DNA of 64,000 nt from Saccharopolyspora sp. NFXS83. Its GTDB lineage: Bacteria; Actinomycetota; Actinomycetes; Mycobacteriales; Pseudonocardiaceae. The translations under genes were made by a program, and so were the position numbers. The notes beneath the pieces were generated by a model. That model saw only the letters and a program-made list of their open reading frames with translations. It was not told where the DNA came from and searched no databases. Positions 1-64,000 of this stretch are shown piece after piece. Position 1 is the first letter of the stretch. Each line of letters begins with the position of its first letter. The stretch lies in the NCBI RefSeq assembly GCF_026241095.1, contig NZ_JAPFGB010000010.1, positions 1-64,000 of the forward strand. The letters are read 5' to 3'.

Positions 1-137
1 CTGCGCAATCCCGAAGCGCTCACCAAGACCGCTCAACCGGTGCTGGACCAGACGGTCGGACGGGTCGAGTCCCGTTCGCGCCCGGCTCAGGGCACCCTTA
101 CCTGCACGTCCAGGCGACTCGGTCGTAGCGTGAGGAC

Positions 138-773
138 GTGCCGGTACGCGTGCTGCTCGTCGATGATCACGAAGTGGTTCGCCGCGGCTTGCGGGACCTG
201 TTGAGCACCGAGCCGGACCTGGACGTCGTCGCCGAGGCCGGCGGAGTCGGTGAGGCGGTGGTCCGGGCGCAGGCCGCGGAGCCCGACGTGGCGGTGGTCG
301 ACATGCGACTGCCCGACGGCGACGGGCTCGACCTGTGCCGCAGGCTGCGGGCGTTGCCGGTGCCGCCGCAGTGCCTGGTGCTCACCGCGTTCGACGACGA
401 GCAGGCGCTGGTCGGGGCGATCAACGCGGGCGCCGCGGGCTACCTGCTCAAGCAGGTGCGCGGACGCGACCTGGTGAACGCGGTGCGCGAGGTCGCGGCG
501 GGGCGCTCGCTGCTGGACCCGGTGACCACCGCGCGGGTGCTGGAGCGGATGCGGCGCGGCGCGGACCGGCCCGCGGACGAGCTGGACACGCTCACCGACC
601 AGGAGCGCAAGGTGCTGGAGCTGATCGGCGAGGGCCTGACCAACCGCCAGATCGCGGAGCGCCTGTTCCTGGCGGAGAAGACCGTGAAGAACTACGTCAC
701 CGCTGTGCTCGCCAAGCTCGGCATGGAACGCCGCACCCAAGCAGCGGCCTGGGTCGCCCGCCGCCAAGGCTGA
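138..773 (+). CDS. devR: DevR/DosR-type response regulator (NarL family)
   Basis: A 211-residue response regulator. The receiver domain (1-120) shows the acidic pair D9/D10, phospho-acceptor D55 in VVDMRLPDGDG, T83 and K105. The LuxR-type helix-turn-helix (about 150-205) carries KTVKNYV at 181-187, the DNA-contact stretch known in mycobacterial DevR/DosR. From memory, LVDDHEVVRRGL, AGRSLLD, LTDQER and LAKLGMERRTQAA are near-identical to M. tuberculosis DevR, so orthology is likely. DevR-type regulators switch on hypoxia, NO and CO survival genes. The GTG start follows a GTGAGG ribosome site. The likely kinase partner lies downstream, convergent rather than co-transcribed. Bases 1-137 hold the promoter region; I cannot assign anything further upstream. 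Confidence 0.88.
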   Translation: MPVRVLLVDDHEVVRRGLRDLLSTEPDLDVVAEAGGVGEAVVRAQAAEPDVAVVDMRLPDGDGLDLCRRLRALPVPPQCLVLTAFDDEQALVGAINAGAAGYLLKQVRGRDLVNAVREVAAGRSLLDPVTTARVLERMRRGADRPADELDTLTDQERKVLELIGEGLTNRQIAERLFLAEKTVKNYVTAVLAKLGMERRTQAAAWVARRQG

Positions 774-775
774 AT

Positions 776-871
776 TCCTCGCGGGCGGCCGTGGTCGCTT
801 TGCTCTGGTGGCGGCGTGGCGGGTGGTCACCCTGCTCTGGTGGTTGCTGCTCAGCGGCTTCGCCGCTGACG
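776..871 (+). repeat. Dispersed palindromic repeat, copy 1
   Basis: The core at 850-870 reads CTCAGCGGCTTCGCCGCTGAC, an imperfect palindrome around GGCTTCGCC. Upstream of it are TCCTCGCGGGCGG and GGTGGTCACCCTGCTC, which are also found near other copies. It lies between the convergent regulator and kinase genes, so it could also act as a bidirectional terminator hairpin. Further copies are near 2141, 6508, 45861 and (degenerate) 46190. Confidence 0.7.
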
Positions 872-894
872 AGATCAAAGGTTCGGGAAACCCG

Positions 895-2043
895 TCAGAG
901 CGGGACTTCCCAGGTGACGGTGGTGCCGCTGTCCGGGGAGGAGTGGATGACGCAACTGCCGCCCGCTGCCGCCGCGCGTTCCTCCAGGTGGCGGAGGCCG
1001 CGTTTGGTGACGTCGCGCGGGATGCCGCAACCGTCGTCGACGACCTGCAGCCGCATGGAGCGGGCCGAGCAGCGGATCCGGACCAGCACCGAGCGCGCAC
1101 CGGAATGGCGGACCACGTTCGACAGCGCTTCGCGCATCGCGGCGCGGGCGTGGTCGGCGAGCGCGACCGGGACCTCGGTGAGGTCGCCCTCGATCTCCAG
1201 CTTCGGCGGCCTGCCGAGCAGTTCCCCGGCGATCTGCACCTCGGAGCGCATCGAATCGGCCAGGTCGGGGGCGTGCGCGGGCGTTTCCGGGTCTGCGGAG
1301 CGCAGGGTCCGCACGGTGGCGCGGACTTCGGCGATGGTCTGGTCGAGCTGGTCCATGGTGTCGGTGAGCCGCGCCGAGTCCTCCGCGGCGAGGCGGCCGG
1401 TGAGCTTGCGGTCGAGCACTTCGAGCTGCATCCCCGCCGCGTAGAGCCGCTGCACGATCACGTCGTGCAGGTCGCGGGCGATGCGCTCCCGCTCCTGGTA
1501 GACGGCGATGCGCTCGCGGGCGGTGGAGCCCTCGGCGAGCACCAGCGCCAGCCCGGCCTGCGCGGCGAAGCCGGTGAGCACTTCGACGGCGACGCGGGTG
1601 AACGTGGCGGCGCCGCGCCGCCGGTACACGGCGAGTGCCCCGAGCCTGCGTTCCCGCGTGCCGAACGGGGCGACCGCGAACGGCCCGTAGATCCGCAGCG
1701 AGGACGGCACGTAGGGCGCGGTGAGCGGGTCGTCGATGAGGTCGTCGACCACTATCGGCACGCCGCTGCGGGAGACGCGGGCGGCGGCGGAGCGCGCGGA
1801 GAGCACCGCACCGACGGGATCACCCGCGGTTTCGGGCTGGGCGGGGTAGGCGGCTTCGACGGTGAGCCTGCCGTCGTCGGCGCGCACCATGACGAGGCCG
1901 AGGTCGGCTTCGGCGAGCGCGGCGGCGCGGCGCACCACCATCGGAAGCACCACGTCGGGATCGTCGGCGGACAGCGCCGCCTTGGTGATCTCGGTGGAGG
2001 CGGCCAGCATGCGCCGGGCGAGTGCGGAATCCATGGCGTGCAC
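895..2043 (-). CDS. GAF-domain sensor histidine kinase (NarL-system type)
   Basis: About 382 residues. One GAF domain (about 7-170) is followed by a HisKA_3 dimerisation helix with phospho-acceptor His193 in ERIARDLHD, then an HATPase domain (REALSNVVRHS, VVDDGCGI, GLRHLEER, DSGTTVTWEV). There are no membrane segments, so it is cytosolic. It is the likely kinase for the DevR-like regulator, by analogy with DevS/DosS; unlike DevS it has one GAF domain, and whether heme is bound cannot be seen. I chose GTG at 2043 because GGAGGAGG lies 9 nt upstream. A longer frame to 2187 would translate through a repeat copy and is rejected. Confidence 0.85.
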   Translation of the reverse strand: MHAMDSALARRMLAASTEITKAALSADDPDVVLPMVVRRAAALAEADLGLVMVRADDGRLTVEAAYPAQPETAGDPVGAVLSARSAAARVSRSGVPIVVDDLIDDPLTAPYVPSSLRIYGPFAVAPFGTRERRLGALAVYRRRGAATFTRVAVEVLTGFAAQAGLALVLAEGSTARERIAVYQERERIARDLHDVIVQRLYAAGMQLEVLDRKLTGRLAAEDSARLTDTMDQLDQTIAEVRATVRTLRSADPETPAHAPDLADSMRSEVQIAGELLGRPPKLEIEGDLTEVPVALADHARAAMREALSNVVRHSGARSVLVRIRCSARSMRLQVVDDGCGIPRDVTKRGLRHLEERAAAAGGSCVIHSSPDSGTTVTWEVPL

Positions 2044-2140
2044 GAGGCTAGCCCTCCTCCCCCGCCCTGACCTGCGCGGCGGCCGTCCGATGTGACTCGG
2101 GTGATGTCTTCTCAACGATCTGCGCGGCGGTGCCGGTGTC

Positions 2141-2180
2141 CCAGCCGGTCGCTGGTCAGCGGCTTCGCCGCTGGCAGGAC
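2141..2180 (+). repeat. Dispersed palindromic repeat, copy 2
   Basis: The core GGTCAGCGGCTTCGCCGCTGG is followed by CAGGAC, and the preceding bases GCCGGTCGCTG match copies 3 and 4. It lies between the start of the histidine kinase gene and the end of cydDC. Confidence 0.65.
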
Positions 2181-2193
2181 GCCGCACGAGGAC

Positions 2194-5100
2194 CTACGCG
2201 GGGCGAGGGGCATCGGTGACGACTCCGCCGTCGCGCACGTGCAGGACCAGGTCGGCGGATTCGGTTTCGGCGGGCCGGTGCGTCACGTGCAGGACGGTGC
2301 GGTCGGTTTCCGCCCGCAGCCGGTGCAGCAGGGCCGTGGAGGTCTCGACGTCGAGGTGCGCGGTGGGTTCGTCGAGCAGCAGCGGGCCGGGGGCGAGCAG
2401 CGCGCGGGCCAGCGCGAGGCGTTGCGCCTCCCCGCCGGAGAGCGCGGTGCCGCCGGCGCCGACGAACTCGCCGAGCCGCTCGCCCCAGCCGGGCAGCCCG
2501 GCCAGCCGCAGCGCGTCGGCGAGCTCCCGGTCTGCGGCGCGCGGCGCCGACATCCGCAGGTTCTCCCGGATGGTGGTGGACACCAGGTTCGGTTCCTGCG
2601 GGCACCAGGCTGCCTGGCCGGGCAGCCGTGCCGTGCCGCGTTCGGCGGGCAGAAAGCCCAGCAGCAGCGCCAGCAGCGTGGACTTGCCGCTGCCGGAGGG
2701 GCCGACGAGGGCGACGTGGGTGCCGGGCGGGACGGTGAGGGTGACACCGCGCAGCGCGGGTTCGGCGGTGCCGGGCCAGCGCACGTCGACGTCGCGGAGG
2801 TCGATGCTCCCGTCGGGCGACGGCTCCGGGGCTCCGGTGCCGGTCTCGTCCGCCGCGAGCAGCGGGGCGAGCCGGTGCTGCGCGGCACGCAGGTTCCGCC
2901 ACTGCTGCGCGGCGGGCGGCAGGGCCGCGGCGGCTTCGGCGGCGGCGAGCGGGACCAGCGCGAGCAGCGGCGCGAGTTCCGGTGCGAGCCGCCCGGCAGC
3001 GACGGCCCCGGCGGCGAGCCAGGCCCCTCCGAGGACGGCGACGCCGATGGCCGCCGTGCTCACCGCGGTGGCGGCTCCGGTGGCGAACGCGGCGCGGCGG
3101 GCGCGGGCCGCGAGCCGGGCGTCGGCCGCGGCGAGTTCGGCGCGGCGGGAGGCGTGCGCGCCGAACGCGAGCAGCTCCGCGGAGCCGTCGAGCAGCGCCA
3201 GCACCCGGTCCGCCACGTGGCGCCGCCCGGCGGCGACGGCGGTGCTGGCGCGGCGCTCGGCGAACAGCGCCGCCGCGGCACCGCCGATGCCCGCGACCAG
3301 CAGCGAGACGGCCAGCAGCGCTCCCGCCGCGGGCAGCACGAGGGTTTGCAGCACCACGGCGGCGAGCGCGACGAGCGCGGCGGCCAGCGGCGGCAGGATC
3401 ACGCGCGGCACCAGGTCCCGGACCGCGTCGACGTCGTCGACGAGCCGCGCGATCCCGTCGCCGCGGCGCAGCCCCGCGGTGCGCGCGGGCCCGATCCGCA
3501 CCAGCGCGTCCCACAGCTTCTCCCGCAGCGATCCGGCGAACCGGAACGCGGCGTCGTGGGTGATGAGGCGTTCGACGTAGCGCAGCGCGGCGCGCGACAG
3601 CGCGAACAGGCGCACCCCCACCACGGCGACCGTCAGCGTGAGGATCGGCGGCTGTTGCGAGGCGCGGGCGATCAGCCACGCCGAGGTCGCGGTCAGCGCG
3701 AGACCCGACAGCAGCGACAGCGCCGCCAGCACCACGCCGAGCAGGGTGCGCGGGGTGATCAGCTCGCGGAGGGTGCCGCGGGCCGGGGGCAGTCCGGGCA
3801 CCTCGCCCGCCGCCCCCTCGGCGACCGGTTCCGGTTCGGGTTCGGCCACGTCGGTGTCGGGCCGGTGGCTGGCGAGGATCACGGTGGCGCCGCGCTCGGC
3901 GGCCCGCACGATCGCTTTGTCGACTTGGCGAGCTGTCGCCGTGTCGAGGTGCGCGGTCGGCTCGTCGAGCAGCAGCACCCGCGCGGTGCCGCGCAGCCGG
4001 AGCAGCGCGCGGGCCACGGCGACCCGCTGCCGCTCCCCCGTGGACAGCCCGTCGACCGCGCGGTCGCGCAGGTGGGCGGCGGCGGCTTCGGCGAGCACGT
4101 CGGGGATCGCGGCGGCGGTGCCGTCGGGCTGGTCGGTGACGGCGAGTTCGAGTTCGTCGGCGACGGTGCCGCCGGTGAACACCGGCCGCTGCGGCACCCA
4201 CGCGAGGTGCCCGCGCCAGGCCGCCGGGTCGAGCGCGCGCAGGTCGATGCCCGCGTACTCGACGGTCCCGCGTGCGGGCCGGGTGAAGCCGAGCAGCACG
4301 CCGAAGGTGGTGGACTTGCCGCTGCCGCTGGGCCCGATGCCGTCGAACCCGTCGAGCCGCAGCACTTCGCCGGGCCGGGCGGTGAAGCCGATCCCGTCCG
4401 GCGCGTGCCCGCCGCGCCGCGCCACGGCGAGGTCCCGCACGCGCAGCTCCCCGGCGGCGCCGAGCGGCCCGGTGGACTCGGGCCCCACCGCATCGTCCAC
4501 ATCGGACTCATCGGCGGAGATCACCTCGTCCGCGCGGCGCACCGCCTCCACGCCGTCCTCGCTGGCGTGGTGGGCGGCTCCGGCGGCGCGCAGCGGCAGG
4601 TAGCACTCGGGGGCGAGCACCAGCACCATCAGCCCGGTCGCCAGGTCCAGCTCACCGGACACCAGCCGCAGCCCGATGCCGACGGCGACCAGCGCCACCG
4701 ACAACGAGGAGAACAGCTCCAGCACCAGCGCGGACAGGAACGCGATGCGCAGCGTCGCCACGGTGCTGCGCCGGTGCCGCTCGCTGACCTGGCGCACCAC
4801 GGCCCGCTGCGCGCCCGCCCGGCGGAACGCGGTGAGCACCGGCAGCGCGCGCACCAGTTCGTGCAGCTGCGCAGACAGCCGCTGCGTCGAGTCGGTGGCG
4901 CGGGCGGTGCGCTGCTCGGTGTAGCGGCCGACGAGCCACGCGAACAGCGGGATCAGCGGCACCGTGATCAGGATCGTCGCCGCCGAGACCTCGTCGGAGA
5001 ACAGGATCCACGCGCCCACCAGCAGCGGGACGACGGCGGCCGTGACCAGCGCGGGCAGGTACTTCGTGAAGAACGCGTCGAGCGAGTCGAGTCCCTTCGT

Positions 5101-5463
5101 GGCCAGCGCGGTGAGCTCGACCGGCCCGCGTTCCTGGATCCACTCCGGTCCGCGCCGCAGCGCCGAGTCGAGCAGCCGGGCCCGCAACTCCTCCTTCGCG
5201 CCGGCGGCGGCCCGCGCGGAGACGAGCTCGGTGGCCCAGCCGAACGCGGCGCGGGCGAGGATCGCCCCGGCCAGCACCGCGAGCCGCCCGGTGATCGCGT
5301 CCGGGTCGACGCCGTGGGTGACGACCTCGGCGAGCGCGCTCGCCAGCGCCCACGCCTGCACGATCAGCGCGGCGGCGTTGCCCGCGGCGAGCGCGCCCGC
5401 GGCCAGCAGCGCCAGCCGTGCCGAACGCGACAGCCGGGGCAGCGCGCCCAGCGGCCCGCTCAC
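2194..5463 (-). CDS. cydDC: Fused CydDC thiol-reductant ABC exporter
   Basis: About 1089 residues: a CydD-like half (membrane domain about 1-320, nucleotide-binding domain to about 560) fused to a CydC-like half (membrane domain about 590-860, then the second nucleotide-binding domain). NBD1 shows GPSGSGKST, LSTGERQRVAVARALL and LLLDEPTAHLD. NBD2 shows GPSGSGKSTLLALLLG, LSGGEAQRLALARALL and LLLDEPTAHLD. CydDC exports glutathione/cysteine or a related reductant and is needed for cytochrome bd assembly; fusion is usual in actinobacteria. The GTG start overlaps the cydB stop as GTGA, implying translational coupling. The segment before the first Walker A (LRLDGFDGI) looks a few residues longer than usual. 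Confidence 0.9.
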   Translation of the reverse strand: MSGPLGALPRLSRSARLALLAAGALAAGNAAALIVQAWALASALAEVVTHGVDPDAITGRLAVLAGAILARAAFGWATELVSARAAAGAKEELRARLLDSALRRGPEWIQERGPVELTALATKGLDSLDAFFTKYLPALVTAAVVPLLVGAWILFSDEVSAATILITVPLIPLFAWLVGRYTEQRTARATDSTQRLSAQLHELVRALPVLTAFRRAGAQRAVVRQVSERHRRSTVATLRIAFLSALVLELFSSLSVALVAVGIGLRLVSGELDLATGLMVLVLAPECYLPLRAAGAAHHASEDGVEAVRRADEVISADESDVDDAVGPESTGPLGAAGELRVRDLAVARRGGHAPDGIGFTARPGEVLRLDGFDGIGPSGSGKSTTFGVLLGFTRPARGTVEYAGIDLRALDPAAWRGHLAWVPQRPVFTGGTVADELELAVTDQPDGTAAAIPDVLAEAAAAHLRDRAVDGLSTGERQRVAVARALLRLRGTARVLLLDEPTAHLDTATARQVDKAIVRAAERGATVILASHRPDTDVAEPEPEPVAEGAAGEVPGLPPARGTLRELITPRTLLGVVLAALSLLSGLALTATSAWLIARASQQPPILTLTVAVVGVRLFALSRAALRYVERLITHDAAFRFAGSLREKLWDALVRIGPARTAGLRRGDGIARLVDDVDAVRDLVPRVILPPLAAALVALAAVVLQTLVLPAAGALLAVSLLVAGIGGAAAALFAERRASTAVAAGRRHVADRVLALLDGSAELLAFGAHASRRAELAAADARLAARARRAAFATGAATAVSTAAIGVAVLGGAWLAAGAVAAGRLAPELAPLLALVPLAAAEAAAALPPAAQQWRNLRAAQHRLAPLLAADETGTGAPEPSPDGSIDLRDVDVRWPGTAEPALRGVTLTVPPGTHVALVGPSGSGKSTLLALLLGFLPAERGTARLPGQAAWCPQEPNLVSTTIRENLRMSAPRAADRELADALRLAGLPGWGERLGEFVGAGGTALSGGEAQRLALARALLAPGPLLLDEPTAHLDVETSTALLHRLRAETDRTVLHVTHRPAETESADLVLHVRDGGVVTDAPRPA

Positions 5464-6479
5464 GGCGCGTGCACCGGCGGGATGTGCTGGGTGCCGATGC
5501 GCTTGCGGAACACCCAGTACGTCCAGCCCTGGTAGATCAGCACGGCCGGGGTGCCGAACGCGGCGACCCAGGTGATCACGGTGAGGGTGTACGGACTGGA
5601 GGCGGTGCCTGCGATCGACAGCGACCACGCCGGGTCCAAGGTGGACGGGATGACGTTGGGCCACAGCGCGCCGAACAGCGTCACCACCACCCCGGCGAGC
5701 GCGATGCCCTGCAGCGCGAACGCCTGCCCTTCCCGCCACGAGATCATCCGGGTGAGCCCGGCGAGCGCGGCGACCAGCGCGACGCCCAGCGGCACCCACG
5801 TCCACGGGTCTCCCTGGGTCAGCTGCGCCAGCAGCAGCAGGCCGATCACCGGCAGCAGCAGCGGCGATCCGAACCGCAGCGCGAACTTCCGGGCCCGCTC
5901 CCGCACCTCACCGGTGGTCTTCAAGGACAGGAACACCGCCCCGTGCAAGAACGAGAAGCCCCACACGGCGAGCGCGCCCAGCACGTTCGGCAGCGTCAGC
6001 AGCACCAGCGGGCCGCCGACGCGGTCCCCGTTGGCGTCCAGCGGCAGGCCGAACACGCTCGCCGACAGCACCAGCCCGATCATCATCGGAGCGATCCAGG
6101 ACGCGGTGACGATCACGACGTCCCAGGTGCGCCGCCACCGCGCCGTGTCGACCTTGCCGCGGTACTCGAACGCGACGCCGCGCCCGATGAGCATCAGCAG
6201 CAGGAGCAGCAGCGGCAGGTAGGCGGTGCTGAACAGCGACGCGTACCAGCCGGGGAACGCGGCGAAGGTGGCTCCGCCCGCGACGATCAGCCAGACCTCG
6301 TTGCCGTCCCACACCGGGCCGATCGTGTTGATCAGCACCCGGCGCTCGCGCTCGTCGCGCCCCAGCACCGGCAGCAGCATGCCGACGCCGAAGTCGAAGC
6401 CCTCCAGGAACAGGTAGCCCAGCCACAGCACGGCGATCAGGGCGAACCAGAAGGTGGGCAGGTCCATCACGGTCTCCAT
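5460..6479 (-). CDS. cydB: Cytochrome bd oxidase subunit II
   Basis: A 339-residue polytopic membrane protein with CydB hallmarks: GYLFLEGFDFGVGMLLP near the N-terminus, INTIGPVWDGNEVWLI and AFPGWYASLFSTAYLPL. It pairs with CydA as the quinol-oxidising, oxygen-reducing terminal oxidase of the plasma membrane. It is the second gene of cydA-cydB-cydDC and its stop overlaps the cydDC start. Translation may begin at Met1 or Met5. The 116-bp spacer from cydA contains a dispersed repeat copy. Confidence 0.95.
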   Translation of the reverse strand: METVMDLPTFWFALIAVLWLGYLFLEGFDFGVGMLLPVLGRDERERRVLINTIGPVWDGNEVWLIVAGGATFAAFPGWYASLFSTAYLPLLLLLLMLIGRGVAFEYRGKVDTARWRRTWDVVIVTASWIAPMMIGLVLSASVFGLPLDANGDRVGGPLVLLTLPNVLGALAVWGFSFLHGAVFLSLKTTGEVRERARKFALRFGSPLLLPVIGLLLLAQLTQGDPWTWVPLGVALVAALAGLTRMISWREGQAFALQGIALAGVVVTLFGALWPNVIPSTLDPAWSLSIAGTASSPYTLTVITWVAAFGTPAVLIYQGWTYWVFRKRIGTQHIPPVHAP

Positions 6480-6507
6480 CGGTGGCTGAGTTGCTCGGTG
6501 GGTCGGG

Positions 6508-6564
6508 TGCCGGTGGTCCTCGTGCTGAGGTGGTCGCTGCTCAGCGGCTCCGCCGCTGACAGGA
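6508..6564 (+). repeat. Dispersed palindromic repeat, copy 3, inside the cyd operon
   Basis: The core CTCAGCGGCTCCGCCGCTGAC (6540-6560) is preceded by GCCGGTGGTCCTCGTGCTG and followed by AGGACG. The stretch matches copy 4 (45861-45918, opposite strand) over about 50 bases. It fills most of the spacer between cydA and cydB and could reduce read-through into cydB. Confidence 0.75.
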
Positions 6565-6595
6565 CGCGGATGAAAACCAAACCGGCCTCCTCAGC

Positions 6596-8098
6596 TCAGT
6601 AGGCGAACGACAGCGTGTCGTCGTCGGACTTCTCGTCGTCCGGGGGTTCGTGGGGCATCGTGGCCGCCACGCCGCCGCGGACGAAGCGCACGATCAGGAA
6701 GATCTCGACGCAGGCCAGCACGCCGTACACGGCGGTGAGCGCGATCAGCGAGGTGAGCATCTCGCCCGGCGTCACCCCCGAGGACACCGCCGAGGCCGTG
6801 TACATCCACACCCCGTCCACTCCGGACGGGTTCGGGTTGGGCGCGACGACGAACGGCTGGCGGCCGAGTTCGGTGAAGATCCAGCCGAACGCGTTGCCGA
6901 GGAACGGGGTCGCGATGCTCGCCACCGCCAGCGGCGCCCACCAGCGCCCCTTCGGGAACCGGCCCTTGCGGGTGAACCACAGGACCGCGACGGCGCCGAG
7001 CGCGGCCATCCCACCGAACCCGATCATGAACCGGAATCCCCAGTAGGTCGCGGGCAGGTTCGGCACGTAGTCGATGGGCTGCCCGGCGAAAGCGCCGAGC
7101 CGCGGGTCGTCCGGGTAGTGCGTGCCGTAGGCGGCCTGGTATTCGGGCACCAGCGCCTGCACGCCCTTGACCTCGCTGGTGAAGTCGCCGTTGGCCAGGT
7201 ACGACAGGATGTACGGCACGGTGAAGCTCTTGACGTCCTCGCAGTTCTGCCTGCCCACGTCGCCGTAGGCGAAGATCGAGAAGCTGGCGGGTTCCTCGGT
7301 GTGGCAGAGCGCTTCGGCGGAGGCCATCTTCATCGGCTGCTGCTCGAACATCAGCTTGCCCTGCACGTCACCGGACAGCGCCAGGCCCGCGAAGGCGATC
7401 ACGCCGACCCACGCGCCGAGCCGCATCGAACCGTGCCACAGCTTGCGGTCCTCGTCGTCGCGGTTCGAGTTCCTGCGGTGCTCGGCGATCTTGTAGGCGG
7501 CGATGCCGATGAGGAACGAGCCTGCCACGGCGAAGCAGCCGAAGATGGTGTGCGGGAACGCGGCGAGCACGGTGTTGTTCGTCATCACCTCCCAGATCGA
7601 GTTCATCCGGGGCCTGCCGTCGACCACCTCGACGCCCACCGGGTGCTGCATCCACGAGTTCGCGGCGAGGATGAAGTACGCGGAGGCGACGGTGGCCAGC
7701 GAGAACGCCCACGCGCAGGCCAGGTGCACGCCCTTCGGCAGCCGGTCCCAGCCGAAGATCCACAGGCCGAGGAAGGTGGACTCGACGAAGAACGCGACGA
7801 TCCCCTCCATCGCCAGCGGGGCGCCGAACACGTCGCCGACGAAGCGGGAGTACTCGCTCCACGCCATGCCGAACTGGAACTCCTGCACGATGCCGGTGAC
7901 CACGCCCATCGCGAAGTTGATCATCATCAACTTGCCCCAGAAGCGGGTCATCTTCAGGTAGCGCTCGTTCCCGGTGCGCCACCACGCCGTCTGCATCCCC
8001 GCGACCAGCAGGGAGAGTCCGATGGTCAGCGGAACCATCAGGAAGTGGTAGACGGTCGTGATCCCGAACTGCCACCGGGCGATGTCGAGGAGTTCCAC
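6596..8098 (-). CDS. cydA: Cytochrome bd oxidase subunit I
   Basis: 500 residues with the CydA architecture: N-terminal RWQFGITTVYHFLMVPLTIGLS containing His18 (equivalent to heme-ligand His19 of E. coli), FVGDVFGAPLAMEG, the later membrane His in FPHTIFGCF, the quinol-binding Q-loop region, RFMIGFGGM (heme-ligand Met region) and FTELGRQPFVVAP. It binds hemes b558, b595 and d and oxidises quinol under low oxygen. It is the first gene of cydA-cydB-cydDC. Two DevR-box-like palindromes lie 57-96 nt upstream of the ATG, suggesting hypoxia control by the DevR homologue at the window start. Confidence 0.95.
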   Translation of the reverse strand: MELLDIARWQFGITTVYHFLMVPLTIGLSLLVAGMQTAWWRTGNERYLKMTRFWGKLMMINFAMGVVTGIVQEFQFGMAWSEYSRFVGDVFGAPLAMEGIVAFFVESTFLGLWIFGWDRLPKGVHLACAWAFSLATVASAYFILAANSWMQHPVGVEVVDGRPRMNSIWEVMTNNTVLAAFPHTIFGCFAVAGSFLIGIAAYKIAEHRRNSNRDDEDRKLWHGSMRLGAWVGVIAFAGLALSGDVQGKLMFEQQPMKMASAEALCHTEEPASFSIFAYGDVGRQNCEDVKSFTVPYILSYLANGDFTSEVKGVQALVPEYQAAYGTHYPDDPRLGAFAGQPIDYVPNLPATYWGFRFMIGFGGMAALGAVAVLWFTRKGRFPKGRWWAPLAVASIATPFLGNAFGWIFTELGRQPFVVAPNPNPSGVDGVWMYTASAVSSGVTPGEMLTSLIALTAVYGVLACVEIFLIVRFVRGGVAATMPHEPPDDEKSDDDTLSFAY

Positions 8099-8154
8099 GG
8101 GGCCAGTCTGCCGGTGCGCACCGGACCCGGCTCAGGGGCCGCCGTCCCTCCTGG

Positions 8155-8171
8155 AGGGGCCCAAGGTCCCT
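8155..8171 (-). promoter_or_regulatory. Candidate DevR box 1 upstream of cydA
   Basis: Read on the cydA strand this is AGGGACCTTGGGCCCCT. It fits the DosR/DevR box form GGGACYTTNGGCCC known from mycobacterial hypoxia promoters. It is about 57-73 nt upstream of the cydA start codon. Assigned by eye. Confidence 0.55.
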
Positions 8172-8180
8172 ATTCGGACC

Positions 8181-8194
8181 AGGACTTACGTCCT
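8181..8194 (-). promoter_or_regulatory. Candidate DevR box 2 upstream of cydA
   Basis: AGGACTTACGTCCT resembles the palindromic DevR consensus GGGACTWWAGTCCC. Its centre is about 24 bp from that of box 1, compatible with cooperative binding on one face of the helix. Confidence 0.5.
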
Positions 8195-8267
8195 CCCGCG
8201 CACCAGGGGCTGCGATCTTTCTACCAATCCCGCCCCAAGATCGGAACCCTCCGAACCGGAGTCCGGG

Positions 8268-8966
8268 TCAGCGGAGGGCTTCGGCGACGGCTCGGGCGGT
8301 GTCGAAGACCAGCGGTCCGACCTCGTCGCCGACGAGGGGTTCGAGGGCCACCACTCCGACGCTGGCGCGCAGTCCCGGCACGCCCTGGACCGGCGCGGCG
8401 ACCCCATAAGCACCGTTGTGCAGCTCGCCGCTGCTCACCACCCAGCGCGGCCCGTTCGGCGGCAGGTCCACGGCGCGTCCCGCCGCACCGCGCTGCACCG
8501 GGTGACGGGTGCCCACCCGGTAGGACACGTGGTAGCTCGTCCAGGACGGCTCCACCACGGCGATGGCCTGCGCCTCGCCGCCGTCGGCGACGGTGAGGTG
8601 CACGGTGGCGCCCACGTGCTCGGCGAGTCCGCGCAGCGCGGGCAGCGACGCGAACCGCAACTGCGGCAGCACCCGCCCCGCCACCCACAGCACGCCGAGC
8701 CCGAGCCGCACCCGGGACCCTTCGCGCCGCACCAGCCCGCGGGCCTGCAGCGGCCCCAGCAGCCGGTACACGGCTGCGCGGCTCACCCCCACGGTCGCGG
8801 CGAGGTCGCTGATGGTGGGCGCGGCACCGTCGGCTTCGGCGACGGCCTGCAGCAGGTTCAGCCCGCGCTCCAAGGTCAGCGAGGTCTCCTTGGGCGGCAC
8901 GGCGTCGTCACGCCCGCGCGGCCGGTGCGGCAACGAGGACCGAGCGGGGTCGGTGGGTCGGGTCAC
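8268..8966 (-). CDS. IclR-family transcriptional regulator
   Basis: 232 residues. A winged helix-turn-helix lies at about 30-90 (LERGLNLLQAVAEADGAAPTISDLA, then VGVSRAAVYRLLGPL), followed by an IclR-type effector domain with short conserved blocks. It starts 3 nt after the fumarylacetoacetase stop, with a GGAGG ribosome site inside the end of that gene, so the two are co-transcribed. IclR regulators often control aromatic catabolism and sense a pathway intermediate; here that would be tyrosine/homogentisate breakdown. The ligand is not predictable from sequence. Confidence 0.85.
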   Translation of the reverse strand: MTRPTDPARSSLPHRPRGRDDAVPPKETSLTLERGLNLLQAVAEADGAAPTISDLAATVGVSRAAVYRLLGPLQARGLVRREGSRVRLGLGVLWVAGRVLPQLRFASLPALRGLAEHVGATVHLTVADGGEAQAIAVVEPSWTSYHVSYRVGTRHPVQRGAAGRAVDLPPNGPRWVVSSGELHNGAYGVAAPVQGVPGLRASVGVVALEPLVGDEVGPLVFDTARAVAEALR

Positions 8967-8969
8967 CGG

Positions 8970-10175
8970 TCACCTCCAGGTCGCGGACAGCACCGTTCCC
9001 GTCACCTCGCTGAGGCCGATGACCGAACCGTCCGGTCCGGGCGCGGTTCCACCGAGTGTGACTCGATCTCCGTCCTGGAGGAAGGTGCGCTGCTCGCCGT
9101 CGTCCAGCGTGATCGGTTCGGACCCTCCCCAGGTCAGCTCCAGCAGGCAGCCGCGCTGGTCCCGGTCGGGCCCGGACACGGTGCCGGAGGCGAACAGGTC
9201 CCCGGCCCGCACGGTCGCCCCGTTCACGGTGAGGTGCGCGAGCTGCTGCGCCGGGGACCACGACATGTCGGCGAACCGCGGCCGGGACAGCACGATGTCG
9301 TTGCACCGCACTTCGAGCCGCAGGTCCAGCCCCCACGGTTCGGTCTCGGTGAGGTAGTCGTGCAGCGCGTGCTCCCGTTCGGGCAGCGCGATCCGGGCGT
9401 GCTCGAACGCCTCCAGCGGTGTGATCCACCCGGCGACGGACGTCGCGAAGGACTTCGACAGGAACGGCCCGAGCGGCTGCGACTCCCAGGCCTGCAGGTC
9501 CCGCGCGGACCAGTCGTTGACCAGCGCCACGCCGAAGCAGTGCTCGGCGAAGTCCTCCGTCGGCACCCGCGCGGCGGTCTCGCCGCCGCAGACGAAGCCG
9601 ACCTCCGCTTCGAAGTCGAGCCTGCGGGTGGGCCCGAACGCCGGGTTCCGGTCGCCGGTGGTGCGCCGCTGCCCGCTGGGCCGCGGCACGTCGGTGCCGG
9701 AGACGCCCACGGTGCCCGCCCGGCCGTGGTAGCCGATGGGCAGGTGCGTCCAGTTGTCGGGGAGTTCAGCGGCGCCCCGGCGCAGGATGCGGCCGACGTT
9801 CTCGGCGTGGTGGCGCGAGGAGTAGAAGTCCACGTAGTCGCCGACGGTGAACGGCAGCACCAGCGTGTGCCAGTCGGTGCGCACCAGTTCCGCCCCGGCC
9901 GGCGCCGAACCGGCCGTGACGATCGCGGTGAGCCGTTCCCGCAGTTCCCGCCACCGCTCCCGTCCGGCGGCCAGCAGTGGATCGAGCGAGTTCGCGCTGA
10001 CCAGCTCGGCCAGCCGAGGCCCCAGCGCGTCCGCGATCCCGCGCAGCGGCAAGGCGTGCTTGCCGACCCGCACGGAGATCACCGGACCTTGCGAGGTCAC
10101 CAGCACGCCGTAGGGCAGCGTCTGCGGCCCGAACGGCTTGTCGGTGGCGAACTCGGGGTCCTCGATCCAGGTCAC
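8970..10175 (-). CDS. fahA: Fumarylacetoacetase
   Basis: 401 residues, the usual length of the eukaryote-like bacterial enzyme. The N-terminal FAA_hydrolase_N region (YGVLVTSQGPVISVRVG) is followed by the catalytic block DYVDFYSSRHHAENVGRI and metal-binding acidic residues in DFEAEVGFVCG and VNDWSARDLQAWE. It hydrolyses 4-fumarylacetoacetate to fumarate and acetoacetate, the last step of tyrosine/homogentisate degradation. The GTG start overlaps the upstream stop as GTGA. Homogentisate dioxygenase and maleylacetoacetate isomerase are not in the window. Confidence 0.93.
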   Translation of the reverse strand: MTWIEDPEFATDKPFGPQTLPYGVLVTSQGPVISVRVGKHALPLRGIADALGPRLAELVSANSLDPLLAAGRERWRELRERLTAIVTAGSAPAGAELVRTDWHTLVLPFTVGDYVDFYSSRHHAENVGRILRRGAAELPDNWTHLPIGYHGRAGTVGVSGTDVPRPSGQRRTTGDRNPAFGPTRRLDFEAEVGFVCGGETAARVPTEDFAEHCFGVALVNDWSARDLQAWESQPLGPFLSKSFATSVAGWITPLEAFEHARIALPEREHALHDYLTETEPWGLDLRLEVRCNDIVLSRPRFADMSWSPAQQLAHLTVNGATVRAGDLFASGTVSGPDRDQRGCLLELTWGGSEPITLDDGEQRTFLQDGDRVTLGGTAPGPDGSVIGLSEVTGTVLSATWR

Positions 10176-11047
10176 AACAGCCCCAACCCTTCCAGGTCCG
10201 TCACCGGGCCGGTCAGCGAGCAGGAGCCGTAGGAGGAGAACACGTCGCGCACCGCGGTCGCGGCGGCGTCGGACAGCGAGTTCGCCTCGGCGGCGAGGGC
10301 TTCCCCGTCGGAGCTCGACAGCGCGTCGCGCACGTCGCCACCGGACAGGCAGCGCGCCGTGGCCACCAGGAGGTTGATGAAGCCGTGCTGCATGAACCCG
10401 GTTTCCGGGTCGGCGCCGCGGATCGCGGCCTGCATTCCGGCGGTGGTCTTGAACGGCACGCTCAGGGTGCTGACGGTGGCGAGGAAGTCGGCGACGACGT
10501 CGACGGGCGGCACCGATTCGGAGGTGGGCCCGCCGGTGCGGAGCTTCGGCCAGCAGCCGTGCTCGGCGACGCGCTTGATCCCCTCCAACCAGCCTTCGGG
10601 GCTGCGGCGCGGTTCGACGACGCGGACGACGTCCTCGGGCACGAACTCGGAGACCCGTTCCAGCCACACGTCGTCGACGTCGGAGGGAGCGGGCATTTCG
10701 ACCATGCGCAGTGCCAGGAGTTCCTGCCTGCCTTCGATGATGGACAGCGCCTTCGGCACGCCGCCGAGGCCGGTGTCGCACACGAGCGACAGCGGCACCG
10801 GCTCGGCCGGTTTGGCCTTGGCGAGCTCGGTGATGAGCTCGGCCAGCCGGGATGCTTGGCACAGCATCGGGCCCAGCACCCCCGAGTACTCGCCCGCTCG
10901 GGCGGCTAGGTGGTCGTCGACCGCCTGGGCGACTTGCGCGCTCCCCGGTGGGAACAGCGCGGCGTCGTCGACCAGTCGGGCGAACAGGGGCGGGATGCCG
11001 CGCGGACCCGGCGCGCGAAGCTCAACAGCGCTTGACACGGCAGACAC
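10172..11047 (-). CDS. Conserved hypothetical protein coupled to fumarylacetoacetase
   Basis: 291 residues from the GTG at 11047; no signal peptide or membrane helix. Near the N-terminus is FARLVDDAALFPPG, a block I recall from actinobacterial hypothetical proteins; later come KTTAGMQAAIR and GFMQHGFINLL. I cannot assign a fold or reaction. Its stop overlaps the fahA start and the IclR gene follows, so it belongs to the same operon and probably the same pathway. An 11-bp palindrome lies 15 nt before the start. A longer frame to 11134 would run across that palindrome, so the shorter start is preferred. Confidence 0.7.
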   Translation of the reverse strand: MSAVSSAVELRAPGPRGIPPLFARLVDDAALFPPGSAQVAQAVDDHLAARAGEYSGVLGPMLCQASRLAELITELAKAKPAEPVPLSLVCDTGLGGVPKALSIIEGRQELLALRMVEMPAPSDVDDVWLERVSEFVPEDVVRVVEPRRSPEGWLEGIKRVAEHGCWPKLRTGGPTSESVPPVDVVADFLATVSTLSVPFKTTAGMQAAIRGADPETGFMQHGFINLLVATARCLSGGDVRDALSSSDGEALAAEANSLSDAAATAVRDVFSSYGSCSLTGPVTDLEGLGLL

Positions 11048-11061
11048 GCTAATGCCGCGCC

Positions 11062-11072
11062 GTTCAGTGAAC
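11062..11072 (-). promoter_or_regulatory. Candidate operator, GTTCA-N-TGAAC
   Basis: A perfect 11-bp palindrome, GTTCAGTGAAC, lies 15 nt upstream of the first gene of the fumarylacetoacetase/IclR operon. It could be the IclR-family operator. The rest of 11048-11457 has no convincing gene. Confidence 0.4.
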
Positions 11073-11457
11073 AAAGGTGGCCGATATACGGACGTTCGGC
11101 GGTCTCCGGCGGCCCTCGTTCGGGGGATCATCACCGCAGGTGGCGGGCGTTCGCGACACCGTTGGCCCAGCCGGGTGGCGGCCTTCGGCCGGATCGGGCC
11201 GTTCCGGTGAACGGGTTGATCTTAACCGCCACGCCCGGCCGGGCGATCGGAACGACTTTCCTCCCCGATCGTCGCGAAGGCCCGCCCGATCGTCCCATCG
11301 CGCCGGAGCGGCCGTGCCCGGAAAGCCGCCCGCGATCACCGGGTCGATCTCGGGGCGGCCTGAAACCCGTCCCATGGCGTGGAATTCACCCGGCGGGACG
11401 CGCCGCGGAAATCCGATCAACTGGTAATACGGGTAGCGGCTTTCCCCTGCGGACCTG

Positions 11458-11476
11458 CTGGGTTAGGCTTACCTAA
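11458..11476 (+). promoter_or_regulatory. IdeR/DtxR iron box
   Basis: CTGGGTTAGGCTTACCTAA matches the 19-bp IdeR/DtxR consensus TWAGGTTAGSCTWACCTWA at 17 of 19 positions. It ends 14 nt before the start codon of the DUF2470 gene, overlapping the likely promoter/ribosome-site region, the usual place for iron-dependent repression. Confidence 0.8.
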
Positions 11477-11490
11477 GTTGGAGGTGAGCG

Positions 11491-12270
11491 GTGCGCGAGA
11501 GGACGACACGTCGACCGGCCAAGCCGACCCCGGCGGAGCGGGCCAGGACGATAGCTCGACGAGGTGGCAGGGCCGCGTTGATGCCTTCCGGGGAGAGTTC
11601 CGCTCGGATCGCTCCGCTGCTGCACCACGTGCATCCCGACGGCACCGCCACGGTGCTGCTCGGGGATGACCACCCGCTGGTCGCGACCGCGTGGCAGGCG
11701 CCGCGCACCGAGATCGCTGTGGTGCTGGAGGTCGCCGACCCCACCCCGGTGCGGCTGCGCGAACCGGTGCGCGGGCTGCTGTGGTTGACCGGCCGGATCC
11801 GGGTGCTCACGGGCTCGGACGCCCGCGAGGACGTGCTGGCGGTCGCCGAGCAGCGCCCGGACAGCCGGCTGCTCGACGCGGGCCACGGGGCGTCGGTGCT
11901 GAAGCTGGAGCCCGCATCGCTGGTGCTGGCCGACGCGGAGGGCACGTGCTCGGTGCCGGCCGCGGAGTTCACCGCCGCCAGCCCGGACCCGTTCTGCCTG
12001 TTCGAGGACGACTGGCTGCGGCACTTGGAGAGCGCGCACCGGGACGTGGTGGGGATGCTCGCCCGGCACCTGCCAGACGACCTGCGCGGCGGGCACATCC
12101 GGCCGCTGGGCCTGGACCGGTTCGGGTTGCGGCTGCGGGTGGAGTCGGCCGACGGCGATCACGACGTGCGGCTGGCGTTCTCGGCGCCGGTGGACAACGC
12201 CGAGTCGCTGGGTCTGGAACTGCGCCGCCTGGTCGGTTGCCCCTTCTTGGCGGGTCAGCGCTCGGCCTGA
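11491..12270 (+). CDS. DUF2470-containing, HugZ-like heme-iron utilisation protein
   Basis: 259 residues. The N-terminal part (about 30-165) resembles a split-barrel flavin/heme-binding fold. The C-terminal part (about 170-255; FCLFEDDWLRHLESAHRD, then DVRLAFSAPVDNAESL) fits the DUF2470 domain found at the end of HugZ/HutZ-type heme-degrading proteins. A GGAGGTGA ribosome site precedes the GTG start. The strong iron box implies expression when iron is scarce. The role in releasing iron from heme is inferred from family and context, not from catalytic residues. Confidence 0.75.
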   Translation: MRERTTRRPAKPTPAERARTIARRGGRAALMPSGESSARIAPLLHHVHPDGTATVLLGDDHPLVATAWQAPRTEIAVVLEVADPTPVRLREPVRGLLWLTGRIRVLTGSDAREDVLAVAEQRPDSRLLDAGHGASVLKLEPASLVLADAEGTCSVPAAEFTAASPDPFCLFEDDWLRHLESAHRDVVGMLARHLPDDLRGGHIRPLGLDRFGLRLRVESADGDHDVRLAFSAPVDNAESLGLELRRLVGCPFLAGQRSA

Positions 12271-12648
12271 TCAGTCCTCGGAGTGGACGGCGCGCACCGG
12301 AGCGATGCGGCCCCGGTGGTAGCGCAGCGGAACCGTGCCGGGCCCGAGCAGCAGCGCCTCGTCGACCTCGCCGCCGCGGGTGACCGCCCAGAGGAAGGCG
12401 TGCGCGGCGCGCCACGCCCGCTGCGGGCCGTCGGTCCCGGTGAAGCGCACCAGCATCGGGTACCGCCCGAGGCCGCCGGGTTCGTCGTGGTCCTCGCACA
12501 GCTCCACGAGCACCGCCGCGCGCACCCCGACGAGTCCGGCGGATCCGATGGGGCCGTCGAGCACCACGAACGGGTGCTGGAGCTGGAGCGAGTCCAGCAC
12601 CAGGTCGACGCGGGGTTCGCCGCGCAGGAACACCCGAAATCCGTCCAT
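12271..12648 (-). CDS. Hypothetical protein, 125 aa
   Basis: A soluble protein without a recognised domain. It starts with an ATG after a GGAGGAG ribosome site. Features are VDLVLDSLQLQHPFVVLDG near the N-terminus and RFTGTDGPQRAWRAAHAFLWAV in the second half. It abuts the iron-boxed DUF2470 gene tail to tail, and the CPBP gene diverges from it. Codon use is typical of neighbours. Function unknown. Confidence 0.6.
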   Translation of the reverse strand: MDGFRVFLRGEPRVDLVLDSLQLQHPFVVLDGPIGSAGLVGVRAAVLVELCEDHDEPGGLGRYPMLVRFTGTDGPQRAWRAAHAFLWAVTRGGEVDEALLLGPGTVPLRYHRGRIAPVRAVHSED

Positions 12649-12812
12649 GCCGCTCCTCCCGGCCGCGTGCGTTCGCGCCGGGCTTGGATGTCGGCGAAGG
12701 CGGACTCGTTCCCTCCGATCCCGTCCCCGGTTTTGCCGGATTTCCGTTGCCGGGCGCGGGATGCCCCGCCGTTTCCGCTGGACGCCGAGCTCCCACCGGT
12801 ACGGTTCACCGG

Positions 12813-13622
12813 GTGAGCACTGTGCGCGAGTGGCTGTTCCCGTCCCGCCCGGAGCAACCTGCGCGGCTGACCGGTCCGGCGCAGCGGCGGGCGATCGGCG
12901 TCGAGCTGCTCCTGGTGTTCGCGGTGACGCTCGGCATGTCCGGCTTGCAGAGCCTGCTGTCGCTGCTGGACGCGTTGGCGCAGACCCAGTCGCTGGCGGA
13001 CCAGTCGGTGGCGATCAACGCCCCGCAGGCCGAGTCGGGCCTGCTGGACCTGCTGCGCCAGCTCGCGAGCGTGCTGCGGTTGTTCGCGTGGGGCGGGCTG
13101 GGGATCTTCCTGCTGTGGCGCGGTGGTGTCGCGCTGCACCGGATCGGCATGGACCGCTCGCGGCCGTGGCGGGACGCCGCGGGCGGCGCGGGGTTGGCCG
13201 CGCTGATCGGCGTTCCGGGCCTGGGCCTGTACCTGACGGCGCACGCGCTCGGCCTGAGCCTCACCGTGCAGCCGTCCACTTTGGACGACGCGTGGTGGCG
13301 GGCGCCGGTGCTGGTGCTCTCGGCGTTCGGCAACTCGTTCGCCGAGGAGGCCCTGGTGGTCGCCTACCTGCTGACGCGGCTGCGGCAGCTGGGCTGGTCG
13401 GAGAACCGGTCGTTGTGGGTGTCGGCGGTGCTGCGCGGGAGCTACCACCTGTACCAGGGCTTCGGAGGTTTCGTGGGCAACGTGGTGATGGGCCTGGTCT
13501 TCGGCCGGGTGTGGCAGCGCACGAACCGGCTGTGGCCGCTGGTGATCGGCCACGCGCTGATCGACGTGGTGGCGTTCGTGGGTTACGCGGCGCTGCGCGG
13601 GCACGTCGGCTGGCTGCCCTGA
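12813..13622 (+). CDS. CPBP-family intramembrane metalloprotease-like protein
   Basis: 269 residues with about six to eight hydrophobic helices. The CPBP (CAAX protease / bacteriocin-processing) motifs are present: FGNSFAEEALVVAYL (motif 1, two Glu), LRGSYHLYQGF (motif 2, His) and VIGHALIDVV (motif 3, His and Asp). These membrane proteases may process lipidated or secreted peptides; the substrate is unknown. I chose the GTG at 12813, since the longer frame adds a Pro/Gly-rich lead with no membrane character. Confidence 0.82.
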   Translation: MSTVREWLFPSRPEQPARLTGPAQRRAIGVELLLVFAVTLGMSGLQSLLSLLDALAQTQSLADQSVAINAPQAESGLLDLLRQLASVLRLFAWGGLGIFLLWRGGVALHRIGMDRSRPWRDAAGGAGLAALIGVPGLGLYLTAHALGLSLTVQPSTLDDAWWRAPVLVLSAFGNSFAEEALVVAYLLTRLRQLGWSENRSLWVSAVLRGSYHLYQGFGGFVGNVVMGLVFGRVWQRTNRLWPLVIGHALIDVVAFVGYAALRGHVGWLP

Positions 13623-13789
13623 TCCCGCGCTTCGACCCGCCGATCCGAGTCGCCGACCGGACGCAACGAATCGGTGATCGTCTCCCATTTCCTCGCAACG
13701 ATCGATGTTTTTGTCGGCTGACCAGCGCTGTTTTCGATCGTGGCAGCTAGGCTCCGGTATCGACGGCGAACACGGCTGAAGGCGGCATC

Positions 13790-15004
13790 GTGAACGAATC
13801 CGGCAGCACGACCGAACCGCACGTGCGCAGCGAGGTGGGGCCGTTGCGCGCCGTCCTGCTGCACCGGCCGGGCAACGAGCTCAAGCGCCTCACCCCGCGC
13901 AACAGCGACCAGCTGCTGTTCGACGCGATCCCGTGGGTGGACCGAGCGCAAGCCGAGCACGACGCGTTCGCCGAGGTGCTGCGCGCCCGCGGCATCGACG
14001 TGGTGCTGCTGCACGAGCTGCTGATCGAGACGCTGGGCGACCCCCGCGCGCGGGCGGCGGCGGTGCTCAGCGCGGTGGACGAGCGCGAGATCGGCACCGA
14101 CATCGCCGACGCCCTCCGCTCCCACTTGTCCACAGTGGACGAGAAGGCGCTGGCGGAGGCGCTGATCGCGGGCATGACGTTCGAGGAGCTGCCCACCTCC
14201 GAAGGCGACTCGCTGGTGCGCCGGATGCACCTGCCGCACGACTTCGCGCTCACCCCGCTGCCGAACCTGCTGTTCACCCGCGATTCCTCGGTGTGGGTGG
14301 GAGATCGCGTCGCGGTCGCCGCGCTCGCGATGCCCGCGCGCCGCCGCGAATCCGCGATCACCGACCTGATCTACGCCTACCACCCGCGCTTCTCCCGATC
14401 CGGCCGCGCGTACGGCGCGCACTCCGCGCCCGTCGAAGGCGGCGACGTGCTGCTGCTGGCACCTGGCGTCGTCGCGATCGGCGTCGGCGAGCGCACCACT
14501 CCGGCGGGCGCGGAGTCCTTCGCCCGCTCGATGTTCGCCGACGACCTCGCGCACACGGTGCTCGCGGTCCCGATCGCCCAGCAGCGCGCGTCGATCCACC
14601 TGGACACGGTGTGCACGATGGTCGCCGAAGACGCCGTGGTGATGTACCCGGCGATCCAGCACTCGCTGACCGCGTACTCGCTGCGCCCGAAGGACGGCGG
14701 CGTGGACGTGTCCGGACCCGAACCGTTCCTGCGCAGCGCCGCGCACGCGATGGGCATCGACCGGCTGCGCGTCATCGACACCGGCTTGGATCCGGTCACC
14801 GCCGAGCGCGAGCAGTGGGAGGACGGCAACAACACGCTCGCCCTGTCCCCCGGCGTCGTCGTCGCCTACGAGCGCAACGTGGAGACGAACTCCCGCCTGG
14901 AGGCCGCCGGCATCGAGGTGGTGCGCATCAGCGGCTCCGAACTCGGCACCGGCCGAGGCGGCCCCCGCTGCATGTCCTGCCCCATCATCCGCGAATCGCT
15001 GTAG
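13790..15004 (+). CDS. arcA: Arginine deiminase
   Basis: 404 residues, the usual length. Guanidino-group hydrolase motifs are in order: N-terminal [30 protein letters not shown] (FTRD), [13 protein letters not shown] (EGGD), [10 protein letters not shown] (catalytic His) and the C-terminal [10 protein letters not shown] with the nucleophilic Cys. It converts arginine to citrulline and ammonia. No arcB or arcC is near, so energy generation from arginine would need distant genes. The GTG start follows GAAGGCGG. Confidence 0.95.
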
Positions 15005-15145
15005 TCGGGGCCGCGCCCGCTGCCGCAGTTCGAGCAGATTCCTGGCCTGCCGCCCGCATTCCTCGCAGGCCGGGTCCAGACAGTCCACATCGGACGGTTC
15101 GACGAGCTCGTCCGCCTGTTCGGCCTGGAACACGGCGCGGAGTCC

Positions 15146-15676
15146 ATGCAGAGCTACGGCAACACGATCATGAACGGTCTGCTCCAGACCGAGGAGCACA
15201 CCCGAGCGGTCATCGAATCGGCCGCGCCCAACATCCGGCTCGCCGAAACCGATCGCCGCGTGCAGGCCCGCATGATCAGGCAACGCCGGATCACCGGAGA
15301 CGACCCGCTTCACTTGAGCACCGCCATCAGCGAGGCCGTGCTGCACCAGCAGATCGGCGGCGCACGCTGCCTGAAAGCACAGTTGGAGCACGTGGCTCGC
15401 CTCATCGAATCGCACCCTGACACGCTCGAAGTGCGGGTGGTCCCCTTCTCCTCCACCGGCCATGCCGCAGTGGGCGGATCCTCGTTCCTGCTCTCGGACT
15501 TCCCGAGCGGTCGCCTGCCGACGATGTTGTGGCACGAGACGGCCACCTCAACCAAGCTCACCTCCACGCACCTGGCCGTCCGCGAACACGGCATCGCGCC
15601 GGCCGGAGCGACGAGCAGCGCATTCAGCCGGGAGGATTCGCTAGCGATGATCAAGGCGGCTTCCGGCGATCTGTAG
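15146..15676 (+). CDS. DUF5753 (Scr1-type) protein lacking its helix-turn-helix
   Basis: 176 residues matching only the C-terminal DUF5753 domain of XRE regulators linked to DUF397 proteins: QSYGNTIMNGLLQTEEHTRAVI, then RMIRQRRI and LEVRVVPFSSTGHAAVGGSSFLL. The frame is open upstream only to the arcA stop at 15002, and that stretch continues the domain (FDELVRLFGLEHGAESM) without any DNA-binding domain. It therefore looks like a truncated remnant or a separately used sensor domain. No clear ribosome site precedes the ATG. No DUF397 partner is adjacent. Confidence 0.65.
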   Translation: MQSYGNTIMNGLLQTEEHTRAVIESAAPNIRLAETDRRVQARMIRQRRITGDDPLHLSTAISEAVLHQQIGGARCLKAQLEHVARLIESHPDTLEVRVVPFSSTGHAAVGGSSFLLSDFPSGRLPTMLWHETATSTKLTSTHLAVREHGIAPAGATSSAFSREDSLAMIKAASGDL

Positions 15677-15797
15677 ACCGCACCGGCGGCACGCTCAGCT
15701 TCTCCCGCTCCCGATGGGCGGCGTTCCTCGCGGCGCTGTAACCGGCCGGATCGAGCGATCCGGCGTGCGCGCCGCCCCGCGCTGCCAGAGTGGAGGC

Positions 15798-16496
15798 ATG
15801 GGATTCGGCATCGCTGATCGAGAGGAACCGGCGTGCAGCGAGTTCGGGCTGCGGGTGGAGCAGGCCGAGACGGGGATCGGGAGCGGGCCCGCACTGGTGT
15901 TCGTCGTTGACGGGGAAGACCTGTTCGGGCGGACGTTGCAGCTGAAGGGCGTCGGGCGGGACCCGGACTCCCTGCTCGGGAGGTCGAGTCCGCTGCTGCC
16001 GACCGATTGGCCGGAACAGCCGCGGACCACGGTGCTGCGGCGGTGCAATTGCGGCATCGAAGGCTGCGGATTCGCTAGCGCTCGGATCCAGGAAGACCGG
16101 TACGGCTGCGACCACGTCGTCTGGAGCGATTTCACGCTGCATTGCATGGGCGATGTGGAACCTCCCACAGAGCTACGATTCCGCACCGCTCAGTACGTCG
16201 CGGAAATCGTGCGCTGCCACGCCGATCGGTCGCGGGAATCCACTGCCCGGCGCATCGCACGAGAGGTGGCCGGGGTGCTCGACGCCGACCCCGGCATCCT
16301 CGGCCAGTGGGGCTTGGGCCTGCGGCGAGCACAGCCGCATGACTGGCAGGGCGAGGTCTCCATGCTGGTCACAGATGGCGCTGCCGACTACATGACGAGC
16401 CACGGCAGCACGGACGACGCCGCGACGATCATCGCACGGCTGCGGTCCGCCGATCCCCGCGAAAGCGCCGAGCACACCTACCCCAGGCTCGGATGA
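15798..16496 (+). CDS. Hypothetical protein with CxCGxxGC motif
   Basis: 232 residues from the ATG at 15798. The centre has LRRCNCGIEGCGFASARI, a possible metal-binding turn; I recall similar CxCGxxGC blocks in actinobacterial hypothetical proteins. The C-terminal third is helical (RFRTAQYVAEIVRCHADRS, later DDAATIIARL). No signal or membrane segment. It follows the headless DUF5753 gene in the same direction with a spacing of 121 bp. No function can be assigned. Confidence 0.55.
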   Translation: MGFGIADREEPACSEFGLRVEQAETGIGSGPALVFVVDGEDLFGRTLQLKGVGRDPDSLLGRSSPLLPTDWPEQPRTTVLRRCNCGIEGCGFASARIQEDRYGCDHVVWSDFTLHCMGDVEPPTELRFRTAQYVAEIVRCHADRSRESTARRIAREVAGVLDADPGILGQWGLGLRRAQPHDWQGEVSMLVTDGAADYMTSHGSTDDAATIIARLRSADPRESAEHTYPRLG

Positions 16497-16502
16497 ATCC
16501 AC

Positions 16503-16521
16503 TTAGGATTGCCTTGCCGAA
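16503..16521 (+). promoter_or_regulatory. IdeR-type iron box 1 of the ferritin promoter
   Basis: TTAGGATTGCCTTGCCGAA matches the IdeR consensus at about 15 of 19 positions. It is 95-113 nt upstream of the ferritin ATG. In mycobacteria IdeR activates bfrB through multiple upstream boxes, and the distance here suits activation rather than repression. Confidence 0.6.
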
Positions 16522-16522
16522 A

Positions 16523-16541
16523 TAAGGCAAAGTAAACTTAA
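16523..16541 (+). promoter_or_regulatory. IdeR-type iron box 2 (weaker)
   Basis: TAAGGCAAAGTAAACTTAA matches about 12 of 19 consensus positions and is in tandem with box 1 at a 20-bp pitch. A still weaker third 19-mer starts at 16538. Confidence 0.4.
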
Positions 16542-16615
16542 GCAAGGTTCGGCGAACATTCCCAAGGGTTGCCTGATGAATTGCGAGTTGTCAATTGGAG
16601 CGTATTCTTCGAGCC

Positions 16616-17176
16616 ATGAACACCACCGCTAAGAAGATCCAGCCGCGCGAATCCCGGTTCCACCAGCTGCTGCAGGACCAAGTGCGCAACGAGCTCACCG
16701 CCTCGCAGCAGTACCTCGCGGTCGCGGTGTGGTTCGACAACGAGGACCTGCCGCGACTGGCCGCGCACTTCTACCGCCAGTCGGTCGAAGAGCGCAACCA
16801 CGCCATGATGATCGTGCAGTACCTGATGGACAACGACATCAAGGTCGCGATCCCGTCCATCGAAGAGGTCCGCAACGACTTCACCGAGACCCGCGAACTC
16901 GTCGCCCTCGCGCTGGAGCAGGAACGCGAAGTGACGCAGGAGATCGTGACGCTCGCCAAGGCCGCCCGCGACGAAGGCGATTACCTCGGCGAGCAGTTCC
17001 TCCAGTGGTTCCTCAAGGAACAGGTCGAAGAGGTCTCGCAGATGTCGACGCTGCTGGCGGTCGTCGACCGCTCCAACGGGAACCTGTTCGACGTCGAGAA
17101 CTTCCTCGCCCGCGAAGCCGTCGGCGACGAAGGTTCCGACCCGACCGCTCCCCCGACGGCCGGCGGGGCGCTCTGA
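16616..17176 (+). CDS. Ferritin (non-heme, BfrB-like)
   Basis: 186 residues from the ATG at 16616. Four-helix ferritin with ferroxidase residues in NELTASQQYLAVAVWF, ERNHAMM and EFVRNDF-like/QEREVT helices; QFLQWFLKEQVEEVSQM is a typical helix D. No Met ligand for heme is evident, so ferritin rather than bacterioferritin. It oxidises and stores iron in the cytosol. The tail beyond about 165 is Asp/Pro-rich and disordered. Tandem iron boxes upstream suggest induction by IdeR-Fe when iron is plentiful. Confidence 0.92.
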   Translation: MNTTAKKIQPRESRFHQLLQDQVRNELTASQQYLAVAVWFDNEDLPRLAAHFYRQSVEERNHAMMIVQYLMDNDIKVAIPSIEEVRNDFTETRELVALALEQEREVTQEIVTLAKAARDEGDYLGEQFLQWFLKEQVEEVSQMSTLLAVVDRSNGNLFDVENFLAREAVGDEGSDPTAPPTAGGAL

Positions 17177-17195
17177 CGCCTCCGCGACGACGCGC

Positions 17196-17227
17196 ACGGC
17201 CCCGGCGCACCTCAGCGCCGGGGCCGT
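17196..17227. terminator. Bidirectional hairpin terminator
   Basis: A perfect 12-bp stem, ACGGCCCCGGCG / CGCCGGGGCCGT, with an 8-nt loop lies between the convergent ferritin and sigma-partner genes. There is no U-tract, as is common in actinobacteria. Confidence 0.7.
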
Positions 17228-17243
17228 CGCACGTCCGAACCGG

Positions 17244-17756
17244 TCAGCCCGGTTCGCCGGGAGGTTCGCTGGTCGGAGCCGTCGGCTCCGACGAGGACGG
17301 CACCGAGGTCGGCGGGTCCGACGGTTCCGAGGACGTCGGATCCGGCGCCGACGTCGACTCGCGCAAGATCGACAGCCGTTCGCTGGTCGGATCCGAACCG
17401 TGCCGCGGCACCACGCCCGAATCCGGCGAGCCGTGCTCGGGCCTGCCCGGCGCGTGCGGGACGAACGTCGAGGTGACGTCCGGCAGCGACGGGTCGCCCG
17501 GGGACCGCTCCGACGTGCTCACCACCGGCGGCACCGCCGGGCGCACCGGATCCGGCGCCGGCCGCGCGACCAGCACCGCGCCGCCGCCCACCAACACCGT
17601 CATCGCCAGCGCGCCGCCCACCGCGGCCACCGTCGTCTGCCGCTTGCGCCGCCGTCGCGCGCCCGCCACCAACGACCACTCCGCGCCGGTGCGGACCCGC
17701 ACGTCCAGCCGGTCGTCGGCGAACATCCGGTGCAGCTCGTCATCGAGGTCGCCCAT
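17244..17756 (-). CDS. Membrane partner of the SigE-type sigma factor
   Basis: 170 residues. A short cytosolic head (MGDLDDELHRMFADDRLDVRV), a basic RRRRKRQ stretch, one membrane helix (about 42-64) and a Pro/Ser/Thr/Glu-rich extracytoplasmic tail. The ATG overlaps the sigma-factor TGA by one base, so translation is coupled. It occupies the place of an anti-sigma factor but has no HATPase or zinc anti-sigma motif; a membrane-tethering or regulatory role is inferred. The low-complexity tail may be wall-spanning. Confidence 0.7.
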   Translation of the reverse strand: MGDLDDELHRMFADDRLDVRVRTGAEWSLVAGARRRRKRQTTVAAVGGALAMTVLVGGGAVLVARPAPDPVRPAVPPVVSTSERSPGDPSLPDVTSTFVPHAPGRPEHGSPDSGVVPRHGSDPTSERLSILRESTSAPDPTSSEPSDPPTSVPSSSEPTAPTSEPPGEPG

Positions 17757-18253
17757 CACACCCCACCGCCCTCGAAGACCGGGCCGAGCTTCCGGCGCAA
17801 CGACGCCAGCGCCTTGCTGGCCTGGCTCTTCACCGTTCCCGCGCTGACCCCGAGCGTCTCGGCGATCTCCGCCTCCGACAGTCCCTCGTAGTAGCGCAGC
17901 ACCACCACCGCGCGCTGCCTCGGCGGCAGACCGCGCAACGCCTGCCACAGCGGCTCGTTCTCCAGCCGGTCCGGCGACTCCACCGCGGGCACGTCCGGGA
18001 ACTCCGCCAGCAACGTCTCCCGACGAGTGCGGCGCCACCGGCTCACGTGCGTGTTCGCCATCGCCTTGCGAATGTAGGCGCGCGGCTCCTCGCACTGCTG
18101 GCGGATCTTCGGCCAGCGCGCACCCACCTTCTCCAGCACCGTCTGCACCAGATCCGCCGCGTCGTGCGGATTTCCCGTGAGCGCGTGGCCGTAGCGCATC
18201 AACCCCGGCAGGGCGACGCGCACGAACTCCGCGAAATCGTCCTCCGTCGCCAT
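17756..18253 (-). CDS. SigE-family ECF RNA polymerase sigma factor
   Basis: 165 residues. Sigma region 2 (DFAEFVRVALPGLMRYGHAL, DAADLVQTVLEKV) and region 4 (LPPRQRAVVVLRYYEGLSE, then IAETLGVSAGTVKSQASKAL) match the actinobacterial SigE-family (M. tuberculosis SigM/S. coelicolor type small ECF) pattern, with no extra domains. It directs RNA polymerase to a stress regulon that cannot be named. It is first of a two-gene unit with the membrane protein that overlaps its stop. Confidence 0.88.
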   Translation of the reverse strand: MATEDDFAEFVRVALPGLMRYGHALTGNPHDAADLVQTVLEKVGARWPKIRQQCEEPRAYIRKAMANTHVSRWRRTRRETLLAEFPDVPAVESPDRLENEPLWQALRGLPPRQRAVVVLRYYEGLSEAEIAETLGVSAGTVKSQASKALASLRRKLGPVFEGGGV

Positions 18254-18397
18254 GTCCCCTTGACGTGCCGGGCGTGACCAACCCACCGACGCCTCTGCAG
18301 CGGCGCGTACGGCAGGCAATTGAGCGGTCACGCCGCCTCCCCTCCACGACCTGTGCTGTGGAAGGACACGCCCGACCCGGCCGAGCGGTTGCCGGAA

Positions 18398-18456
18398 CCA
18401 CCCGAGTTCACTCGGGTGGCCCAACGACGCGGGCGCCCGCACCTCGGCGGGCGCCC
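18398..18456. terminator. Two hairpins at the end of the SEC-C gene
   Basis: At 18398-18419, CCACCCGAGT pairs with ACTCGGGTGG. At 18431-18456, GGGCGCCCGC pairs with GCGGGCGCCC across a 6-nt loop. The second lies 12 nt after the stop of the minus-strand SEC-C gene and is its likely terminator. The rest of 18254-18468 should hold the sigma-factor promoter. Confidence 0.6.
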
Positions 18457-18468
18457 GCGCCCGACGGG

Positions 18469-19416
18469 TCAGCGCAGGGTGACCTGGCGGCCCCGGAGGC
18501 CGTCGCGGGAACGGCGCTCGGCGGCGTCCAACGGCGTGGACTCCAAAGAGTTCAAGGCCTCGGCCAAGCGCTCGCCCAAGGCGGCGGCGGGCTCGTTCCA
18601 CTCGCGCGGGTGCTTGTCGCGATCCAGGTCCCACACCGGGACGAGGACGCCGTGGGCGCGGAACGAACCGGCGAACTTGCTGTCCTCGTCCAACGCCAGC
18701 TCACCGCGCGCCGCGAGGCGGGCCAGCGCGGCCAGCAGCTTCTCCTCCGGCTCCGGGCGCACCCAGCGCAAGTGCGCCTTCTCGCCCGGATCCACCCAGT
18801 ACGCCGAGCGCGCGCCCTCGGCCGACAACCGCTCCGTCGGCATGATCGCGGCGTTCGCCCGCTCCAAGGACAGCGCGACGTCGCCGGTGGCCTCGGTGCC
18901 CTCCGGCAGCCACCACGAGAAGTCCTCGTGCAGCACGACCTCCAGCTCCGCGGCCGGGTCGATCAGGTCCTGCAACCGCGTCGGCACCTCGGCCTGCGCC
19001 GGCTCCGGCCCCACCACCGGCAGCGACGCGCCCGGCTCCGCCTGCTGCACCCACTCGATCGCGCGGGCCAGGTCGCGGCTCAGATCACCCGAACGGGTCT
19101 GCACCTGGAGGCCGACGAACGCGTGCCCGTCGGTGCGCCGCACCGCAGCCGCGGCCATCGGCAGCACCGAGGCGACGGTGACCTCGGAGCCGTCCCGCAA
19201 CGGCAGCTTCGCCGTCGCCGACGGCACGAACTCGCGCAGCGCGACCAAATCGCCCTCCGCGGCGAGACCCTCGAAAGGCCTGGTCACGATCACGTCGGCG
19301 GAGCCGCCCGCGGCACCGTGGCACGCCTTGTAGCGCTTCCCGGAACCGCACGGGCAAGGCTGCCTCGGGCCGACAGCTCCCTCAGCGCGCTGGGACGGGG
19401 CCGTTCGCTTCGACAC
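18469..19416 (-). CDS. DUF5926-like protein with N-terminal SEC-C zinc motif
   Basis: 315 residues. Residues 18-35 contain QPCPCGSGKRYKACHG, a SEC-C zinc knuckle like the SecA C-terminus, and the remainder fits the actinobacterial DUF5926 family. There are no membrane segments. Annotators sometimes label such proteins as SecA-like; only the zinc motif is shared, so a translocase role is unsupported. The start is GTG. Function unknown. Confidence 0.75.
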   Translation of the reverse strand: MSKRTAPSQRAEGAVGPRQPCPCGSGKRYKACHGAAGGSADVIVTRPFEGLAAEGDLVALREFVPSATAKLPLRDGSEVTVASVLPMAAAAVRRTDGHAFVGLQVQTRSGDLSRDLARAIEWVQQAEPGASLPVVGPEPAQAEVPTRLQDLIDPAAELEVVLHEDFSWWLPEGTEATGDVALSLERANAAIMPTERLSAEGARSAYWVDPGEKAHLRWVRPEPEEKLLAALARLAARGELALDEDSKFAGSFRAHGVLVPVWDLDRDKHPREWNEPAAALGERLAEALNSLESTPLDAAERRSRDGLRGRQVTLR

Positions 19417-19519
19417 TCGAAGCCTCCTCGCTGGGTGTGATTGGACCCACCGACGCTATCGAGCCGCCCCCGAACCCGACGTTCCGGGTCAACGCACCCG
19501 GACTGCCGAGAACGAACTC

Positions 19520-20353
19520 CTACCCGAGCGAGCCCGCCAGCCTCGCCCGCGTCGCACCCGGTCGGTTCGTGGCCACGAACCGCACCCCGGCGCGGCGGCA
19601 CAGCTCCACGTCCGCCGGGTCGTCCACCGTCCAGCAGTAGGTGTCCCGGCCGCGCGCCGCCAGCCGATGCGCCAACTCCGGGTCCTGGCGCAACAACCGG
19701 ACGCTCGGCCCCGCCAGATCCGCCCAGCGCGGCAACTCCCCCGCCCGCACCACGCGCGACGAGCGGTCGAACAGCAGCACCGTCGGCACCCCCGGCGCGT
19801 TCGCGCGGAACCGGCGCACCGCCGCCGCCGAGAACGACATCATCACCACCGGCGAATCGTCCTTGTGCGCGGGCGCCGACACCCCGTGCCGGGCCAACGC
19901 GGCCGTCAGCTTCGCCTCGACCAGACCCCCGTACCGCACCGGATGCTTCGTCTCCGCGAACAACCGCACCGGACGCGACTGCGCCCGCACCAGGCCCAGC
20001 AGCTCGTCGAAGGTGAGGATGCGGCGCTGCGACTTCCCGCCGACCGGGCTCGCCCGCGGTTCGAAGACCAGGTCGTCCGCGGAGTCCGGCAGCTCGTGGT
20101 GCCACTGCGCGAAGTCGAAGCGGGACATCGCGCCCAACGTCAACTCGCTCACCACGCCCCGGCCGGTGGACGTGCGGTCCACCCGGCGGTCGTGCACGCA
20201 CACCAAGTGCCCGTCGCGCGTCACCCGCACATCGCACTCCAGCGCGTCGGCGCCCTGGTCCAGCGCCACCTGGTAGGCACCGAGCGTGTGCTCGGCGCGT
20301 TCCGCCGACGCTCCCCGGTGCGCGACGACCTCCGGACCACCCATGCCCGGCAT
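19520..20353 (-). CDS. Glycerophosphodiester phosphodiesterase
   Basis: 277 residues of GDPD fold: PEVVAHRGASAERAEHTLGAY (catalytic His and Arg), ALECDVRVTRDGHLVCVHD (metal Glu/Asp and second His), RLFAETKHP (Glu-Lys) and YCWTVDDPADVELCRRAG with the end-of-barrel VRFVATNRP. It hydrolyses glycerophosphodiesters from phospholipid turnover to glycerol-3-phosphate and an alcohol. No signal peptide, hence cytosolic. Start is ATG at 20353 or at 20344. Confidence 0.9.
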   Translation of the reverse strand: MPGMGGPEVVAHRGASAERAEHTLGAYQVALDQGADALECDVRVTRDGHLVCVHDRRVDRTSTGRGVVSELTLGAMSRFDFAQWHHELPDSADDLVFEPRASPVGGKSQRRILTFDELLGLVRAQSRPVRLFAETKHPVRYGGLVEAKLTAALARHGVSAPAHKDDSPVVMMSFSAAAVRRFRANAPGVPTVLLFDRSSRVVRAGELPRWADLAGPSVRLLRQDPELAHRLAARGRDTYCWTVDDPADVELCRRAGVRFVATNRPGATRARLAGSLG

Positions 20354-20377
20354 TATCCCGATCCGCGCGGCGAGCTC

Positions 20378-21316
20378 TCAGCGCGCGGCGGTGGACGGGC
20401 GTTCCGGGCGCGGCGGCACGGGCGCGTCCTTGACGCCGAGGACCCGGTGGCGCGGGAGCAACACCGGATCCGGCGGGACGATCAAGGTCGTGATGTAGTT
20501 GATCACGCGCATGGTGAGGACCGCGCACACCGCCGCCGCGACGTCCGTCCAGAAGTGCAGCACCACGCCGTCCGCCATGGCTTGCACCCCGTCGCGGAAC
20601 GACCACAGGAACGTCACCCAGCCGAGCAGCAGGCTCACCGCCCACGCGATCCACCAGGCGCCCACCAGGCGCGACGGGCGCGGCCTGGACTCCAGCCGAC
20701 GATCGCCCGCGGTCGCCAGCACGCCGTGCTCCAGCTCCGCCAGCGCCGTCCCCGGCGCCACCAGGTTCGCACCCGGCACCAGCACACCCGCGACGACCTG
20801 CCACTCCGGGCGGCGAGGCGACACCTCCAGCCGCCGGGCCGACGCCTTGCGCGCCCACAACAACCACAGCACCGCGAACACGCCGCTGGTCACGCCGAGC
20901 AGCCAGCTCAGCACGCCCGCCGTCACCACCAGCGTGTCCGACAGGTCCAGGGCCACCTTCGACAACGCCGAACCGCGGCTCATCAGCAGCAGGACGTACC
21001 GCCACGCCTCGCCCACCGCTGCCACGCCCGACACCGCGGCCATCAGCCACAACGCCGACCACGCCATCGCCGCCAGCCAGGTCACCCGCTGCACCGGATC
21101 GATCTGCGGGCGCGTCGGCAGCGCCAACGGCCAGCGCCAGCCCAGCAGCGGGAAGCCCCACCGCGGCACCCCCGGGTACGACGGCGGTCCGGTGTAGCGA
21201 CCGGTGGGGCGGGTGCGGCGACGCGGACGCAGGCCACCGGGTGGAGTGGCCACCCACTCCACCCGCAAGCCCGACCGGCGCTCCGGCGGCGGTGCGCCCG
21301 GTGGCGGAGTCGTCAC
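20378..21316 (-). CDS. DUF4328-family membrane protein
   Basis: 312 residues. A Pro-rich N-terminal lead of about 60 residues is followed by five to six membrane helices. WLLWARKASARRLEVSPRRPEW and GVLVPGANLVAPGTALAELE are typical DUF4328 blocks. The GTG start overlaps the rhodanese stop as GTGA, so the two genes are translationally coupled. Function unknown. Confidence 0.78.
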   Translation of the reverse strand: MTTPPPGAPPPERRSGLRVEWVATPPGGLRPRRRTRPTGRYTGPPSYPGVPRWGFPLLGWRWPLALPTRPQIDPVQRVTWLAAMAWSALWLMAAVSGVAAVGEAWRYVLLLMSRGSALSKVALDLSDTLVVTAGVLSWLLGVTSGVFAVLWLLWARKASARRLEVSPRRPEWQVVAGVLVPGANLVAPGTALAELEHGVLATAGDRRLESRPRPSRLVGAWWIAWAVSLLLGWVTFLWSFRDGVQAMADGVVLHFWTDVAAAVCAVLTMRVINYITTLIVPPDPVLLPRHRVLGVKDAPVPPRPERPSTAAR

Positions 21317-21666
21317 AGCACGAACGGCTCGGCGCCGGGCTCGTCGGACACCACGGGACGGCCCGCGGCGGACCACCCGTTCATGCCGCGCTCCACGTTG
21401 ACCGCGTCCCAGCCGTTCGCGTTCAGGTACGCCGTCACCCGCGCCGAGCGACCGCCGGAGCGGCACACGACGTAGACCTGGTCGGCCTCCGGCAGCTCGT
21501 CGAGCCGCTGCGGGACCTCGTTCATCGGGATGTGCACGGCGCCCGGCGCGTGGCCGGCGGCCCACTCGTCGTTCTCCCGGACGTCCAGCAGCGCGAAGTT
21601 CGCGGCGGGCAGGTCTGCGGGCAGCTCCTCCGGCGGCACGCCGGGTACTTGCATCGGGGTAGTCAC
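21313..21666 (-). CDS. Single-domain rhodanese-like sulfurtransferase
   Basis: 117 residues from the GTG at 21666. The rhodanese domain shows NFALLDVRENDEWAAGHAPGA, the catalytic loop VYVVCRSGGRSA (Cys nucleophile) and the closing GMNGWSAAGRPV. It transfers sulfane sulfur from a donor such as thiosulfate to a thiophilic acceptor. The next gene, a DUF4328 membrane protein, overlaps its end. A longer frame would run into the hairpin array and is rejected. Confidence 0.85.
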   Translation of the reverse strand: MTTPMQVPGVPPEELPADLPAANFALLDVRENDEWAAGHAPGAVHIPMNEVPQRLDELPEADQVYVVCRSGGRSARVTAYLNANGWDAVNVERGMNGWSAAGRPVVSDEPGAEPFVL

Positions 21667-21729
21667 GCCCCGATGCTGCCACGCCCGCCGTGGGCATGTC
21701 GTGAGGTGTCGGCGCACACCCCGGACGAA

Positions 21730-21880
21730 GTGAACGGACCGTTCGTCCAAGCCGGTTGGACGAGCGGTCCGTTCACTCGAAACCCGACCCGGCACCGCGA
21801 GCGCCCGACGCGCCGCGGTGCCGGGGGAAGCGGGTGAACGGACCGTTCGTCCAACGGGATCGGACGAACGGTCCGTTCAC
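21730..21880. repeat. Array of three hairpins between symporter and rhodanese genes
   Basis: Two near-identical 47-bp inverted repeats at 21730-21776 and 21834-21880 both begin GTGAACGGACCGTTCGTCCA and end GGTCCGTTCAC. Between them, CCCGGCACCGCG (21788-21799) pairs with CGCGGTGCCGGG (21814-21825). The repeat nearest the symporter stop (11 nt away) is probably its terminator; the duplication is unexplained. Confidence 0.75.
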
Positions 21881-21890
21881 CTCAGCCGAA

Positions 21891-23537
21891 TCAGTGCTCG
21901 GTGGCCTTCTCGGCTCCGGCGCCGGTGAGGGAGCGGACCTCCATCTCGGCGTACTTCTCCGCGTTGTGCGGCTCCTTGCTCAGGATCGTGCCGAGGTAGC
22001 CGAGCAGGAAGGACACCGGGATCGAGATCAAACCGGGGTTCTTCAGCGGGAACCACGCGAAGTCCAGCGACGGGAACATCGCCTCCTCGCTCCCGCTCAC
22101 CGCGGGCGAGAACACGATCAGCACAATGGTCACCGCGAGCCCGCCGTAGATGCTCCACAGCGCCCCGGCCGTGTTGAACCGCTTCCAGAACAGCGAGTAC
22201 AGCAGCGTCGGCAGGTTCGCCGAGGCCGCCACCGCGAACGCCAGCGCCACCAGGAACGCCACGTTCTGGCCGTTCGCCGCGATGCCGCCGAGGATCGACA
22301 CGATGCCGATCACCACCGCGGTGATCCGCGCGACCTTCACCTCCTGCTGCTTGTCGTCGACCTTCCCCTTCTTGATCACGTTCGCGTAGATGTCGTGCGC
22401 GAACGAGGCCGAAGCGGTGATCGTCAGACCCGCGACGACCGCGAGGATGGTGGCGAACGCGACCGCCGAGATGAATCCGAGCAGCAACGGCCCGCCCAGG
22501 TGCAACGCCAGCAGCGGCGCCGCCGAGTTCACCCCGCCCGGCGCGTCCTTGATCGCCTCCGGCCCGACCATGGCGCCCGCGCCGTACCCGAGCACCAGCG
22601 TGAACAGGTAGAACAGGCCGATCAGCCAGATCGCCCACACCACCGAACGCCGCGCTTCCTTCGCGGTGGGCACCGTGTAGAAGCGCATCAGCACGTGCGG
22701 CAGCCCGGCGGTGCCCAGCACCAGCGCGATGCCCAACGACAGGAAGTCGAGCCTGCTGGCTCCGGACTCGCCGTACTGCGCGCCGGGGTTGAGCAGCTTC
22801 TCGCCATCGGCACCGGCTCGTTCCACCGCGGACCCGAGCAGCCCGGAGAGGTTGAACCCGAACTTCGCGAGCACCCAGATGGTCATCACGAACGCGCCGG
22901 CGATGAGCAGCGCGGCCTTGATGATCTGCACCCAGGTGGTGCCCTTCATGCCGCCGACCAGCACGTAGAGGATCATCAGCGCGCCGACCACGGCGATCAC
23001 GATCGCCTGCTGCGCCTTGCTCTCGATGCCCAGCAGCAGCGCGATCAGGCCGCCGGCACCGGCCATCTGGGCGAGCAGGTAGAAGAACGACACCGCGAGC
23101 GTGGACAGCGAGGCCGCGGTCCGCACCGGGCGCTCCCGCATCCGGAAGCTCAGCACGTCGGCCATCGTGTACCGGCCGGTGTTCCGCAACAGCTCCGCGA
23201 CCAGCAGCAACGCCACCAGCCACGCGACGAGGAACCCGATCGAGTAGAGGAACCCGTCGTACCCGTACACCGCGATCGCCCCGGCGATGCCGAGGAACGA
23301 CGCGGCCGAGAGGTAGTCGCCGGAGATGGCGATGCCGTTCTGCGGCCCGCTGAACGCGCGTCCCGCCGCGTAGTAGTCCGACGCGGTCTTCGTGTTCCGG
23401 CTCGCGCGGAACACGACCACCATGGTGACCAGGACGAACAGCCCGAAGATGCCGATGTTGAGCCACCGGTTCGACGCGGGGTCGGGCGCCTGCGCCAGGT
23501 ACGGGTGGGCGAGCACGGGTTGGTATCTGCTGGTCAC
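21891..23537 (-). CDS. Monocarboxylate (acetate/pyruvate-type) solute:cation symporter
   Basis: 548 residues, 13 membrane helices, SSS family. The core motifs SGDYLSAASFLGIAGAIAVYGYDG, RERPVRTAASLSTLAVSFFYLLAQM and LGTAGLPHVLMRFYTVPTAKEARRS match ActP/MctC carriers, which import acetate, pyruvate or propionate with Na+ or H+. The DUF485 gene upstream overlaps it by GTGA, the standard ActP arrangement. Two CRP/GlxR-like sites precede the pair. Confidence 0.92.
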   Translation of the reverse strand: MTSRYQPVLAHPYLAQAPDPASNRWLNIGIFGLFVLVTMVVVFRASRNTKTASDYYAAGRAFSGPQNGIAISGDYLSAASFLGIAGAIAVYGYDGFLYSIGFLVAWLVALLLVAELLRNTGRYTMADVLSFRMRERPVRTAASLSTLAVSFFYLLAQMAGAGGLIALLLGIESKAQQAIVIAVVGALMILYVLVGGMKGTTWVQIIKAALLIAGAFVMTIWVLAKFGFNLSGLLGSAVERAGADGEKLLNPGAQYGESGASRLDFLSLGIALVLGTAGLPHVLMRFYTVPTAKEARRSVVWAIWLIGLFYLFTLVLGYGAGAMVGPEAIKDAPGGVNSAAPLLALHLGGPLLLGFISAVAFATILAVVAGLTITASASFAHDIYANVIKKGKVDDKQQEVKVARITAVVIGIVSILGGIAANGQNVAFLVALAFAVAASANLPTLLYSLFWKRFNTAGALWSIYGGLAVTIVLIVFSPAVSGSEEAMFPSLDFAWFPLKNPGLISIPVSFLLGYLGTILSKEPHNAEKYAEMEVRSLTGAGAEKATEH

Positions 23538-23884
23538 CGCTGCTCTCCTTCGACGCGTTCGCGGATCTGCTCGGCGACCGGGTCCAGGTTCTTGTTGGCG
23601 TACCGGACGTAGAGCGTCGTGATGAGGAAGGTGGAGACGAACTGCAGCAGCCCGAGCACCAGTCCGACGTTGATGTTGCCGACGAGCTTGATGCTCATGA
23701 ACCCGTGGGCGTAGTCGGCGAGCAGGACGTAGACCAGGTACCAGACGAGGAAGACCGCCGATACCGGGAAGACGAACTTGCGCAGCCGTTGGCGGAGCGT
23801 GGCGAATTCGGGGCTGTTCTGGGCAGCGGCCCAGGTTTCGGCATCGATGCCGGGACTGGGATCGCTCTGGCCCGTGGAGCTCAC
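23534..23884 (-). CDS. DUF485 membrane protein
   Basis: 116 residues with two membrane helices: KFVFPVSAVFLVWYLVYVLLADYAHGFM and VGLVLGLLQFVSTFLITTLYVRYAN. DUF485 proteins accompany ActP-type symporters and are thought to assist them. The GTG start at 23884 follows AGGAGG with 6-nt spacing. The stop overlaps the symporter start, so translation is coupled. Confidence 0.88.
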   Translation of the reverse strand: MSSTGQSDPSPGIDAETWAAAQNSPEFATLRQRLRKFVFPVSAVFLVWYLVYVLLADYAHGFMSIKLVGNINVGLVLGLLQFVSTFLITTLYVRYANKNLDPVAEQIRERVEGEQR

Positions 23885-23925
23885 GGTTGTCCTCCTGGGT
23901 CGGGAGGTCGCACTCACCGGCGCCG

Positions 23926-23941
23926 TGTGACCTCTGTCTCT
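23926..23941 (-). promoter_or_regulatory. CRP/GlxR-like site, proximal
   Basis: TGTGACCTCTGTCTCT has a perfect left half of the consensus TGTGA-N6-TCACA and a partial right half. It lies 42-57 nt upstream of the DUF485 start. The spacer 23885-24405 (over 500 bp) has no convincing gene but contains this site, a stronger one at 24057, and a perfect palindrome GGATTGATATCAATCC at 23996-24011. Confidence 0.4.
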
Positions 23942-24056
23942 AATCGCCGCGCGAACGCTACGTAGTTCGTCTGAATCTGGAAAGGCCCCGAAAGTGGATT
24001 GATATCAATCCGCTGGGTGATCAGGTCGGACTTAGACACTAGAGCTTGCCACGGAT

Positions 24057-24072
24057 CGTGACCTCTGTCACT
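24057..24072 (-). promoter_or_regulatory. CRP/GlxR-like site, distal
   Basis: CGTGACCTCTGTCACT contains GTGA-N6-TCAC, 8 of the 10 defined positions of the cAMP-receptor consensus. It shares GTGACCTCTGTC with the proximal site and is about 173 nt upstream of the DUF485 start. Confidence 0.5.
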
Positions 24073-24405
24073 CGCATCTCATCCGTCTTCCCCCAAGCAG
24101 GTCAGGCGCGGTCGAGTCCGCCGGGGCGCGCGGATCGCCCGTCCGGTTCGCCCGGTACGTCCGACGGAACCGGGTGCCCGAGCACGGCGCCGCCTCGGAC
24201 GGGCGGAAGCGTGGGGCGATCCGCTCCGATTTCTCGCGAAATTGCGGGGATAGCACTCCGTGCACACCCGCTGAGCTGCGCTGGACCCCGCACCTGGTCC
24301 ACGTCCGTCCCCCACGAGGGGTGTTCGCGGTTCCGGGGGAGGGAACGAGGAGCCGCGAGGAACGCGGAGTGCGATCACGGGAGCACCGACGTCCGCCGAG
24401 CCCGG

Positions 24406-26202
24406 TCAGAGGCGGTGCCTGCCACCGGATTCCTTGGTCACCACCGGCTTGCGCACCCGGCCGTCGTGGAACCCCAGGCGGTCCGGCGCGTGCATCCGCA
24501 GCATCATCCGCGAGACGCCCTCCGGGACCTGCTGCTTCGTCCCCAAGCTGACCAGCACCATCGCCGCGAACGCCACGGGCACGCTCACCAGCGCGGGCTG
24601 GCGGACCAGCTCCCCGAACAGCCCGCCCGGATGCGGCCACACCACGCTCACCGCCAGCGCGGCCAGCACCAGACCGCCCCCGGCCGACAAGCCCACCGCG
24701 GCGCCCAGCGCCGTCAGCCGCCGCCACCACACGCCCAGCACCAGCAGCGGGCAGAACGTGGAGGCGGCCATCGCGAACGCCAGCCCGACGCTGCGCGCCA
24801 AGTCCTGCTCGGCCACCAGCAGCGCCACGCCCGTCGGCACCACCGCCGTGACCAGCAACAGGACCGGCATGTGCCAGTTCTTGACCCGCTGGAAGTTCGA
24901 CGCCACCACCCCGGCGACGCTCACCACCAGGCCCGAGGACGTCGACACGAACGCCGCGAACGCGCCCGCGGCCGTCAACGCCGTCAGCAGAGCGCCCAGC
25001 CAGTTGTCGAGCATCGCGTGCGGCAGCAGCAGCACCGCCGCATCCGTCTCACCCGTGACCAGCAACTTCGGCGCGAACAGCCGGGACAGCAGGCCGAGCA
25101 CCGTCGGGAACAGGTAGAAGGTTCCGAGCAGGACCAGCACGAACAGCGCCGTGCGGCGCGCCCCGTGCCCGCTCGGGTTCGCGTAGAAGCGCACCAGCAC
25201 GTGCGGCAACCCCATCGTGCCGAGGAAGGTCGCGAGGATCAGCGAGTACGTCCCGGCCAGCGACGCCGGATCAGCGCTCGCCGGGTGCATCCACGAGCCG
25301 TTCTCCGCGTCGGCGCCGGCCACCACCGGCACCGCGGCGCCCGCACCGAAGGACAACGCGCTGCCCGCGGCGACCTCGTAGTCGCCGGGCGGCACCCACA
25401 CCTCGGCCGTGCCGTCCGGCTGCAGCGGACCGCCCGGAGCGCCCGGCTCCGCGGTGACCCGCAGCCACGTCGGCTCGGTCACCTGCAGCGTCACCGAGGT
25501 CTCGACGGCCACGTCGGTGTCGCGTTCGAAGACCGGTCCGGGCGCGTTCAGCCGCTCCTGCGCGGAACCGCCGAGCAGGAACACGGCGAACAGCACGAAC
25601 GCCGGGAACGTGATCGCGAACAGCTTCAGCCAGTACTGGAACGCCTGCACCAGCGTCACCGCGCGCATGCCGCCGCTGAAGACGCTGGCCAGCACCACCG
25701 GCAGCAGCGCGACCGCGCCCGCCCAGGTCGGCAGCTCGGCGATCACGGCGAACGTCAACCCGGCCGCCTGGAACTGCGGGACCAGGTACAACCAGCCGAT
25801 CAGCACCACGAACACGGTGGTCAGCCAGCGCAGCCACGGAAGATCCAGCCGCACCACGGCGAAGTCGGGCACCGTGTAAGCCCCGGAGCGGCGCAGCGGC
25901 GCGGCGATGAACAACATCACCGCCAAGTACCCGGAGGCGAACCCGATCGGGTACCACAGCGCGCTCGAGCCGTCCTTGAGGATCAACCCGGCCACGCCCA
26001 GGAAGGAGGCCGCCGAGAGGTACTCGCCCGAGATGGCCGCCGCGTTGCGCTCCTCCCGCACCAGCCGCCGCGCGCGGTGCAGGTCCGAGGTGGCGCGCGC
26101 GTGGCTCGACCCCCACGCGCCGATGGCGAACGTCGCCACCACCACGACGGCGATCCCGCCCAGCGTCCATAAAACGGAGACCTCCGGCACCGCCGAACCC
26201 AC
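24406..26202 (-). CDS. Second solute:cation symporter, SSS family
   Basis: 598 residues from GTG at 26202, about 13 helices. SGEYLSAASFLGVAGLI, FQAAGLTFAVIAELP, LGTMGLPHVLVRFYANPSG and STSSGLVVSVAGVVASN are SSS core motifs. About 100 residues (roughly 220-320; PGPVFERDTDVAVETSVTLQ onward) form a hydrophilic insert absent from the neighbouring symporter, probably extracytoplasmic. It starts 2 nt after a small membrane-protein gene and is third in an operon headed by the LytTR regulator. The solute is probably a carboxylate, by context. Confidence 0.85.
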   Translation of the reverse strand: MGSAVPEVSVLWTLGGIAVVVVATFAIGAWGSSHARATSDLHRARRLVREERNAAAISGEYLSAASFLGVAGLILKDGSSALWYPIGFASGYLAVMLFIAAPLRRSGAYTVPDFAVVRLDLPWLRWLTTVFVVLIGWLYLVPQFQAAGLTFAVIAELPTWAGAVALLPVVLASVFSGGMRAVTLVQAFQYWLKLFAITFPAFVLFAVFLLGGSAQERLNAPGPVFERDTDVAVETSVTLQVTEPTWLRVTAEPGAPGGPLQPDGTAEVWVPPGDYEVAAGSALSFGAGAAVPVVAGADAENGSWMHPASADPASLAGTYSLILATFLGTMGLPHVLVRFYANPSGHGARRTALFVLVLLGTFYLFPTVLGLLSRLFAPKLLVTGETDAAVLLLPHAMLDNWLGALLTALTAAGAFAAFVSTSSGLVVSVAGVVASNFQRVKNWHMPVLLLVTAVVPTGVALLVAEQDLARSVGLAFAMAASTFCPLLVLGVWWRRLTALGAAVGLSAGGGLVLAALAVSVVWPHPGGLFGELVRQPALVSVPVAFAAMVLVSLGTKQQVPEGVSRMMLRMHAPDRLGFHDGRVRKPVVTKESGGRHRL

Positions 26203-26204
26203 CG

Positions 26205-26600
26205 CTACCGCTCGATCATGTGCAGGAAATCGCGCTCGTGCCGAGCCGCGGCCCGCGAATACCAGAAACCGAGCAACGCCATGAACGGGTAGGGCAACAC
26301 CCCGAGCACCAGCCAAGGTAACCGGATTCCGGCGATCACCATGTCTCCCAGCGACGGCAGCACGTAGAACAGCAGCGGCAGGCCGAACAGGCCCACCCCG
26401 AGAAGCCCCGTCATCAGCAGGGCGCTCCGCAGCTGAGCGCGCACCAGATAACGGACCAGCACCTCACCGACGCTGGTCTGCTCCTCGAGCTCCATGATCG
26501 TACGGGGCACCGGCGCTCCGTGGCGCCGATCGGACAGGACCACGCGCTGCCGACGAGGCCGGCGACCGCCGGGAGCGCTCGTCGGCTGCTCCGGCGTCAT
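26205..26600 (-). CDS. Small two-helix membrane protein
   Basis: 131 residues: a basic, Pro-rich N-terminal region, then two membrane helices (SALLMTGLLGVGLFGLPLLF and LPWLVLGVLPYPFMALLGFW). It lies between the LytTR regulator (25 nt upstream) and the second symporter (2 nt downstream). The position mirrors DUF485 before ActP, so an accessory role for the symporter is inferred. Confidence 0.75.
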   Translation of the reverse strand: MTPEQPTSAPGGRRPRRQRVVLSDRRHGAPVPRTIMELEEQTSVGEVLVRYLVRAQLRSALLMTGLLGVGLFGLPLLFYVLPSLGDMVIAGIRLPWLVLGVLPYPFMALLGFWYSRAAARHERDFLHMIER

Positions 26601-26625
26601 GCCCCACCGGCCGGGAGGCGGCGGC

Positions 26626-27486
26626 TCATCCCTGCGACCCCCAGCCCTGCCGAGGCGCGCGCACCAGCCGGTCCTTGAGCTCGCGGGTGTGGCGCCTGCT
26701 GACGGGCAGCTCCTTCGGCTCCCCGCCGCCGAGCAGCACCGAGTAGCCCGACGACGACATGCGGAGCTCGCTGACCAGGGACATCGACACCAGGTACGAG
26801 CGGTGGATCCGGATGAAGTTGGCGTCGGCCCAGCGTTCCTCCAGCTGCGCCAGCGGAATCCGCACCAGGTGCGAGCCGCCGTCGGTGGTGTGCAGGCGCG
26901 CGTAGTCGCCCTGCGCCTCCACCCAGCGCACCGTCTTGCGGGACACCATCTTCGTCGTCCCGGCCAGCTCCACAGGGATCACCTCGTCCTCGTCGGCGGC
27001 GGGAAGTTCCGCGGCGGGCACGTCCGGCCGGCCACCGGCGGCGCGTTCGGCCTTGGTGCGCTCGATGTTGCGCAGCGCGCGGTCCACGCGGTCGGCGTCG
27101 GCCGGTTTCATGATGTAGTCCAAGGCGCCCACCTCGAACGCCTCCAGCGCGTTCTCCTCGTGGCCGGTGATGAACACCAGCGAGGGCGGCTGCTTGAAGG
27201 CGTTGAGGACCCTGGCCAGCTCCATGCCGCTGAGCCCCGGCATGGACACGTCGGCGAACACCGCGTCCACGACGGACTCCTCGCTGTCCCGGGAGCGCAG
27301 CTGGTCGTCGCTGCGCAGCAGGCGCAGCGCCTCGGCCGCGTCGAACGCGAGGAGGACCCGCGCCACCCGCGGATTGTTCTCCAGCAGGAACTTCATCTCG
27401 TCGAGCCCGGCCATCTCGTCGTCCACAGCCAGCACGACTAATCCCGAGGCGCCGGGCTGAACGTTGGTGTCCGGTTGAATACTCAC
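26626..27486 (-). CDS. LytTR-family response regulator
   Basis: 286 residues from the GTG at 27486. The receiver domain (about 13-140) shows LAVDDEMAGLDEM, VDAVFADVSMPGLSGMELA (phospho-Asp) and FITGHEENALEAFEVGALDYIMKP. The LytTR DNA-binding domain (about 175-275) shows VRWVEAQGDYARLHT, FIRIHRSYLVSM and LPVSRRHTRELKDRL. The LytS-like kinase encoded at 28747-30000 is its likely partner. LytS/LytTR pairs in enteric bacteria (BtsSR, YpdAB) sense pyruvate-type carboxylates and control uptake, which fits the symporters that follow. Confidence 0.9.
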   Translation of the reverse strand: MSIQPDTNVQPGASGLVVLAVDDEMAGLDEMKFLLENNPRVARVLLAFDAAEALRLLRSDDQLRSRDSEESVVDAVFADVSMPGLSGMELARVLNAFKQPPSLVFITGHEENALEAFEVGALDYIMKPADADRVDRALRNIERTKAERAAGGRPDVPAAELPAADEDEVIPVELAGTTKMVSRKTVRWVEAQGDYARLHTTDGGSHLVRIPLAQLEERWADANFIRIHRSYLVSMSLVSELRMSSSGYSVLLGGGEPKELPVSRRHTRELKDRLVRAPRQGWGSQG

Positions 27487-27682
27487 TGTAACGCCAATCC
27501 TGCCGCGCCGGGTGGCGCACTGTCCACGATCAGATCTCTCGGCTCGGTGCACCACGACGACGATGTCGCGGATCCCCGGCCCGCACGTGCGGCGTCGCCG
27601 AGCGATGCCGTGGCAGCCGCTGCGCAGATCATCGTGGCATCACTCGGCCGAGCGACACAGGGCACGCCGCCGGGCACGCCTG

Positions 27683-27698
27683 AGTGAGGTGTGTCACG
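27683..27698 (-). promoter_or_regulatory. CRP/GlxR-like site upstream of the LytTR operon
   Basis: AGTGAGGTGTGTCACG contains GTGA-N6-TCAC, 8 of 10 defined consensus positions. It lies about 200 nt before the LytTR start, within the 308-bp spacer 27487-27794, where I see no gene. Confidence 0.42.
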
Positions 27699-27794
27699 CC
27701 GCGGAATCAACGTACGGTGTTCGACCGGACACGGAGGCGGCGGGGTCGGCGAAACGCGGTCAGCGGCCGTCCACCGCCGCGCTCCGCCGGGCGC

Positions 27795-28694
27795 TCACAG
27801 TCCGAAGCGGGACCACTGCGCGCGCTGCTCCAGCGCCTCCACCAGCGAGGACGCCGAGGATCCGAGGCCGACCCGGGCCCCGGGGCCGCTCCCGCTGAGC
27901 CTGGCCAGCAGCGGCTTGCGCGGTTCGACGTCCACGAGGTGCGCCTTCGGGAACTTCTCCTTCACGATGCCGCGCAGCGTGCCCAAGCCGTCGACGAGGC
28001 CGAGCGCCTCGGCCTTGGCCCCGGTCCACACCTCACCGGTGAACAGCTCCTCGGTGCTGCTGAGCTTGTCGCCTCGCCGCTCCCGGACCCAGTCGGTGAA
28101 CTGCTCGTGCAGCTCGTTCTGCAGGCCGTGCAACCAGCGCACGTCCTCGTCCTTCTCCGGGCTGAACGGGTCCAGCCGGACCTTGTTCTCGCCCGCCGTG
28201 TAGACCCGGCGCTCCACGCCGATGCGCTCCAGCAGCCCGTTGAGCCCGAAGCTCGCGCTGACCACGCCGACCGAACCGACCATCGAGGTGCGGTGCGCGT
28301 AGATCTCGTCGGCCGCGCACGCCAGCCAGTACCCGCCGGAGGCGGCGACGTCCTCGCAGAACGCCAGCACCGGCACCTCCTTCTCCGCGGCCAGCCCGCG
28401 GATCCGGTCCGCGACCAGCGCCGACTGGGTGGGCGCGCCACCGGGAGAGTTGATCGACAGCACCACCGCGGAGAGCCGGTCGTGGTTGAACGCCCTGGTC
28501 AGCGCCGACTCGGTGGTCTGCATCGAGATGGTGCCGCGACTGACGGGGCCGGGCGTCGGCGTGATCGTGCCGTGCAACTTGACCACCGCCACCACCGGTC
28601 CGCGTTCGGCCCGCTCGGCCAGCTTGGGCGGCAGTTTCGAGGCGAGCTTGCCGGTCAGGACGTCGGTGAACTTCTGCGGTGCGTTGTCGTTCAT
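27795..28694 (-). CDS. sppA: S49 signal-peptide-peptidase-like serine protease
   Basis: 299 residues, the short SppA form. LSAVVLSINSPGGAPTQSA and CEDVAASGGYWLACAADEI contain the oxyanion region and catalytic Ser; SMVGSVGVV and YTAGENKVRLDPFSPE contain the Lys region. No membrane anchor is obvious, so it may act at the cytosolic face. It degrades residual signal peptides or membrane fragments in related systems. It lies between the LytS-like kinase (52 nt upstream) and the LytTR regulator. Confidence 0.88.
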   Translation of the reverse strand: MNDNAPQKFTDVLTGKLASKLPPKLAERAERGPVVAVVKLHGTITPTPGPVSRGTISMQTTESALTRAFNHDRLSAVVLSINSPGGAPTQSALVADRIRGLAAEKEVPVLAFCEDVAASGGYWLACAADEIYAHRTSMVGSVGVVSASFGLNGLLERIGVERRVYTAGENKVRLDPFSPEKDEDVRWLHGLQNELHEQFTDWVRERRGDKLSSTEELFTGEVWTGAKAEALGLVDGLGTLRGIVKEKFPKAHLVDVEPRKPLLARLSGSGPGARVGLGSSASSLVEALEQRAQWSRFGL

Positions 28695-28746
28695 GCCCCG
28701 ACGTTACCGGCTCGCCCGCGCCACCGGAGGGCCCGAATCGTCCTGA

Positions 28747-30000
28747 TCAGTGGCTGGGCTGCGCGGTCGCGCCGGGGGACGGCTCGTCGAACGCGGCCAC
28801 CGGCAGCGGCAGCACGCCGGGCGCGAACTTCGGCACCCGCATGATCACCTTCATGCCCGCGTTCTCCGCGGTCTCCACGACCAGCCCGTAGTCGTCCCCG
28901 AAGGTCGCGCGCATCCGGTTGTTGATGTTGCCCAGGCCCACGTGCGCGCCTGTCAGGTGCGCGTTCGCCAGCTCCGCGTCCAACCGGTTCGGGTCCATCC
29001 CGATGCCGTCGTCGTCCACGCTGATCAGCGCCTCCGAGCCGCGGTCCTCGGCGACCACCGACACCGTGCCGCCGCCGGGCTTGGTCGCCAGCCCGTGCCG
29101 CACCGCGTTCTCCACCAGCGGCTGCAGCGCCAGGAACGGCACCACCACCGGCAGCACCTCCGGCGCGATCTTGAGCTGCACCTTCAGCCGGTCCGGGCCG
29201 AACCGGGCCCGCTCCAGGATCAGGTAGCGGTCGATGTTGCGGATCTCGTCGGCCAGCGTCGTGTAGAGCCCGGTGGAGCGGAACGAGTAGCGGGTGAAGT
29301 CCGCGAACTCCATCAGCAGGTCGCGGGCCTGCTCCGGGTCGTTGCGGATCTGCGAGGAGATGGTGTTGAGCGCGTTGTAGATGAAGTGCGGGGAGATCTG
29401 CGCCCGCAGCGCGCGCACCTCGGCGTGCGCCAGCTTCTCCTTCGACTCCTGCAGCTCGGCCAGCTCCAGGTGGGTCGACACGTGGTGGGCCACCTCGCTG
29501 GCGGCCCGCAGCAGCCGCTTGCGGTCGCCGCCGCTGATGATGACCAGCACGCCGCGGATCTCCCCGGAGACCTCCAGCGGCACCACGACCCCGTACCGCA
29601 TCAGGCAGGGCCGCTGGTCGCACAGCAGGTCCGTGTGGTCGACGTACTCCCGCTTGCCGTCGCGCAGCGCCACTTCGATCTTGCCGCGCAGGTCGGCGTA
29701 GTGCTCGTTGGCGTCGCCGTCCCAGCTCAGCAGGGTCCCGTCGGCGTCGACCACCCCCACCGCCACGCACGAGAGCAGTTCTCGCAGGTGGGGCGCGGTC
29801 TTGTCCGCCGATTCCTGCGTCATGCCCGATCTCAGGAACGGCGCGGCACCCGTCACGTGGTGCAAGGCCGTCAGCATCGCGTCCTCCACCGAGGTGCTCA
29901 CCCGGCGCGAACGGCACAGCAGCACGAACATTCCGAGCACGGCGAGGGCGGCGAGCGCGGTCAGCACGGTCCGCTCGGTCAACAGCTCCGGCACGCCCAC
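28747..30000 (-). CDS. LytS-type sensor histidine kinase
   Basis: 417 residues. One N-terminal membrane helix (about 8-28), a GAF-like sensor region (about 65-170), then the His_kinase domain with LRAQISPHFIYNALNTISSQI (phospho-His in SPHF) and an HATPase (LQPLVENAVRHGLATKPGGG, VDDDGIGM, GLGNINNRM). Unlike classical LytS it lacks the multi-helix 5TM receptor. It is probably the kinase of the LytTR regulator despite the intervening peptidase gene. Cys residues in CDQRPCLMRYG could bind a ligand or metal; this is speculative. Confidence 0.88.
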   Translation of the reverse strand: MGVPELLTERTVLTALAALAVLGMFVLLCRSRRVSTSVEDAMLTALHHVTGAAPFLRSGMTQESADKTAPHLRELLSCVAVGVVDADGTLLSWDGDANEHYADLRGKIEVALRDGKREYVDHTDLLCDQRPCLMRYGVVVPLEVSGEIRGVLVIISGGDRKRLLRAASEVAHHVSTHLELAELQESKEKLAHAEVRALRAQISPHFIYNALNTISSQIRNDPEQARDLLMEFADFTRYSFRSTGLYTTLADEIRNIDRYLILERARFGPDRLKVQLKIAPEVLPVVVPFLALQPLVENAVRHGLATKPGGGTVSVVAEDRGSEALISVDDDGIGMDPNRLDAELANAHLTGAHVGLGNINNRMRATFGDDYGLVVETAENAGMKVIMRVPKFAPGVLPLPVAAFDEPSPGATAQPSH

Positions 30001-30138
30001 CAGTATTCTTCCCCGACACTCAAGGAATCAAGAAGACTACGCTGAGTAGACCAATCCCCTCGGTGAGCGGTTCTTCCCGGCTCCGTTCGGCCCCATAAGT
30101 TGAGCAGAACGAACGCACCCGGACGAGATCGGTCCGGA

Positions 30139-30990
30139 TCACTTCAGCAACCGCGACATCCGCCGGTCGGCGAGCTTCTTGCCGCCGGTCTGGCAGGTGG
30201 GGCAGTACTGCAGCGAACGGTCCGCGAACGAGACCTCCCGCACCAGGTCACCGCACACCGGGCAGGGCAACCCGGTCCGCCCGTGCACCCGCAGGCCGGA
30301 GCGCTTCTCCGCCTTCAACCTCGCCGCGTCCTGGTCCGCCGAGCGCTCCACCGCGTCGGTGAGCACCTCCCGCAGCGACGCGAACAACCGCCCTGCCGAC
30401 TCCTCGTCGAGCTTGCCCGCGGTGGCGAACGGGGAGAGCCGGGCGCGGTGCAGGATCTCGTCGGAGTACGCGTTGCCGATGCCCGCCAGCCGGGACTGGT
30501 CGGTGAGCACCGTCTTGATCCGCTCGGTGCGGCCGGCGAGCACGCCGGCGAACTCGTCCACGGTCACCGCCAGCGCGTCCGGTCCGAGCCGCGCCACGCC
30601 CGGCACCTCCGACGGGTCCCGCACGATCCACACCGCGAGCTTCTTCTGCGTGCCCGCTTCGGTCAGGTCGAAGCCCGGACCGCCGAGGTGCACCCGCAGC
30701 GCGATCGGCCCGCGCCCAGGCTTCGGCGGAGCGGGCGAGACCGCGTCGGACCAGCGCAGCCACCCGGCGCGCGCGAGGTGCGCCACCAGGTGCACGCCGT
30801 CGCAGTCCAGGTCCAGGTACTTGCCGTGCCGGGCGGCGGCGGTGACCGTCCGGCCGTGCAACGCGGAGTACGGCGGGTCGGCGGTCTTGAGCACGCTCAA
30901 CGACGCCACGTCGACCCGCGCCACGGCGCGCCCCACGGCGTGGTCCCGCAGGTGGCGCGCCAACGCCTCGACTTCCGGCAGCTCAGGCAC
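30139..30990 (-). CDS. Fpg/Nei-family DNA glycosylase-AP lyase
   Basis: 283 residues. MPELPEVEALARHL gives the catalytic Pro2 and Glu3; HGKYL contains the equivalent of Fpg Lys57. The H2TH region reads QSRLAGIGNAYSDEILHRA, and the C-terminal zinc finger is CPVCG-N15-CPTC. It excises oxidised bases (8-oxoguanine or oxidised pyrimidines) and cleaves the abasic site. The branch, Fpg or Nei-like, is not settled by eye. It is an isolated gene. Confidence 0.92.
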   Translation of the reverse strand: MPELPEVEALARHLRDHAVGRAVARVDVASLSVLKTADPPYSALHGRTVTAAARHGKYLDLDCDGVHLVAHLARAGWLRWSDAVSPAPPKPGRGPIALRVHLGGPGFDLTEAGTQKKLAVWIVRDPSEVPGVARLGPDALAVTVDEFAGVLAGRTERIKTVLTDQSRLAGIGNAYSDEILHRARLSPFATAGKLDEESAGRLFASLREVLTDAVERSADQDAARLKAEKRSGLRVHGRTGLPCPVCGDLVREVSFADRSLQYCPTCQTGGKKLADRRMSRLLK

Positions 30991-31030
30991 CCCACCAGTC
31001 TGCCAAGATCCGCCGGTGGGCGGCGCCCGA

Positions 31031-31468
31031 TCATTCGGTCGGCTGCAGCGAGCCGTTCATGTCGGGTTCGGCGTAGAGCTCGATCTGCCGGGCGATCTTC
31101 GCGGTCTCCTGGCGCACGTTGAGGAAGCCGCGCTGCACGCCGACCCAGCGCTCCGGCTGGTGCTCCTCCTCGTCGCCGGGAGTCTCGGCGATGATCGTCC
31201 ACGGGCGGTGCAGCAGCCAGCGCACCGGGAAGAACAGCACCACCACGAGCAGCGCGAGGATCAGCCAGATCGGGATGTACACGCCCGCTGGCGTCCACAG
31301 CACGAACGTTGCGACCAGCACGATCAGCACGCCGAACATCAGGATCGCGGGCCCGGCCCCACCGTTGACGTCGTGCTCGAAGTCGTCACCCGCGATCGGG
31401 TTCGACCACTCGAGGCTGGAACGCACGTTCCAGAGCCTGCCGTCGGAACCCCGAACCACCCGGTTCAT
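31031..31468 (-). CDS. Conserved actinobacterial membrane protein
   Basis: 145 residues from the ATG at 31468, preceded by GAGGAGG at 5-nt spacing. The N-terminal WNVRSSLEWSNP block is followed by two adjacent membrane helices (AILMFGVLIVLVATFVLW and IWLILALLVVVLFFPVRWLL), then RPWTIIAETPGD and a helical tail ending at ELYAEPDMNGSLQPTE. It looks like a family common in actinobacteria, but I know no function. Confidence 0.7.
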   Translation of the reverse strand: MNRVVRGSDGRLWNVRSSLEWSNPIAGDDFEHDVNGGAGPAILMFGVLIVLVATFVLWTPAGVYIPIWLILALLVVVLFFPVRWLLHRPWTIIAETPGDEEEHQPERWVGVQRGFLNVRQETAKIARQIELYAEPDMNGSLQPTE

Positions 31469-31857
31469 CGTCGCCTCCTCGCCCGACGCCGGGCGTTCTC
31501 GGATCGGTCGTCTCAGCCGTGCCGCCACTCGTTCCGGTGTCGAGCACCGTCACCGAGCGTGCCGATACCGTATCGCGCTCGTCATCGGCCTGGAGGGTGA
31601 AACTCGGGCGGCACCCGGTCATTGTCGATCACACCGGCCGAATGGACCAGCCCTCCCCCGCCAGCCCTCGCCGAACTCGTCCCGCCTGCCGGACCGGGTG
31701 CCGGTCGCCGCGGTGCCGTGCGCTGCCGCGCGCGGACCGGACCGGGCCGATGGTGACCCCCCGGCAACGGGGCGCGAACCATGGGTTAAAGTGTTCTCAA
31801 CAGCGCTTCGAGGGGCGCGGAGATCACTCCGGTGATCGAGCTCCTCAAGGTTCTGAT
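31469..31857. other. Spacer between membrane-protein gene and tRNA
   Basis: About 390 bp without a convincing gene; open frames here lack ribosome sites and recognisable domains. The last 60 bases contain GATCACTCCGGTGATC (31823-31838), a short palindrome just upstream of the tRNA, presumably near its promoter. Confidence 0.5.
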
Positions 31858-31930
31858 GCGGATGTAGCGCAGCTGGTAGCGCATCACCTTGCCAAGGTGA
31901 GGGTCGCGGGTTCGAGTCCCGTCATCCGCT
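31858..31930 (+). tRNA. tRNA-Gly (anticodon GCC)
   Basis: 73 nt folding into a cloverleaf. The acceptor stem GCGGATG/CATCCGC is followed by discriminator U; the anticodon arm CACCT-TGCCA-AGGTG has the loop TTGCCAA; the T arm contains GGTTCGAGTCC. CCA is not encoded. It reads GGC/GGU glycine codons. A strong terminator follows immediately and there is no integrase nearby. Confidence 0.95.
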
Positions 31931-31935
31931 CGCAG

Positions 31936-31967
31936 AAAGGCCCCGCCGGGTTCGGCGGGGCCTTTTT
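31936..31967 (+). terminator. Intrinsic terminator of tRNA-Gly
   Basis: AGGCCCCGCCG pairs with CGGCGGGGCCT around a short GGTT loop and is followed by TTTTT, a classical rho-independent terminator. Confidence 0.9.
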
Positions 31968-31982
31968 CGTCGTCGCGGGCGG

Positions 31983-32192
31983 TCAGCTCTCCAGCTTGAA
32001 GCCGACCTTGAGCCCGACCTGGAAGTGGGCCACCTCGCCGTTCTCGACGTGGCCGCGGACTTCGGTGACCTCGAACCAGTCGACCTCCCGCAGCGTCTGC
32101 GCGGCTCGCCGCACTCCTTTGCGGATCGCGTCGTCGACGCCTTCCGCGGACGAGCCGACGATCTCGGTGACCCGATAGATGTTGTCTGCCAT
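31983..32192 (-). CDS. Dodecin flavoprotein
   Basis: 69 residues, the full dodecin length: NIYRVTEIVGSSAEGVDDAI, then LREVDWFEVTEVRGHVENG with the flavin-stacking Trp, and the terminal FQVGLKVGFKLES. It forms a hollow dodecamer that stores or buffers riboflavin/FMN. The ATG at 32192 is chosen because the domain begins there. The upstream spacer is shared with the divergent LPMO gene and contains two DasR-like sites. Confidence 0.93.
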   Translation of the reverse strand: MADNIYRVTEIVGSSAEGVDDAIRKGVRRAAQTLREVDWFEVTEVRGHVENGEVAHFQVGLKVGFKLES

Positions 32193-32240
32193 GCCCCGGA
32201 TGGTCGGTTCGGACACCTCCGGCCGCAAGCCGAACCCGAT

Positions 32241-32256
32241 CTTGGACTAGACCAAT
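32241..32256 (+). promoter_or_regulatory. DasR-like operator (dre) 1
   Basis: CTTGGACTAGACCAAT contains TGGACTAGACCA, 11 of 12 matches to the dre core TGGTCTAGACCA. It lies 123-138 nt upstream of the LPMO ATG. Confidence 0.6.
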
Positions 32257-32262
32257 CGGCCT

Positions 32263-32278
32263 CAAGGTCTGGACCAGT
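32263..32278 (+). promoter_or_regulatory. DasR-like operator (dre) 2
   Basis: CAAGGTCTGGACCAGT contains AGGTCTGGACCA, 10 of 12 core matches, and keeps the outer AGT of the consensus. Its centre is 22 bp (two helical turns) from that of site 1. Confidence 0.55.
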
Positions 32279-32378
32279 AGCCCGCTCCAGCCGATCTCCA
32301 TATTGCCCAGAACGGCGCTATTAAGCCAGAAGGGTGAGAAGTAACTTTTGCGGCACCGATCCAGAAAGGAGCACTCCC

Positions 32379-32987
32379 ATGCTCAAGAAACGTGTTAGAA
32401 GCACGATCGGTATCGCAGCGCTCAGCATTGCCGGTTTGGCATTGCCGGTTTTCACCTCCGGTGTCGCGAACAGCCACGGATTCGTCCAGAGCCCCGCGAG
32501 CCGCCAGGAGGCCTGCTCCAACGGCACCCTGAACGACTGCGGCGCGATCCAGTGGGAGCCGCAGAGCGTGGAAGGGCCGAAGGGCTTCCCCGAGGCGGGC
32601 CCCGGTGATGGCTCGATCTGCTCCGCGGGCCAGGAGGGCTTCTCCGAGCTCGACGACCCGCGCGGTGGCCAGTGGCCCACGACGGACGTCGCCGCTGGTC
32701 AAGACTTCCAGTTCCAGTGGAAGATCACGGCCGCGCACTCCACGACTTCGTTCCGCTACTTCGTCACCAAGGACGGCTGGGACCCGAACAAGCCGCTTTC
32801 GCGCGACCAGCTCGAGCCGGCCCCGTTCGTCGACGTGGACTACGGCGGCGCCCAGCCGCCGAACACCTACACCCACGACGGCAAGATGCCCGAAGGCAAG
32901 ACCGGACGGCACGTGATCCTCGGCGTGTGGGACATCGCGGACACCGCGAACGCCTTCTACTCCTGCGCGGACGTCAACTTCGGCTGA
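32379..32987 (+). CDS. Secreted AA10 lytic polysaccharide monooxygenase (chitin-type)
   Basis: 202 residues: a signal peptide to about residue 32 (FTSGVANS/HGF) leaving a mature protein starting with His, the copper-brace N-terminus required for LPMO activity. The second copper His is in ITAAHSTTSFRYF. SHGFVQSPASRQEAC and VILGVWDIADTANAFYSCADVNF are AA10 (CBM33) signatures. It oxidatively cleaves crystalline chitin or cellulose; no carbohydrate-binding module is attached. AAAGGAG precedes the ATG at 32379. The DasR-like sites upstream favour chitin as substrate. Confidence 0.93.
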   Translation: MLKKRVRSTIGIAALSIAGLALPVFTSGVANSHGFVQSPASRQEACSNGTLNDCGAIQWEPQSVEGPKGFPEAGPGDGSICSAGQEGFSELDDPRGGQWPTTDVAAGQDFQFQWKITAAHSTTSFRYFVTKDGWDPNKPLSRDQLEPAPFVDVDYGGAQPPNTYTHDGKMPEGKTGRHVILGVWDIADTANAFYSCADVNFG

Positions 32988-33006
32988 CCCCGTTTTCCGT
33001 TCCCCG

Positions 33007-33049
33007 GCGCTTCGCCCCGGCGCGCGATGAGCACGCCGGGGCGAAGCGC
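33007..33049 (+). terminator. Strong hairpin after the LPMO gene
   Basis: GCGCTTCGCCCCGGCG (33007-33022) pairs perfectly with CGCCGGGGCGAAGCGC (33034-33049) over 16 bp across an 11-nt loop, 20 nt past the stop codon. Confidence 0.8.
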
Positions 33050-33166
33050 GTCGGCAACCCCGATTTCGATCTTGAATCGAACCGGCAAAAAGGGGAATTT
33101 CGCGGAGCTGTGGGAATGAATTCGAATTGATCGATCATTCACCGCTCCCCCTGCCCGGCCGCGGAG

Positions 33167-33829
<663 letters not shown>

Positions 33830-33851
33830 GCCCCCGATGCTACGCGCGGGA

Positions 33852-35609
33852 TCAGGGGTGGTCGGCCGACCGGGAGACCCTCCCCAGCGGCCGGGTCTCC
33901 TCCTCCGCCATCGGCGGATCCGGGCGGCGCGCGGCATGCCTGCCGCGCCGCGGCGGCGCGGGGGCGGCGGGTTCGCCCGCGGCGGCGCCGAGATCGCCGG
34001 AGAGGCCGCGGCGCGGTGCGGGCTCGACCGGGTCCTCCGCCGGCCAGACCTCCGCCGGTTCCGGTCGCGACGCGCGCCTGGCCGGGGGGAAGTTGCGCTC
34101 GGTCTCCGCCGCGTCGGCGGGAACCGGCGCCCGCCGGTCGTCGGCGATGGGCTCGGCGGTTCGCGGACGGGCGGGTTCCGCCCACTCGTCGGCGTCCCGG
34201 ACGTCGGCGCGGTCCGCTTCCCGGGCCTCGGTCCGCGCGTCGGCGCGGCCTCGGCTCCGGTCGCCGTCCCGGCCCCGGTCGTACTCGTAGTCCCGGTCGT
34301 ATTCGTAGTCCCGGTCGTACTCGTGATCGCGATCGGTGTCGCGGTCGTCGTCCCAAGCCCGGTCGTCGTCCCAGTCGTCCCGATCCGCGTCGTCGTCCCG
34401 GAACCGGTCGCGGTCGGTCGCCGGGCGCGACCGCGACTCCGGCGCGATGTAGTGCCGCAGCCGCATCGTCGGTTCCTCGACGAACACCCACGACAACGTG
34501 CCCAGCACGTAGGCGATCGGCGCCGCGCACAGCAGCATCAGGTACTGGTTCGCGATGCCCGCCATCGCCAGCAGCTGCTGGACGGGGAAACCCCACACGT
34601 AGACGCCGTAGCTGCCGTTGACGAACAGCCCCGGAACCGTGAGCCGCGCGGGCCAGAAGTGCCCGGCGACCACCACCGCGTAACTGGCCGCGAACACCAT
34701 CAGGAACGACGCGGAGATGCTGTTCGGCATGGCCGCGAGCACGGCCAGCCCCGCGACGGCGGCGGTCATCGACAACGGGATCCGGTACAGGTTCAGCACC
34801 ACGCCGAAGGCGAACGCCACCAGGAACGCGACCAGCGATTCCACCGGGACGCTCAGCATCGAGCCCGCGGACTCCGCGCCCGGGTCCTGCTCCAGGTAGC
34901 GGTCCCACACCACGAGCGCGGCCAGCGCCACGACGGCCAGCCACCGCCACCGCTGCTTCGCCGCGCCCGCCAGCAGCAGCACGTACAGGCCGCCGTAGGC
35001 GAGCAGCTCCATCGGCAGCGTCCACAGCGAGCCGTTCACCGCGCCCGGCCACGGATTCCCGGTGAACACTCCGGGAAGTTCGTGCTTCAACGTCAGCAAC
35101 CCGGCGTTGTTGACGACATAACCCCAGGTGTCGCGCGCGGCGAAGTACTCCCCCACCGGCAGCGTCGTCACCAGCGGACCGACGACCAGCGCCAAGCCCA
35201 GCGTGACGGTGAGCATCGGCGGCCACAGCCGCAGGACTCGTTTCGCGGCGAATCGAACGGGATGCGGATCGCGAATCCAGCTTTCCGCGATCTGGAAACC
35301 GCTCATCGCGAAAAAACCCATCAGCACGCCCTCATCGGGCTGCAACGGCCATTCCGGCGGGAACAGTTCACCCGATCCGGCCAGCGGAGAACTGTGCCCG
35401 TAGATCACCAGCAACGCGCCGATCATGCGGATCCACGCGAAACCGTGCGCGGGGTCGGCGAAGCGCTCCGGGTGAGCGTGCTCGACACGCACCGTGCCCA
35501 CCCACTTCACCCCCAGGAAGTCACCCTCGAACCCGCCCTCAACACCGAGTAGCGTATCGGGTGACACCGTGATCTCGGCGCCCGTTTCGGCGACCGAGGC
35601 CGCGCGCAC
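33852..35609 (-). CDS. OafA-type acyltransferase with long charged repeat tail
   Basis: 585 residues at the longest start. The acyltransferase-3 domain spans about 55-375 with about ten helices: [15 protein letters not shown] (catalytic His), [28 protein letters not shown] and [16 protein letters not shown]. Such enzymes O-acylate cell-surface sugars. After about 385 comes a roughly 200-residue tail rich in Asp, Arg and Pro, with tandem DRDYEY units (DNA repeat at 34275-34328), probably cytosolic and disordered. The start is uncertain; a GTG further in is possible. It diverges from the gene at 35726. Confidence 0.82.
34275..34328 (-). repeat. 18-bp tandem repeat, three units, within the acyltransferase tail
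   Basis: Three head-to-tail 18-bp units close to CCGGTCGTACTCGTAGTC encode the DRDYEY repeats. Such in-frame repeats can vary in copy number without a frameshift. Confidence 0.85.
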
Positions 35610-35725
35610 TGCTCACACCGTTCGGATCGTTATCCGGCCGGTGCATCGCGCGCGCACTGGGGGGTGCAAAATGACGGGCGATCGCACATCGGCAGCGACT
35701 CGTGAAAACCGGAAAGGGCGCATCG

Positions 35726-36934
35726 GTGACCTGGCAAGACGAGCTGCACAACCTCGACGCCGAACTCGCGGCAGGCAGGATCTCCGCGGAGGAGTACCGC
35801 TCCCGGCGGGACGCCTTGATCGGCAGGTCGCAGAGCGCGCAGGGCGGACCCGCGTCAGGAGACTTCCCGCAGCAGCAGCCCGGCACTCCTTCCGGTGGCT
35901 TCCCCCAACAGGGGACTCCGCAAAGTGGCCAGCAGAACCCGAGCCCGTTCCCGCCCGCGTTCAACTGGGGCGCCGCCGCCGCGCAAGGCGCGCAGGCCGC
36001 CCAGCAGCAGCCGCAGCCGTCGAACGAGTCCACGCAGGTCGTGCAGAACCCGTTGGCGCAGCAGTCCGAGAGCACGCAGGTCGTCAACGTCGGCCAGCAG
36101 CAGCCGCAGCAGTGGGGCCAGCAACAGCAGCCGCAGTGGAACCAGCAGCCCAGCTGGAACACCGGCGAGAACGCCGGTTCGCCCTGGGGTGACCCGGATC
36201 AGCCGCCGGCACCGGAGCACGGCGACACCAGCTGGATGCGCCAGGGCCCGGAGGTCTTCGAGGTCGGCGAGGGCTCCTCGAAGGGCAAGACCATCGCGGG
36301 CATCTCGCTCGGCGCGGTGCTGCTGGTCGGCGTCATCGTCGCCGGCGTCTTCTACTTCACCTCCGGTGACGACGAGGCGGCACCGCCGCAGCCGACGGAG
36401 CAGCAGGCACCGCCGGTGCCGACACCGGAACCGCTGCCGGAGCCCCCGGCCGCGAAGCCCGCGCCCGTGGCCACCCCCGAGGTGCTGGTCGCCCCGCCGC
36501 CCGGCCAGCCGCACCCGTACAACGGGCCGCTGGACCGCCCGGCCCTGGAGAACAGCCCGAAGGCGGGCGTGCTGCGCGAGCCGGTGCGCAACGCCGCGCT
36601 GCAGGGCGGCCTGCTCGACGGCTTCTTCAGCCGCAGCGACGGCGCGGCGACTTCGGTGCTGCTCACCGTGCGGATGCCGGACCCGACGGCGGCGCAGGCC
36701 GTGGCGCAGGCCTACCTGGACGACCAGCAGGGCCTCAGCGTCAACGAGGACCTCTCCTACCAGGGGGTCGAGGTGATGACGACCGGCGGCGGCGTGTACC
36801 GCACCGCCTACGTCGCGCACGGCTGGGCGGTCATCGTCGACGTCAGCGCCCCCGACAAGGCCGCGGCGGAGGCGGCGTTCACGCAGCTGCTCGACCAGCA
36901 GCTCGCCCAGACCCCGCCCACGGTCCGCGACTGA
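35726..36934 (+). CDS. Gln-rich single-pass membrane protein with extracytoplasmic domain
   Basis: 402 residues from the GTG at 35726. An N-terminal helical segment (WQDELHNLDAELAAGRISAE, SHOCT-like) is followed by a Gln/Pro/Ser-rich stretch (about 40-165), one membrane helix (about 193-215), a Pro-rich linker and a folded C-terminal domain with LLTVRMPDPTAAQAVAQAY and GVYRTAYVAHGWAVIVDV. The low-complexity region is probably cytosolic and the C-terminal domain outside. I know no function; its design resembles actinobacterial envelope or sensor proteins. Confidence 0.75.
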   Translation: MTWQDELHNLDAELAAGRISAEEYRSRRDALIGRSQSAQGGPASGDFPQQQPGTPSGGFPQQGTPQSGQQNPSPFPPAFNWGAAAAQGAQAAQQQPQPSNESTQVVQNPLAQQSESTQVVNVGQQQPQQWGQQQQPQWNQQPSWNTGENAGSPWGDPDQPPAPEHGDTSWMRQGPEVFEVGEGSSKGKTIAGISLGAVLLVGVIVAGVFYFTSGDDEAAPPQPTEQQAPPVPTPEPLPEPPAAKPAPVATPEVLVAPPPGQPHPYNGPLDRPALENSPKAGVLREPVRNAALQGGLLDGFFSRSDGAATSVLLTVRMPDPTAAQAVAQAYLDDQQGLSVNEDLSYQGVEVMTTGGGVYRTAYVAHGWAVIVDVSAPDKAAAEAAFTQLLDQQLAQTPPTVRD

Positions 36935-36941
36935 GACCGCT

Positions 36942-36983
36942 GAAGAGGGGCCGCCCGACCACCAGGTCGAGCGGCCCCTCTTC
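36942..36983. terminator. Bidirectional terminator hairpin
   Basis: GAAGAGGGGCCGC (36942-36954) pairs with GCGGCCCCTCTTC (36971-36983) across 16 nt, between convergent genes and followed by a pyrimidine-rich stretch. Confidence 0.75.
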
Positions 36984-36991
36984 TTCGCGCC

Positions 36992-39900
36992 TCAGCTCAA
37001 CGACAGCAGGTCGGTGAGGGCGGCGCGGGAGACGTCCGGGCCGAACTGGGCCGCGATCCCCGCCTTCCCGGCAGCCGACAGCCGGGACCAGGTCGCGTCG
37101 TCGGTGAGCAGCTGCACCGCGGCTTCCGCCAAGCCCGCAGCGTCGTCGGCGATGAGCACGTCCTGCTCCGGCTTGAGGTGCATGCCCTCCATCGCCAGCG
37201 TGGTGCCGACGACCGGCACGCCGAGCCCGAGGCTCTCCCCGACCTTGCCCTTCACCCCGGCGCCGAAGCGCAGCGGCGCGAGCGTGACGCGGCTGCTCGC
37301 GTACAGCGCGTCCAGGTCCTGGACCCATCCGTGCACGTCGACGCCGTCGCCGGCGAGCGCCAGCACCTCGTCCGTCGGGTTCGAGCCGACGACGTGCAGC
37401 ACCGCGTCGGGGCAGTGCTCGCGCACCAGCGGCATGATCTCCCGGGCCGCCCACAGCACCGCGTCCCGGTTCGGCGGGTGGTCGAAGCTGCCGACGAACA
37501 GCACGTCGCGGCGACCTCGCGGGTGCGCCGTCCCGTCCCGCACGTCGTGCACGTTCGACAGCACCCGGACGTCGGCTTCGGGAACGAGCCCGCCGAGCAG
37601 TTCCTGCTCCGCCTCGGACACGACGAGGGTCACGTCGCAGGAGCGCACCAGGCCCAGTTCCATCTCGCGGGAGGCGAATGCCTTGCGGCGCAACGACTTC
37701 TCCACGTCCGGCTCGCCCTGCTCCCCGGCCAGCGCCGCTTGGCGCTGCAACCGCAGGAAGTGCACGTCCACCGTGTCGTAGGCGATCACGGCTTGCGGCG
37801 CGCAGGTCCGCAGCTCCTCCACGAGGCTCCACGCGACCTGCGGGCGGGACAGCACGGCGAGCGTGATCTCGCTGCCCGCTTCGGCCAGGAACGCCTGCTG
37901 CAACTGCGGTTCCGGCAGCACCGTCACCCCGGCCTGCTGGAGTTCGGTGGTGTAGGGCTGCAGCTTGGCGTGGTTGCCGGGGAAGAACACGACGCGCGCC
38001 CCCAGCTCCACGAACTGCTCCAGCAGGCGGCGGATCCGCACCGAACCGGAGTCGAAGTCGGGGCGCGGCACCTGGTGGTCCTTGACCAGCACGAGCGGCC
38101 CGTGGTGGCCGCGGTCGCCGCGTTCCCGCGCGAGCCACAGGTTGCGCGGTGAGGCTTCCGGCAGGTGGTCGGCGAGCGCGTCCTTCCACTTGTCCGCGAA
38201 CACCTGGCGGTTGAGCTCCTGGTGCCGTTTGACGCCGGTGGCCAGGTCGGTGCCGTTGGAGACGCCTTCATGGTGCACGACCACGGCTTTCGGCTGCACG
38301 ACGGTGCGGTATCCGGCGGCGCGCACGGCGAACGCGAGGTCGGTGTCCTCGTAGTAGGCGGGCGCGAACCGGGTGTCGAAGCCGCCGACTTCGCGGAACA
38401 CCTCCGCGCGGACGAGGATCGCCGCGCCGGAGCAGTAGTCGACGTCGCGCAGCACGTTGTGCTCGGAGGCGTTCGGTTCGCCGTTGCGGCCCAGGTTCCA
38501 GCCGGTGCCGTCGGACCAGACGATGCCGCCGCACTCCTGCAACCGTCCGTCGGGGTAGACGAGCTTCGAGCCGACCAGCCCGATCCGCTCATCTGAGTCC
38601 ATTGTGGACATAAGGATGTCCAGCCAGGACTCGGTGACCTCCGCGTCGTTGTTCAAGAAGAACAGGTGCCGCCCGCGGGCGTGCTGGGCACCGAGGTTGC
38701 AGGCGCCGATGAAGCCGAGGTTGCGTTCGGCGCGCACCAGCCGCACGCCCTCGCAGGCCGCGAGCCGCACCGCGCTGTCGTCCGGCGACGCGTCGTCGAC
38801 GACGATCACCTCGAACGGCACCGACACCAGGTGCCCGGCGAGGAACCGCAGGCACTGCCGGGTGTACGGCCACTTGCCGTGCACCGGGATGATCACGCTG
38901 ACCGCCGGGTCGTCGCTGCGCGGCACCGGCAGCGGCCCCGTCTCCCGCGGCTGCGCGGCCACCGCCGCGCCCGGCTGCCGCCCCAGGGCGAGCTCGTACA
39001 CGTCCCGGCGGGCGGTGCCGCGCGGGGCGACGCGCTCCACGACGGTCCGGTACTTGCGCATCGCGCGCTGCACCAGCGCGGAGTTCTGCGCGACGAGTTC
39101 GGCGTTGCGCGTCTCCAGCTCACCGGAGCGGCGTTCCGCCTCGGCGGCCCGCTGCTCGACGCGGGCCACCGTGTCCCGCAGCCACTCGATGCGCGCGGCG
39201 TCGCGCTCCGCGCCGAGCCGCGCCTCGTCGACCTGGGCTTCGAGGGCGCCGAACTCGGTGCGCAGCCGCTGCTGCTCCCGCACCTGCTCGTCGGCGCGGC
39301 GCTCCTCGGCCACGCGGAGCTCCTCCAGCCGCGCCAAGGCCGCCTTGAGCTCTTCGGATTCCGCGCGGCTGCGCTGGTAGTGCTCGTTGAGCCTGGCCAC
39401 GTCGGCGACGGCCTCGTCGCGCTGGGCGATGATCGGCCGCACCTCGCTCTCCCCCGCCCGGCGGGCGAGGGTGAGCTCGTCGTCGAGCAGCACCGCGGCG
39501 GCGGGCAGCTTCGGCAGCCTGCGGTCCGAGGCGACGCCCAGCAGGTAGGTGTGCGGCAGGCCCTGGCGGACCGTCCACGCGCCCGACTCCTCCCGGTGCA
39601 GGGTCTGCAACCGGACGCCTTCGATGGCGGTGTCGAGGTCCCCCGGATCGGACGGGGTGAGCACCGAGCCGACGGCGGTGTTCTGCCGGAACACCGCCAC
39701 GTGCCGGAACGAGCCCTCCAGCAGCGATTCGAACTGCGGCGCGGTGAGCTCCTTGACGTGGAACGGGTTGTCGTTGCCGTGCTCGTGCTGGTAGACGGCC
39801 GTGTCCGGAGTGCTGACCAGCAGCAGCCCGCCCGGTTCCAGCCGGGAGCGGACCAGCGCGAGCACCGCGTCGTGATCGGCCACGTGCTCGATGGCCTCGA

Positions 39901-40237
39901 AGCACACCACCACGTCGAACGGCTTCTCGTCGGCCAGCACCTGCGGGTCGGTGATCGAGCCGGTGCGGAACGCGACGTCGCGCCCGCCGTAGTGGCGGGT
40001 GGCGTGCTCCACCGTCGCCGGGTCGACATCGAGGCCCACGACCTCGGCGCCCTCGGCGGCCAGCAGCGCGGCCCCGTAGCCCTCACCGCACGCCAGGTCC
40101 AGCACCCGCTTGCCGCGGACGAACCGGGCGGCCAGCGCGTAGCGGTGGTAGTGCTCGTAGATGACCTGCACGTCGTCGGCCCAGGGCACGCAACGCTCCC
40201 CGGTCCACTCGATCAGCCGGTCGTTGTCGTCATCCAT
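36992..40237 (-). CDS. Methyltransferase - coiled coil - GT2 - GT4-like multidomain protein
   Basis: 1081 residues. Domain order: class I SAM methyltransferase (about 35-200; VLDLACGEGYG at 45-55, FDVVVCFEAIEHV); a coiled coil of Glu/Arg heptads (about 265-400); a GT2 glycosyltransferase (about 445-690; AVSVIIPVHGKWPYT, VVDDASPDDS, FFLNNDAEV, YEDTDLAF, metal-binding Asp residues); and a second glycosyltransferase of GT1/GT4 type (about 700-1075; DVLFVGSFDHPPNRDA, LAPLRFGAGVKGKVGESL). It probably builds and methylates a surface glycan at the cytosolic membrane face. No membrane helices. It is a lone gene. Confidence 0.85.
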   Translation of the reverse strand: MDDDNDRLIEWTGERCVPWADDVQVIYEHYHRYALAARFVRGKRVLDLACGEGYGAALLAAEGAEVVGLDVDPATVEHATRHYGGRDVAFRTGSITDPQVLADEKPFDVVVCFEAIEHVADHDAVLALVRSRLEPGGLLLVSTPDTAVYQHEHGNDNPFHVKELTAPQFESLLEGSFRHVAVFRQNTAVGSVLTPSDPGDLDTAIEGVRLQTLHREESGAWTVRQGLPHTYLLGVASDRRLPKLPAAAVLLDDELTLARRAGESEVRPIIAQRDEAVADVARLNEHYQRSRAESEELKAALARLEELRVAEERRADEQVREQQRLRTEFGALEAQVDEARLGAERDAARIEWLRDTVARVEQRAAEAERRSGELETRNAELVAQNSALVQRAMRKYRTVVERVAPRGTARRDVYELALGRQPGAAVAAQPRETGPLPVPRSDDPAVSVIIPVHGKWPYTRQCLRFLAGHLVSVPFEVIVVDDASPDDSAVRLAACEGVRLVRAERNLGFIGACNLGAQHARGRHLFFLNNDAEVTESWLDILMSTMDSDERIGLVGSKLVYPDGRLQECGGIVWSDGTGWNLGRNGEPNASEHNVLRDVDYCSGAAILVRAEVFREVGGFDTRFAPAYYEDTDLAFAVRAAGYRTVVQPKAVVVHHEGVSNGTDLATGVKRHQELNRQVFADKWKDALADHLPEASPRNLWLARERGDRGHHGPLVLVKDHQVPRPDFDSGSVRIRRLLEQFVELGARVVFFPGNHAKLQPYTTELQQAGVTVLPEPQLQQAFLAEAGSEITLAVLSRPQVAWSLVEELRTCAPQAVIAYDTVDVHFLRLQRQAALAGEQGEPDVEKSLRRKAFASREMELGLVRSCDVTLVVSEAEQELLGGLVPEADVRVLSNVHDVRDGTAHPRGRRDVLFVGSFDHPPNRDAVLWAAREIMPLVREHCPDAVLHVVGSNPTDEVLALAGDGVDVHGWVQDLDALYASSRVTLAPLRFGAGVKGKVGESLGLGVPVVGTTLAMEGMHLKPEQDVLIADDAAGLAEAAVQLLTDDATWSRLSAAGKAGIAAQFGPDVSRAALTDLLSLS

Positions 40238-40486
40238 CGCGTCTGTCCTCGACCCCAGTGCCCGTCATTCCTGTTCACGCGGGTGGCGGGGCCTCGGCGG
40301 CGGTGATGGCCCGCACGAGCGCGCCTGCCGGAGCGGAACCTGCCCGGACCCACCCGTTCGTGGTGCAGGCTAGCCCGTCGGCGCCCCCGCGAGGTGCGGG
40401 ATCCGGGCAACCCGGCGAACCGCGCATGAGAAAGTTCTCATGCCGGTTTCATCCCCGTTCCAGGCTGCGGCGGCGAAGATGAAGCC

Positions 40487-40756
40487 ATGAGGCCGGTGAC
40501 CAGATTGCCGCTGCTCATCGCCGCGCTGGCCCTGCCGATCGCTGTGGTGCTGTTCAGCTACGCCGTGACCAACGGACCCCGCAACCCGCAGGTGCCCGCC
40601 GAAGTCCACGTGGGCGACGTGTCGGGCCCCGGTCAGCCGGGTGGCGGCCCGACGCTCGCGCCCGCGACGTCCACTTCGCCGCCCGCCGACCTGCCGCCGC
40701 CGGAACCGGAAGATGACGACGACGAACCCGACGACGACCTCGACGATGACGACTGA
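40487..40756 (+). CDS. Small membrane-anchored acidic protein upstream of a two-component system
   Basis: 89 residues: one N-terminal membrane helix (LPLLIAALALPIAVVLFSYAV), a Pro/Thr/Ser-rich segment, and a C-terminus almost entirely Asp/Glu. The stop lies 11 nt inside the histidine kinase gene, so the two are coupled. It may be an accessory or calcium-binding surface peptide for the sensor; this is inference from position and charge. Confidence 0.65.
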   Translation: MRPVTRLPLLIAALALPIAVVLFSYAVTNGPRNPQVPAEVHVGDVSGPGQPGGGPTLAPATSTSPPADLPPPEPEDDDDEPDDDLDDDD

Positions 40757-42215
40757 GCCGCAGCGCAGCGGCACCCGCGTCCCGGCTCGCGCGCAGATCA
40801 TGGGCTGGATGCTGCTCGTGCTGGTCGTGGTGCTGACCGGGATCGTGCTGCTGGTGTGGCGGTTCCTGCACAACGACGCGATGAACAAGGTGACCGCCTC
40901 GCTGGAGCAGGAGGGCGGCGAGTTCGTCAACTTCGCGCAGGTCGGGCGCCACCCGGCGACCGGCGCGCTGATCGCCGAGCCGGGCGCGCTGTTCGACACC
41001 TACCTCCGGCAGCAGTACCCGGACTCGTGGGAGGTCATGATCGGCGCGTGGGACACCCCCACCGGGCTGAAGTGGCACATGCAGTCCCAGGACAAGGAGA
41101 TCCGGGAGGTCGTGCACGATCCGGGCCTGCTGGACCGCATCGTCGCGGACCCGAACAAGTACGGGACGGCGCAGACCGGGTCCGGCCCGCTGCGCTGGAT
41201 CAAGATCCAGGCCCACACCGACGGCGGCCAGCAGGCCTGGTTCATCACCGGCCACTTCACCACCGCCGACGTCGCCGAGGTGCACGGGGTGGTGCGCATC
41301 CTGGTGCTGGTCAGCGCGTTCGGCGTGCTGCTGGCGGCGGCCTCCTCGTGGGTCGTGGCCGGGGCGATCCTCGCGCCGGTGCGCACCGTGCGGCAGGCCG
41401 CCGCGGAGATCAGCGAGCACGACCTGACCCGGCGCATCCCGGTGGAGGGCCGCGACGACATCGCCGCGCTCGCCTACCAGTTCAACGCGATGCTGGACCG
41501 GCTGGAATCCGCGTTCAGCACGCAGCGCCAGTTCGTCGACGACGCCAGCCACGAGCTGCGCACCCCGATCACGATCGTGCGCGGGCACCTCGAACTGCTC
41601 GGCGACGACCCGGACGAGCGCGACGAGGTGGTGCGGCTGTGCACCGACGAGCTGGACCGGATGACCCGCATCGTCGAGGACCTGCTGATGCTGGCCAAGG
41701 CCGACCGGCCGGACTTCGTGCACCCCGCCGAGGTGTCGCTCGCCGAGCTCACCAGCGACATCGACGCGAAGGTGCGCTCCATCGCGGACCGGCGGTGGGT
41801 GCTGGAGAGCATCGGCGAGGGCGACGTGGTCGTGGACGCGCAGCGGCTCACCCAGGCCGTGGTGCAGCTCGCGCAGAACGCGGTGCAGCACACCGAGGAC
41901 GGCGCGGAGATCCGCATCGGGTCCACGTTGAGCCTGGGGCGGCTGACGCTGTGGGTCACCGACCGCGGGCCGGGGGTGGACCCCGCCGAGGTGGAGCAGA
42001 TCTTCGCCCGGTTCGCGCACGGCAGCGGGCCCGGCCGCGGTGGTGCGGGGCTCGGGCTGGCGATCGTCGCGGCCATCGCCGAGGCGCACCACGGGCGGGT
42101 GCGGGTGCTGTCCGAGCCCGGCGCCGGCGCCACGTTCGGCCTGGACCTGCCCGCTCGACCGGGTGCCGCGCTCGGCCCCGCCGCGCCCGCGACCGTTGAG
42201 GAGATCCCCGCATGA
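40746..42215 (+). CDS. OmpR-type sensor histidine kinase
   Basis: 489 residues from the ATG at 40746. Two membrane helices (about 18-40 and 185-207) flank an extracytoplasmic sensor of about 145 residues; then HAMP (ILAPVRTVRQAAAEIS onward), HisKA (FVDDASHELRTPITIVRGHL, phospho-His) and HATPase (QLAQNAVQHT, VTDRGPGV, GGAGLGLAIV). Stimulus unknown. The stop overlaps the regulator start as ATGA. Confidence 0.92.
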   Translation: MTTEPQRSGTRVPARAQIMGWMLLVLVVVLTGIVLLVWRFLHNDAMNKVTASLEQEGGEFVNFAQVGRHPATGALIAEPGALFDTYLRQQYPDSWEVMIGAWDTPTGLKWHMQSQDKEIREVVHDPGLLDRIVADPNKYGTAQTGSGPLRWIKIQAHTDGGQQAWFITGHFTTADVAEVHGVVRILVLVSAFGVLLAAASSWVVAGAILAPVRTVRQAAAEISEHDLTRRIPVEGRDDIAALAYQFNAMLDRLESAFSTQRQFVDDASHELRTPITIVRGHLELLGDDPDERDEVVRLCTDELDRMTRIVEDLLMLAKADRPDFVHPAEVSLAELTSDIDAKVRSIADRRWVLESIGEGDVVVDAQRLTQAVVQLAQNAVQHTEDGAEIRIGSTLSLGRLTLWVTDRGPGVDPAEVEQIFARFAHGSGPGRGGAGLGLAIVAAIAEAHHGRVRVLSEPGAGATFGLDLPARPGAALGPAAPATVEEIPA

Positions 42216-42874
42216 GCAAGATCCTGATCGTGGAGGACGAGGCGCGCATCGCGGCGTTCCTGGAGAAGGGGTTGCGCGCCAACGGCTTCGGCACCGCGGT
42301 GGCCGGCGACGGGGCCACCGCGCAGGAGCTGCTGCTCAGCGGGGACTACGACCTCGCCGTGCTCGACCTCGGGTTGCCCGGCAAGGACGGTTTCGCGGTG
42401 CTGCAGGCCGTGCGCGCGCAGCGGGTCACGTTGCCGGTGATCATCCTGACGGCGCGGGACTCGGTGCACGACACGGTCGCCGGGCTGGAGGGCGGCGCGG
42501 ACGACTACATGACCAAGCCGTTCCGGTTCGAGGAGCTGCTGGCCCGCGTCCGGCTGCGGCTGCGGTCCTCGGACCGCACGCCGGAGGTGACGGTGCTGCG
42601 GGAGGGGCAGCTGTCGCTGGACCTGCGGACGCGGCGCGCGCAGCTGCCGGAGGCGACGGTGGACCTCACCGCCCGCGAGTTCGCGATGCTGGAGCTGTTC
42701 CTCCGGCACTCCGGGCAGGTGCTGTCCCGGGAGCAGATCCTGTCGCACGTGTGGGGCTACGACTTCGACCCCGGTTCGAACGTGGTGGACGTGTACGTGC
42801 GGGCGTTGCGCCGCAAGATCGGCAGCGAGCGCATCCGCACGGTCCGCGGCATGGGCTACCGCCTCGGCGCTTAG
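42212..42874 (+). CDS. OmpR-family response regulator
   Basis: 220 residues. The receiver domain has ILIVEDEARI, VLDLGLPGKDGF (phospho-Asp) and ILTARDSVHDTVAGLEGGADDYMTKPF. The winged helix has VDLTAREFAMLELFLRHSGQ and VVDVYVRALRRKIG. It is the coupled partner of the preceding kinase. No target operator can be named from the window. Confidence 0.93.
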   Translation: MSKILIVEDEARIAAFLEKGLRANGFGTAVAGDGATAQELLLSGDYDLAVLDLGLPGKDGFAVLQAVRAQRVTLPVIILTARDSVHDTVAGLEGGADDYMTKPFRFEELLARVRLRLRSSDRTPEVTVLREGQLSLDLRTRRAQLPEATVDLTAREFAMLELFLRHSGQVLSREQILSHVWGYDFDPGSNVVDVYVRALRRKIGSERIRTVRGMGYRLGA

Positions 42875-43097
42875 GCGTCCGCGCTGGGGCGTGCTGCGCC
42901 GTATGTCCCGGCTGCTGTCCGTCCCAGGGGCGAGCGGACTCGGGTCGCTAGGCCTGGAGGCACCGAAATCCTGAGCCCCCTGAACCTGAGCCCGATGAGC
43001 GCCGCTGGCGCCAGTCCCAGATCCGGTGGTCTGGAATCACCCTGGGTCGCGGGCGCATCCGGCCGACGCGCCGACTCCCCTGGCACAGCCGCCCTAG

Positions 43098-43209
43098 TTG
43101 TGCACACCTGTGGACAACTCCGTCCACAACTGTGCACAACTCGGTCCGCAGCGGGTACCGCGCACTCCCCGGACCTTGGCCAACGGAGTTGTCCACAAGC
43201 TGTGGAAGA
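43098..43209. other. DnaA-box-like cluster with 42-bp palindrome
   Basis: The spacer 42875-43475 between convergent genes has no gene but holds six DnaA-box-like 9-mers within 112 bp: TTGTGCACA (43098), TGTGGACAA (43109), CCGTCCACA (43120), TGTGCACAA (43131), TTGTCCACA (43189) and TGTGGAAGA (43201). Two are exact copies of TTGTCCACA, counting both strands. The first four form a near-perfect palindrome (43098-43139), with TTGTGCACA pairing TGTGCACAA and TGTGGAC pairing GTCCACA. No dnaA/dnaN is nearby, so it is not the chromosomal origin; a DnaA-titration or regulatory locus is possible. Confidence 0.6.
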
Positions 43210-43475
43210 ACTGTTTGCGCAGGCCCGTCCGGGAGCGGACCGACCTGGGTCACTTCTCCGACCACGCGGTGATCACCGGCCGACGGGCCTTGGCACCGGT
43301 CGGCGGCCGACCGGTCGGTCGCCGTGCCCGCACCGGTGGTCCACAGGCTCGGCCCCGCCCAGGAGCAGGCACCACCCCACCGGACGTCGCGACCTCCGGC
43401 TCACCCGATCCAGGCCCGGCCGCTGCCCACGGTGATCGGGTCGCTGCTCGGCCGACCGACGCCAGGAGGGCGAGG

Positions 43476-44786
43476 TCAGCCGACGGGGAGCCTGCCCACG
43501 CCGCGCCAGGAGATCCCCGCGCGGCGCAGCACGTCCGGGTCCAAGTGGTTGCGGGTGTCCACCACGACCGGCCCGGCCAGCAGCCCCGCCACCCGCGGCC
43601 AGTCCAACGCCCGGAACTGCTGCCACTCGGTGAGCACCACCAGCCCCGCAGAGCCCTTGGCCGCCTCGTACGGGTCGTCCACCAGCGACACCACGCCGCG
43701 CAGCGGCGCCTCATCACCGCGCAACCCCGGGTCGCACGCCACCAGCTCGGCCCCGCGCGCGGCCAGCAGCTCGGCCACCGCCAGCGCGGGCGAATCCCGC
43801 AGGTCGTCCGTACCGGCCTTGAACGTCAGCCCCAGCAGCCCGAGCCGGACCCCGTCCAGCGAGCCGGCGACTCCGACCCCGCACGCGTCGGCGACCTTCG
43901 CCACCATCTGCTCCCGCTGCCGGGTGTTCGAGTCGATCGTCGCGCCCAGCAGCTCGAAGTCGAACCCGACCGACTGCGCCACCTGCAGCAGCGCGGCGGT
44001 GTCCTTCGGCAGGCAGGACCCGCCCCAACCGGGGCCGGGCTGCAGGAAGGACTGCCCGATCCGCCGGTCGTAGCCCATGCCCTCGGTGACGTCGGAGATG
44101 TTCGCGCCCAGCCGCTCGCACAGCTCGGCCACCGCGTTCACGTACGACAGCTTCGTGGCGAGGAAGCAGTTCGCCGCGTACTTGACCATCTCCGCGCTCG
44201 GCGCGTCCGTGAGCACCGTCGGCGCGCCCAGCCGCGCGTACAGCGCCGCGACCCGCTCCGCCGCGTCCTGCGACGCGGAGCCCACCACGATCCGGTCCGG
44301 GTTCAGGAAGTCGTGCACCGCCGAGCCTTCGCGCAGGAACTCGGGGTTCGAGACCACGGCCACGTCGGGCCGCCCGACGAGTTCGGCGACCCGCGCCGAC
44401 GTGCCCACCGGCACCGTCGACTTGCACACCAGCACGCAGCCGGTCGGCAGCACCTCGGCTACCTCGGCCACGACCGACTCGACCGCCGCCAGGTCCGCGC
44501 CACCGCCCGACCCCATCGGCGTCGGCACGCACAGGAAGACCACTTCGGCGTCGGCCACGGCCTGCGCCGAGCCCAGCACGAACTCCAGCCTGCCCGCCGC
44601 GATGCCTTCCGCGACCAGCTCGCCGAGACCGGGTTCGAGGATGCCGACCTCGCCCCGCTCGAGCCGCGCGACCTTCGCCGCGTCCACGTCGCTGCACACC
44701 ACGCGGTGGCCGAGCGACGCCAGGCACGCACCCGTCGTCAGTCCGACGTATCCCGTCCCGACGACCACGATCCGACGAGCGAACAC
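43476..44786 (-). CDS. UDP-glucose/GDP-mannose 6-dehydrogenase
   Basis: 436 residues from the GTG at 44786, preceded by GGAGGTAGG. The Rossmann start RIVVVGTGYVGLTTGACLASLGH, substrate motif EMVKYAANCFLATKLSYVNAVAEL, catalytic Cys in GPGWGGSCLPKD, and the C-terminal domain (LGLLGLTFKAGTDDLRDSPAL) are all present. It oxidises UDP-glucose to UDP-glucuronate, a precursor of surface polysaccharide; GDP-mannose or another UDP-sugar cannot be excluded. Confidence 0.92.
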   Translation of the reverse strand: MFARRIVVVGTGYVGLTTGACLASLGHRVVCSDVDAAKVARLERGEVGILEPGLGELVAEGIAAGRLEFVLGSAQAVADAEVVFLCVPTPMGSGGGADLAAVESVVAEVAEVLPTGCVLVCKSTVPVGTSARVAELVGRPDVAVVSNPEFLREGSAVHDFLNPDRIVVGSASQDAAERVAALYARLGAPTVLTDAPSAEMVKYAANCFLATKLSYVNAVAELCERLGANISDVTEGMGYDRRIGQSFLQPGPGWGGSCLPKDTAALLQVAQSVGFDFELLGATIDSNTRQREQMVAKVADACGVGVAGSLDGVRLGLLGLTFKAGTDDLRDSPALAVAELLAARGAELVACDPGLRGDEAPLRGVVSLVDDPYEAAKGSAGLVVLTEWQQFRALDWPRVAGLLAGPVVVDTRNHLDPDVLRRAGISWRGVGRLPVG

Positions 44787-44971
44787 GGTGCACCTACCTC
44801 CGTCGACAGCGTGCGGACCGACCGGGAAATCCCAGGCCGGGAAGCTGACCTCGCCGAAATCGTGGCACACCGCGGATGCCGGGAGCGGTGCTTTGGGAAC
44901 TGTTCACACGCTGCTGCTCAGGTGGTGGCGCACCGGTGAGCGGCCGTTCAAGCACCGGACGCCGGCCGCGG

Positions 44972-45003
44972 AGCAGTACTGCACAAGCGAGCTCAGTACT
45001 GCT
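44972..45003 (+). promoter_or_regulatory. Nested palindromic operator candidate upstream of the SDR gene
   Basis: AGCAGTACTG (44972-44981) is inverted as CAGTACTGCT (44994-45003), and each arm contains the palindrome CAGTACTG. It lies 38-70 nt before the SDR start, a position suited to a TetR-like repressor. Confidence 0.45.
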
Positions 45004-45041
45004 TAACTACGGGCGAACCGATCCCGCACAGGAGGAGCCTC

Positions 45042-45800
45042 ATGCAGATCACCGGCACCGCGGCCATCGTCACCGGAGCCGCATCCGGGCTCGGCGCGGC
45101 CACCGCCCGCGCCCTCGCCGAACGCGGAGCGCACGTGTTCGGCGTCGACCTGCCGGACGCGGTGACCGGCGCGGCGCCCGCCGACGGGGTGACCTACTGC
45201 GGCGCCGACGTCACCGACGCCGACCAGGTGCAGACCGCCGTGGACCAGGCCAGGGGCGCCAGCGTGCCGCTGCGCATCGTCGTCAACTGCGCCGGGATCG
45301 GGCCGTCCGCGCGGATCAGCGGCAAGCAGGGACCGCACGACCTCGACCTGTTCCGCAAGGTCCTGGAGGTCAACCTGCTCGGCACGTTCAACGTGCTGCG
45401 GCTGGCGGCGCCCGCGATCCGCGAGACCGACCCCGACCGGGAGGGCCAGCGCGGCGTCGTGATCAACACCGCCTCGGTCGCCGCCTACGACGGCCAGATC
45501 GGGCAGGCCGCCTACGCCGCCTCCAAGGGCGGAGTGGCCAGCCTGACGCTGCCCGCCGCCCGCGACCTGTCGTCGGCCGGGATCCGGGTGATGACCATCG
45601 CGCCGGGCATCGTGGACACCCCGATGCTGGCCACCGTCAGCGAGGAGTACCGCGAAGGCCTCGCCGCGGGCGTCCCCTTCCCGAAGCGCCTCGCCGTGCC
45701 CGGCGACTACGCCCGGCTCGCCGTCAACATCGTCGAGCACGACTACCTCAACGGCGAAGTCATCCGCATGGACGGCGCCCTGCGGATGGCCCCGAAGTGA
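45042..45800 (+). CDS. SDR dehydrogenase, 3-hydroxyacyl-CoA (HSD10) type
   Basis: 252 residues of classical SDR fold: AAIVTGAASGLGAATARALAE (TGxxxGxG), VVNCAGIGPSARI, the Ser of INTASVAAYDGQIGQAAYAASK (YxxxK) and IAPGIVDTPML. Its arrangement resembles 3-hydroxyacyl-CoA dehydrogenase type 2 (HSD10), used in fatty-acid or branched-chain breakdown with NAD. A GGAGGAG ribosome site precedes the ATG. No beta-oxidation genes are adjacent, so the substrate is unproven. Confidence 0.85.
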   Translation: MQITGTAAIVTGAASGLGAATARALAERGAHVFGVDLPDAVTGAAPADGVTYCGADVTDADQVQTAVDQARGASVPLRIVVNCAGIGPSARISGKQGPHDLDLFRKVLEVNLLGTFNVLRLAAPAIRETDPDREGQRGVVINTASVAAYDGQIGQAAYAASKGGVASLTLPAARDLSSAGIRVMTIAPGIVDTPMLATVSEEYREGLAAGVPFPKRLAVPGDYARLAVNIVEHDYLNGEVIRMDGALRMAPK

Positions 45801-45857
45801 TCTCCGCCGGTCTTCTTGCTCGGGTGTCCGGGTAGCGGAACCGCAGAGCCCGTCTGC

Positions 45858-46235
45858 GGACCTGTCAGCGGCGGAGCCGCTGAGCAGTGACCGGCTCGAG
45901 CAAGACGACCACCGGCGGGTTCTCGGCGGCTTCCTCGCGAGGACGGCCATTTCGCTGCGCACGGCGTACAGGAGAAAATGGGTCCCGCAGCGGGGAAGCC
46001 GCCGAGGTTCCGCTGAGCGACCACCAACGCGGACCAAGTACGCGGACGGGCTCCCAGCGTTCTTCTCGCCGCGGGACCGATCTCCCCGGTGGCTCCGCCG
46101 CGACGGACGTCGCCGTCCTCGCGAGGAGAACGCTGAGAACCCGCCGGTGGTCGACCTGCGCACGTGGGGCTGAGCGCTCACGCGCCTACGAGCACGGCTT
46201 CGCCGCGAAGGTTCGGCTTCGCCGCTGACCAGGAG
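45858..46235. mobile_element. Possible MITE-like element built of two inverted repeat copies
   Basis: The 438-bp spacer between convergent genes holds repeat copy 4 (core on the minus strand at 45861-45890) and a degenerate copy 5 (46111-46235, plus strand) facing each other. Arms 45906-45948 and 46111-46153 are inverted repeats, identical over CGACCACCGGCGGGTTCTC and CCTCGCGAGGACGGC. A further perfect inverted pair is CTCGGCGGCTTCC (45922-45934) with GGAAGCCGCCGAG (45994-46006). No transposase is encoded, so a non-autonomous element or a large RNA hairpin are both possible. Confidence 0.45.
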
Positions 46236-46238
46236 GAC

Positions 46239-47876
46239 TCAGAGGTCCTCGGTGAACGGGATGGCCTGGGCCTCGGGAGAGCTCATCCAGCGGCGGATGG
46301 TCCAGGTCGCCCGGACGTCGTCCTCGTTGTACTGCAGCAGCCGCCGCCGCTGCGACGGTTCCTGCTCCTGCCCGTCCAGGCCCACCGCGTCGCGGTACCA
46401 GCGCATCGAGTTCTCCCCGCTGGCCTCGGAGTCCCGCCAGGCGAACCCGGCGCTGGGGGCGATCACCTTCAACCCCTTGCCGTGCGGGCACAGGAACTGG
46501 TCGCGGACCGCGGCGAACAGGTCGACCCACTCGTCGGAGCCGATGAACCGGCGCACCTCGGACACCTCGGGGATGCCGGGTTTGCCCGCGAAGCGCTCCG
46601 CCGACGAGAGCATCCAGCGGTTCTCCGCGAGCTCGTTGTAGCAGTAGGCGCGGAAGGTGAGCCCGCGCGCGTGCGCGCGCTCCCGGACCGCGATGAACCA
46701 GCACCAGAACTCGGCGAACGACCGCGCCTCGTCATCGGAAGGCAGCGGATCCCAGGTGACGAAGGCGCGGTAGCCCTGCTCCTCGTCGACGTCCGCGCCG
46801 GACAGCCAGCAGCCCCACATGTAGGCGCCGGAGTCGGCGTAGCTCTCCATGTCCACGTCGATCTCGACGTCGGCGCGCGGCACCCGCAGCTCCCGCACGC
46901 GGCGGACCAGCGGGAGCTCGCGCAGCCACGCCTTCGCCAGCAGCACCGCCTCGTCGGCGCGGGCCGCGCCCAGCGAGGTCGCCCGGCCCTGCTCCGGTGT
47001 CATCGCGGCCAGGTCGTCGACGGTGTGCACCTGCGCGGCGCGCAGCACCGCCGCGTCCTCGCCGCGCACCACGAGGCTCACGTCGCGCGCGTCCCGCAGC
47101 TCCGCCGAGCACGTCGGCCACCACGGGCAGCCCTTGCACTCGGTGACCCGGGACGGGCGGGCGAGCGGTTCGGCGCCGGTGGCGGCGGCGGTCGCGACGG
47201 CCACCCGGTCGGCGAACCGCGTGTCGTACTCGGCGAGCGCGGTGCGCCCGCCCGGCCAGTTCGGCGCCAGCAGGTCGTGCCAGACGACGAGGTCGCCCTC
47301 GACTCCGATGACACCGCCGACGGGCGTTCCCGGCGCGGCCATCCCGCACGCTTCGAGCAGCCGCACCAGGTGCGCCAGCCGCAGCTGGTCCCGCGGCTGG
47401 GCCCGGACCTTGCGCCGCCCGTTGCGCTTCGCCGATTCCGGCAGCGGGCTCTCCAGCGGCGAGGTCCGCGCCCCGCTGCCGGGGTCGGTCGTCTTGTGCC
47501 GCACCACCAGCACCGGCGTGTAGCCGGAGCCGTTGCGCACCAGCAGGTCGATGCCGCCGAACCGGCCTGCTTCGGGGTTCGCGGGCAGCTGCGCCCCGGA
47601 GATGAACCGCACGCCGTCCCGCATCGCCTCCAGCGTCTCCCGCTCGCGCCGGCGCAGGCTCGCTTCGCGCGGGATGCGCGTCCACGACTCCCCGAGCAGT
47701 TCCCCGAGCCGGTCGGCGATCGCGCGGCGATGGTCGGCGGCGTCGGCGACGCGCTGCTCGATGCCCGGATCCATCGGGGATTTCGGCAGGTCACGGGATT
47801 GTGGATCGTTTTCGAGATGCACCCTCCTGCGACAGCGCGTCACTACGCCCGCGTCCAGCAGCACCTCGTTCTCCAC
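46239..47876 (-). CDS. TM0106-type RecB-like nuclease with RNase H-like domain
   Basis: 545 residues. The N-terminal part resembles RecB/Cas4-type nucleases (GRFGGIDLLVRN, VLVVRHKT; Cys ligands in ECKGCPWWPTCSAELRDARD suggest an iron-sulfur or zinc cluster). The C-terminal part resembles a DEDD RNase H-like exonuclease (EIDVDMESYADSG; RRLLQYNEDDVRATWTI). This arrangement matches the TM0106 family of putative nucleases. A DNA repair or degradation role is likely but not demonstrated. No CRISPR or helicase genes are near. Confidence 0.82.
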   Translation of the reverse strand: MENEVLLDAGVVTRCRRRVHLENDPQSRDLPKSPMDPGIEQRVADAADHRRAIADRLGELLGESWTRIPREASLRRRERETLEAMRDGVRFISGAQLPANPEAGRFGGIDLLVRNGSGYTPVLVVRHKTTDPGSGARTSPLESPLPESAKRNGRRKVRAQPRDQLRLAHLVRLLEACGMAAPGTPVGGVIGVEGDLVVWHDLLAPNWPGGRTALAEYDTRFADRVAVATAAATGAEPLARPSRVTECKGCPWWPTCSAELRDARDVSLVVRGEDAAVLRAAQVHTVDDLAAMTPEQGRATSLGAARADEAVLLAKAWLRELPLVRRVRELRVPRADVEIDVDMESYADSGAYMWGCWLSGADVDEEQGYRAFVTWDPLPSDDEARSFAEFWCWFIAVRERAHARGLTFRAYCYNELAENRWMLSSAERFAGKPGIPEVSEVRRFIGSDEWVDLFAAVRDQFLCPHGKGLKVIAPSAGFAWRDSEASGENSMRWYRDAVGLDGQEQEPSQRRRLLQYNEDDVRATWTIRRWMSSPEAQAIPFTEDL

Positions 47877-48120
47877 GTCCCGCAGCGTAGGCCGTACCCC
47901 TGACGATCGCGCCCATCACCCCGGTGACGGAGGACGACGGACGGCTACGCACCGTGCACGGCCGGTCGATCACTCCCTCGCTCGGTCAACCGGCACCGGC
48001 CGCGCGAACTCCTTACAGTGATCCCCGAGCGAGGTGAACGCCCTGGCCACGGGATCCGGGACCGGATCGGCACGGCCGCAGGCACAGCGCGGACCCGTGC
48101 CGCAACAGCAGGAGGCGGCG

Positions 48121-48879
48121 ATGACGCGAGGCACCGGCGAACCGGCCACCGCAGCACTGACCACGGAGATCTTGAGGACCGAACCGCTCAACGCCCGGAC
48201 CGACGACTCCGGCGACGACGTGCGTTCGGCCGCGAAGCAGGTCAAGAAGGTGGCGAAGCTGGAGGCCAAGGCCGCCCACGAGCAGACCAAGACCGCCAAG
48301 CAGGAGACCAAGGCGGTCAAGCAGGAGACCAAGGCGACCACCAAGACCGCCAAGCAGGAGGCGAAGTCCGCCGAGAAGGCCGCCAAGCGCGACGAGAAGG
48401 CCCGCAAGAAGGGCGAGCACGGCAGGTTCACGCCCGGCGACGCGCGCAAGGCCGTCGGCGTGGCCAAGATCCTCGGCCCGGCGCTGGCCCCCTACGCGTG
48501 GCAGGCGTTCACCGCCGCCCGGGACGGCTACGACCGGGCCCGCGCGCGGCGGCTCGGGGTGGCCGTGGACGACCTGGGCCGGTTCACCGGCCGCGGCGCC
48601 GCGCTGCACGCCCGCATCGCCGGGGACGCCGAGGCGCTGCGCGAGCTGCGCACCCGCACCGCGGGCCGCAGCGCCGCCGAGACCTCCCTCGTCGAGAAGT
48701 TCGCCGACGAGGCCAACAGCAGGCTCAACCAGCTGGGCAGCGCGGTGCGGGCGGCCGAACGCATGCCGACGCCCCGCCGCCGCGCCGCGCACCGCGCCGT
48801 CATCGGCGAACTCGACCGCATCGAGGACGACCTGCTGCAACGCCTCGGGATCCGGAGCACCGAGCAGCACGAGAAGTAG
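48121..48879 (+). CDS. DUF6474-like Lys/Ala-rich protein
   Basis: 252 residues from the ATG at 48121, preceded by AGGAGG. Residues about 35-100 are a Lys/Ala/Glu-rich coiled coil with near-repeats of AKQETKAV. The rest is a helical domain (GDARKAVGVAKILGPALAPY, VAVDDLGRFTGRGAAL, ADEANSRLNQLGSAVRAAERM). The layout fits the actinobacterial DUF6474 family. The basic coiled coil could bind DNA, RNA or membranes; function unknown. Confidence 0.72.
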   Translation: MTRGTGEPATAALTTEILRTEPLNARTDDSGDDVRSAAKQVKKVAKLEAKAAHEQTKTAKQETKAVKQETKATTKTAKQEAKSAEKAAKRDEKARKKGEHGRFTPGDARKAVGVAKILGPALAPYAWQAFTAARDGYDRARARRLGVAVDDLGRFTGRGAALHARIAGDAEALRELRTRTAGRSAAETSLVEKFADEANSRLNQLGSAVRAAERMPTPRRRAAHRAVIGELDRIEDDLLQRLGIRSTEQHEK

Positions 48880-48892
48880 CACCGACGCGCGA

Positions 48893-48929
48893 GAACGGGC
48901 CGGTCACCACGCGGGTGACCGGCCCGTTC
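48893..48929. terminator. Bidirectional hairpin terminator
   Basis: GAACGGGCCGGTCACC (48893-48908) pairs perfectly with GGTGACCGGCCCGTTC (48914-48929), a 16-bp stem with a 5-nt loop between convergent genes. Confidence 0.85.
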
Positions 48930-48937
48930 ACGTCGGC

Positions 48938-49948
48938 TCAGGCGGCGTCGGGCGCCGTCACGAAACCCTGCTCGACCATCCAGCCCCGAGCGACGTCGGC
49001 CGGGTCGCGCCCGTCCACGTCGACACCGGCGTTGAGGTCCAGCAGCTGCTGGTTGTCCAGCCGCGCCGAGATCGGCGCGAACACGGACTCCAGCTGCGGA
49101 TACCGCTCCAGCATGTCCACCCGCGTCGTCATCGCCAGGTTGTAGCGCGGGAAGAACTGCTTGTCGTCCTCCAGCACCTTCAGGTCCAGCGACTGGATCC
49201 GGCCGTCGGTGGTGAACACCTCGCCGAGGTTGCACGCCTTGCCGGTGGCCGTGGCCGAGTAGATGGGACCGGTGCTCAGCGTCTCCACCTTGCTCTGGTC
49301 CACCTGGAACCCGTAGGCCTGCGCGACGCCCGGCAGCCCGTCGTTGCGGCTGGCGAACTCGCTCTCCACGCAGAAGCTCAGCTCCTGCGGGTTCTGCTGG
49401 GCCACCCGCTTGAGGTCGGAGAGCTTCTCCACGCCGAGCCGGGCCGCGTTCTCCTGGTTCAGCGCGAACGCGTAGGTGTTGTCCGCCTTGAGCGACAACG
49501 CGAACCAGGTGACGCCGTTGGCCTCGATGTCGAGCTCGCGCACGGCGTCGTACTGGGCCCGCGCGTCCGGGATCGGGTCGGTCTTGCCGTTGTAGCTGAT
49601 CCAGGACGAGCCGGTGTACTCCCACAGCAGGTCGATCTGCTTGCTGACCAGCGCGTTGCGGGCACTGGCGGAACCCGTGATGTTGCTCAGGTCCCGCACG
49701 TCGGCACCGGCCGCGGCCATCGCGAACTCCGCGATGTAGGCCAGCACGATCTGCTCGGTGAAGTCCTTGGAGCCGACCGTGAACGGCACGCCCTCCAGCT
49801 CCGGCACCGGCGTGATCGAACCGGGCCCGACCCGCAGCGGCACCGACGAGCCCGAGCTGAGCCCGCAGCCCGTGAGCGCGGCACCGGCCGCGGCGGCCGA
49901 GAAGAGCTTCAACGCGCCCCGGCGGGACAGCTGTGTTCCTCGCTTCAT
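48938..49948 (-). CDS. opuCC: Glycine betaine/choline-type substrate-binding lipoprotein
   Basis: 336 residues from the ATG at 49948. SRRGALKLFSAAAAGAALTGCG is a twin-arginine-like signal with lipobox LTGC, so the protein is exported and lipid-anchored. FTVGSKDFTEQIVLAYIAEF, WEYTGSSWISYNGKTDP and YSATATGKACNLGEVFTTDGRI are OpuAC/ProX-like blocks that bind quaternary amines. Last gene of the five-gene operon; its ATG overlaps the permease stop as ATGA. Confidence 0.9.
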   Translation of the reverse strand: MKRGTQLSRRGALKLFSAAAAGAALTGCGLSSGSSVPLRVGPGSITPVPELEGVPFTVGSKDFTEQIVLAYIAEFAMAAAGADVRDLSNITGSASARNALVSKQIDLLWEYTGSSWISYNGKTDPIPDARAQYDAVRELDIEANGVTWFALSLKADNTYAFALNQENAARLGVEKLSDLKRVAQQNPQELSFCVESEFASRNDGLPGVAQAYGFQVDQSKVETLSTGPIYSATATGKACNLGEVFTTDGRIQSLDLKVLEDDKQFFPRYNLAMTTRVDMLERYPQLESVFAPISARLDNQQLLDLNAGVDVDGRDPADVARGWMVEQGFVTAPDAA

Positions 49949-50712
49949 CGCAGCCCCTTCGGTGACAGGTAGCGCTCCGCCAGCCCGCCGCACCAGTCGA
50001 CGAGCAGCGCCAAGGCCATGGCCAGCACCGCGCCGACGGACAGCACGGTCCAGTTGCTCAGCTTGTAGCCGGTGTCGATGAGCTCGCCGAGCCCGCCCGC
50101 GCCGACGAACCAGGCCAGCGTGGCGGTCCCGACCGCCAGCACCAGCGCGGTCCGCAGCCCGGCCAGGATGAACGGCACCGCCAGCGGCAGTTCGATGCGC
50201 GTGAGCACGGAGAACCCGGACATGCCGATGCCGCGTCCCGCGTCGATCAGCGAGCGGTCCACCTGCTGCAGGCCCACCAGCGTGTTGCGCAGCACGGGCA
50301 GCAGCGCGTACACCGCGATCGGCAGCGTCGCGATCCAGAAGCCGGTGGTGCCGTTGGTGAGCAGGAAGAACAGCACCAGCAGACCCACCGACGGCGCCGC
50401 CTGGCCCATGTTGGCCAGGCCGATGATCAGCGGACTGACCCGCCGCGCCCAGGACCGGCTCAGCAGCATGCCCAGCGGCACCGCGACCACCACCACGATC
50501 AACGCCACCGCCACGCTCATCAGCAGGTGCTGCCAGGTGAGCGTGAGCAGGGTCGAGGCGTTGACGTTGCGGCTGACGACGACGTCGTCGCCGCGGGTGA
50601 ACGCGACCGCGAGCACCACCACGACCAGCACCAGCGCGAACAGCGGCTGCGCGAACAGCCGCAGCCGTTCCGCCGTGCGGGAACCCGAATCCGCGGAGTA
50701 GGAACCGCTCAT
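49945..50712 (-). CDS. opuCD: Compatible-solute ABC permease
   Basis: 255 residues, about six helices. The BPD_transp_1 coupling motif is seen in LIDAGRGIGMSGFSVLTRIELPLAVPFI (EAA loop). It forms the import channel with the other permease. Start and stop both overlap neighbours by four bases (ATGA). Confidence 0.9.
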   Translation of the reverse strand: MSGSYSADSGSRTAERLRLFAQPLFALVLVVVVLAVAFTRGDDVVVSRNVNASTLLTLTWQHLLMSVAVALIVVVVAVPLGMLLSRSWARRVSPLIIGLANMGQAAPSVGLLVLFFLLTNGTTGFWIATLPIAVYALLPVLRNTLVGLQQVDRSLIDAGRGIGMSGFSVLTRIELPLAVPFILAGLRTALVLAVGTATLAWFVGAGGLGELIDTGYKLSNWTVLSVGAVLAMALALLVDWCGGLAERYLSPKGLR

Positions 50713-51920
50713 GACGGGTCCCCCGCGGCCGAGGGCTCGTCCGCGTGGTCGTCGGCGTGCTCCTCGCGCAGGTCCTTGATCGTCGTCATCACGGTGTCGA
50801 TGTCGACGACGCCGATGTACTCGCCGCGCGCCCCGGTGACCACGGCGACGCCGTCGTCGTCGGTGAGGATGGCTTCCAGCGCGTCCTGCAGCGTCGAGGC
50901 GGGCGAGACGCTGTCCTCCACCGCACGACCCGCGCGGGCCAGCGAGGAGACCGCGCCGGCCTCCCGAGCGGTCGTCCAGCGCAGGGGCCGCTTGCGGCCG
51001 TCCAGCACCAGGCCGATCGCGCCGCGCCGGGTCCCGAGCCGTTCCTGCAGCACGCTCGGCTGCTCGTCCACACCGGCGGTCGGCACCTGGCCGAGTTCGA
51101 TCTCCCGCACCCGGCGCAGCGTGAGCTGCTTGAGCGCGGCACCGGCGCCGACGAAGCCGGCCACGGTGTCGTCGGCCGGGTTGGCCAGAATCGCCTCGGG
51201 CGTGTCGTACTGCAGGATCTCGGAGCGCTGCCCGAGCACCGCGATGCGGTCGCCGAGCTTGACGGCCTCGTCGAAGTCGTGCGTGACGAACACGATCGTC
51301 TTGCCCAGGTCGGCCTGCAGGCGCATCAGCTCGTCCTGCAGCACGCCGCGGGTGATCGGGTCCACCGCGCCGAACGGCTCATCCATCAGCAGCACCGGCG
51401 GGTCCGCGGCCAGCGCGCGGGCGACGCCGACGCGCTGCTGCTGACCACCGGAGAGCTGCCGCGGGTAGCGGCCCCGGTACTCGGTGGGGTCCAGGCCGAC
51501 GAGGTCGAGCATCTCGTCGACGCGTTCCACGGTCCGCTGCTTGGTCCAGCCGACCAGGCCGGGCACCATGCCCACGTTCTCGCCCACCGTCATGTGGGGG
51601 AACAGCCCGGCCTGCTGGATCGAGTAGCCGATCTCGCGGCGCAACTTGTCCGGGTCGAGGCCCAGGACGTCCTGGCCACCGATGGTGATCCGGCCCGAGG
51701 TGGGCTCGATCAACCGGTTGATCATGCGCATGGTGGTGGTCTTGCCGCTGCCCGAAGGGCCGACCAGCACGACCGTCTCACCGGCGGGAATGGTCATCGT
51801 GACCGATTCGACCGCGGCCAGCTTCTGGCCCGGGTACCGCTTGGAGACCTCCTCCAGGCGGATTTCGACACCGTGTCCGCCTGCGCGGTCGGCGGTGTCG
51901 GGCTTGTTGTTCTCAGCCAC
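50709..51920 (-). CDS. opuCA: Compatible-solute ABC ATPase with C-terminal CBS region
   Basis: 403 residues. ATPase domain: VVLVGPSGSGKTTTMRMINRL (Walker A), RQLSGGQQQRVGVARALAADP (signature), VLLMDEPFGAVDP (Walker B) and VFVTHDFDEA (switch His). Residues about 270-385 are a CBS-type regulatory region (DALEAILTDDDGVAVVTGARG and EYIGVVDIDTVM), which in OpuA/OpuC senses ionic strength or cyclic di-AMP. The GTG start lies inside the end of the upstream permease gene (8-nt overlap). Confidence 0.93.
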   Translation of the reverse strand: MAENNKPDTADRAGGHGVEIRLEEVSKRYPGQKLAAVESVTMTIPAGETVVLVGPSGSGKTTTMRMINRLIEPTSGRITIGGQDVLGLDPDKLRREIGYSIQQAGLFPHMTVGENVGMVPGLVGWTKQRTVERVDEMLDLVGLDPTEYRGRYPRQLSGGQQQRVGVARALAADPPVLLMDEPFGAVDPITRGVLQDELMRLQADLGKTIVFVTHDFDEAVKLGDRIAVLGQRSEILQYDTPEAILANPADDTVAGFVGAGAALKQLTLRRVREIELGQVPTAGVDEQPSVLQERLGTRRGAIGLVLDGRKRPLRWTTAREAGAVSSLARAGRAVEDSVSPASTLQDALEAILTDDDGVAVVTGARGEYIGVVDIDTVMTTIKDLREEHADDHADEPSAAGDPS

Positions 51921-52560
51921 GAATACCTCTCGAAGTCGTCAGGCGCCCGAGCAGCACGAACACCGCGTCCAGCAGCAGCGCCAGCACGATCACGCCGAGC
52001 GTGCCCGCCAGCGCCATGTTCAGCGCGTTCGCGCTGCCCAGCCCGGACAGGCCGCTGAAGATCAGGTTCCCGAGGCCGGGTCCCTTGGCGTAGGCCGCGA
52101 TGGCCGCGATGCCCATCAGCATCTGGGTGCTCACCCGCATGCCTGCGAGGATGCCGGGCCACGCCAGCGCCAGTTCGATCTTGGTCAGCACCCGGAACCG
52201 GTTCATGCCGATGCCGCGGGCGGCATCCAAGATCGGCTGGTCGACTGTAGACAACCCAACGATGGTGTTGCGGATGATCGGCAGCAGCGCGTACAGCACC
52301 AGCGTGACCACCGACGGCGCCACGCCCAGCCCCAGCACGGGGATGAGCAGGCCGAACAGCGCGAACGAAGGAACCGTCAGCACTGCGCTGGACAAGGCGG
52401 TGGCCACCGCCGCCCCGGCGGGGCTGCGGTAGACCGCAACCCCGACCAGGACGCCGACGATGGTCGCCAGCACGATGCACTGCAGCACCATGCTGGCGTG
52501 CTGGTAGGAGTCCACCAGCAATTGCTGCCACCTGGAAGCGACGTAATCCAGGAAACTCAC
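51913..52560 (-). CDS. opuCB: Compatible-solute ABC permease
   Basis: 215 residues, five to six helices. The coupling loop ILDAARGIGMNRFRVLTKIELALAWPGI and ATIVGVLVGVAVYRSP are typical of OpuCB. The GTG start overlaps the BCCT stop as GTGA, tying expression of the ABC importer to that of the secondary carrier. Confidence 0.9.
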   Translation of the reverse strand: MSFLDYVASRWQQLLVDSYQHASMVLQCIVLATIVGVLVGVAVYRSPAGAAVATALSSAVLTVPSFALFGLLIPVLGLGVAPSVVTLVLYALLPIIRNTIVGLSTVDQPILDAARGIGMNRFRVLTKIELALAWPGILAGMRVSTQMLMGIAAIAAYAKGPGLGNLIFSGLSGLGSANALNMALAGTLGVIVLALLLDAVFVLLGRLTTSRGIRG

Positions 52561-54299
52561 GAAGTGGTCGCTCCCGGCGTCGCCTTGTCCTTGCCCTCGG
52601 CGTCGTCGCCGTCGTCCTCCGCGGGAGTCGTGACGAGCTGGAACTCGCCGTCGTGCTCCTCGGTACCGGCGATGACGGCCTGCTCGAGGACCTCGGCACC
52701 CTTCTCATCGCGCAACGTCATCTGGTCGCTGCGGAGGTCCTTGGTGAGGGCCACGCACAGCAGCACCATGACGATCGCGAACGGCAGCGCGCCGATGAAC
52801 GTCAAGTTCTGGATGCCCGTCAAGGCATCCTCCGCACCGCCGCCGATCACCAGCATGATCGCGGCGACCGCACCGGTGGCGGCACCCCAGAAGATGACCA
52901 CCCAGCGGCTCGGCTCGATCGAACCGCGCTGCGAGAGCGTGCCCATGACCACCGAGGCGGCGTCCGCACCGGACACGAAGAAGATCGCGACCAGGATCAT
53001 GACCAGCACCGAGGTGATGATGGCCAGCGGGAGGTGTTCGAGGACCGTGAAGGTCTGCGCCTCCGCACCGCCGTCGACGACGGTCGGATCGGCCTTCGCG
53101 GTGTCGATCGCGGCACCGCCGAAGATCGCGAACCAGACAAGGCTCACCACGCTGGGAACCAGCAGCACGCCGCCGATGAACTGGCGGATCGTGCGGCCAC
53201 GGCTGATCCGGGCGATGAACATGCCGACGAAGGGCGTCCAGGAGATCCACCAGGCCCAGTAGAAGACCGTCCAGCTGCCCAGCCACTCGTGCATCTCCGC
53301 ACCACCGGTGGCACCGGCGCGCGAGGCCATCTCACCGAAGTCGCTCATGTACGAACCGAGCGAGGTCGGCAGCAGGTTCAGGATCAGCACGGTCGGGCCG
53401 GCCACGAACACGAAGATCGCCAGGACCGCGGCGAGCACCATGTTGATGTTCGACAGCCACTGGATGCCCTTGGACACACCGGACACCGCCGAAGCGATGA
53501 AGCAGATGGTCAGCACGACGATGATGACGACGAGCAGCGTGGTGCTGGTACTGCCGATCCAGCCCGCCGCCTGCATGCCGGACTGGATCTGCAAGGTGCC
53601 CAGGCCCAGGGATGCGGCGGAGCCGAACAGCGTGGCGAACAGCGCCAGGATGTCGATCAGCTTGCCGATCGGCCCCTCGGCGTTGCGCTTGCCGATCAGC
53701 GGCATGAACACGGCGCTGATCAGCTGCTTGCGGCCACGGCGGAAGCTGCTGTAGGCGATCGCGAGACCGACCACCGCGTAGATCGCCCACGGGTGCAGGG
53801 TCCAGTGGAACAGCGACGTCGCCATCGCCGTGCCCACCGCCTCGTCCGAACCCGCTTCCACGGTTCCAGGCGGCGGCGAGGTGAAGTGCGAGAGAGGTTC
53901 GCTGATGCCGTAGAACATGAGGCCGATGCCCATGCCGGCGCTGAACATCATCGCGATCCAGGACACCGTCCTGAATTCCGGCTTCTCGCCGTCCTCGCCC
54001 AGCGGGATGCGCCCGTACCGGCTGAACGCCAGGAACAGCGCGAAGATGACGAACCCGGTGGCCGCGAGCACAAAGCCCCAGCCGATGTTGGTGACCAGCC
54101 AGTCCAGTGCGGTCTTGGAGACGCTGAGCAGCGACTCCTTGCTCACCGTTCCCCAGGCCACCAGGATGAACATGATGGCTGCGGTGACACCGAAGACGAT
54201 CCAGTCGGTCCTCGGCTTACCGATGAACTCCGGTTCCCCGGGTAGTTCCGTTGGGTGGCCCGATGAGCCACCTTCTCGTTGATCTGCTTCAGTCGACAC
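52557..54299 (-). CDS. BCCT-family glycine betaine/choline transporter
   Basis: 580 residues with 12 helices. MFSAGMGIGLMFYGISEPLSHF is the Gly-rich substrate/sodium segment; WTLHPWAIYAVVGLAIAYSSFRRG and SWTPFVGMFIARISRGRTIRQFI are the conserved Trp-box and helix-8 region of BetP/BetT/OpuD. The charged C-terminal tail is short, so BetP-like osmosensing by a long tail is not evident. It starts with GTG and heads an operon with the complete OpuC-type importer, all genes overlapping. Confidence 0.93.
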   Translation of the reverse strand: MSTEADQREGGSSGHPTELPGEPEFIGKPRTDWIVFGVTAAIMFILVAWGTVSKESLLSVSKTALDWLVTNIGWGFVLAATGFVIFALFLAFSRYGRIPLGEDGEKPEFRTVSWIAMMFSAGMGIGLMFYGISEPLSHFTSPPPGTVEAGSDEAVGTAMATSLFHWTLHPWAIYAVVGLAIAYSSFRRGRKQLISAVFMPLIGKRNAEGPIGKLIDILALFATLFGSAASLGLGTLQIQSGMQAAGWIGSTSTTLLVVIIVVLTICFIASAVSGVSKGIQWLSNINMVLAAVLAIFVFVAGPTVLILNLLPTSLGSYMSDFGEMASRAGATGGAEMHEWLGSWTVFYWAWWISWTPFVGMFIARISRGRTIRQFIGGVLLVPSVVSLVWFAIFGGAAIDTAKADPTVVDGGAEAQTFTVLEHLPLAIITSVLVMILVAIFFVSGADAASVVMGTLSQRGSIEPSRWVVIFWGAATGAVAAIMLVIGGGAEDALTGIQNLTFIGALPFAIVMVLLCVALTKDLRSDQMTLRDEKGAEVLEQAVIAGTEEHDGEFQLVTTPAEDDGDDAEGKDKATPGATTS

Positions 54300-54503
54300 A
54301 GGTTCCGGCGCCCAACTCGCGACGCCCCCTCCTCTCCGTACCTCACGTCACGACGGCCCGGAACACCTGTTCACCTGTCACTATCTGCTCGTGCAGGGGT
54401 GATTCCCGGCCGTCTGCAACCCATAAACCGTGACCCATTCGGCGGATCAAGGCAAGCTCACCTGCGCACAGCGTGGCTGAACCGACACCTAGACTGGATT
54501 TCC

Positions 54504-55073
54504 GTGGCGATCCGTTCCGCTCCTGAGCAAGGCGCTGGTCGCGCCCTGCGTGGCCTCGGCCTGACCGCCACATCTTCGTCACTATCAGTAGCAGCACATG
54601 CGGCAGCCGGTGGTTCCACGCCTGACCTCGGAACCACCATCGTGATCACCACCTTGTTGTCCGCCGCGGGTGTCGCGCTCGCCGATCGCAAGCGCGGGTT
54701 GAGCAGCATTGTAGGGGCAGTCGGCGCCGGGCAGGTGTCCCTTCATTTATTTCTGCAGCTAGCAGGCTCACACCAAGGCTCCATCGGGCAACGGGGACTG
54801 CCCTTGGATCCCGCCGCCATGACCCTGGGTCATGTGCTGGCCGGACTCCTGGTGGCGATCCTGCTGCATCGCGCCGAGGATGCACTCTTTGTAATCGTTT
54901 CAACCGTACGGCTGACTCTTGCTAGTAGGACGCCCGCACCGTTACCCCTCGTGACGGCACGCCCGGCGGTCTGCATCCCGGCCGAGTCGGTACTCCTGAT
55001 CGAACAACTGATCCAGCGGCGGATCCACGCGCTGCGGGGCCCTCCGGCGCAGCCGCACCGGCTGCCCGGGTGA
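54504..55073 (+). CDS. Multi-helix membrane protein next to ycnI/copC
   Basis: 189 residues from the GTG at 54504. Three to four membrane helices; His and Met residues line predicted helices (VSLHLFLQLAGSHQG, MTLGHVLAGLLVAILLHRAEDALF), as might suit metal handling. The gene is 117 bp before ycnI in the same direction, and diverges from the BCCT operon. I do not recognise the family; a copper-related role is inferred from neighbours. Confidence 0.6.
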   Translation: MAIRSAPEQGAGRALRGLGLTATSSSLSVAAHAAAGGSTPDLGTTIVITTLLSAAGVALADRKRGLSSIVGAVGAGQVSLHLFLQLAGSHQGSIGQRGLPLDPAAMTLGHVLAGLLVAILLHRAEDALFVIVSTVRLTLASRTPAPLPLVTARPAVCIPAESVLLIEQLIQRRIHALRGPPAQPHRLPG

Positions 55074-55190
55074 CACCGAATTGGCGGCCGGATCGTTGCT
55101 CGCCCGTATCCGAGGTGACCGATTCGCACTTTTTGTCAATTCACGTGTCGAATCGCACCATTTCGCGCCTTTCAGGAGTCGCAGATCTCC

Positions 55191-55940
55191 ATGTCGACAA
55201 CTCGATCAGCCCTCAGATCCACCGCGGTCACCGCCGTGCTCGGATTCACCGCCCTCGCCGGCGCGGGCACCGCCGCCGCGCACGTCAGCGCCCAACCGGA
55301 GCAGGCCGAGCAGGGCGGTTACGCCAAGATCGCTTTCCGGGTGCCGAACGAGCGCCCCGACGCGGGAACCGTCCGCGTGCACGTCGCGCTCCCGCTGGAG
55401 CACCCGCTGAGCTCGGTGCGCACCAAACCGCTGCCCGGCTGGACCGCGCAGGTGGAGAAGGTGCGGCTGGAGCGCCCGGTGGAGGTCGCGGGCGCCCAGG
55501 TCACCGAAGCCGTCGCCGGCATCACCTGGACCGCGCGGCCGGGCACCCGCATCGCCCCGGACCAGTTCGAGGAGTTCGAGGCGACCCTCGGCACCTTCCC
55601 GACCGACACCGACGAGCTGCTGCTGCCCACCGAGCAGACCTACGACAGCGGCGAGGTCGTGCGCTGGGACCAGCCGCCGGCCCCCGACGGCTCCGAACCG
55701 GAGCACCCCGCACCGGCGCTGGCCCTGGTCGCCAGCGAAGGCGGCGGCCACGGCCACGGGACGACCGGCGGCGGGGACACCGGGCACGGCGGCGCGGGGC
55801 ACGGCGAAGCCGATGCCGCCGCCGCAGACGACACGGCGCGCGTGCTCGGCGGCACCGGACTGGCCGTCGGGGCGCTCGGCCTCGGACTCGGAGCGGGCGC
55901 GCTGGTGCTCGCCCGCCGCGGCACCAAGGGGAACGCATGA
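55191..55940 (+). CDS. ycnI: YcnI-type copper-binding envelope protein (DUF1775)
   Basis: 249 residues. Signal peptide to AAA/HVSAQPEQAEQGGYAKIAF; mature His1 with a nearby Glu forms the known copper site of YcnI. The DUF1775 beta-sandwich (about 31-160) is followed by a His/Gly-rich stretch (GHGHGTTGGGDTGHGGAGHG) and a C-terminal membrane helix. It probably chaperones copper outside the membrane. Its stop overlaps the copC ATG. Confidence 0.92.
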   Translation: MSTTRSALRSTAVTAVLGFTALAGAGTAAAHVSAQPEQAEQGGYAKIAFRVPNERPDAGTVRVHVALPLEHPLSSVRTKPLPGWTAQVEKVRLERPVEVAGAQVTEAVAGITWTARPGTRIAPDQFEEFEATLGTFPTDTDELLLPTEQTYDSGEVVRWDQPPAPDGSEPEHPAPALALVASEGGGHGHGTTGGGDTGHGGAGHGEADAAAADDTARVLGGTGLAVGALGLGLGAGALVLARRGTKGNA

Positions 55941-56458
55941 GGCGACTGCTCACGATCACCGCGCTGACGCTCGCGGCGCTGCTCGGCGCGGCCGGTCCGG
56001 CGCTGGCGCACAACACCCTGCTCGGCAGCGATCCGGCGGAGGGCGCCCGGCTGACTGCCGGGCCGAACGAGGTCCGGCTCACCTTCGACCAGCCGGTGCG
56101 CGCGGGCGAGGGCTACAACACGATCAACGTCGTCGGCCCGGACGGCACGTACTGGACCGAAGGTGAGGTGCGGGTCGAGGGCACCTCGGTGGTCGCGCCG
56201 GTGCTGCCGCTCGGACCCGCCGGGACCTACACCGTCGGCTACCGGGTGCTGTCCAACGACGGCCACCCCGTGCCCGGCAAGGTCACCTTCACGCTGACCG
56301 AGCCGGGCGGCGGCACTCCGGCGCCGCCGCCGGCCGCGGACCAGGCCGAGTCCGACTCCGCGGGCGGCATGCCGATCTGGCCGTGGATCGCGGGCGCGGT
56401 CGTGCTGGTCGGGCTGGGACTCGTGCTGGCCCTGCGGTTGGGCAGGCCGAAGAGCTGA
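55937..56458 (+). CDS. copC: CopC-family copper-binding protein
   Basis: 173 residues. Signal peptide to ALA/HNTLLGSDPAEGARL, so the mature protein begins with the copper-ligand His; VLSNDGHPVPGKVTF contains the second His and LTFDQPV the family core. A C-terminal membrane helix (PWIAGAVVLVGLGLVLAL) anchors it outside. No CopD domain is fused. It is coupled to ycnI by an ATGA overlap. Confidence 0.93.
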   Translation: MRRLLTITALTLAALLGAAGPALAHNTLLGSDPAEGARLTAGPNEVRLTFDQPVRAGEGYNTINVVGPDGTYWTEGEVRVEGTSVVAPVLPLGPAGTYTVGYRVLSNDGHPVPGKVTFTLTEPGGGTPAPPPAADQAESDSAGGMPIWPWIAGAVVLVGLGLVLALRLGRPKS

Positions 56459-56493
56459 GCCGAGACCGGTCCCACCGGCCGCTCGGCGTCGGA

Positions 56494-56520
56494 GGCGGGT
56501 CGCTGCTGCAGCGGCCCGCC
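56494..56520 (+). terminator. Hairpin after copC
   Basis: GGCGGGTCGCTG pairs with CAGCGGCCCGCC (one G-U pair) around a 3-nt loop, 35 nt past the copC stop. Confidence 0.55.
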
Positions 56521-56687
56521 TTCGTCGTCGGCACGAGCGCGGAGTGGCACGTTCGGCGGTACATCGGGAACCGGCGCGAACTAGAGTCGGGCGGTGTCGC
56601 CGAGCGGCGCCCCCGATCGCCTTCAGCCGGAACGAACTCAGCGATCGTTTTTCCGCAGTGCGAAAACGGGGGGCTGTCGCCGAACGG

Positions 56688-57002
56688 TCATTCGCGCTCG
56701 GTGAGCTGCTGGACGTTGGGCGCCGAAAGCGCCTCCAACCGTCCCAGCGCGCCCTTGCCGCGCCGCTCCAACTCGCGCCGGCCGATCCAGCCGTAGGAGT
56801 AGTGCCGGTAGGCCTGGCTCAGCAGCACCAGTTCGGCGAGGTGGTCGACCGCGCGCCGCTGGGCCTCTCCGGTCAGCTCCGGGACGAGGCGGACCTCGGT
56901 GTTCACCACCTCGTCGAGCACCCGAGCCGAGTGCACGGCCTTCCGCCCGCGCCAAGTGAGCTTGCGCCGCATTCGCGCGGCGTTCCTGGTAATCACGTCC
57001 AT
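56688..57002 (-). CDS. Hypothetical helical protein, 104 aa
   Basis: Starts MDVITRNAARMRRKLTWRG; the centre is helical (VVNTEVRLVPELTGEAQRRAVDHLAELVLL), and HYSYGWIGRRELERRGKGAL follows. A GGGGGG stretch precedes the ATG at 57002. No signal peptide or known domain. Isolated between copC and a phosphotransferase gene. Confidence 0.5.
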   Translation of the reverse strand: MDVITRNAARMRRKLTWRGRKAVHSARVLDEVVNTEVRLVPELTGEAQRRAVDHLAELVLLSQAYRHYSYGWIGRRELERRGKGALGRLEALSAPNVQQLTERE

Positions 57003-57126
57003 CCGGGCCCCCCGTGCCGCAGACACTCACACTTACGCATTACTGGCGACCTAGCTCGTCACCAAGAATCACCGATGTGGCCCCTACACGTCGATGAACT
57101 TCGCCCGATCGTACGCATAAACCCGC

Positions 57127-58035
57127 TCACTTGTACGGCTCCCATCGTGCCGCCGCGTCGCCCTCCCGCATCGAGCGCAACCTGCTCCGCAGCTGATCGC
57201 GCACTCCGGGATTGCTGCGCAGGATCGGCAGCACGCTGACCGTGATCTTCAGTTCGCGCAGGTCGCGCAGCACCTGGAACCCGGACCACGCCGTCACGTC
57301 GAAGCCGTAGACCTCCGAGAGCCGGTGGTACCGCTCCGCGGGCGCGCCCAACCGGAGCATCCCCACGGCCATCGGCGTCAGGTCCCACTCCGGTTGCCCC
57401 ACGCACAGCGAATCCAGATCGCACAGCAGCGGACCATCCGGACCCGAGATCAGGTTGCCCAGGTGCGCGTCCCCGTGCACCACCGACGGCGGCAACGGGA
57501 AGTCCAGCGCTTCCAGCCGGCCCTCGACGTCGTCGCAGCGCTGCTCCAGGAACGCCCGGTCCGCCGCGTCCAGGTCCTCCGCGTCGGCGAGCCGCCTGCG
57601 CACATCGGGCATCGGCCGCCATTCCGGCAGCGTCGAGGGCAGCGGCAGGTCGTGCACCTGCCGCAGCAACCGGCCCAGATCGGCCCCGTCCGGGGAGGGG
57701 CCCTCCTCCGGGACCGCCTGCCACAAGGTCGCCAGGTGCCCGCCGGTGCGCACCGGCTGCGGCACTCCCGGCAGCAGCCGCACCGCGGGGACCTCGTGCT
57801 CCGCCAGCAGCCGCCCGGCCTCCACCACGTTCACCGCGCGGTACGAGAACGAGGGCGCGAGCACGATCCGGACGATCACCGGGTGCTCCCGCAGCAGGAA
57901 CACGCCGTTGTTGACGAACCGCACCAGCCGAGCACCGCGGGAGTCCAAGCCCGCGGCCGCACAGATCTCAGCCAGTGCCAAAGCCAGTTTCGGCCGCGTG
58001 TAGCGGCCCTCCGCGGAGCGGGTCCGCGAAGTCAT
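57127..58035 (-). CDS. Aminoglycoside-phosphotransferase-like kinase
   Basis: 302 residues from the ATG at 58035. APH-fold catalytic loop PSVVHGDAHLGNLISG (HGDxxxxN) and metal site LLCDLDSLCVG; N-terminal lobe RFVNNGVFLLREHPVIVRIV. It phosphorylates a small molecule or hydroxylated substrate; resistance function cannot be assumed. It follows the XRE regulator in the same direction (88-bp gap). Confidence 0.85.
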   Translation of the reverse strand: MTSRTRSAEGRYTRPKLALALAEICAAAGLDSRGARLVRFVNNGVFLLREHPVIVRIVLAPSFSYRAVNVVEAGRLLAEHEVPAVRLLPGVPQPVRTGGHLATLWQAVPEEGPSPDGADLGRLLRQVHDLPLPSTLPEWRPMPDVRRRLADAEDLDAADRAFLEQRCDDVEGRLEALDFPLPPSVVHGDAHLGNLISGPDGPLLCDLDSLCVGQPEWDLTPMAVGMLRLGAPAERYHRLSEVYGFDVTAWSGFQVLRDLRELKITVSVLPILRSNPGVRDQLRSRLRSMREGDAAARWEPYK

Positions 58036-58123
58036 CGAGGTCCTGCCCGGTCGTGCCGGTGCATCGCACCGGGGAAACCCGGTCGCCGGGGCCGCGATCC
58101 GCGCTGTCCGCCTCGCACTCGAC

Positions 58124-59494
58124 TCACGCCTCGCGGAAGCGGCGGATCTCTTCGGACAGGTCGCGGGCATCGGAGTTCATCCGGTGCCGCCCGGCCTCCA
58201 GCTCCAGCGGCTTGAGGCGGTCGGCGACGCGCGCCGACTTGACCTTCTCGCCGATCTGCAGCGCCGACCGCCCGACCTTGATGCCCTCCTGCAGGTCACC
58301 GGCCCGGATGTGGTTGGTGGCCTGCAAGCTGAGCCCGAAGACGTGGGTGCGCTGCATGTCCGCGCCGTACGCCTCGTTGCACTTGATCGTCTCGGCCACC
58401 GCGAGCGGCGCGTAGCGATCCGGGTCGAACACGGCCAGCGCGTCGTGCGCCGAGCCGATCATCCCGTGCAGGTCGTTCTCGTTGAAGAACCGCACCCAGT
58501 CCGGCGCCTCGGCCACGTTCGCCCTGGCGAACTCGTCCTTGGTGCGCCCGACCATCTTCTGCACCTGCTCGGGCTTGTTGAGCATCCCGTAGGCCCAGGC
58601 CTCGTTCGCGCACAGCACGGCCACGGTTAACGAGGAACCGGACTCCTGCGCGGCGATCTGCCCCAGCTGGAACAGCTTCAGCGCCTCGTTCGGCTCCTGG
58701 TAGTGCAGGTAGACGCGGCCCATCCGGTACAGCACGCTGGCCACGAGGCTGTCGTCGTCGGCCTGCTTGGCGAACTCCAGCGCCTTGCCGAAGTGGCCGC
58801 GCGCCGGGTCCAGCAGACCGGTGTCGAAGGAGGTCCAGCCGGCCAGGCTGTGCATGTCCGCCAACGACACGTAGAGCTTTCGCTTGACCTGATCGGACGC
58901 GTTCGCGTCGAGCAGTTGCTGCGCCCAGGAAAGCTGGGCGACCACGGCGTCGCGGCAGGTGCCGCCGCCGTAGCGGTAGTCCAGGTCACGCAGCGCCTTG
59001 GTGGCCGCCTGGATCTGCTGCACGTCGGTCATGCCGATGCGCATCGGAGCAGGCGTCTGCACGTTGCTCGGCACCCAAGTGCTCTCCTCCGCCCCGAAGA
59101 CCGCGGCACCCATGGTCACCGCCGCCGCGTGGGACAGGAACTTCCGACGCTTCACCGACTCGTCCTCCTCAGCCTGGGGGCCGCTGTTCGTCTTCGCGAC
59201 CCTCATTGCCGTCGCCCCGTCGTAGGCGAGGCCCATGTACCCCCTCGGTATCCCGAGGCCGTCGGCGATTCGGGCCAGCACGTCATATGCCATGACCTGG
59301 CGGCCCTTCAGGATCTCCGACACCTCGGACTGCGACTGGCCCGTGGACGCGGCGATCTGGCGCTGCGAGACCCCGATCCGGCGCAGTTGCCGGTAGATCT
59401 CGCTGACGTTCCGCGCCGCCAACGCGTCCCGCATCTCACGGCCGTCCCAGACGTCTCGTGTAACGGGCGAGCCGTTCGAACCGATGGTGTTCAT
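58124..59494 (-). CDS. XRE regulator with TPR-like repeats (NsdA-like)
   Basis: 456 residues. Helix-turn-helix at about 30-85 (GVSQRQIAASTGQSQSEVSE, then ILKGRQVMAYDVLARIADGL, IPRGYMGLAY), a linker with KRRKFLSHAAAVTMGAAV, then about eight helical repeats of TPR type (about 165-450). From memory the N-terminal block resembles Streptomyces NsdA-type regulators of differentiation; treat this as tentative. GAGGGGG precedes the ATG. The divergent small genes at 59715 and 60013 share its promoter region. Confidence 0.82.
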   Translation of the reverse strand: MNTIGSNGSPVTRDVWDGREMRDALAARNVSEIYRQLRRIGVSQRQIAASTGQSQSEVSEILKGRQVMAYDVLARIADGLGIPRGYMGLAYDGATAMRVAKTNSGPQAEEDESVKRRKFLSHAAAVTMGAAVFGAEESTWVPSNVQTPAPMRIGMTDVQQIQAATKALRDLDYRYGGGTCRDAVVAQLSWAQQLLDANASDQVKRKLYVSLADMHSLAGWTSFDTGLLDPARGHFGKALEFAKQADDDSLVASVLYRMGRVYLHYQEPNEALKLFQLGQIAAQESGSSLTVAVLCANEAWAYGMLNKPEQVQKMVGRTKDEFARANVAEAPDWVRFFNENDLHGMIGSAHDALAVFDPDRYAPLAVAETIKCNEAYGADMQRTHVFGLSLQATNHIRAGDLQEGIKVGRSALQIGEKVKSARVADRLKPLELEAGRHRMNSDARDLSEEIRRFREA

Positions 59495-59714
59495 TTAGAC
59501 CCCCTCACACTCTGCACGGGCGTCGGTCGCAGAGTAAGGGCACTTCGACAAGCCGGTGAAGTGCGTATCGGCAGAGGTGATCGGCGGGGGTGAAGTCCAC
59601 CGACCGTTCGTCGTCGCCGTTGAGCCGGTCATCGCCTACCGGCTACCGCCCGCGGTCGACGCGTTCCAATCTAGTCATCGGTAGCAACCGAGCACGGAGA
59701 GGAACCCGATCGGC

Positions 59715-59999
59715 ATGGGCGGCATCGAGGAGTCCGGATCCCGGGCCGGCATGGAGGTCACCGCGCAAGCGGCGGTGCCCGACCAGGCCGGGCCGAAGCC
59801 GGAATCCGCCGACCGACGCCGATGGTGGCGGGTGCTGTGTCGCGACGTCGTGCACGTCCGCCGCTACCTCACCGTGCTGGTCAACCGGGACAGGGTGGTT
59901 CTCGTCGGACCGCCCGGCCGCACCGTGGTGCTGTCGACCGATGGAGTCGGCGAGTTGAGCAACGCATTACGGCGGGCCGCTGATCAGGCGAGAGAGTGA
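59715..59999 (+). CDS. Hypothetical protein, 94 aa
   Basis: A basic small protein with a central beta-rich block (VLCRDVVHVRRYLTVLVNRDRVVLVGPPGRTVVLS) and a C-terminal helix. No known domain. GGAGAGG lies 13 nt before the ATG; Met13 is an alternative start. It shares direction with the gene 14 nt downstream and diverges from the XRE/TPR regulator. Confidence 0.55.
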   Translation: MGGIEESGSRAGMEVTAQAAVPDQAGPKPESADRRRWWRVLCRDVVHVRRYLTVLVNRDRVVLVGPPGRTVVLSTDGVGELSNALRRAADQARE

Positions 60000-60012
60000 C
60001 GGTGAGGTTGCG

Positions 60013-60351
60013 GTGGACGAGATATTGGGTCAGGTGCTGCGCAACGCGGTGTGGGAGCGGCTCGACGTGTTGAGCGAGCTGGCGAACCGCGCGGACGCCC
60101 CGTCCCTGCTGTCCGTGGCGCGTTCCGAACTCCCCCGGCTCACCGAGGGGTGGCGAACGCTGCTGGCCGCGCACGACACCGATGACAAGGGCAACTGCAT
60201 CGAGTGCTCGTCCCGATGGCGACCGCGGAGCGCACCGTGCTCCGTGTGGCGCTCGGCTTACGAGCACTTGGTCGCGGGTGCCCTCGCCCCCCGTCCCGCA
60301 CGGCACCAGCGCCCGGCGCACGAGCTGCGCCCGGCCGCGCCGGTGCCGTAG
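60013..60351 (+). CDS. Small protein with CxxC and APCSVW motifs
   Basis: 112 residues. Helical N-terminal half (LGQVLRNAVWERLDVLSEL), then DDKGNCIECSSRWRPRSAPCSVWRSAYEHL, with three Cys in a pattern that could bind zinc. I recall similar CIEC...APCSVW proteins in Pseudonocardiales, without a function. GTG start; 13 nt after the previous stop, likely co-transcribed. Confidence 0.6.
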   Translation: MDEILGQVLRNAVWERLDVLSELANRADAPSLLSVARSELPRLTEGWRTLLAAHDTDDKGNCIECSSRWRPRSAPCSVWRSAYEHLVAGALAPRPARHQRPAHELRPAAPVP

Positions 60352-60723
60352 ACCGGCGGTCTCGGTCCAGTCCGGGTCAGCATCACTCCCTCCCCGAACC
60401 GGACGGGTCGAGCACCGCCCCGGTGGCCGGCGAACCATCGCCGTGCACCCCCGACCACGGCAGTGGTCGCCGGCCACCACGAACTTCCAATTCCACAGTG
60501 GACGTGCGGCGGGTCCCGGCGAGCTCCGGAAGACCGCCGCCGCACGCAGTCTTCCGCGGGCCGGTGCTGTAGAACTCCCCTCCCCCGACCGGTACCGGTC
60601 CGCGGATTCCAACGACCCCGGTCCCCTTCTCCCCGAAGGGGGGCCGGGGTGGACGAGGGGTCCCGGTGCTCGTTTCCCCGGATGAGCACCGGGACCTTTC
60701 TTGTCACCGCACCCGGCGGACGA
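60352..60723. terminator. Convergent spacer with two terminator hairpins
   Basis: About 370 bp with no convincing gene. ACCCCGGTCCCCTTC (60615-60629) pairs imperfectly with 60635-60650. GGTCCCGGTGCTC (60659-60671) pairs perfectly with GAGCACCGGGACC (60684-60696) and is followed by TTTCTT, an intrinsic terminator on the plus strand. Both lie just past the end of the minus-strand gene at 60724 as well. Confidence 0.7.
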
Positions 60724-63700
60724 TCACTTCCGCCGCAGCCGAGCGGTGGCGGCGAACTCCGGATCCAGCCGCATGCCGCCGCCCGCGCCGAGGCGGGTGT
60801 GCTCGGCGGGGACCACGAACCACGGTTGCCGCGGCCCGACCAGCGGCGAGTACACCGGCACGAATCCCCTGTCCTGCAACGAGACCGCGAAGTCGGCGCC
60901 GAGCTGCCCGCGCCGGTCCAGCGCGCCGGTGCCCTGCCACGGCAGCAGACCGGAGCCGCCGAGGTAGGTGAACCCGCAGCGCCCCGGGCGGGCCGCGCTC
61001 ACGGTGAGCCGCACCCGGTTCGGGAACAGCAGCTCCTCGTAGCCGAGTTCTTCGTCCACCCGCATCGTCGCCAGGTAGCGCACCACCGTGTGCCAGGCGC
61101 GGCGCAGCACCTCCACCCGCGATCGCCGCAGCATCGGCGGCACCGCCGTGCCGTCGAGGTCGTAGACGTCGGCGTACACCGCCCGCGCCCACGCGACCCG
61201 CTCGATCCCGGCGGGCACCGACAGCGGAACCGAATACACCACCGACATCAGCATTTCGCGGAACATCCCGACCGAGGGCGCCACCGCCGGATCGGCCCCC
61301 GCGGCCCGCTGATCCACCTGGGCGAGGGTGCGCAGCGGCTGGTCGGCGATGTCCAGTCCGCGCAACGCCTCGGTGAGCAGCCGCCGGTGCCGCGCGGCGC
61401 GGTCGGCCCGCTCGGCGGGCAGGTCCACGGCCAGCCGTCGGGCCGCGACCTCGTCCACCTCCTCGATGACGGCGGTCTCGCCGAGCCCGGCGAGGTCGGC
61501 GTACTCGCGCAGGATCGAGCTGTAGGTCCCGGTGATCGACAGCGGCCGGGGCCGGAAGTGCCTGCCATCGGTGAGGATGCGGAACCGCAGGCCCGGCGGG
61601 TGCACGGCGGTCGCCGCGCGCTGCATCTCGCGCAGTCGCACCAGGCCGCCGAACTCGGCGAGGTCCGGCAGCGGCCCGGACGCCTTCAACCCGTTCAGGC
61701 ACTGCTTGATGGGGAACCCGAGCAGCACCACGTCGATCGGCCGGTCCTCGCGCAGGAACGGCTCGACGTCGCGGCGCAGGTGCTCGACCTGGTAGTTGGA
61801 CCGAGCCCCCTTGAGGAACTGCTTGCGGCTGAGCACGTGGTGCAGGGCGTGCACGACCCGGTCGAGGCGCTCGGACTCCGGCACCGGCCCGGTGAGGCCG
61901 AACCGGTCGCGGGCGGCGCGGGCCACCCGGTCCGCGGCCCGATCGGCGTCGGCGAGCACGGTGTGCGCGAGCTCCAGCGCCTCGTCCCGGTTCAGCCGCA
62001 CCGCCCAGCGCCATGCCGATCGGTTCGCGCGCAGCGCACCGATCTGCAGCTCCTCCAGCGAATGCGCGTGCGAGAGCAACCCCGGCCCCGATCCGCCGGT
62101 GCGGGGCCGCGGCTCGGTCTCGAAGGTGGCGATCGCCGGGGCCCGGTCCGGCACCGGCTGCCCCGGTCGTCGTTCGACGACGAGCCCCGGCACCTCGACC
62201 GCGATCGCCAGCGCGGCCGGGTACTCCTTGGTGAGCGCGATCCGGTTGGCGTGCATGTCGTCGAACACGGCGATCACGTCGAGCTCGCCGAATTCCCGCA
62301 GCCGCGCCACTTTCAGCTCCGGGATGGGCCGCGTCCGGTCGTCGGGCATGCACAGCAGTGGCGCGTCGGGGACTCCAGCCGCTTCGAGCACGGCCGCGGT
62401 GTGGTCGCGGACCCGTTCGCGCCTGCCGGTGCAGAACACGACCTGCCCGCCCGCGTCCCGCACGTCCCACACGAACCGGGCGAGCCCGGCGTTGACCTCG
62501 TCGGTGCGCAACCGGTTCCAGGGCCGGGCGAAGGCCCGGAAGAACTCGGTGTGCACCGCCCGCCAGTCCACCTCCGGGTACTTCTCGTGCAGGCCGCTGA
62601 GTTCGAGGAACGTGTGCCAGGTCGAGTCGGCGTAGGTCGGCAGCACCGGCAGCGAATCCGGGTCGGCGAGCTCCGGGATGCCGTTGGGCGCACCGGGCCG
62701 GGGCCCGGCGACCGCGCGGGTCGCTTCGACGGTGCGGCGCAGCGGGATGATCCCGCACAGGTCGAGGTCGATGACCACGGCCGGTTGCGGCAGCTCGCGG
62801 TTCCAGCGGCGGCGCCGCGTCCGGTCCTGCACGGTGTCGAGCACGTGGCGCAGGATCGTGTGCTGGTCGGCGTCGACGTGGTGGACGTGGGGCCGGAGCT
62901 CGGTGCGGGCGAGCAGCCTGGCGGTGGGCCGGTCGAGGTGGCGCAGCTCCTCGGCGAGCACCCGGTCGATCGCGGCGCGCACGGAGTCGCCGCGGGGCGG
63001 CGCGTAGCCGATCCGGCGGAATCCGTCGGCGAGGTCGGCGAACACCGCGAGCAGGGTGCGGGCGGCGTCGCGGGCGGCGTGTTCGTCGGGGGCGGGCGCG
63101 GCCGTGTCGGTGATGACCCGGCCGGTCGCCTCCAGCTCGGTGGACAGTTCGAAGGCGAGCGCGTCCGGTGCCGCGAACAGCGCGGTGCGCCGCACTTCCA
63201 GCGCGTGCCGGAACGCCCGCAGCGGTGGTCGCACGAAGTGCTCCACGAAGAACCGGAGCTCGTGCTCCCGGTGCCCGAAGCGGTTGTCGATGACCAGCCG
63301 CAGCAGGCCGGGCGCCCCGTCCGGGCCCGGAGCCAGCAGCGCCTCCGGCCGCACCGCGACGGTGCCACCGGGATGTTCCGGGTGCGGCGGGGCGGGCAAC
63401 CCGCCGGTTCCGCCCGCGACCGCTCCGCCCGTGGCTCGCCGCGCGGACTCGGGCACCAGCGTGGCGCAGTGCATCCGCAGCAGCGGATCCTCCAGCACCG
63501 TCCGCGTCAGCGGATCCTCCCCCGCCGCGGCGCGGGTCCCGGCCGGGCCGGATGCGCCGAGGGTGGCGGTGAGCCGCGCCAGCCATCCGGGGTCGTAGCG
63601 CCGGCGCCTGCGCCGGAGCCGGACCAGCAGTCGGTAGAGCTCGGCCCAGGTCGGTTCGACGCCCAGCGGCACTCCGCTGCCCGCGCCTTCGCCGACCAGG

Positions 63701-63885
63701 CGGAACATTCCGGCGCGCCACCGCACCCGCAGGTCGTAGCCGCCGTCGCGCAGCAAGCTGTCCGCCTCCGGGACCGACAGCGGAGCCCACAGGTCCTCCG
63801 CGGGCCGGTCCGTCCACATCGGATCCGGTGGTACCTGGCCGAAGGTGGTCGAGGCCGGTCGGGTGACCGGCGTGCGCGCGGTCAC
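60724..63885 (-). CDS. HAD-type phosphatase fused to DIT1/PvcA isocyanide-synthase-like domain
   Basis: 1053 residues. Residues 1-365 are Arg/Leu-rich with no recognised domain. Residues about 368-570 show the HAD motifs in order: VVIDLDLCG (D373, D375), VVFCTG (T486), K525 and VIAVFDD (D542/D543). Residues about 680-900 match the DIT1/PvcA pattern of isocyanide synthases: VVLLGFPIKQCLNGLKASG (717-736), PDLAEFGGLVRLREM, YPPG-like VHPPGLRFRILTDGRHF (761-777) and TYSSILREY. Known members form an isonitrile from tyrosine or tryptophan with ribulose-5-phosphate. The GTG start overlaps an upstream frame by GTGA. Confidence 0.72.
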   Translation of the reverse strand: MTARTPVTRPASTTFGQVPPDPMWTDRPAEDLWAPLSVPEADSLLRDGGYDLRVRWRAGMFRLVGEGAGSGVPLGVEPTWAELYRLLVRLRRRRRRYDPGWLARLTATLGASGPAGTRAAAGEDPLTRTVLEDPLLRMHCATLVPESARRATGGAVAGGTGGLPAPPHPEHPGGTVAVRPEALLAPGPDGAPGLLRLVIDNRFGHREHELRFFVEHFVRPPLRAFRHALEVRRTALFAAPDALAFELSTELEATGRVITDTAAPAPDEHAARDAARTLLAVFADLADGFRRIGYAPPRGDSVRAAIDRVLAEELRHLDRPTARLLARTELRPHVHHVDADQHTILRHVLDTVQDRTRRRRWNRELPQPAVVIDLDLCGIIPLRRTVEATRAVAGPRPGAPNGIPELADPDSLPVLPTYADSTWHTFLELSGLHEKYPEVDWRAVHTEFFRAFARPWNRLRTDEVNAGLARFVWDVRDAGGQVVFCTGRRERVRDHTAAVLEAAGVPDAPLLCMPDDRTRPIPELKVARLREFGELDVIAVFDDMHANRIALTKEYPAALAIAVEVPGLVVERRPGQPVPDRAPAIATFETEPRPRTGGSGPGLLSHAHSLEELQIGALRANRSAWRWAVRLNRDEALELAHTVLADADRAADRVARAARDRFGLTGPVPESERLDRVVHALHHVLSRKQFLKGARSNYQVEHLRRDVEPFLREDRPIDVVLLGFPIKQCLNGLKASGPLPDLAEFGGLVRLREMQRAATAVHPPGLRFRILTDGRHFRPRPLSITGTYSSILREYADLAGLGETAVIEEVDEVAARRLAVDLPAERADRAARHRRLLTEALRGLDIADQPLRTLAQVDQRAAGADPAVAPSVGMFREMLMSVVYSVPLSVPAGIERVAWARAVYADVYDLDGTAVPPMLRRSRVEVLRRAWHTVVRYLATMRVDEELGYEELLFPNRVRLTVSAARPGRCGFTYLGGSGLLPWQGTGALDRRGQLGADFAVSLQDRGFVPVYSPLVGPRQPWFVVPAEHTRLGAGGGMRLDPEFAATARLRRK

Positions 63886-64000
63886 CGGGCGGTCGGGCGA
63901 GGTGCCGGAACCTGGCCCGCGCGGCTACCGGGCGGAGCGGGGTGGACGTGCGCGGCCGGTCTGGCGATGGCGGGACGGGCGGCGGGGATCGGCACGAGCC
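63882..64000 (-). CDS. Possible 3-prime end of an upstream gene (partial)
   Basis: On the minus strand a frame stays open from the window edge to a TGA at 63882-63884 that overlaps the next GTG as GTGA, the coupling pattern seen at many junctions here. The visible residues are Ala/Pro-rich (ending GQVPAPRPTAR) and show no domain. Whether it is real depends on sequence beyond 64000. Confidence 0.4.
   Translation of the reverse strand, partial: LVPIPAARPAIARPAAHVHPAPPGSRAGQVPAPRPTAR

Follow-up and report, generated by a model that had tools for sequence, protein, structure and literature searches.

A divergent isonitrile-synthase-like domain joined to a HAD-fold domain in a predicted three-part protein of Saccharopolyspora

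What might a single protein do that carries the motifs of a HAD phosphatase and, further along the same chain, those of the DIT1/PvcA isonitrile synthases (ICS)? The question is raised by a gene of the soil bacterium Saccharopolyspora sp. NFXS83, located in a stretch of 64,000 nucleotides (hereafter the window) of contig NZ_JAPFGB010000010.1 (assembly GCF_026241095.1). The gene lies on the minus strand (60724..63885) and encodes 1053 amino acids plus a stop from a GTG start, the true start being perhaps slightly up- or downstream. The third-position GC of this open reading frame is 0.94, and relatives with the same long open frame are 46–96% identical to it. The first-pass annotation had placed a HAD and a DIT1/PvcA domain in one chain, which is borne out by the motifs, a PF05141 match and the predicted folds; the HAD motifs and the FPIK, PDLAE and TDGRHF motifs also lie where it had put them. 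The chain has three parts, namely an N-terminal domain without known family, a HAD domain and a DIT1/PvcA domain, and the same order occurs in Halopolyspora, Kutzneria, Nocardia, Micromonospora and Saccharopolyspora.

The ICS-like domain spans residues about 600–1053 (60727..62088, minus strand), as judged from PF05141, AF2, Foldseek and hhalign. A search with the DIT1_PvcA profile, which the first-pass annotation had put forward as a check, gave a significant match: 41.5 bits against a gathering cut-off of 26.4, covering only model positions 1–93 of 273. Since this score is well above the cut-off and none of 14 control genomes has a match, we do not regard it as due to chance; it is the only PF05141 match in the window's genome, and scores in relatives reach 68.5 bits. 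The AF2 model of the domain has a pLDDT of 91.4, and all eight PDB matches of the predicted fold at E ≤ 0.001 (Foldseek) are to PvcA (3e59) or PIsnA (9dh4, 9dhm), at 16–19% identity in those alignments. Profile comparison matched the domain to 9dhm (E 5.6e-11) and, with hhalign, to canonical ICS (99.3%, E 8.8e-21), the latter over 233 columns that extend to the C-terminal motif. The equivalog for tyrosine isonitrile synthases (NF045653) was missed by far, at 22.6 bits against a cut-off of 600. The domain thus belongs to a divergent DIT1/PvcA (ICS) subfamily, with a predicted isonitrile-synthase fold and most of the motif residues kept.

Four ICS motifs, all on the minus strand, mark this part of the protein: FPIK (residues 724–727, 61705..61716), LKASGPLPDLAE (733–744, 61654..61689), which ends in PDLAE, TDGRHF (772–777, 61555..61572) and PWQG (982–985, 60931..60942). 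K727 of FPIK aligns with K66 of PIsnA (9dhm), as counted from the printed alignment. For comparison we used six of seven canonical ICS sequences (alignment A4), leaving out L021, which looked cut short. The window's protein and canonical ICS have FPxK, K, PD.AE, PG and DG..F in common. On the other hand, the PWH of all six canonical sequences is not kept in the window (PWQ), H occurring at 984 in 12 of the 49 rows that are not Saccharopolyspora second copies, and the canonical C-terminal stretch RLSIHPQ, in which RLS-HPQ does not vary among the canonical sequences, reads RLTVSAA. Alignment A2 used 44 of 56 rows and A3 40 of 46, short rows being dropped. All 36 rows whose HAD region is filled are identical at P725, K727, L733, K734, G737, P740, D741, A743, E744, G765, D773, G774, H776 and F777. 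Thirteen further rows, again excluding second copies, vary more (e.g. H776 in 41 of 49). Within the first-copy rows, nothing is better conserved than the ICS motif residues. Earlier annotation had staked the assignment on a DIT1_PvcA match and on retention of the catalytic residues; the match, a PvcA-like predicted fold and 14 motif positions speak for it, while RLSIHPQ is lost. Tyrosine or tryptophan, the substrates it had named, are not supported, given the RLTVSAA replacement and the equivalog score.

The middle part, residues about 366–590 (62116..62790, minus strand), is modelled as a HAD-fold domain with its motif residues all intact in the window's protein: D373-L-D375 (motif I, 62761..62769), T486 (II, 62428..62430), K525 (III, 62311..62313) and D542-D543 (IV, 62257..62262), all on the minus strand. 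Foldseek on the predicted structure of residues 1–600 returned 42 matches at E ≤ 0.001, headed by HAD-type proteins and including near the top MtlD (mannitol-1-phosphate phosphatase), HDHD1A and beta-phosphoglucomutase. By sequence, no HAD family reached its Pfam cut-off (the best being PF03767, 15.1 of 27, and PF25109, 14.2 of 27.6); PF03767 also fell below its cut-off in every member scanned, and TIGR03351 scored 13.9 against 218.9. We therefore assign the domain to HAD by its motifs and by the structure predicted for residues 1–600; of the HAD annotation under check the four motifs and the predicted fold stand, while no curated family cut-off is reached. The four motifs and the fold are common to this domain, the HAD acid phosphatases (PF03767) and the capped sugar-phosphate HADs, from which it differs in its sub-threshold Pfam scores, its fusion and its C377, a site at which many HADs carry Thr. 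No second HAD copy was found in the window's genome at E ≤ 1.

The N-terminal domain (residues about 30–340, 62866..63798, minus strand) was delimited on the AF2 model of residues 1–600, in which most of its blocks have pLDDT above 80, with dips near 110–160. Some 365 residues had been left unassigned here in the first-pass annotation as a possible third activity; they do contain a folded and conserved domain, but one that matches no known family. Pfam gave no match for the domain in the window's protein, and the best PDB sequence match reached only E 0.5. It could be aligned in 28 members including the window's (28 of 49 rows in alignment A5, short rows and five named loci being left out). 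The best of 34 profile comparisons, the other 33 being with 31 neighbour-gene families and two reversed profiles, was that with FhuF PF06276, the C-terminal domain of NIS siderophore synthetases (hhalign probability 3.5%, E 0.012). The H228/N231 pair, invariant in the NIS set (A6), is by eye absent at the aligned place, and we set an NIS-synthetase origin aside as weak. The most likely role of the N-terminal domain would be the binding of a substrate or partner.

The divergent TetR gene, the HTH/TPR gene and the APH-type kinase gene at first looked conserved alongside the ICS-fusion gene. However, 22 of the 36 Pseudonocardiaceae genomes in the relatives set lack a strong match to the protein, and among those 22 the HTH/TPR gene is found in 20 and the TetR gene in 21; wherever both were found (20 of 20) they are on the same contig and no more than about 7 kb apart, the gap in G019 being about 1.6 kb. 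The TetR and HTH/TPR genes were thus rejected as partners, being family-wide. A scan of the divergent region for promoters and terminators found none. The neighbours scanned in the window's genome are not biosynthetic, and no P450 occurs among the ten. The PvcB-like oxygenase sought in the first-pass annotation is not nearby, the genome's sole TauD match lying on another contig (C70). Outside the Pseudonocardiaceae core block, four of nine loci examined adjoin NRPS-type or acyl-carrier genes (L062, L069, L073 and L149, with neighbours of NRPS, AMP-ligase or carrier-protein type); L151 (G272) was not counted, its match to the protein family being weak (E 6e-22). Among the four NRPS-neighbour loci the HAD is intact only at L062, whereas L069, L073 and G806 have a degenerate one or none, so HAD and an NRPS-type setting do not go together. 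A mobile element and a defence system were also considered and rejected, as a search of 72,556 plasmid records (a set that may omit records close to the window's genome) gave nothing and PADLOC matched neither of two proteins.

We put at about even odds (roughly 0.5) a reading in which the divergent ICS domain joins an amine to a sugar-phosphate carbon, with the HAD as an accessory and the N-terminal domain binding a substrate or partner. The ICS domain would join an amino group to a pentulose-phosphate carbon; the product would be an isonitrile, or the formamide to which it hydrolyses, and the amine could be one other than free tyrosine or tryptophan. Where intact, the HAD would remove phosphate from the sugar co-substrate or substrate, an adduct or intermediate, or a by-product, an accessory activity that some lineages could dispense with and part of which the Saccharopolyspora second copy would possibly supply. 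Like PvcA/IsnA (3e59, 9dh4, 9dhm), the window's protein has the predicted fold, the motifs FPxK, K, PD-AE, PG, DG..F and PW, and homology as far as the C-terminus; unlike them it has a larger domain, a lost HPQ stretch, a HAD and N-terminal fusion and no PvcB-like oxygenase nearby. ICS–dioxygenase and ICS–NRPS fusions are likewise multidomain, but in the portion of Lim et al. (2018, PMC5974471) cited here the partners are TauD or NRPS-like domains, and the two common architectures of bacterial ICS proteins described there both lack HAD. The excerpted part of PMC7949033 names only two enzyme routes to isonitriles. If correct, our reading would extend the set of ICS architectures by one, in genera that are noted for their antibiotics.

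The HAD could instead be a mere scaffold or pseudo-enzyme left by an old fusion, with all chemistry performed by the ICS domain. Of the 36 rows in which the HAD region is filled, only 19 have the complete motif string DDTKDD (a further row has S for T), and the HAD is degenerate or deleted in Actinopolyspora (6 of 6 rows), S. rectivirgula, Halosaccharopolyspora, both Actinoalloteichus and strain HNM0986. ICS occurs without HAD in the MAGs L065–L068, L070 and L071 and in Gandjariella (L072), and three of the four NRPS-neighbour loci lack an intact HAD. On a tree of 61 of 65 rows, made by a quick method and with long branches, the HAD state changes 12 times, an approximate count because the labels accepted Arg, or Lys a few places off, at K525; the 19 of 36 given above is a strict count. 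Several lineages that lost the HAD keep the ICS domain, so ICS function does not need HAD everywhere. Yet the window's protein and three HAD-intact congeners keep the motif residues, and among them the HAD is about as constrained as the ICS domain (dN/dS of window against congeners 0.12–0.30 and 0.09–0.27, respectively); the second copies, moreover, have an intact HAD in 16 of 16. A pure scaffold thus seems possible but on the unlikely side. Those second copies, changed at ICS motif positions 774 and 775, might rather suggest that isonitrile chemistry is gone from the ICS-like domain and that the protein works chiefly as a phosphosugar phosphatase to which a binding domain is attached, as might the altered C-terminal motif and the missed equivalog cut-off. 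We consider this quite improbable: the first-copy rows keep the ICS motif residues best, ICS persists where HAD is gone, and even the second copies retain K727, K734, D741, E744, D773, H776 and F777 (16 of 16).

Nor does the fold fix the product, since yeast Dit1, a single-domain protein of the same superfamily, is argued in the cited part of PMC7345447 not to be an isocyanide synthase, its reported product being formyl tyrosine. By analogy the ICS domain might N-formylate an amino acid, directly or via an isonitrile, to serve the envelope or spore wall and not a secreted natural product; the excerpt of PMC13005658 cited here describes a tyrosine isonitrile from a fungus that has a Dit1-like protein. 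Such a role would suit a Pseudonocardiaceae gene that stands alone in a block with family-wide TetR and HTH/TPR genes, unlike an accessory cluster. It fits poorly with the NRPS-type or carrier neighbours of four other loci, with the lack of a P450 among the window's ten neighbours and with the absence of a strong match from 325 of the 390 Pseudonocardiaceae genomes, and we hold it to be unlikely.

Returning to the isonitrile reading with an accessory HAD, we suggest, as a long shot, a second isonitrile branch in actinomycetes. Here the amine would be neither free tyrosine nor free tryptophan, the fused phosphatase would drive the sugar-phosphate step in one direction by destroying what it forms, and the Saccharopolyspora duplication would have left each of the two activities to a separate protein. 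Within the Pseudonocardiaceae a copper-binding isonitrile may be the product, because homologues are found in several slots of a single core block in which DUF1775 and CopC genes lie as well; metal binding and antimicrobial activity of isonitriles are reported in the cited portions of PMC5974471 and PMC13005658. Copper-gene proximity alone is weak, as the DUF1775 and HTH/TPR genes are close together also in genomes that have no ICS (e.g. G015, G026 and G034). If the isonitrile reading is right, lineages that lost the HAD, kept it or carry two copies are natural experiments in which one could test directly what becomes of the phosphosugar during the ICS reaction.

The window covers positions 1-64000 of contig G000:C2, which is 239 kb long and belongs to a genome of 6.9 Mb. 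The gene at 60724-63885 on the minus strand forms an ORF of 1053 aa with a third-position GC of 0.94; the nearest named relative found was Saccharopolyspora sp. HNM0986 (64% identity). That a HAD domain and a DIT1/PvcA (isonitrile-synthase-like, ICS) domain are joined in this one chain, as the first-pass annotation had claimed, is confirmed by the HAD residues present, the Pfam score and the predicted folds. The proposed check with PF05141 (DIT1_PvcA) gave a match at residues 707-797 above the cut-off (41.5 vs 26.4 bits), the only one in this genome. An AF2 model of the ICS domain (residues 585-1053, built on a 44-sequence alignment headed by the window's own; mean pLDDT 91.4, pTM 0.92) found eight PDB matches with Foldseek at E <= 0.001, all of them PvcA (3e59) or PIsnA (9dh4, 9dhm), with a best E of 7.0e-10 and TM-scores of 0.40-0.46 (query) and 0.56-0.66 (target). 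These three entries were also recovered by sequence with the family profile (9dhm, E 5.6e-11). Furthermore, hhalign joined our ICS alignment to an alignment of six canonical actinobacterial ICS proteins (99.3%, E 8.8e-21, 233 columns) and, because this alignment reaches the C-terminal motif, the homology extends past the first third scored by Pfam. The protein is a member of the DIT1/PvcA superfamily.

ICS enzymes take nitrogen from L-Trp or L-Tyr and carbon from ribulose-5-phosphate (PMC7949033), Dit1 is argued to yield formyl tyrosine (PMC7345447), and tyrosine isonitrile is reported for a fungus with a Dit1-like protein (PMC13005658). The earlier reading of isonitrile synthesis is partly supported, but the protein fails the tests for known tyrosine isonitrile synthases; the NCBIfam model scored 22.6 bits and missed its cut-off of 600. 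Where canonical ICS proteins have RLSIHPQ and PWH, the window protein has RLTVSAA and PWQ. Setting aside the second copies (extra Saccharopolyspora paralogues), fourteen ICS motif positions are identical in all 36 rows with a filled HAD region, and over all 49 rows some of them vary (H776 is kept in 41/49, F777 in 40/49). The protein most probably functions as isonitrile synthases do. As for architecture, the tree-of-life survey of Lim et al. (2018; PMC5974471) lists three kinds, of which monodomain ICS and ICS-dioxygenase are the bacterial ones and ICS-NRPS is the third; Nickles et al. report the same three for fungi (PMC10153163). No HAD-ICS protein was among the literature matches listed, a weak test confined to open-licence papers in which 'HAD' also matches the verb.

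The HAD domain carries D373, D375, T486, K525, D542 and D543 (DDTKDD). The HAD profiles that had been suggested as a check stayed below threshold by sequence, with Pfam families giving sub-threshold matches only, but a model of residues 1-600 (pLDDT 89.4) had 42 Foldseek matches at E <= 0.001. The best 50 were phosphatases, phosphoglucomutases, phosphonoacetaldehyde hydrolases, bifunctional MtlD, a pyrophosphatase, HAD-kind hydrolases and one entry titled tyrosine kinase (PtkA); the HAD fold is, we presume, common to all those listed. By sequence the closest Pfam family is Acid_phosphat_B, for which a Micromonospora relative reaches 26.4 of 27 bits, just below the cut-off. N-terminal to the HAD domain, model confidence is high over most of residues 30-340 (weaker stretches near 110-160), and this part is alignable across 28 members. 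A Pfam scan of this N-terminal domain gave nothing for the window's member, and a PDB sequence search named no family (best E 0.5). The best of 34 profile comparisons, to the NIS siderophore synthetase C-terminal domain, was weak (E 0.012), and the domain lacks the His and Asn that are invariant in the synthetase set.

A search profile of the protein matched 151 of 390 Pseudonocardiaceae genomes, 65 strongly (best E 1e-130 or less) and 86 weakly (6e-22 or worse), by count of the table. The weak matches fall within the first part of the ICS domain or in the central HAD part of the protein, and the few that were read are canonical ICS proteins of 300-370 aa or, from the class search, small standalone HADs of ~160-170 aa. 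At the order level 68/397 genomes matched, 24 of them strongly and two of these outside the family (G058, G806); at the class level 111 of 394 sampled genomes matched, the window's own being the only strong one. A scan of named genomes found at least 41 loci, a lower bound because it relied on one short peptide pattern. Twenty-six are in Saccharopolyspora (18), Actinopolyspora (6), Halopolyspora and Halosaccharopolyspora, and 15 in Kutzneria, Nocardia panacis, Micromonospora, Streptosporangium, Streptomyces, Actinoalloteichus, Gandjariella and uncultured actinobacteria. One genome (G024) has a canonical ICS (C2:18866-19612, 251.9 bits) alongside a divergent one.

In the window and at most family loci the gene is flanked on one side by a divergent TetR gene (contig 64516-65265, beyond the window) and on the other by an HTH/TPR gene (58124-59494). 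After the latter come an APH-type kinase gene (57127-58170) and, farther along, genes for DUF1775 (55191-55940) and CopC (55937-56458), the last two presumably for copper handling. The TetR or HTH/TPR gene is present at 36 of 42 loci (the 41 and the window) and absent at six, one of which (L057) starts at the edge of its contig. Of the 22 family genomes in the relatives set without a strong match, 20 also have the two regulators side by side; these are therefore part of a core block that hosts the ICS gene, rather than of an ICS cluster. Genomes that lack the ICS gene likewise have DUF1775 close to the HTH/TPR gene. The window-type gene uses the slot between the regulators, second copies and MAG genes the slot after the kinase, Actinoalloteichus the far side of TetR and Gandjariella a slot beyond the copper genes. 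Between the ICS and HTH/TPR genes lie two small ORFs on the plus strand (60013-60351 and 59715-59999); neither had a Pfam match, and by clustering each occurs at 19/42 loci.

Among the 36 non-second-copy rows with a filled HAD region, 19 keep DDTKDD and one has DDSKDD. The 17 Saccharopolyspora first copies (HNM0986 excluded) comprise ten with DDTKDD, six missing K525 alone and one, S. rectivirgula, that has lost several residues. T486 and K525 are lost in all six Actinopolyspora rows, the HAD domain is deleted in Actinoalloteichus, and it is absent from the MAGs' and Gandjariella's ICS proteins, which are standalone. With HAD residues scored under a lax rule, a quickly built tree of 61 ICS domains implies ~12 changes of HAD state. 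In Actinoalloteichus caeruleus (L014, L064) the HAD region is missing and the ICS part is in a different frame from the N-terminal part.

Estimates of dN/dS from 21 hand-picked pairs bear on this pattern. Between the window and three HAD-intact congeners, the HAD values (0.12-0.30) are close to those of ICS (0.09-0.27). Two Actinopolyspora and three kobensis-group pairs have higher values for HAD (0.31-0.45) than for ICS (0.08-0.14), as relaxed need for the HAD domain would predict. A third Actinopolyspora pair fits less well (0.26 vs 0.21), HNM0986, which has lost D542, has no HAD excess (HAD vs ICS 0.27 vs 0.35, 0.41 vs 0.42), and in the flava-ipomoeae pair HAD is intact yet at 0.34 vs 0.07. 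We read the whole, from these substitution patterns, as a HAD domain that is less needed in some lineages. The second copies (L035-L042, L044, L046, L049, L051, L052, L055, L060, L061; located at roughly 17-23 kb within each locus, two of the 16 clipped by the locus end) have DDTKDD intact in 16/16, with dN/dS of 0.19-0.38 for HAD and 0.21-0.38 for ICS. All 16 have P or A at ICS position 774 and S or T at 775, and retain K727, K734, D741, E744, D773, H776 and F777. A division of labour between copies in Saccharopolyspora is possible. The N-terminal part of the second copies is shorter.

Outside the block, four of nine loci examined have biosynthetic-looking neighbours: Micromonospora L062 (carrier protein, acyl-CoA dehydrogenase, AMP-binding enzyme, alpha/beta hydrolase), Streptosporangium L069 (A-T-C NRPS, condensation protein, ABC-2 permease), Streptomyces L073 (condensation protein, AMP-binding enzymes, carrier domain, reductase) and G806 (L149; AMP-binding domain, thioesterase, ATP-grasp ligase, MFS transporter). 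No such set was seen in the ORF lists, few of them Pfam-scanned, of Kutzneria L053, L057 and L148, Nocardia L056 and G058 (L152). Among these four, HAD is intact only at L062, degenerate at L069 and missing from L073 and G806, which argues against linking HAD to a biosynthetic setting. At L062 (3442-9666) the ICS relative is divergent from the carrier protein, two acyl-CoA-dehydrogenase-like ORFs (one Pfam-scanned), the AMP-binding enzyme and the alpha/beta hydrolase. A hydrolase of the same cluster as that of L062 follows the ICS homologue in Nocardia panacis (L056, 12851-13687).
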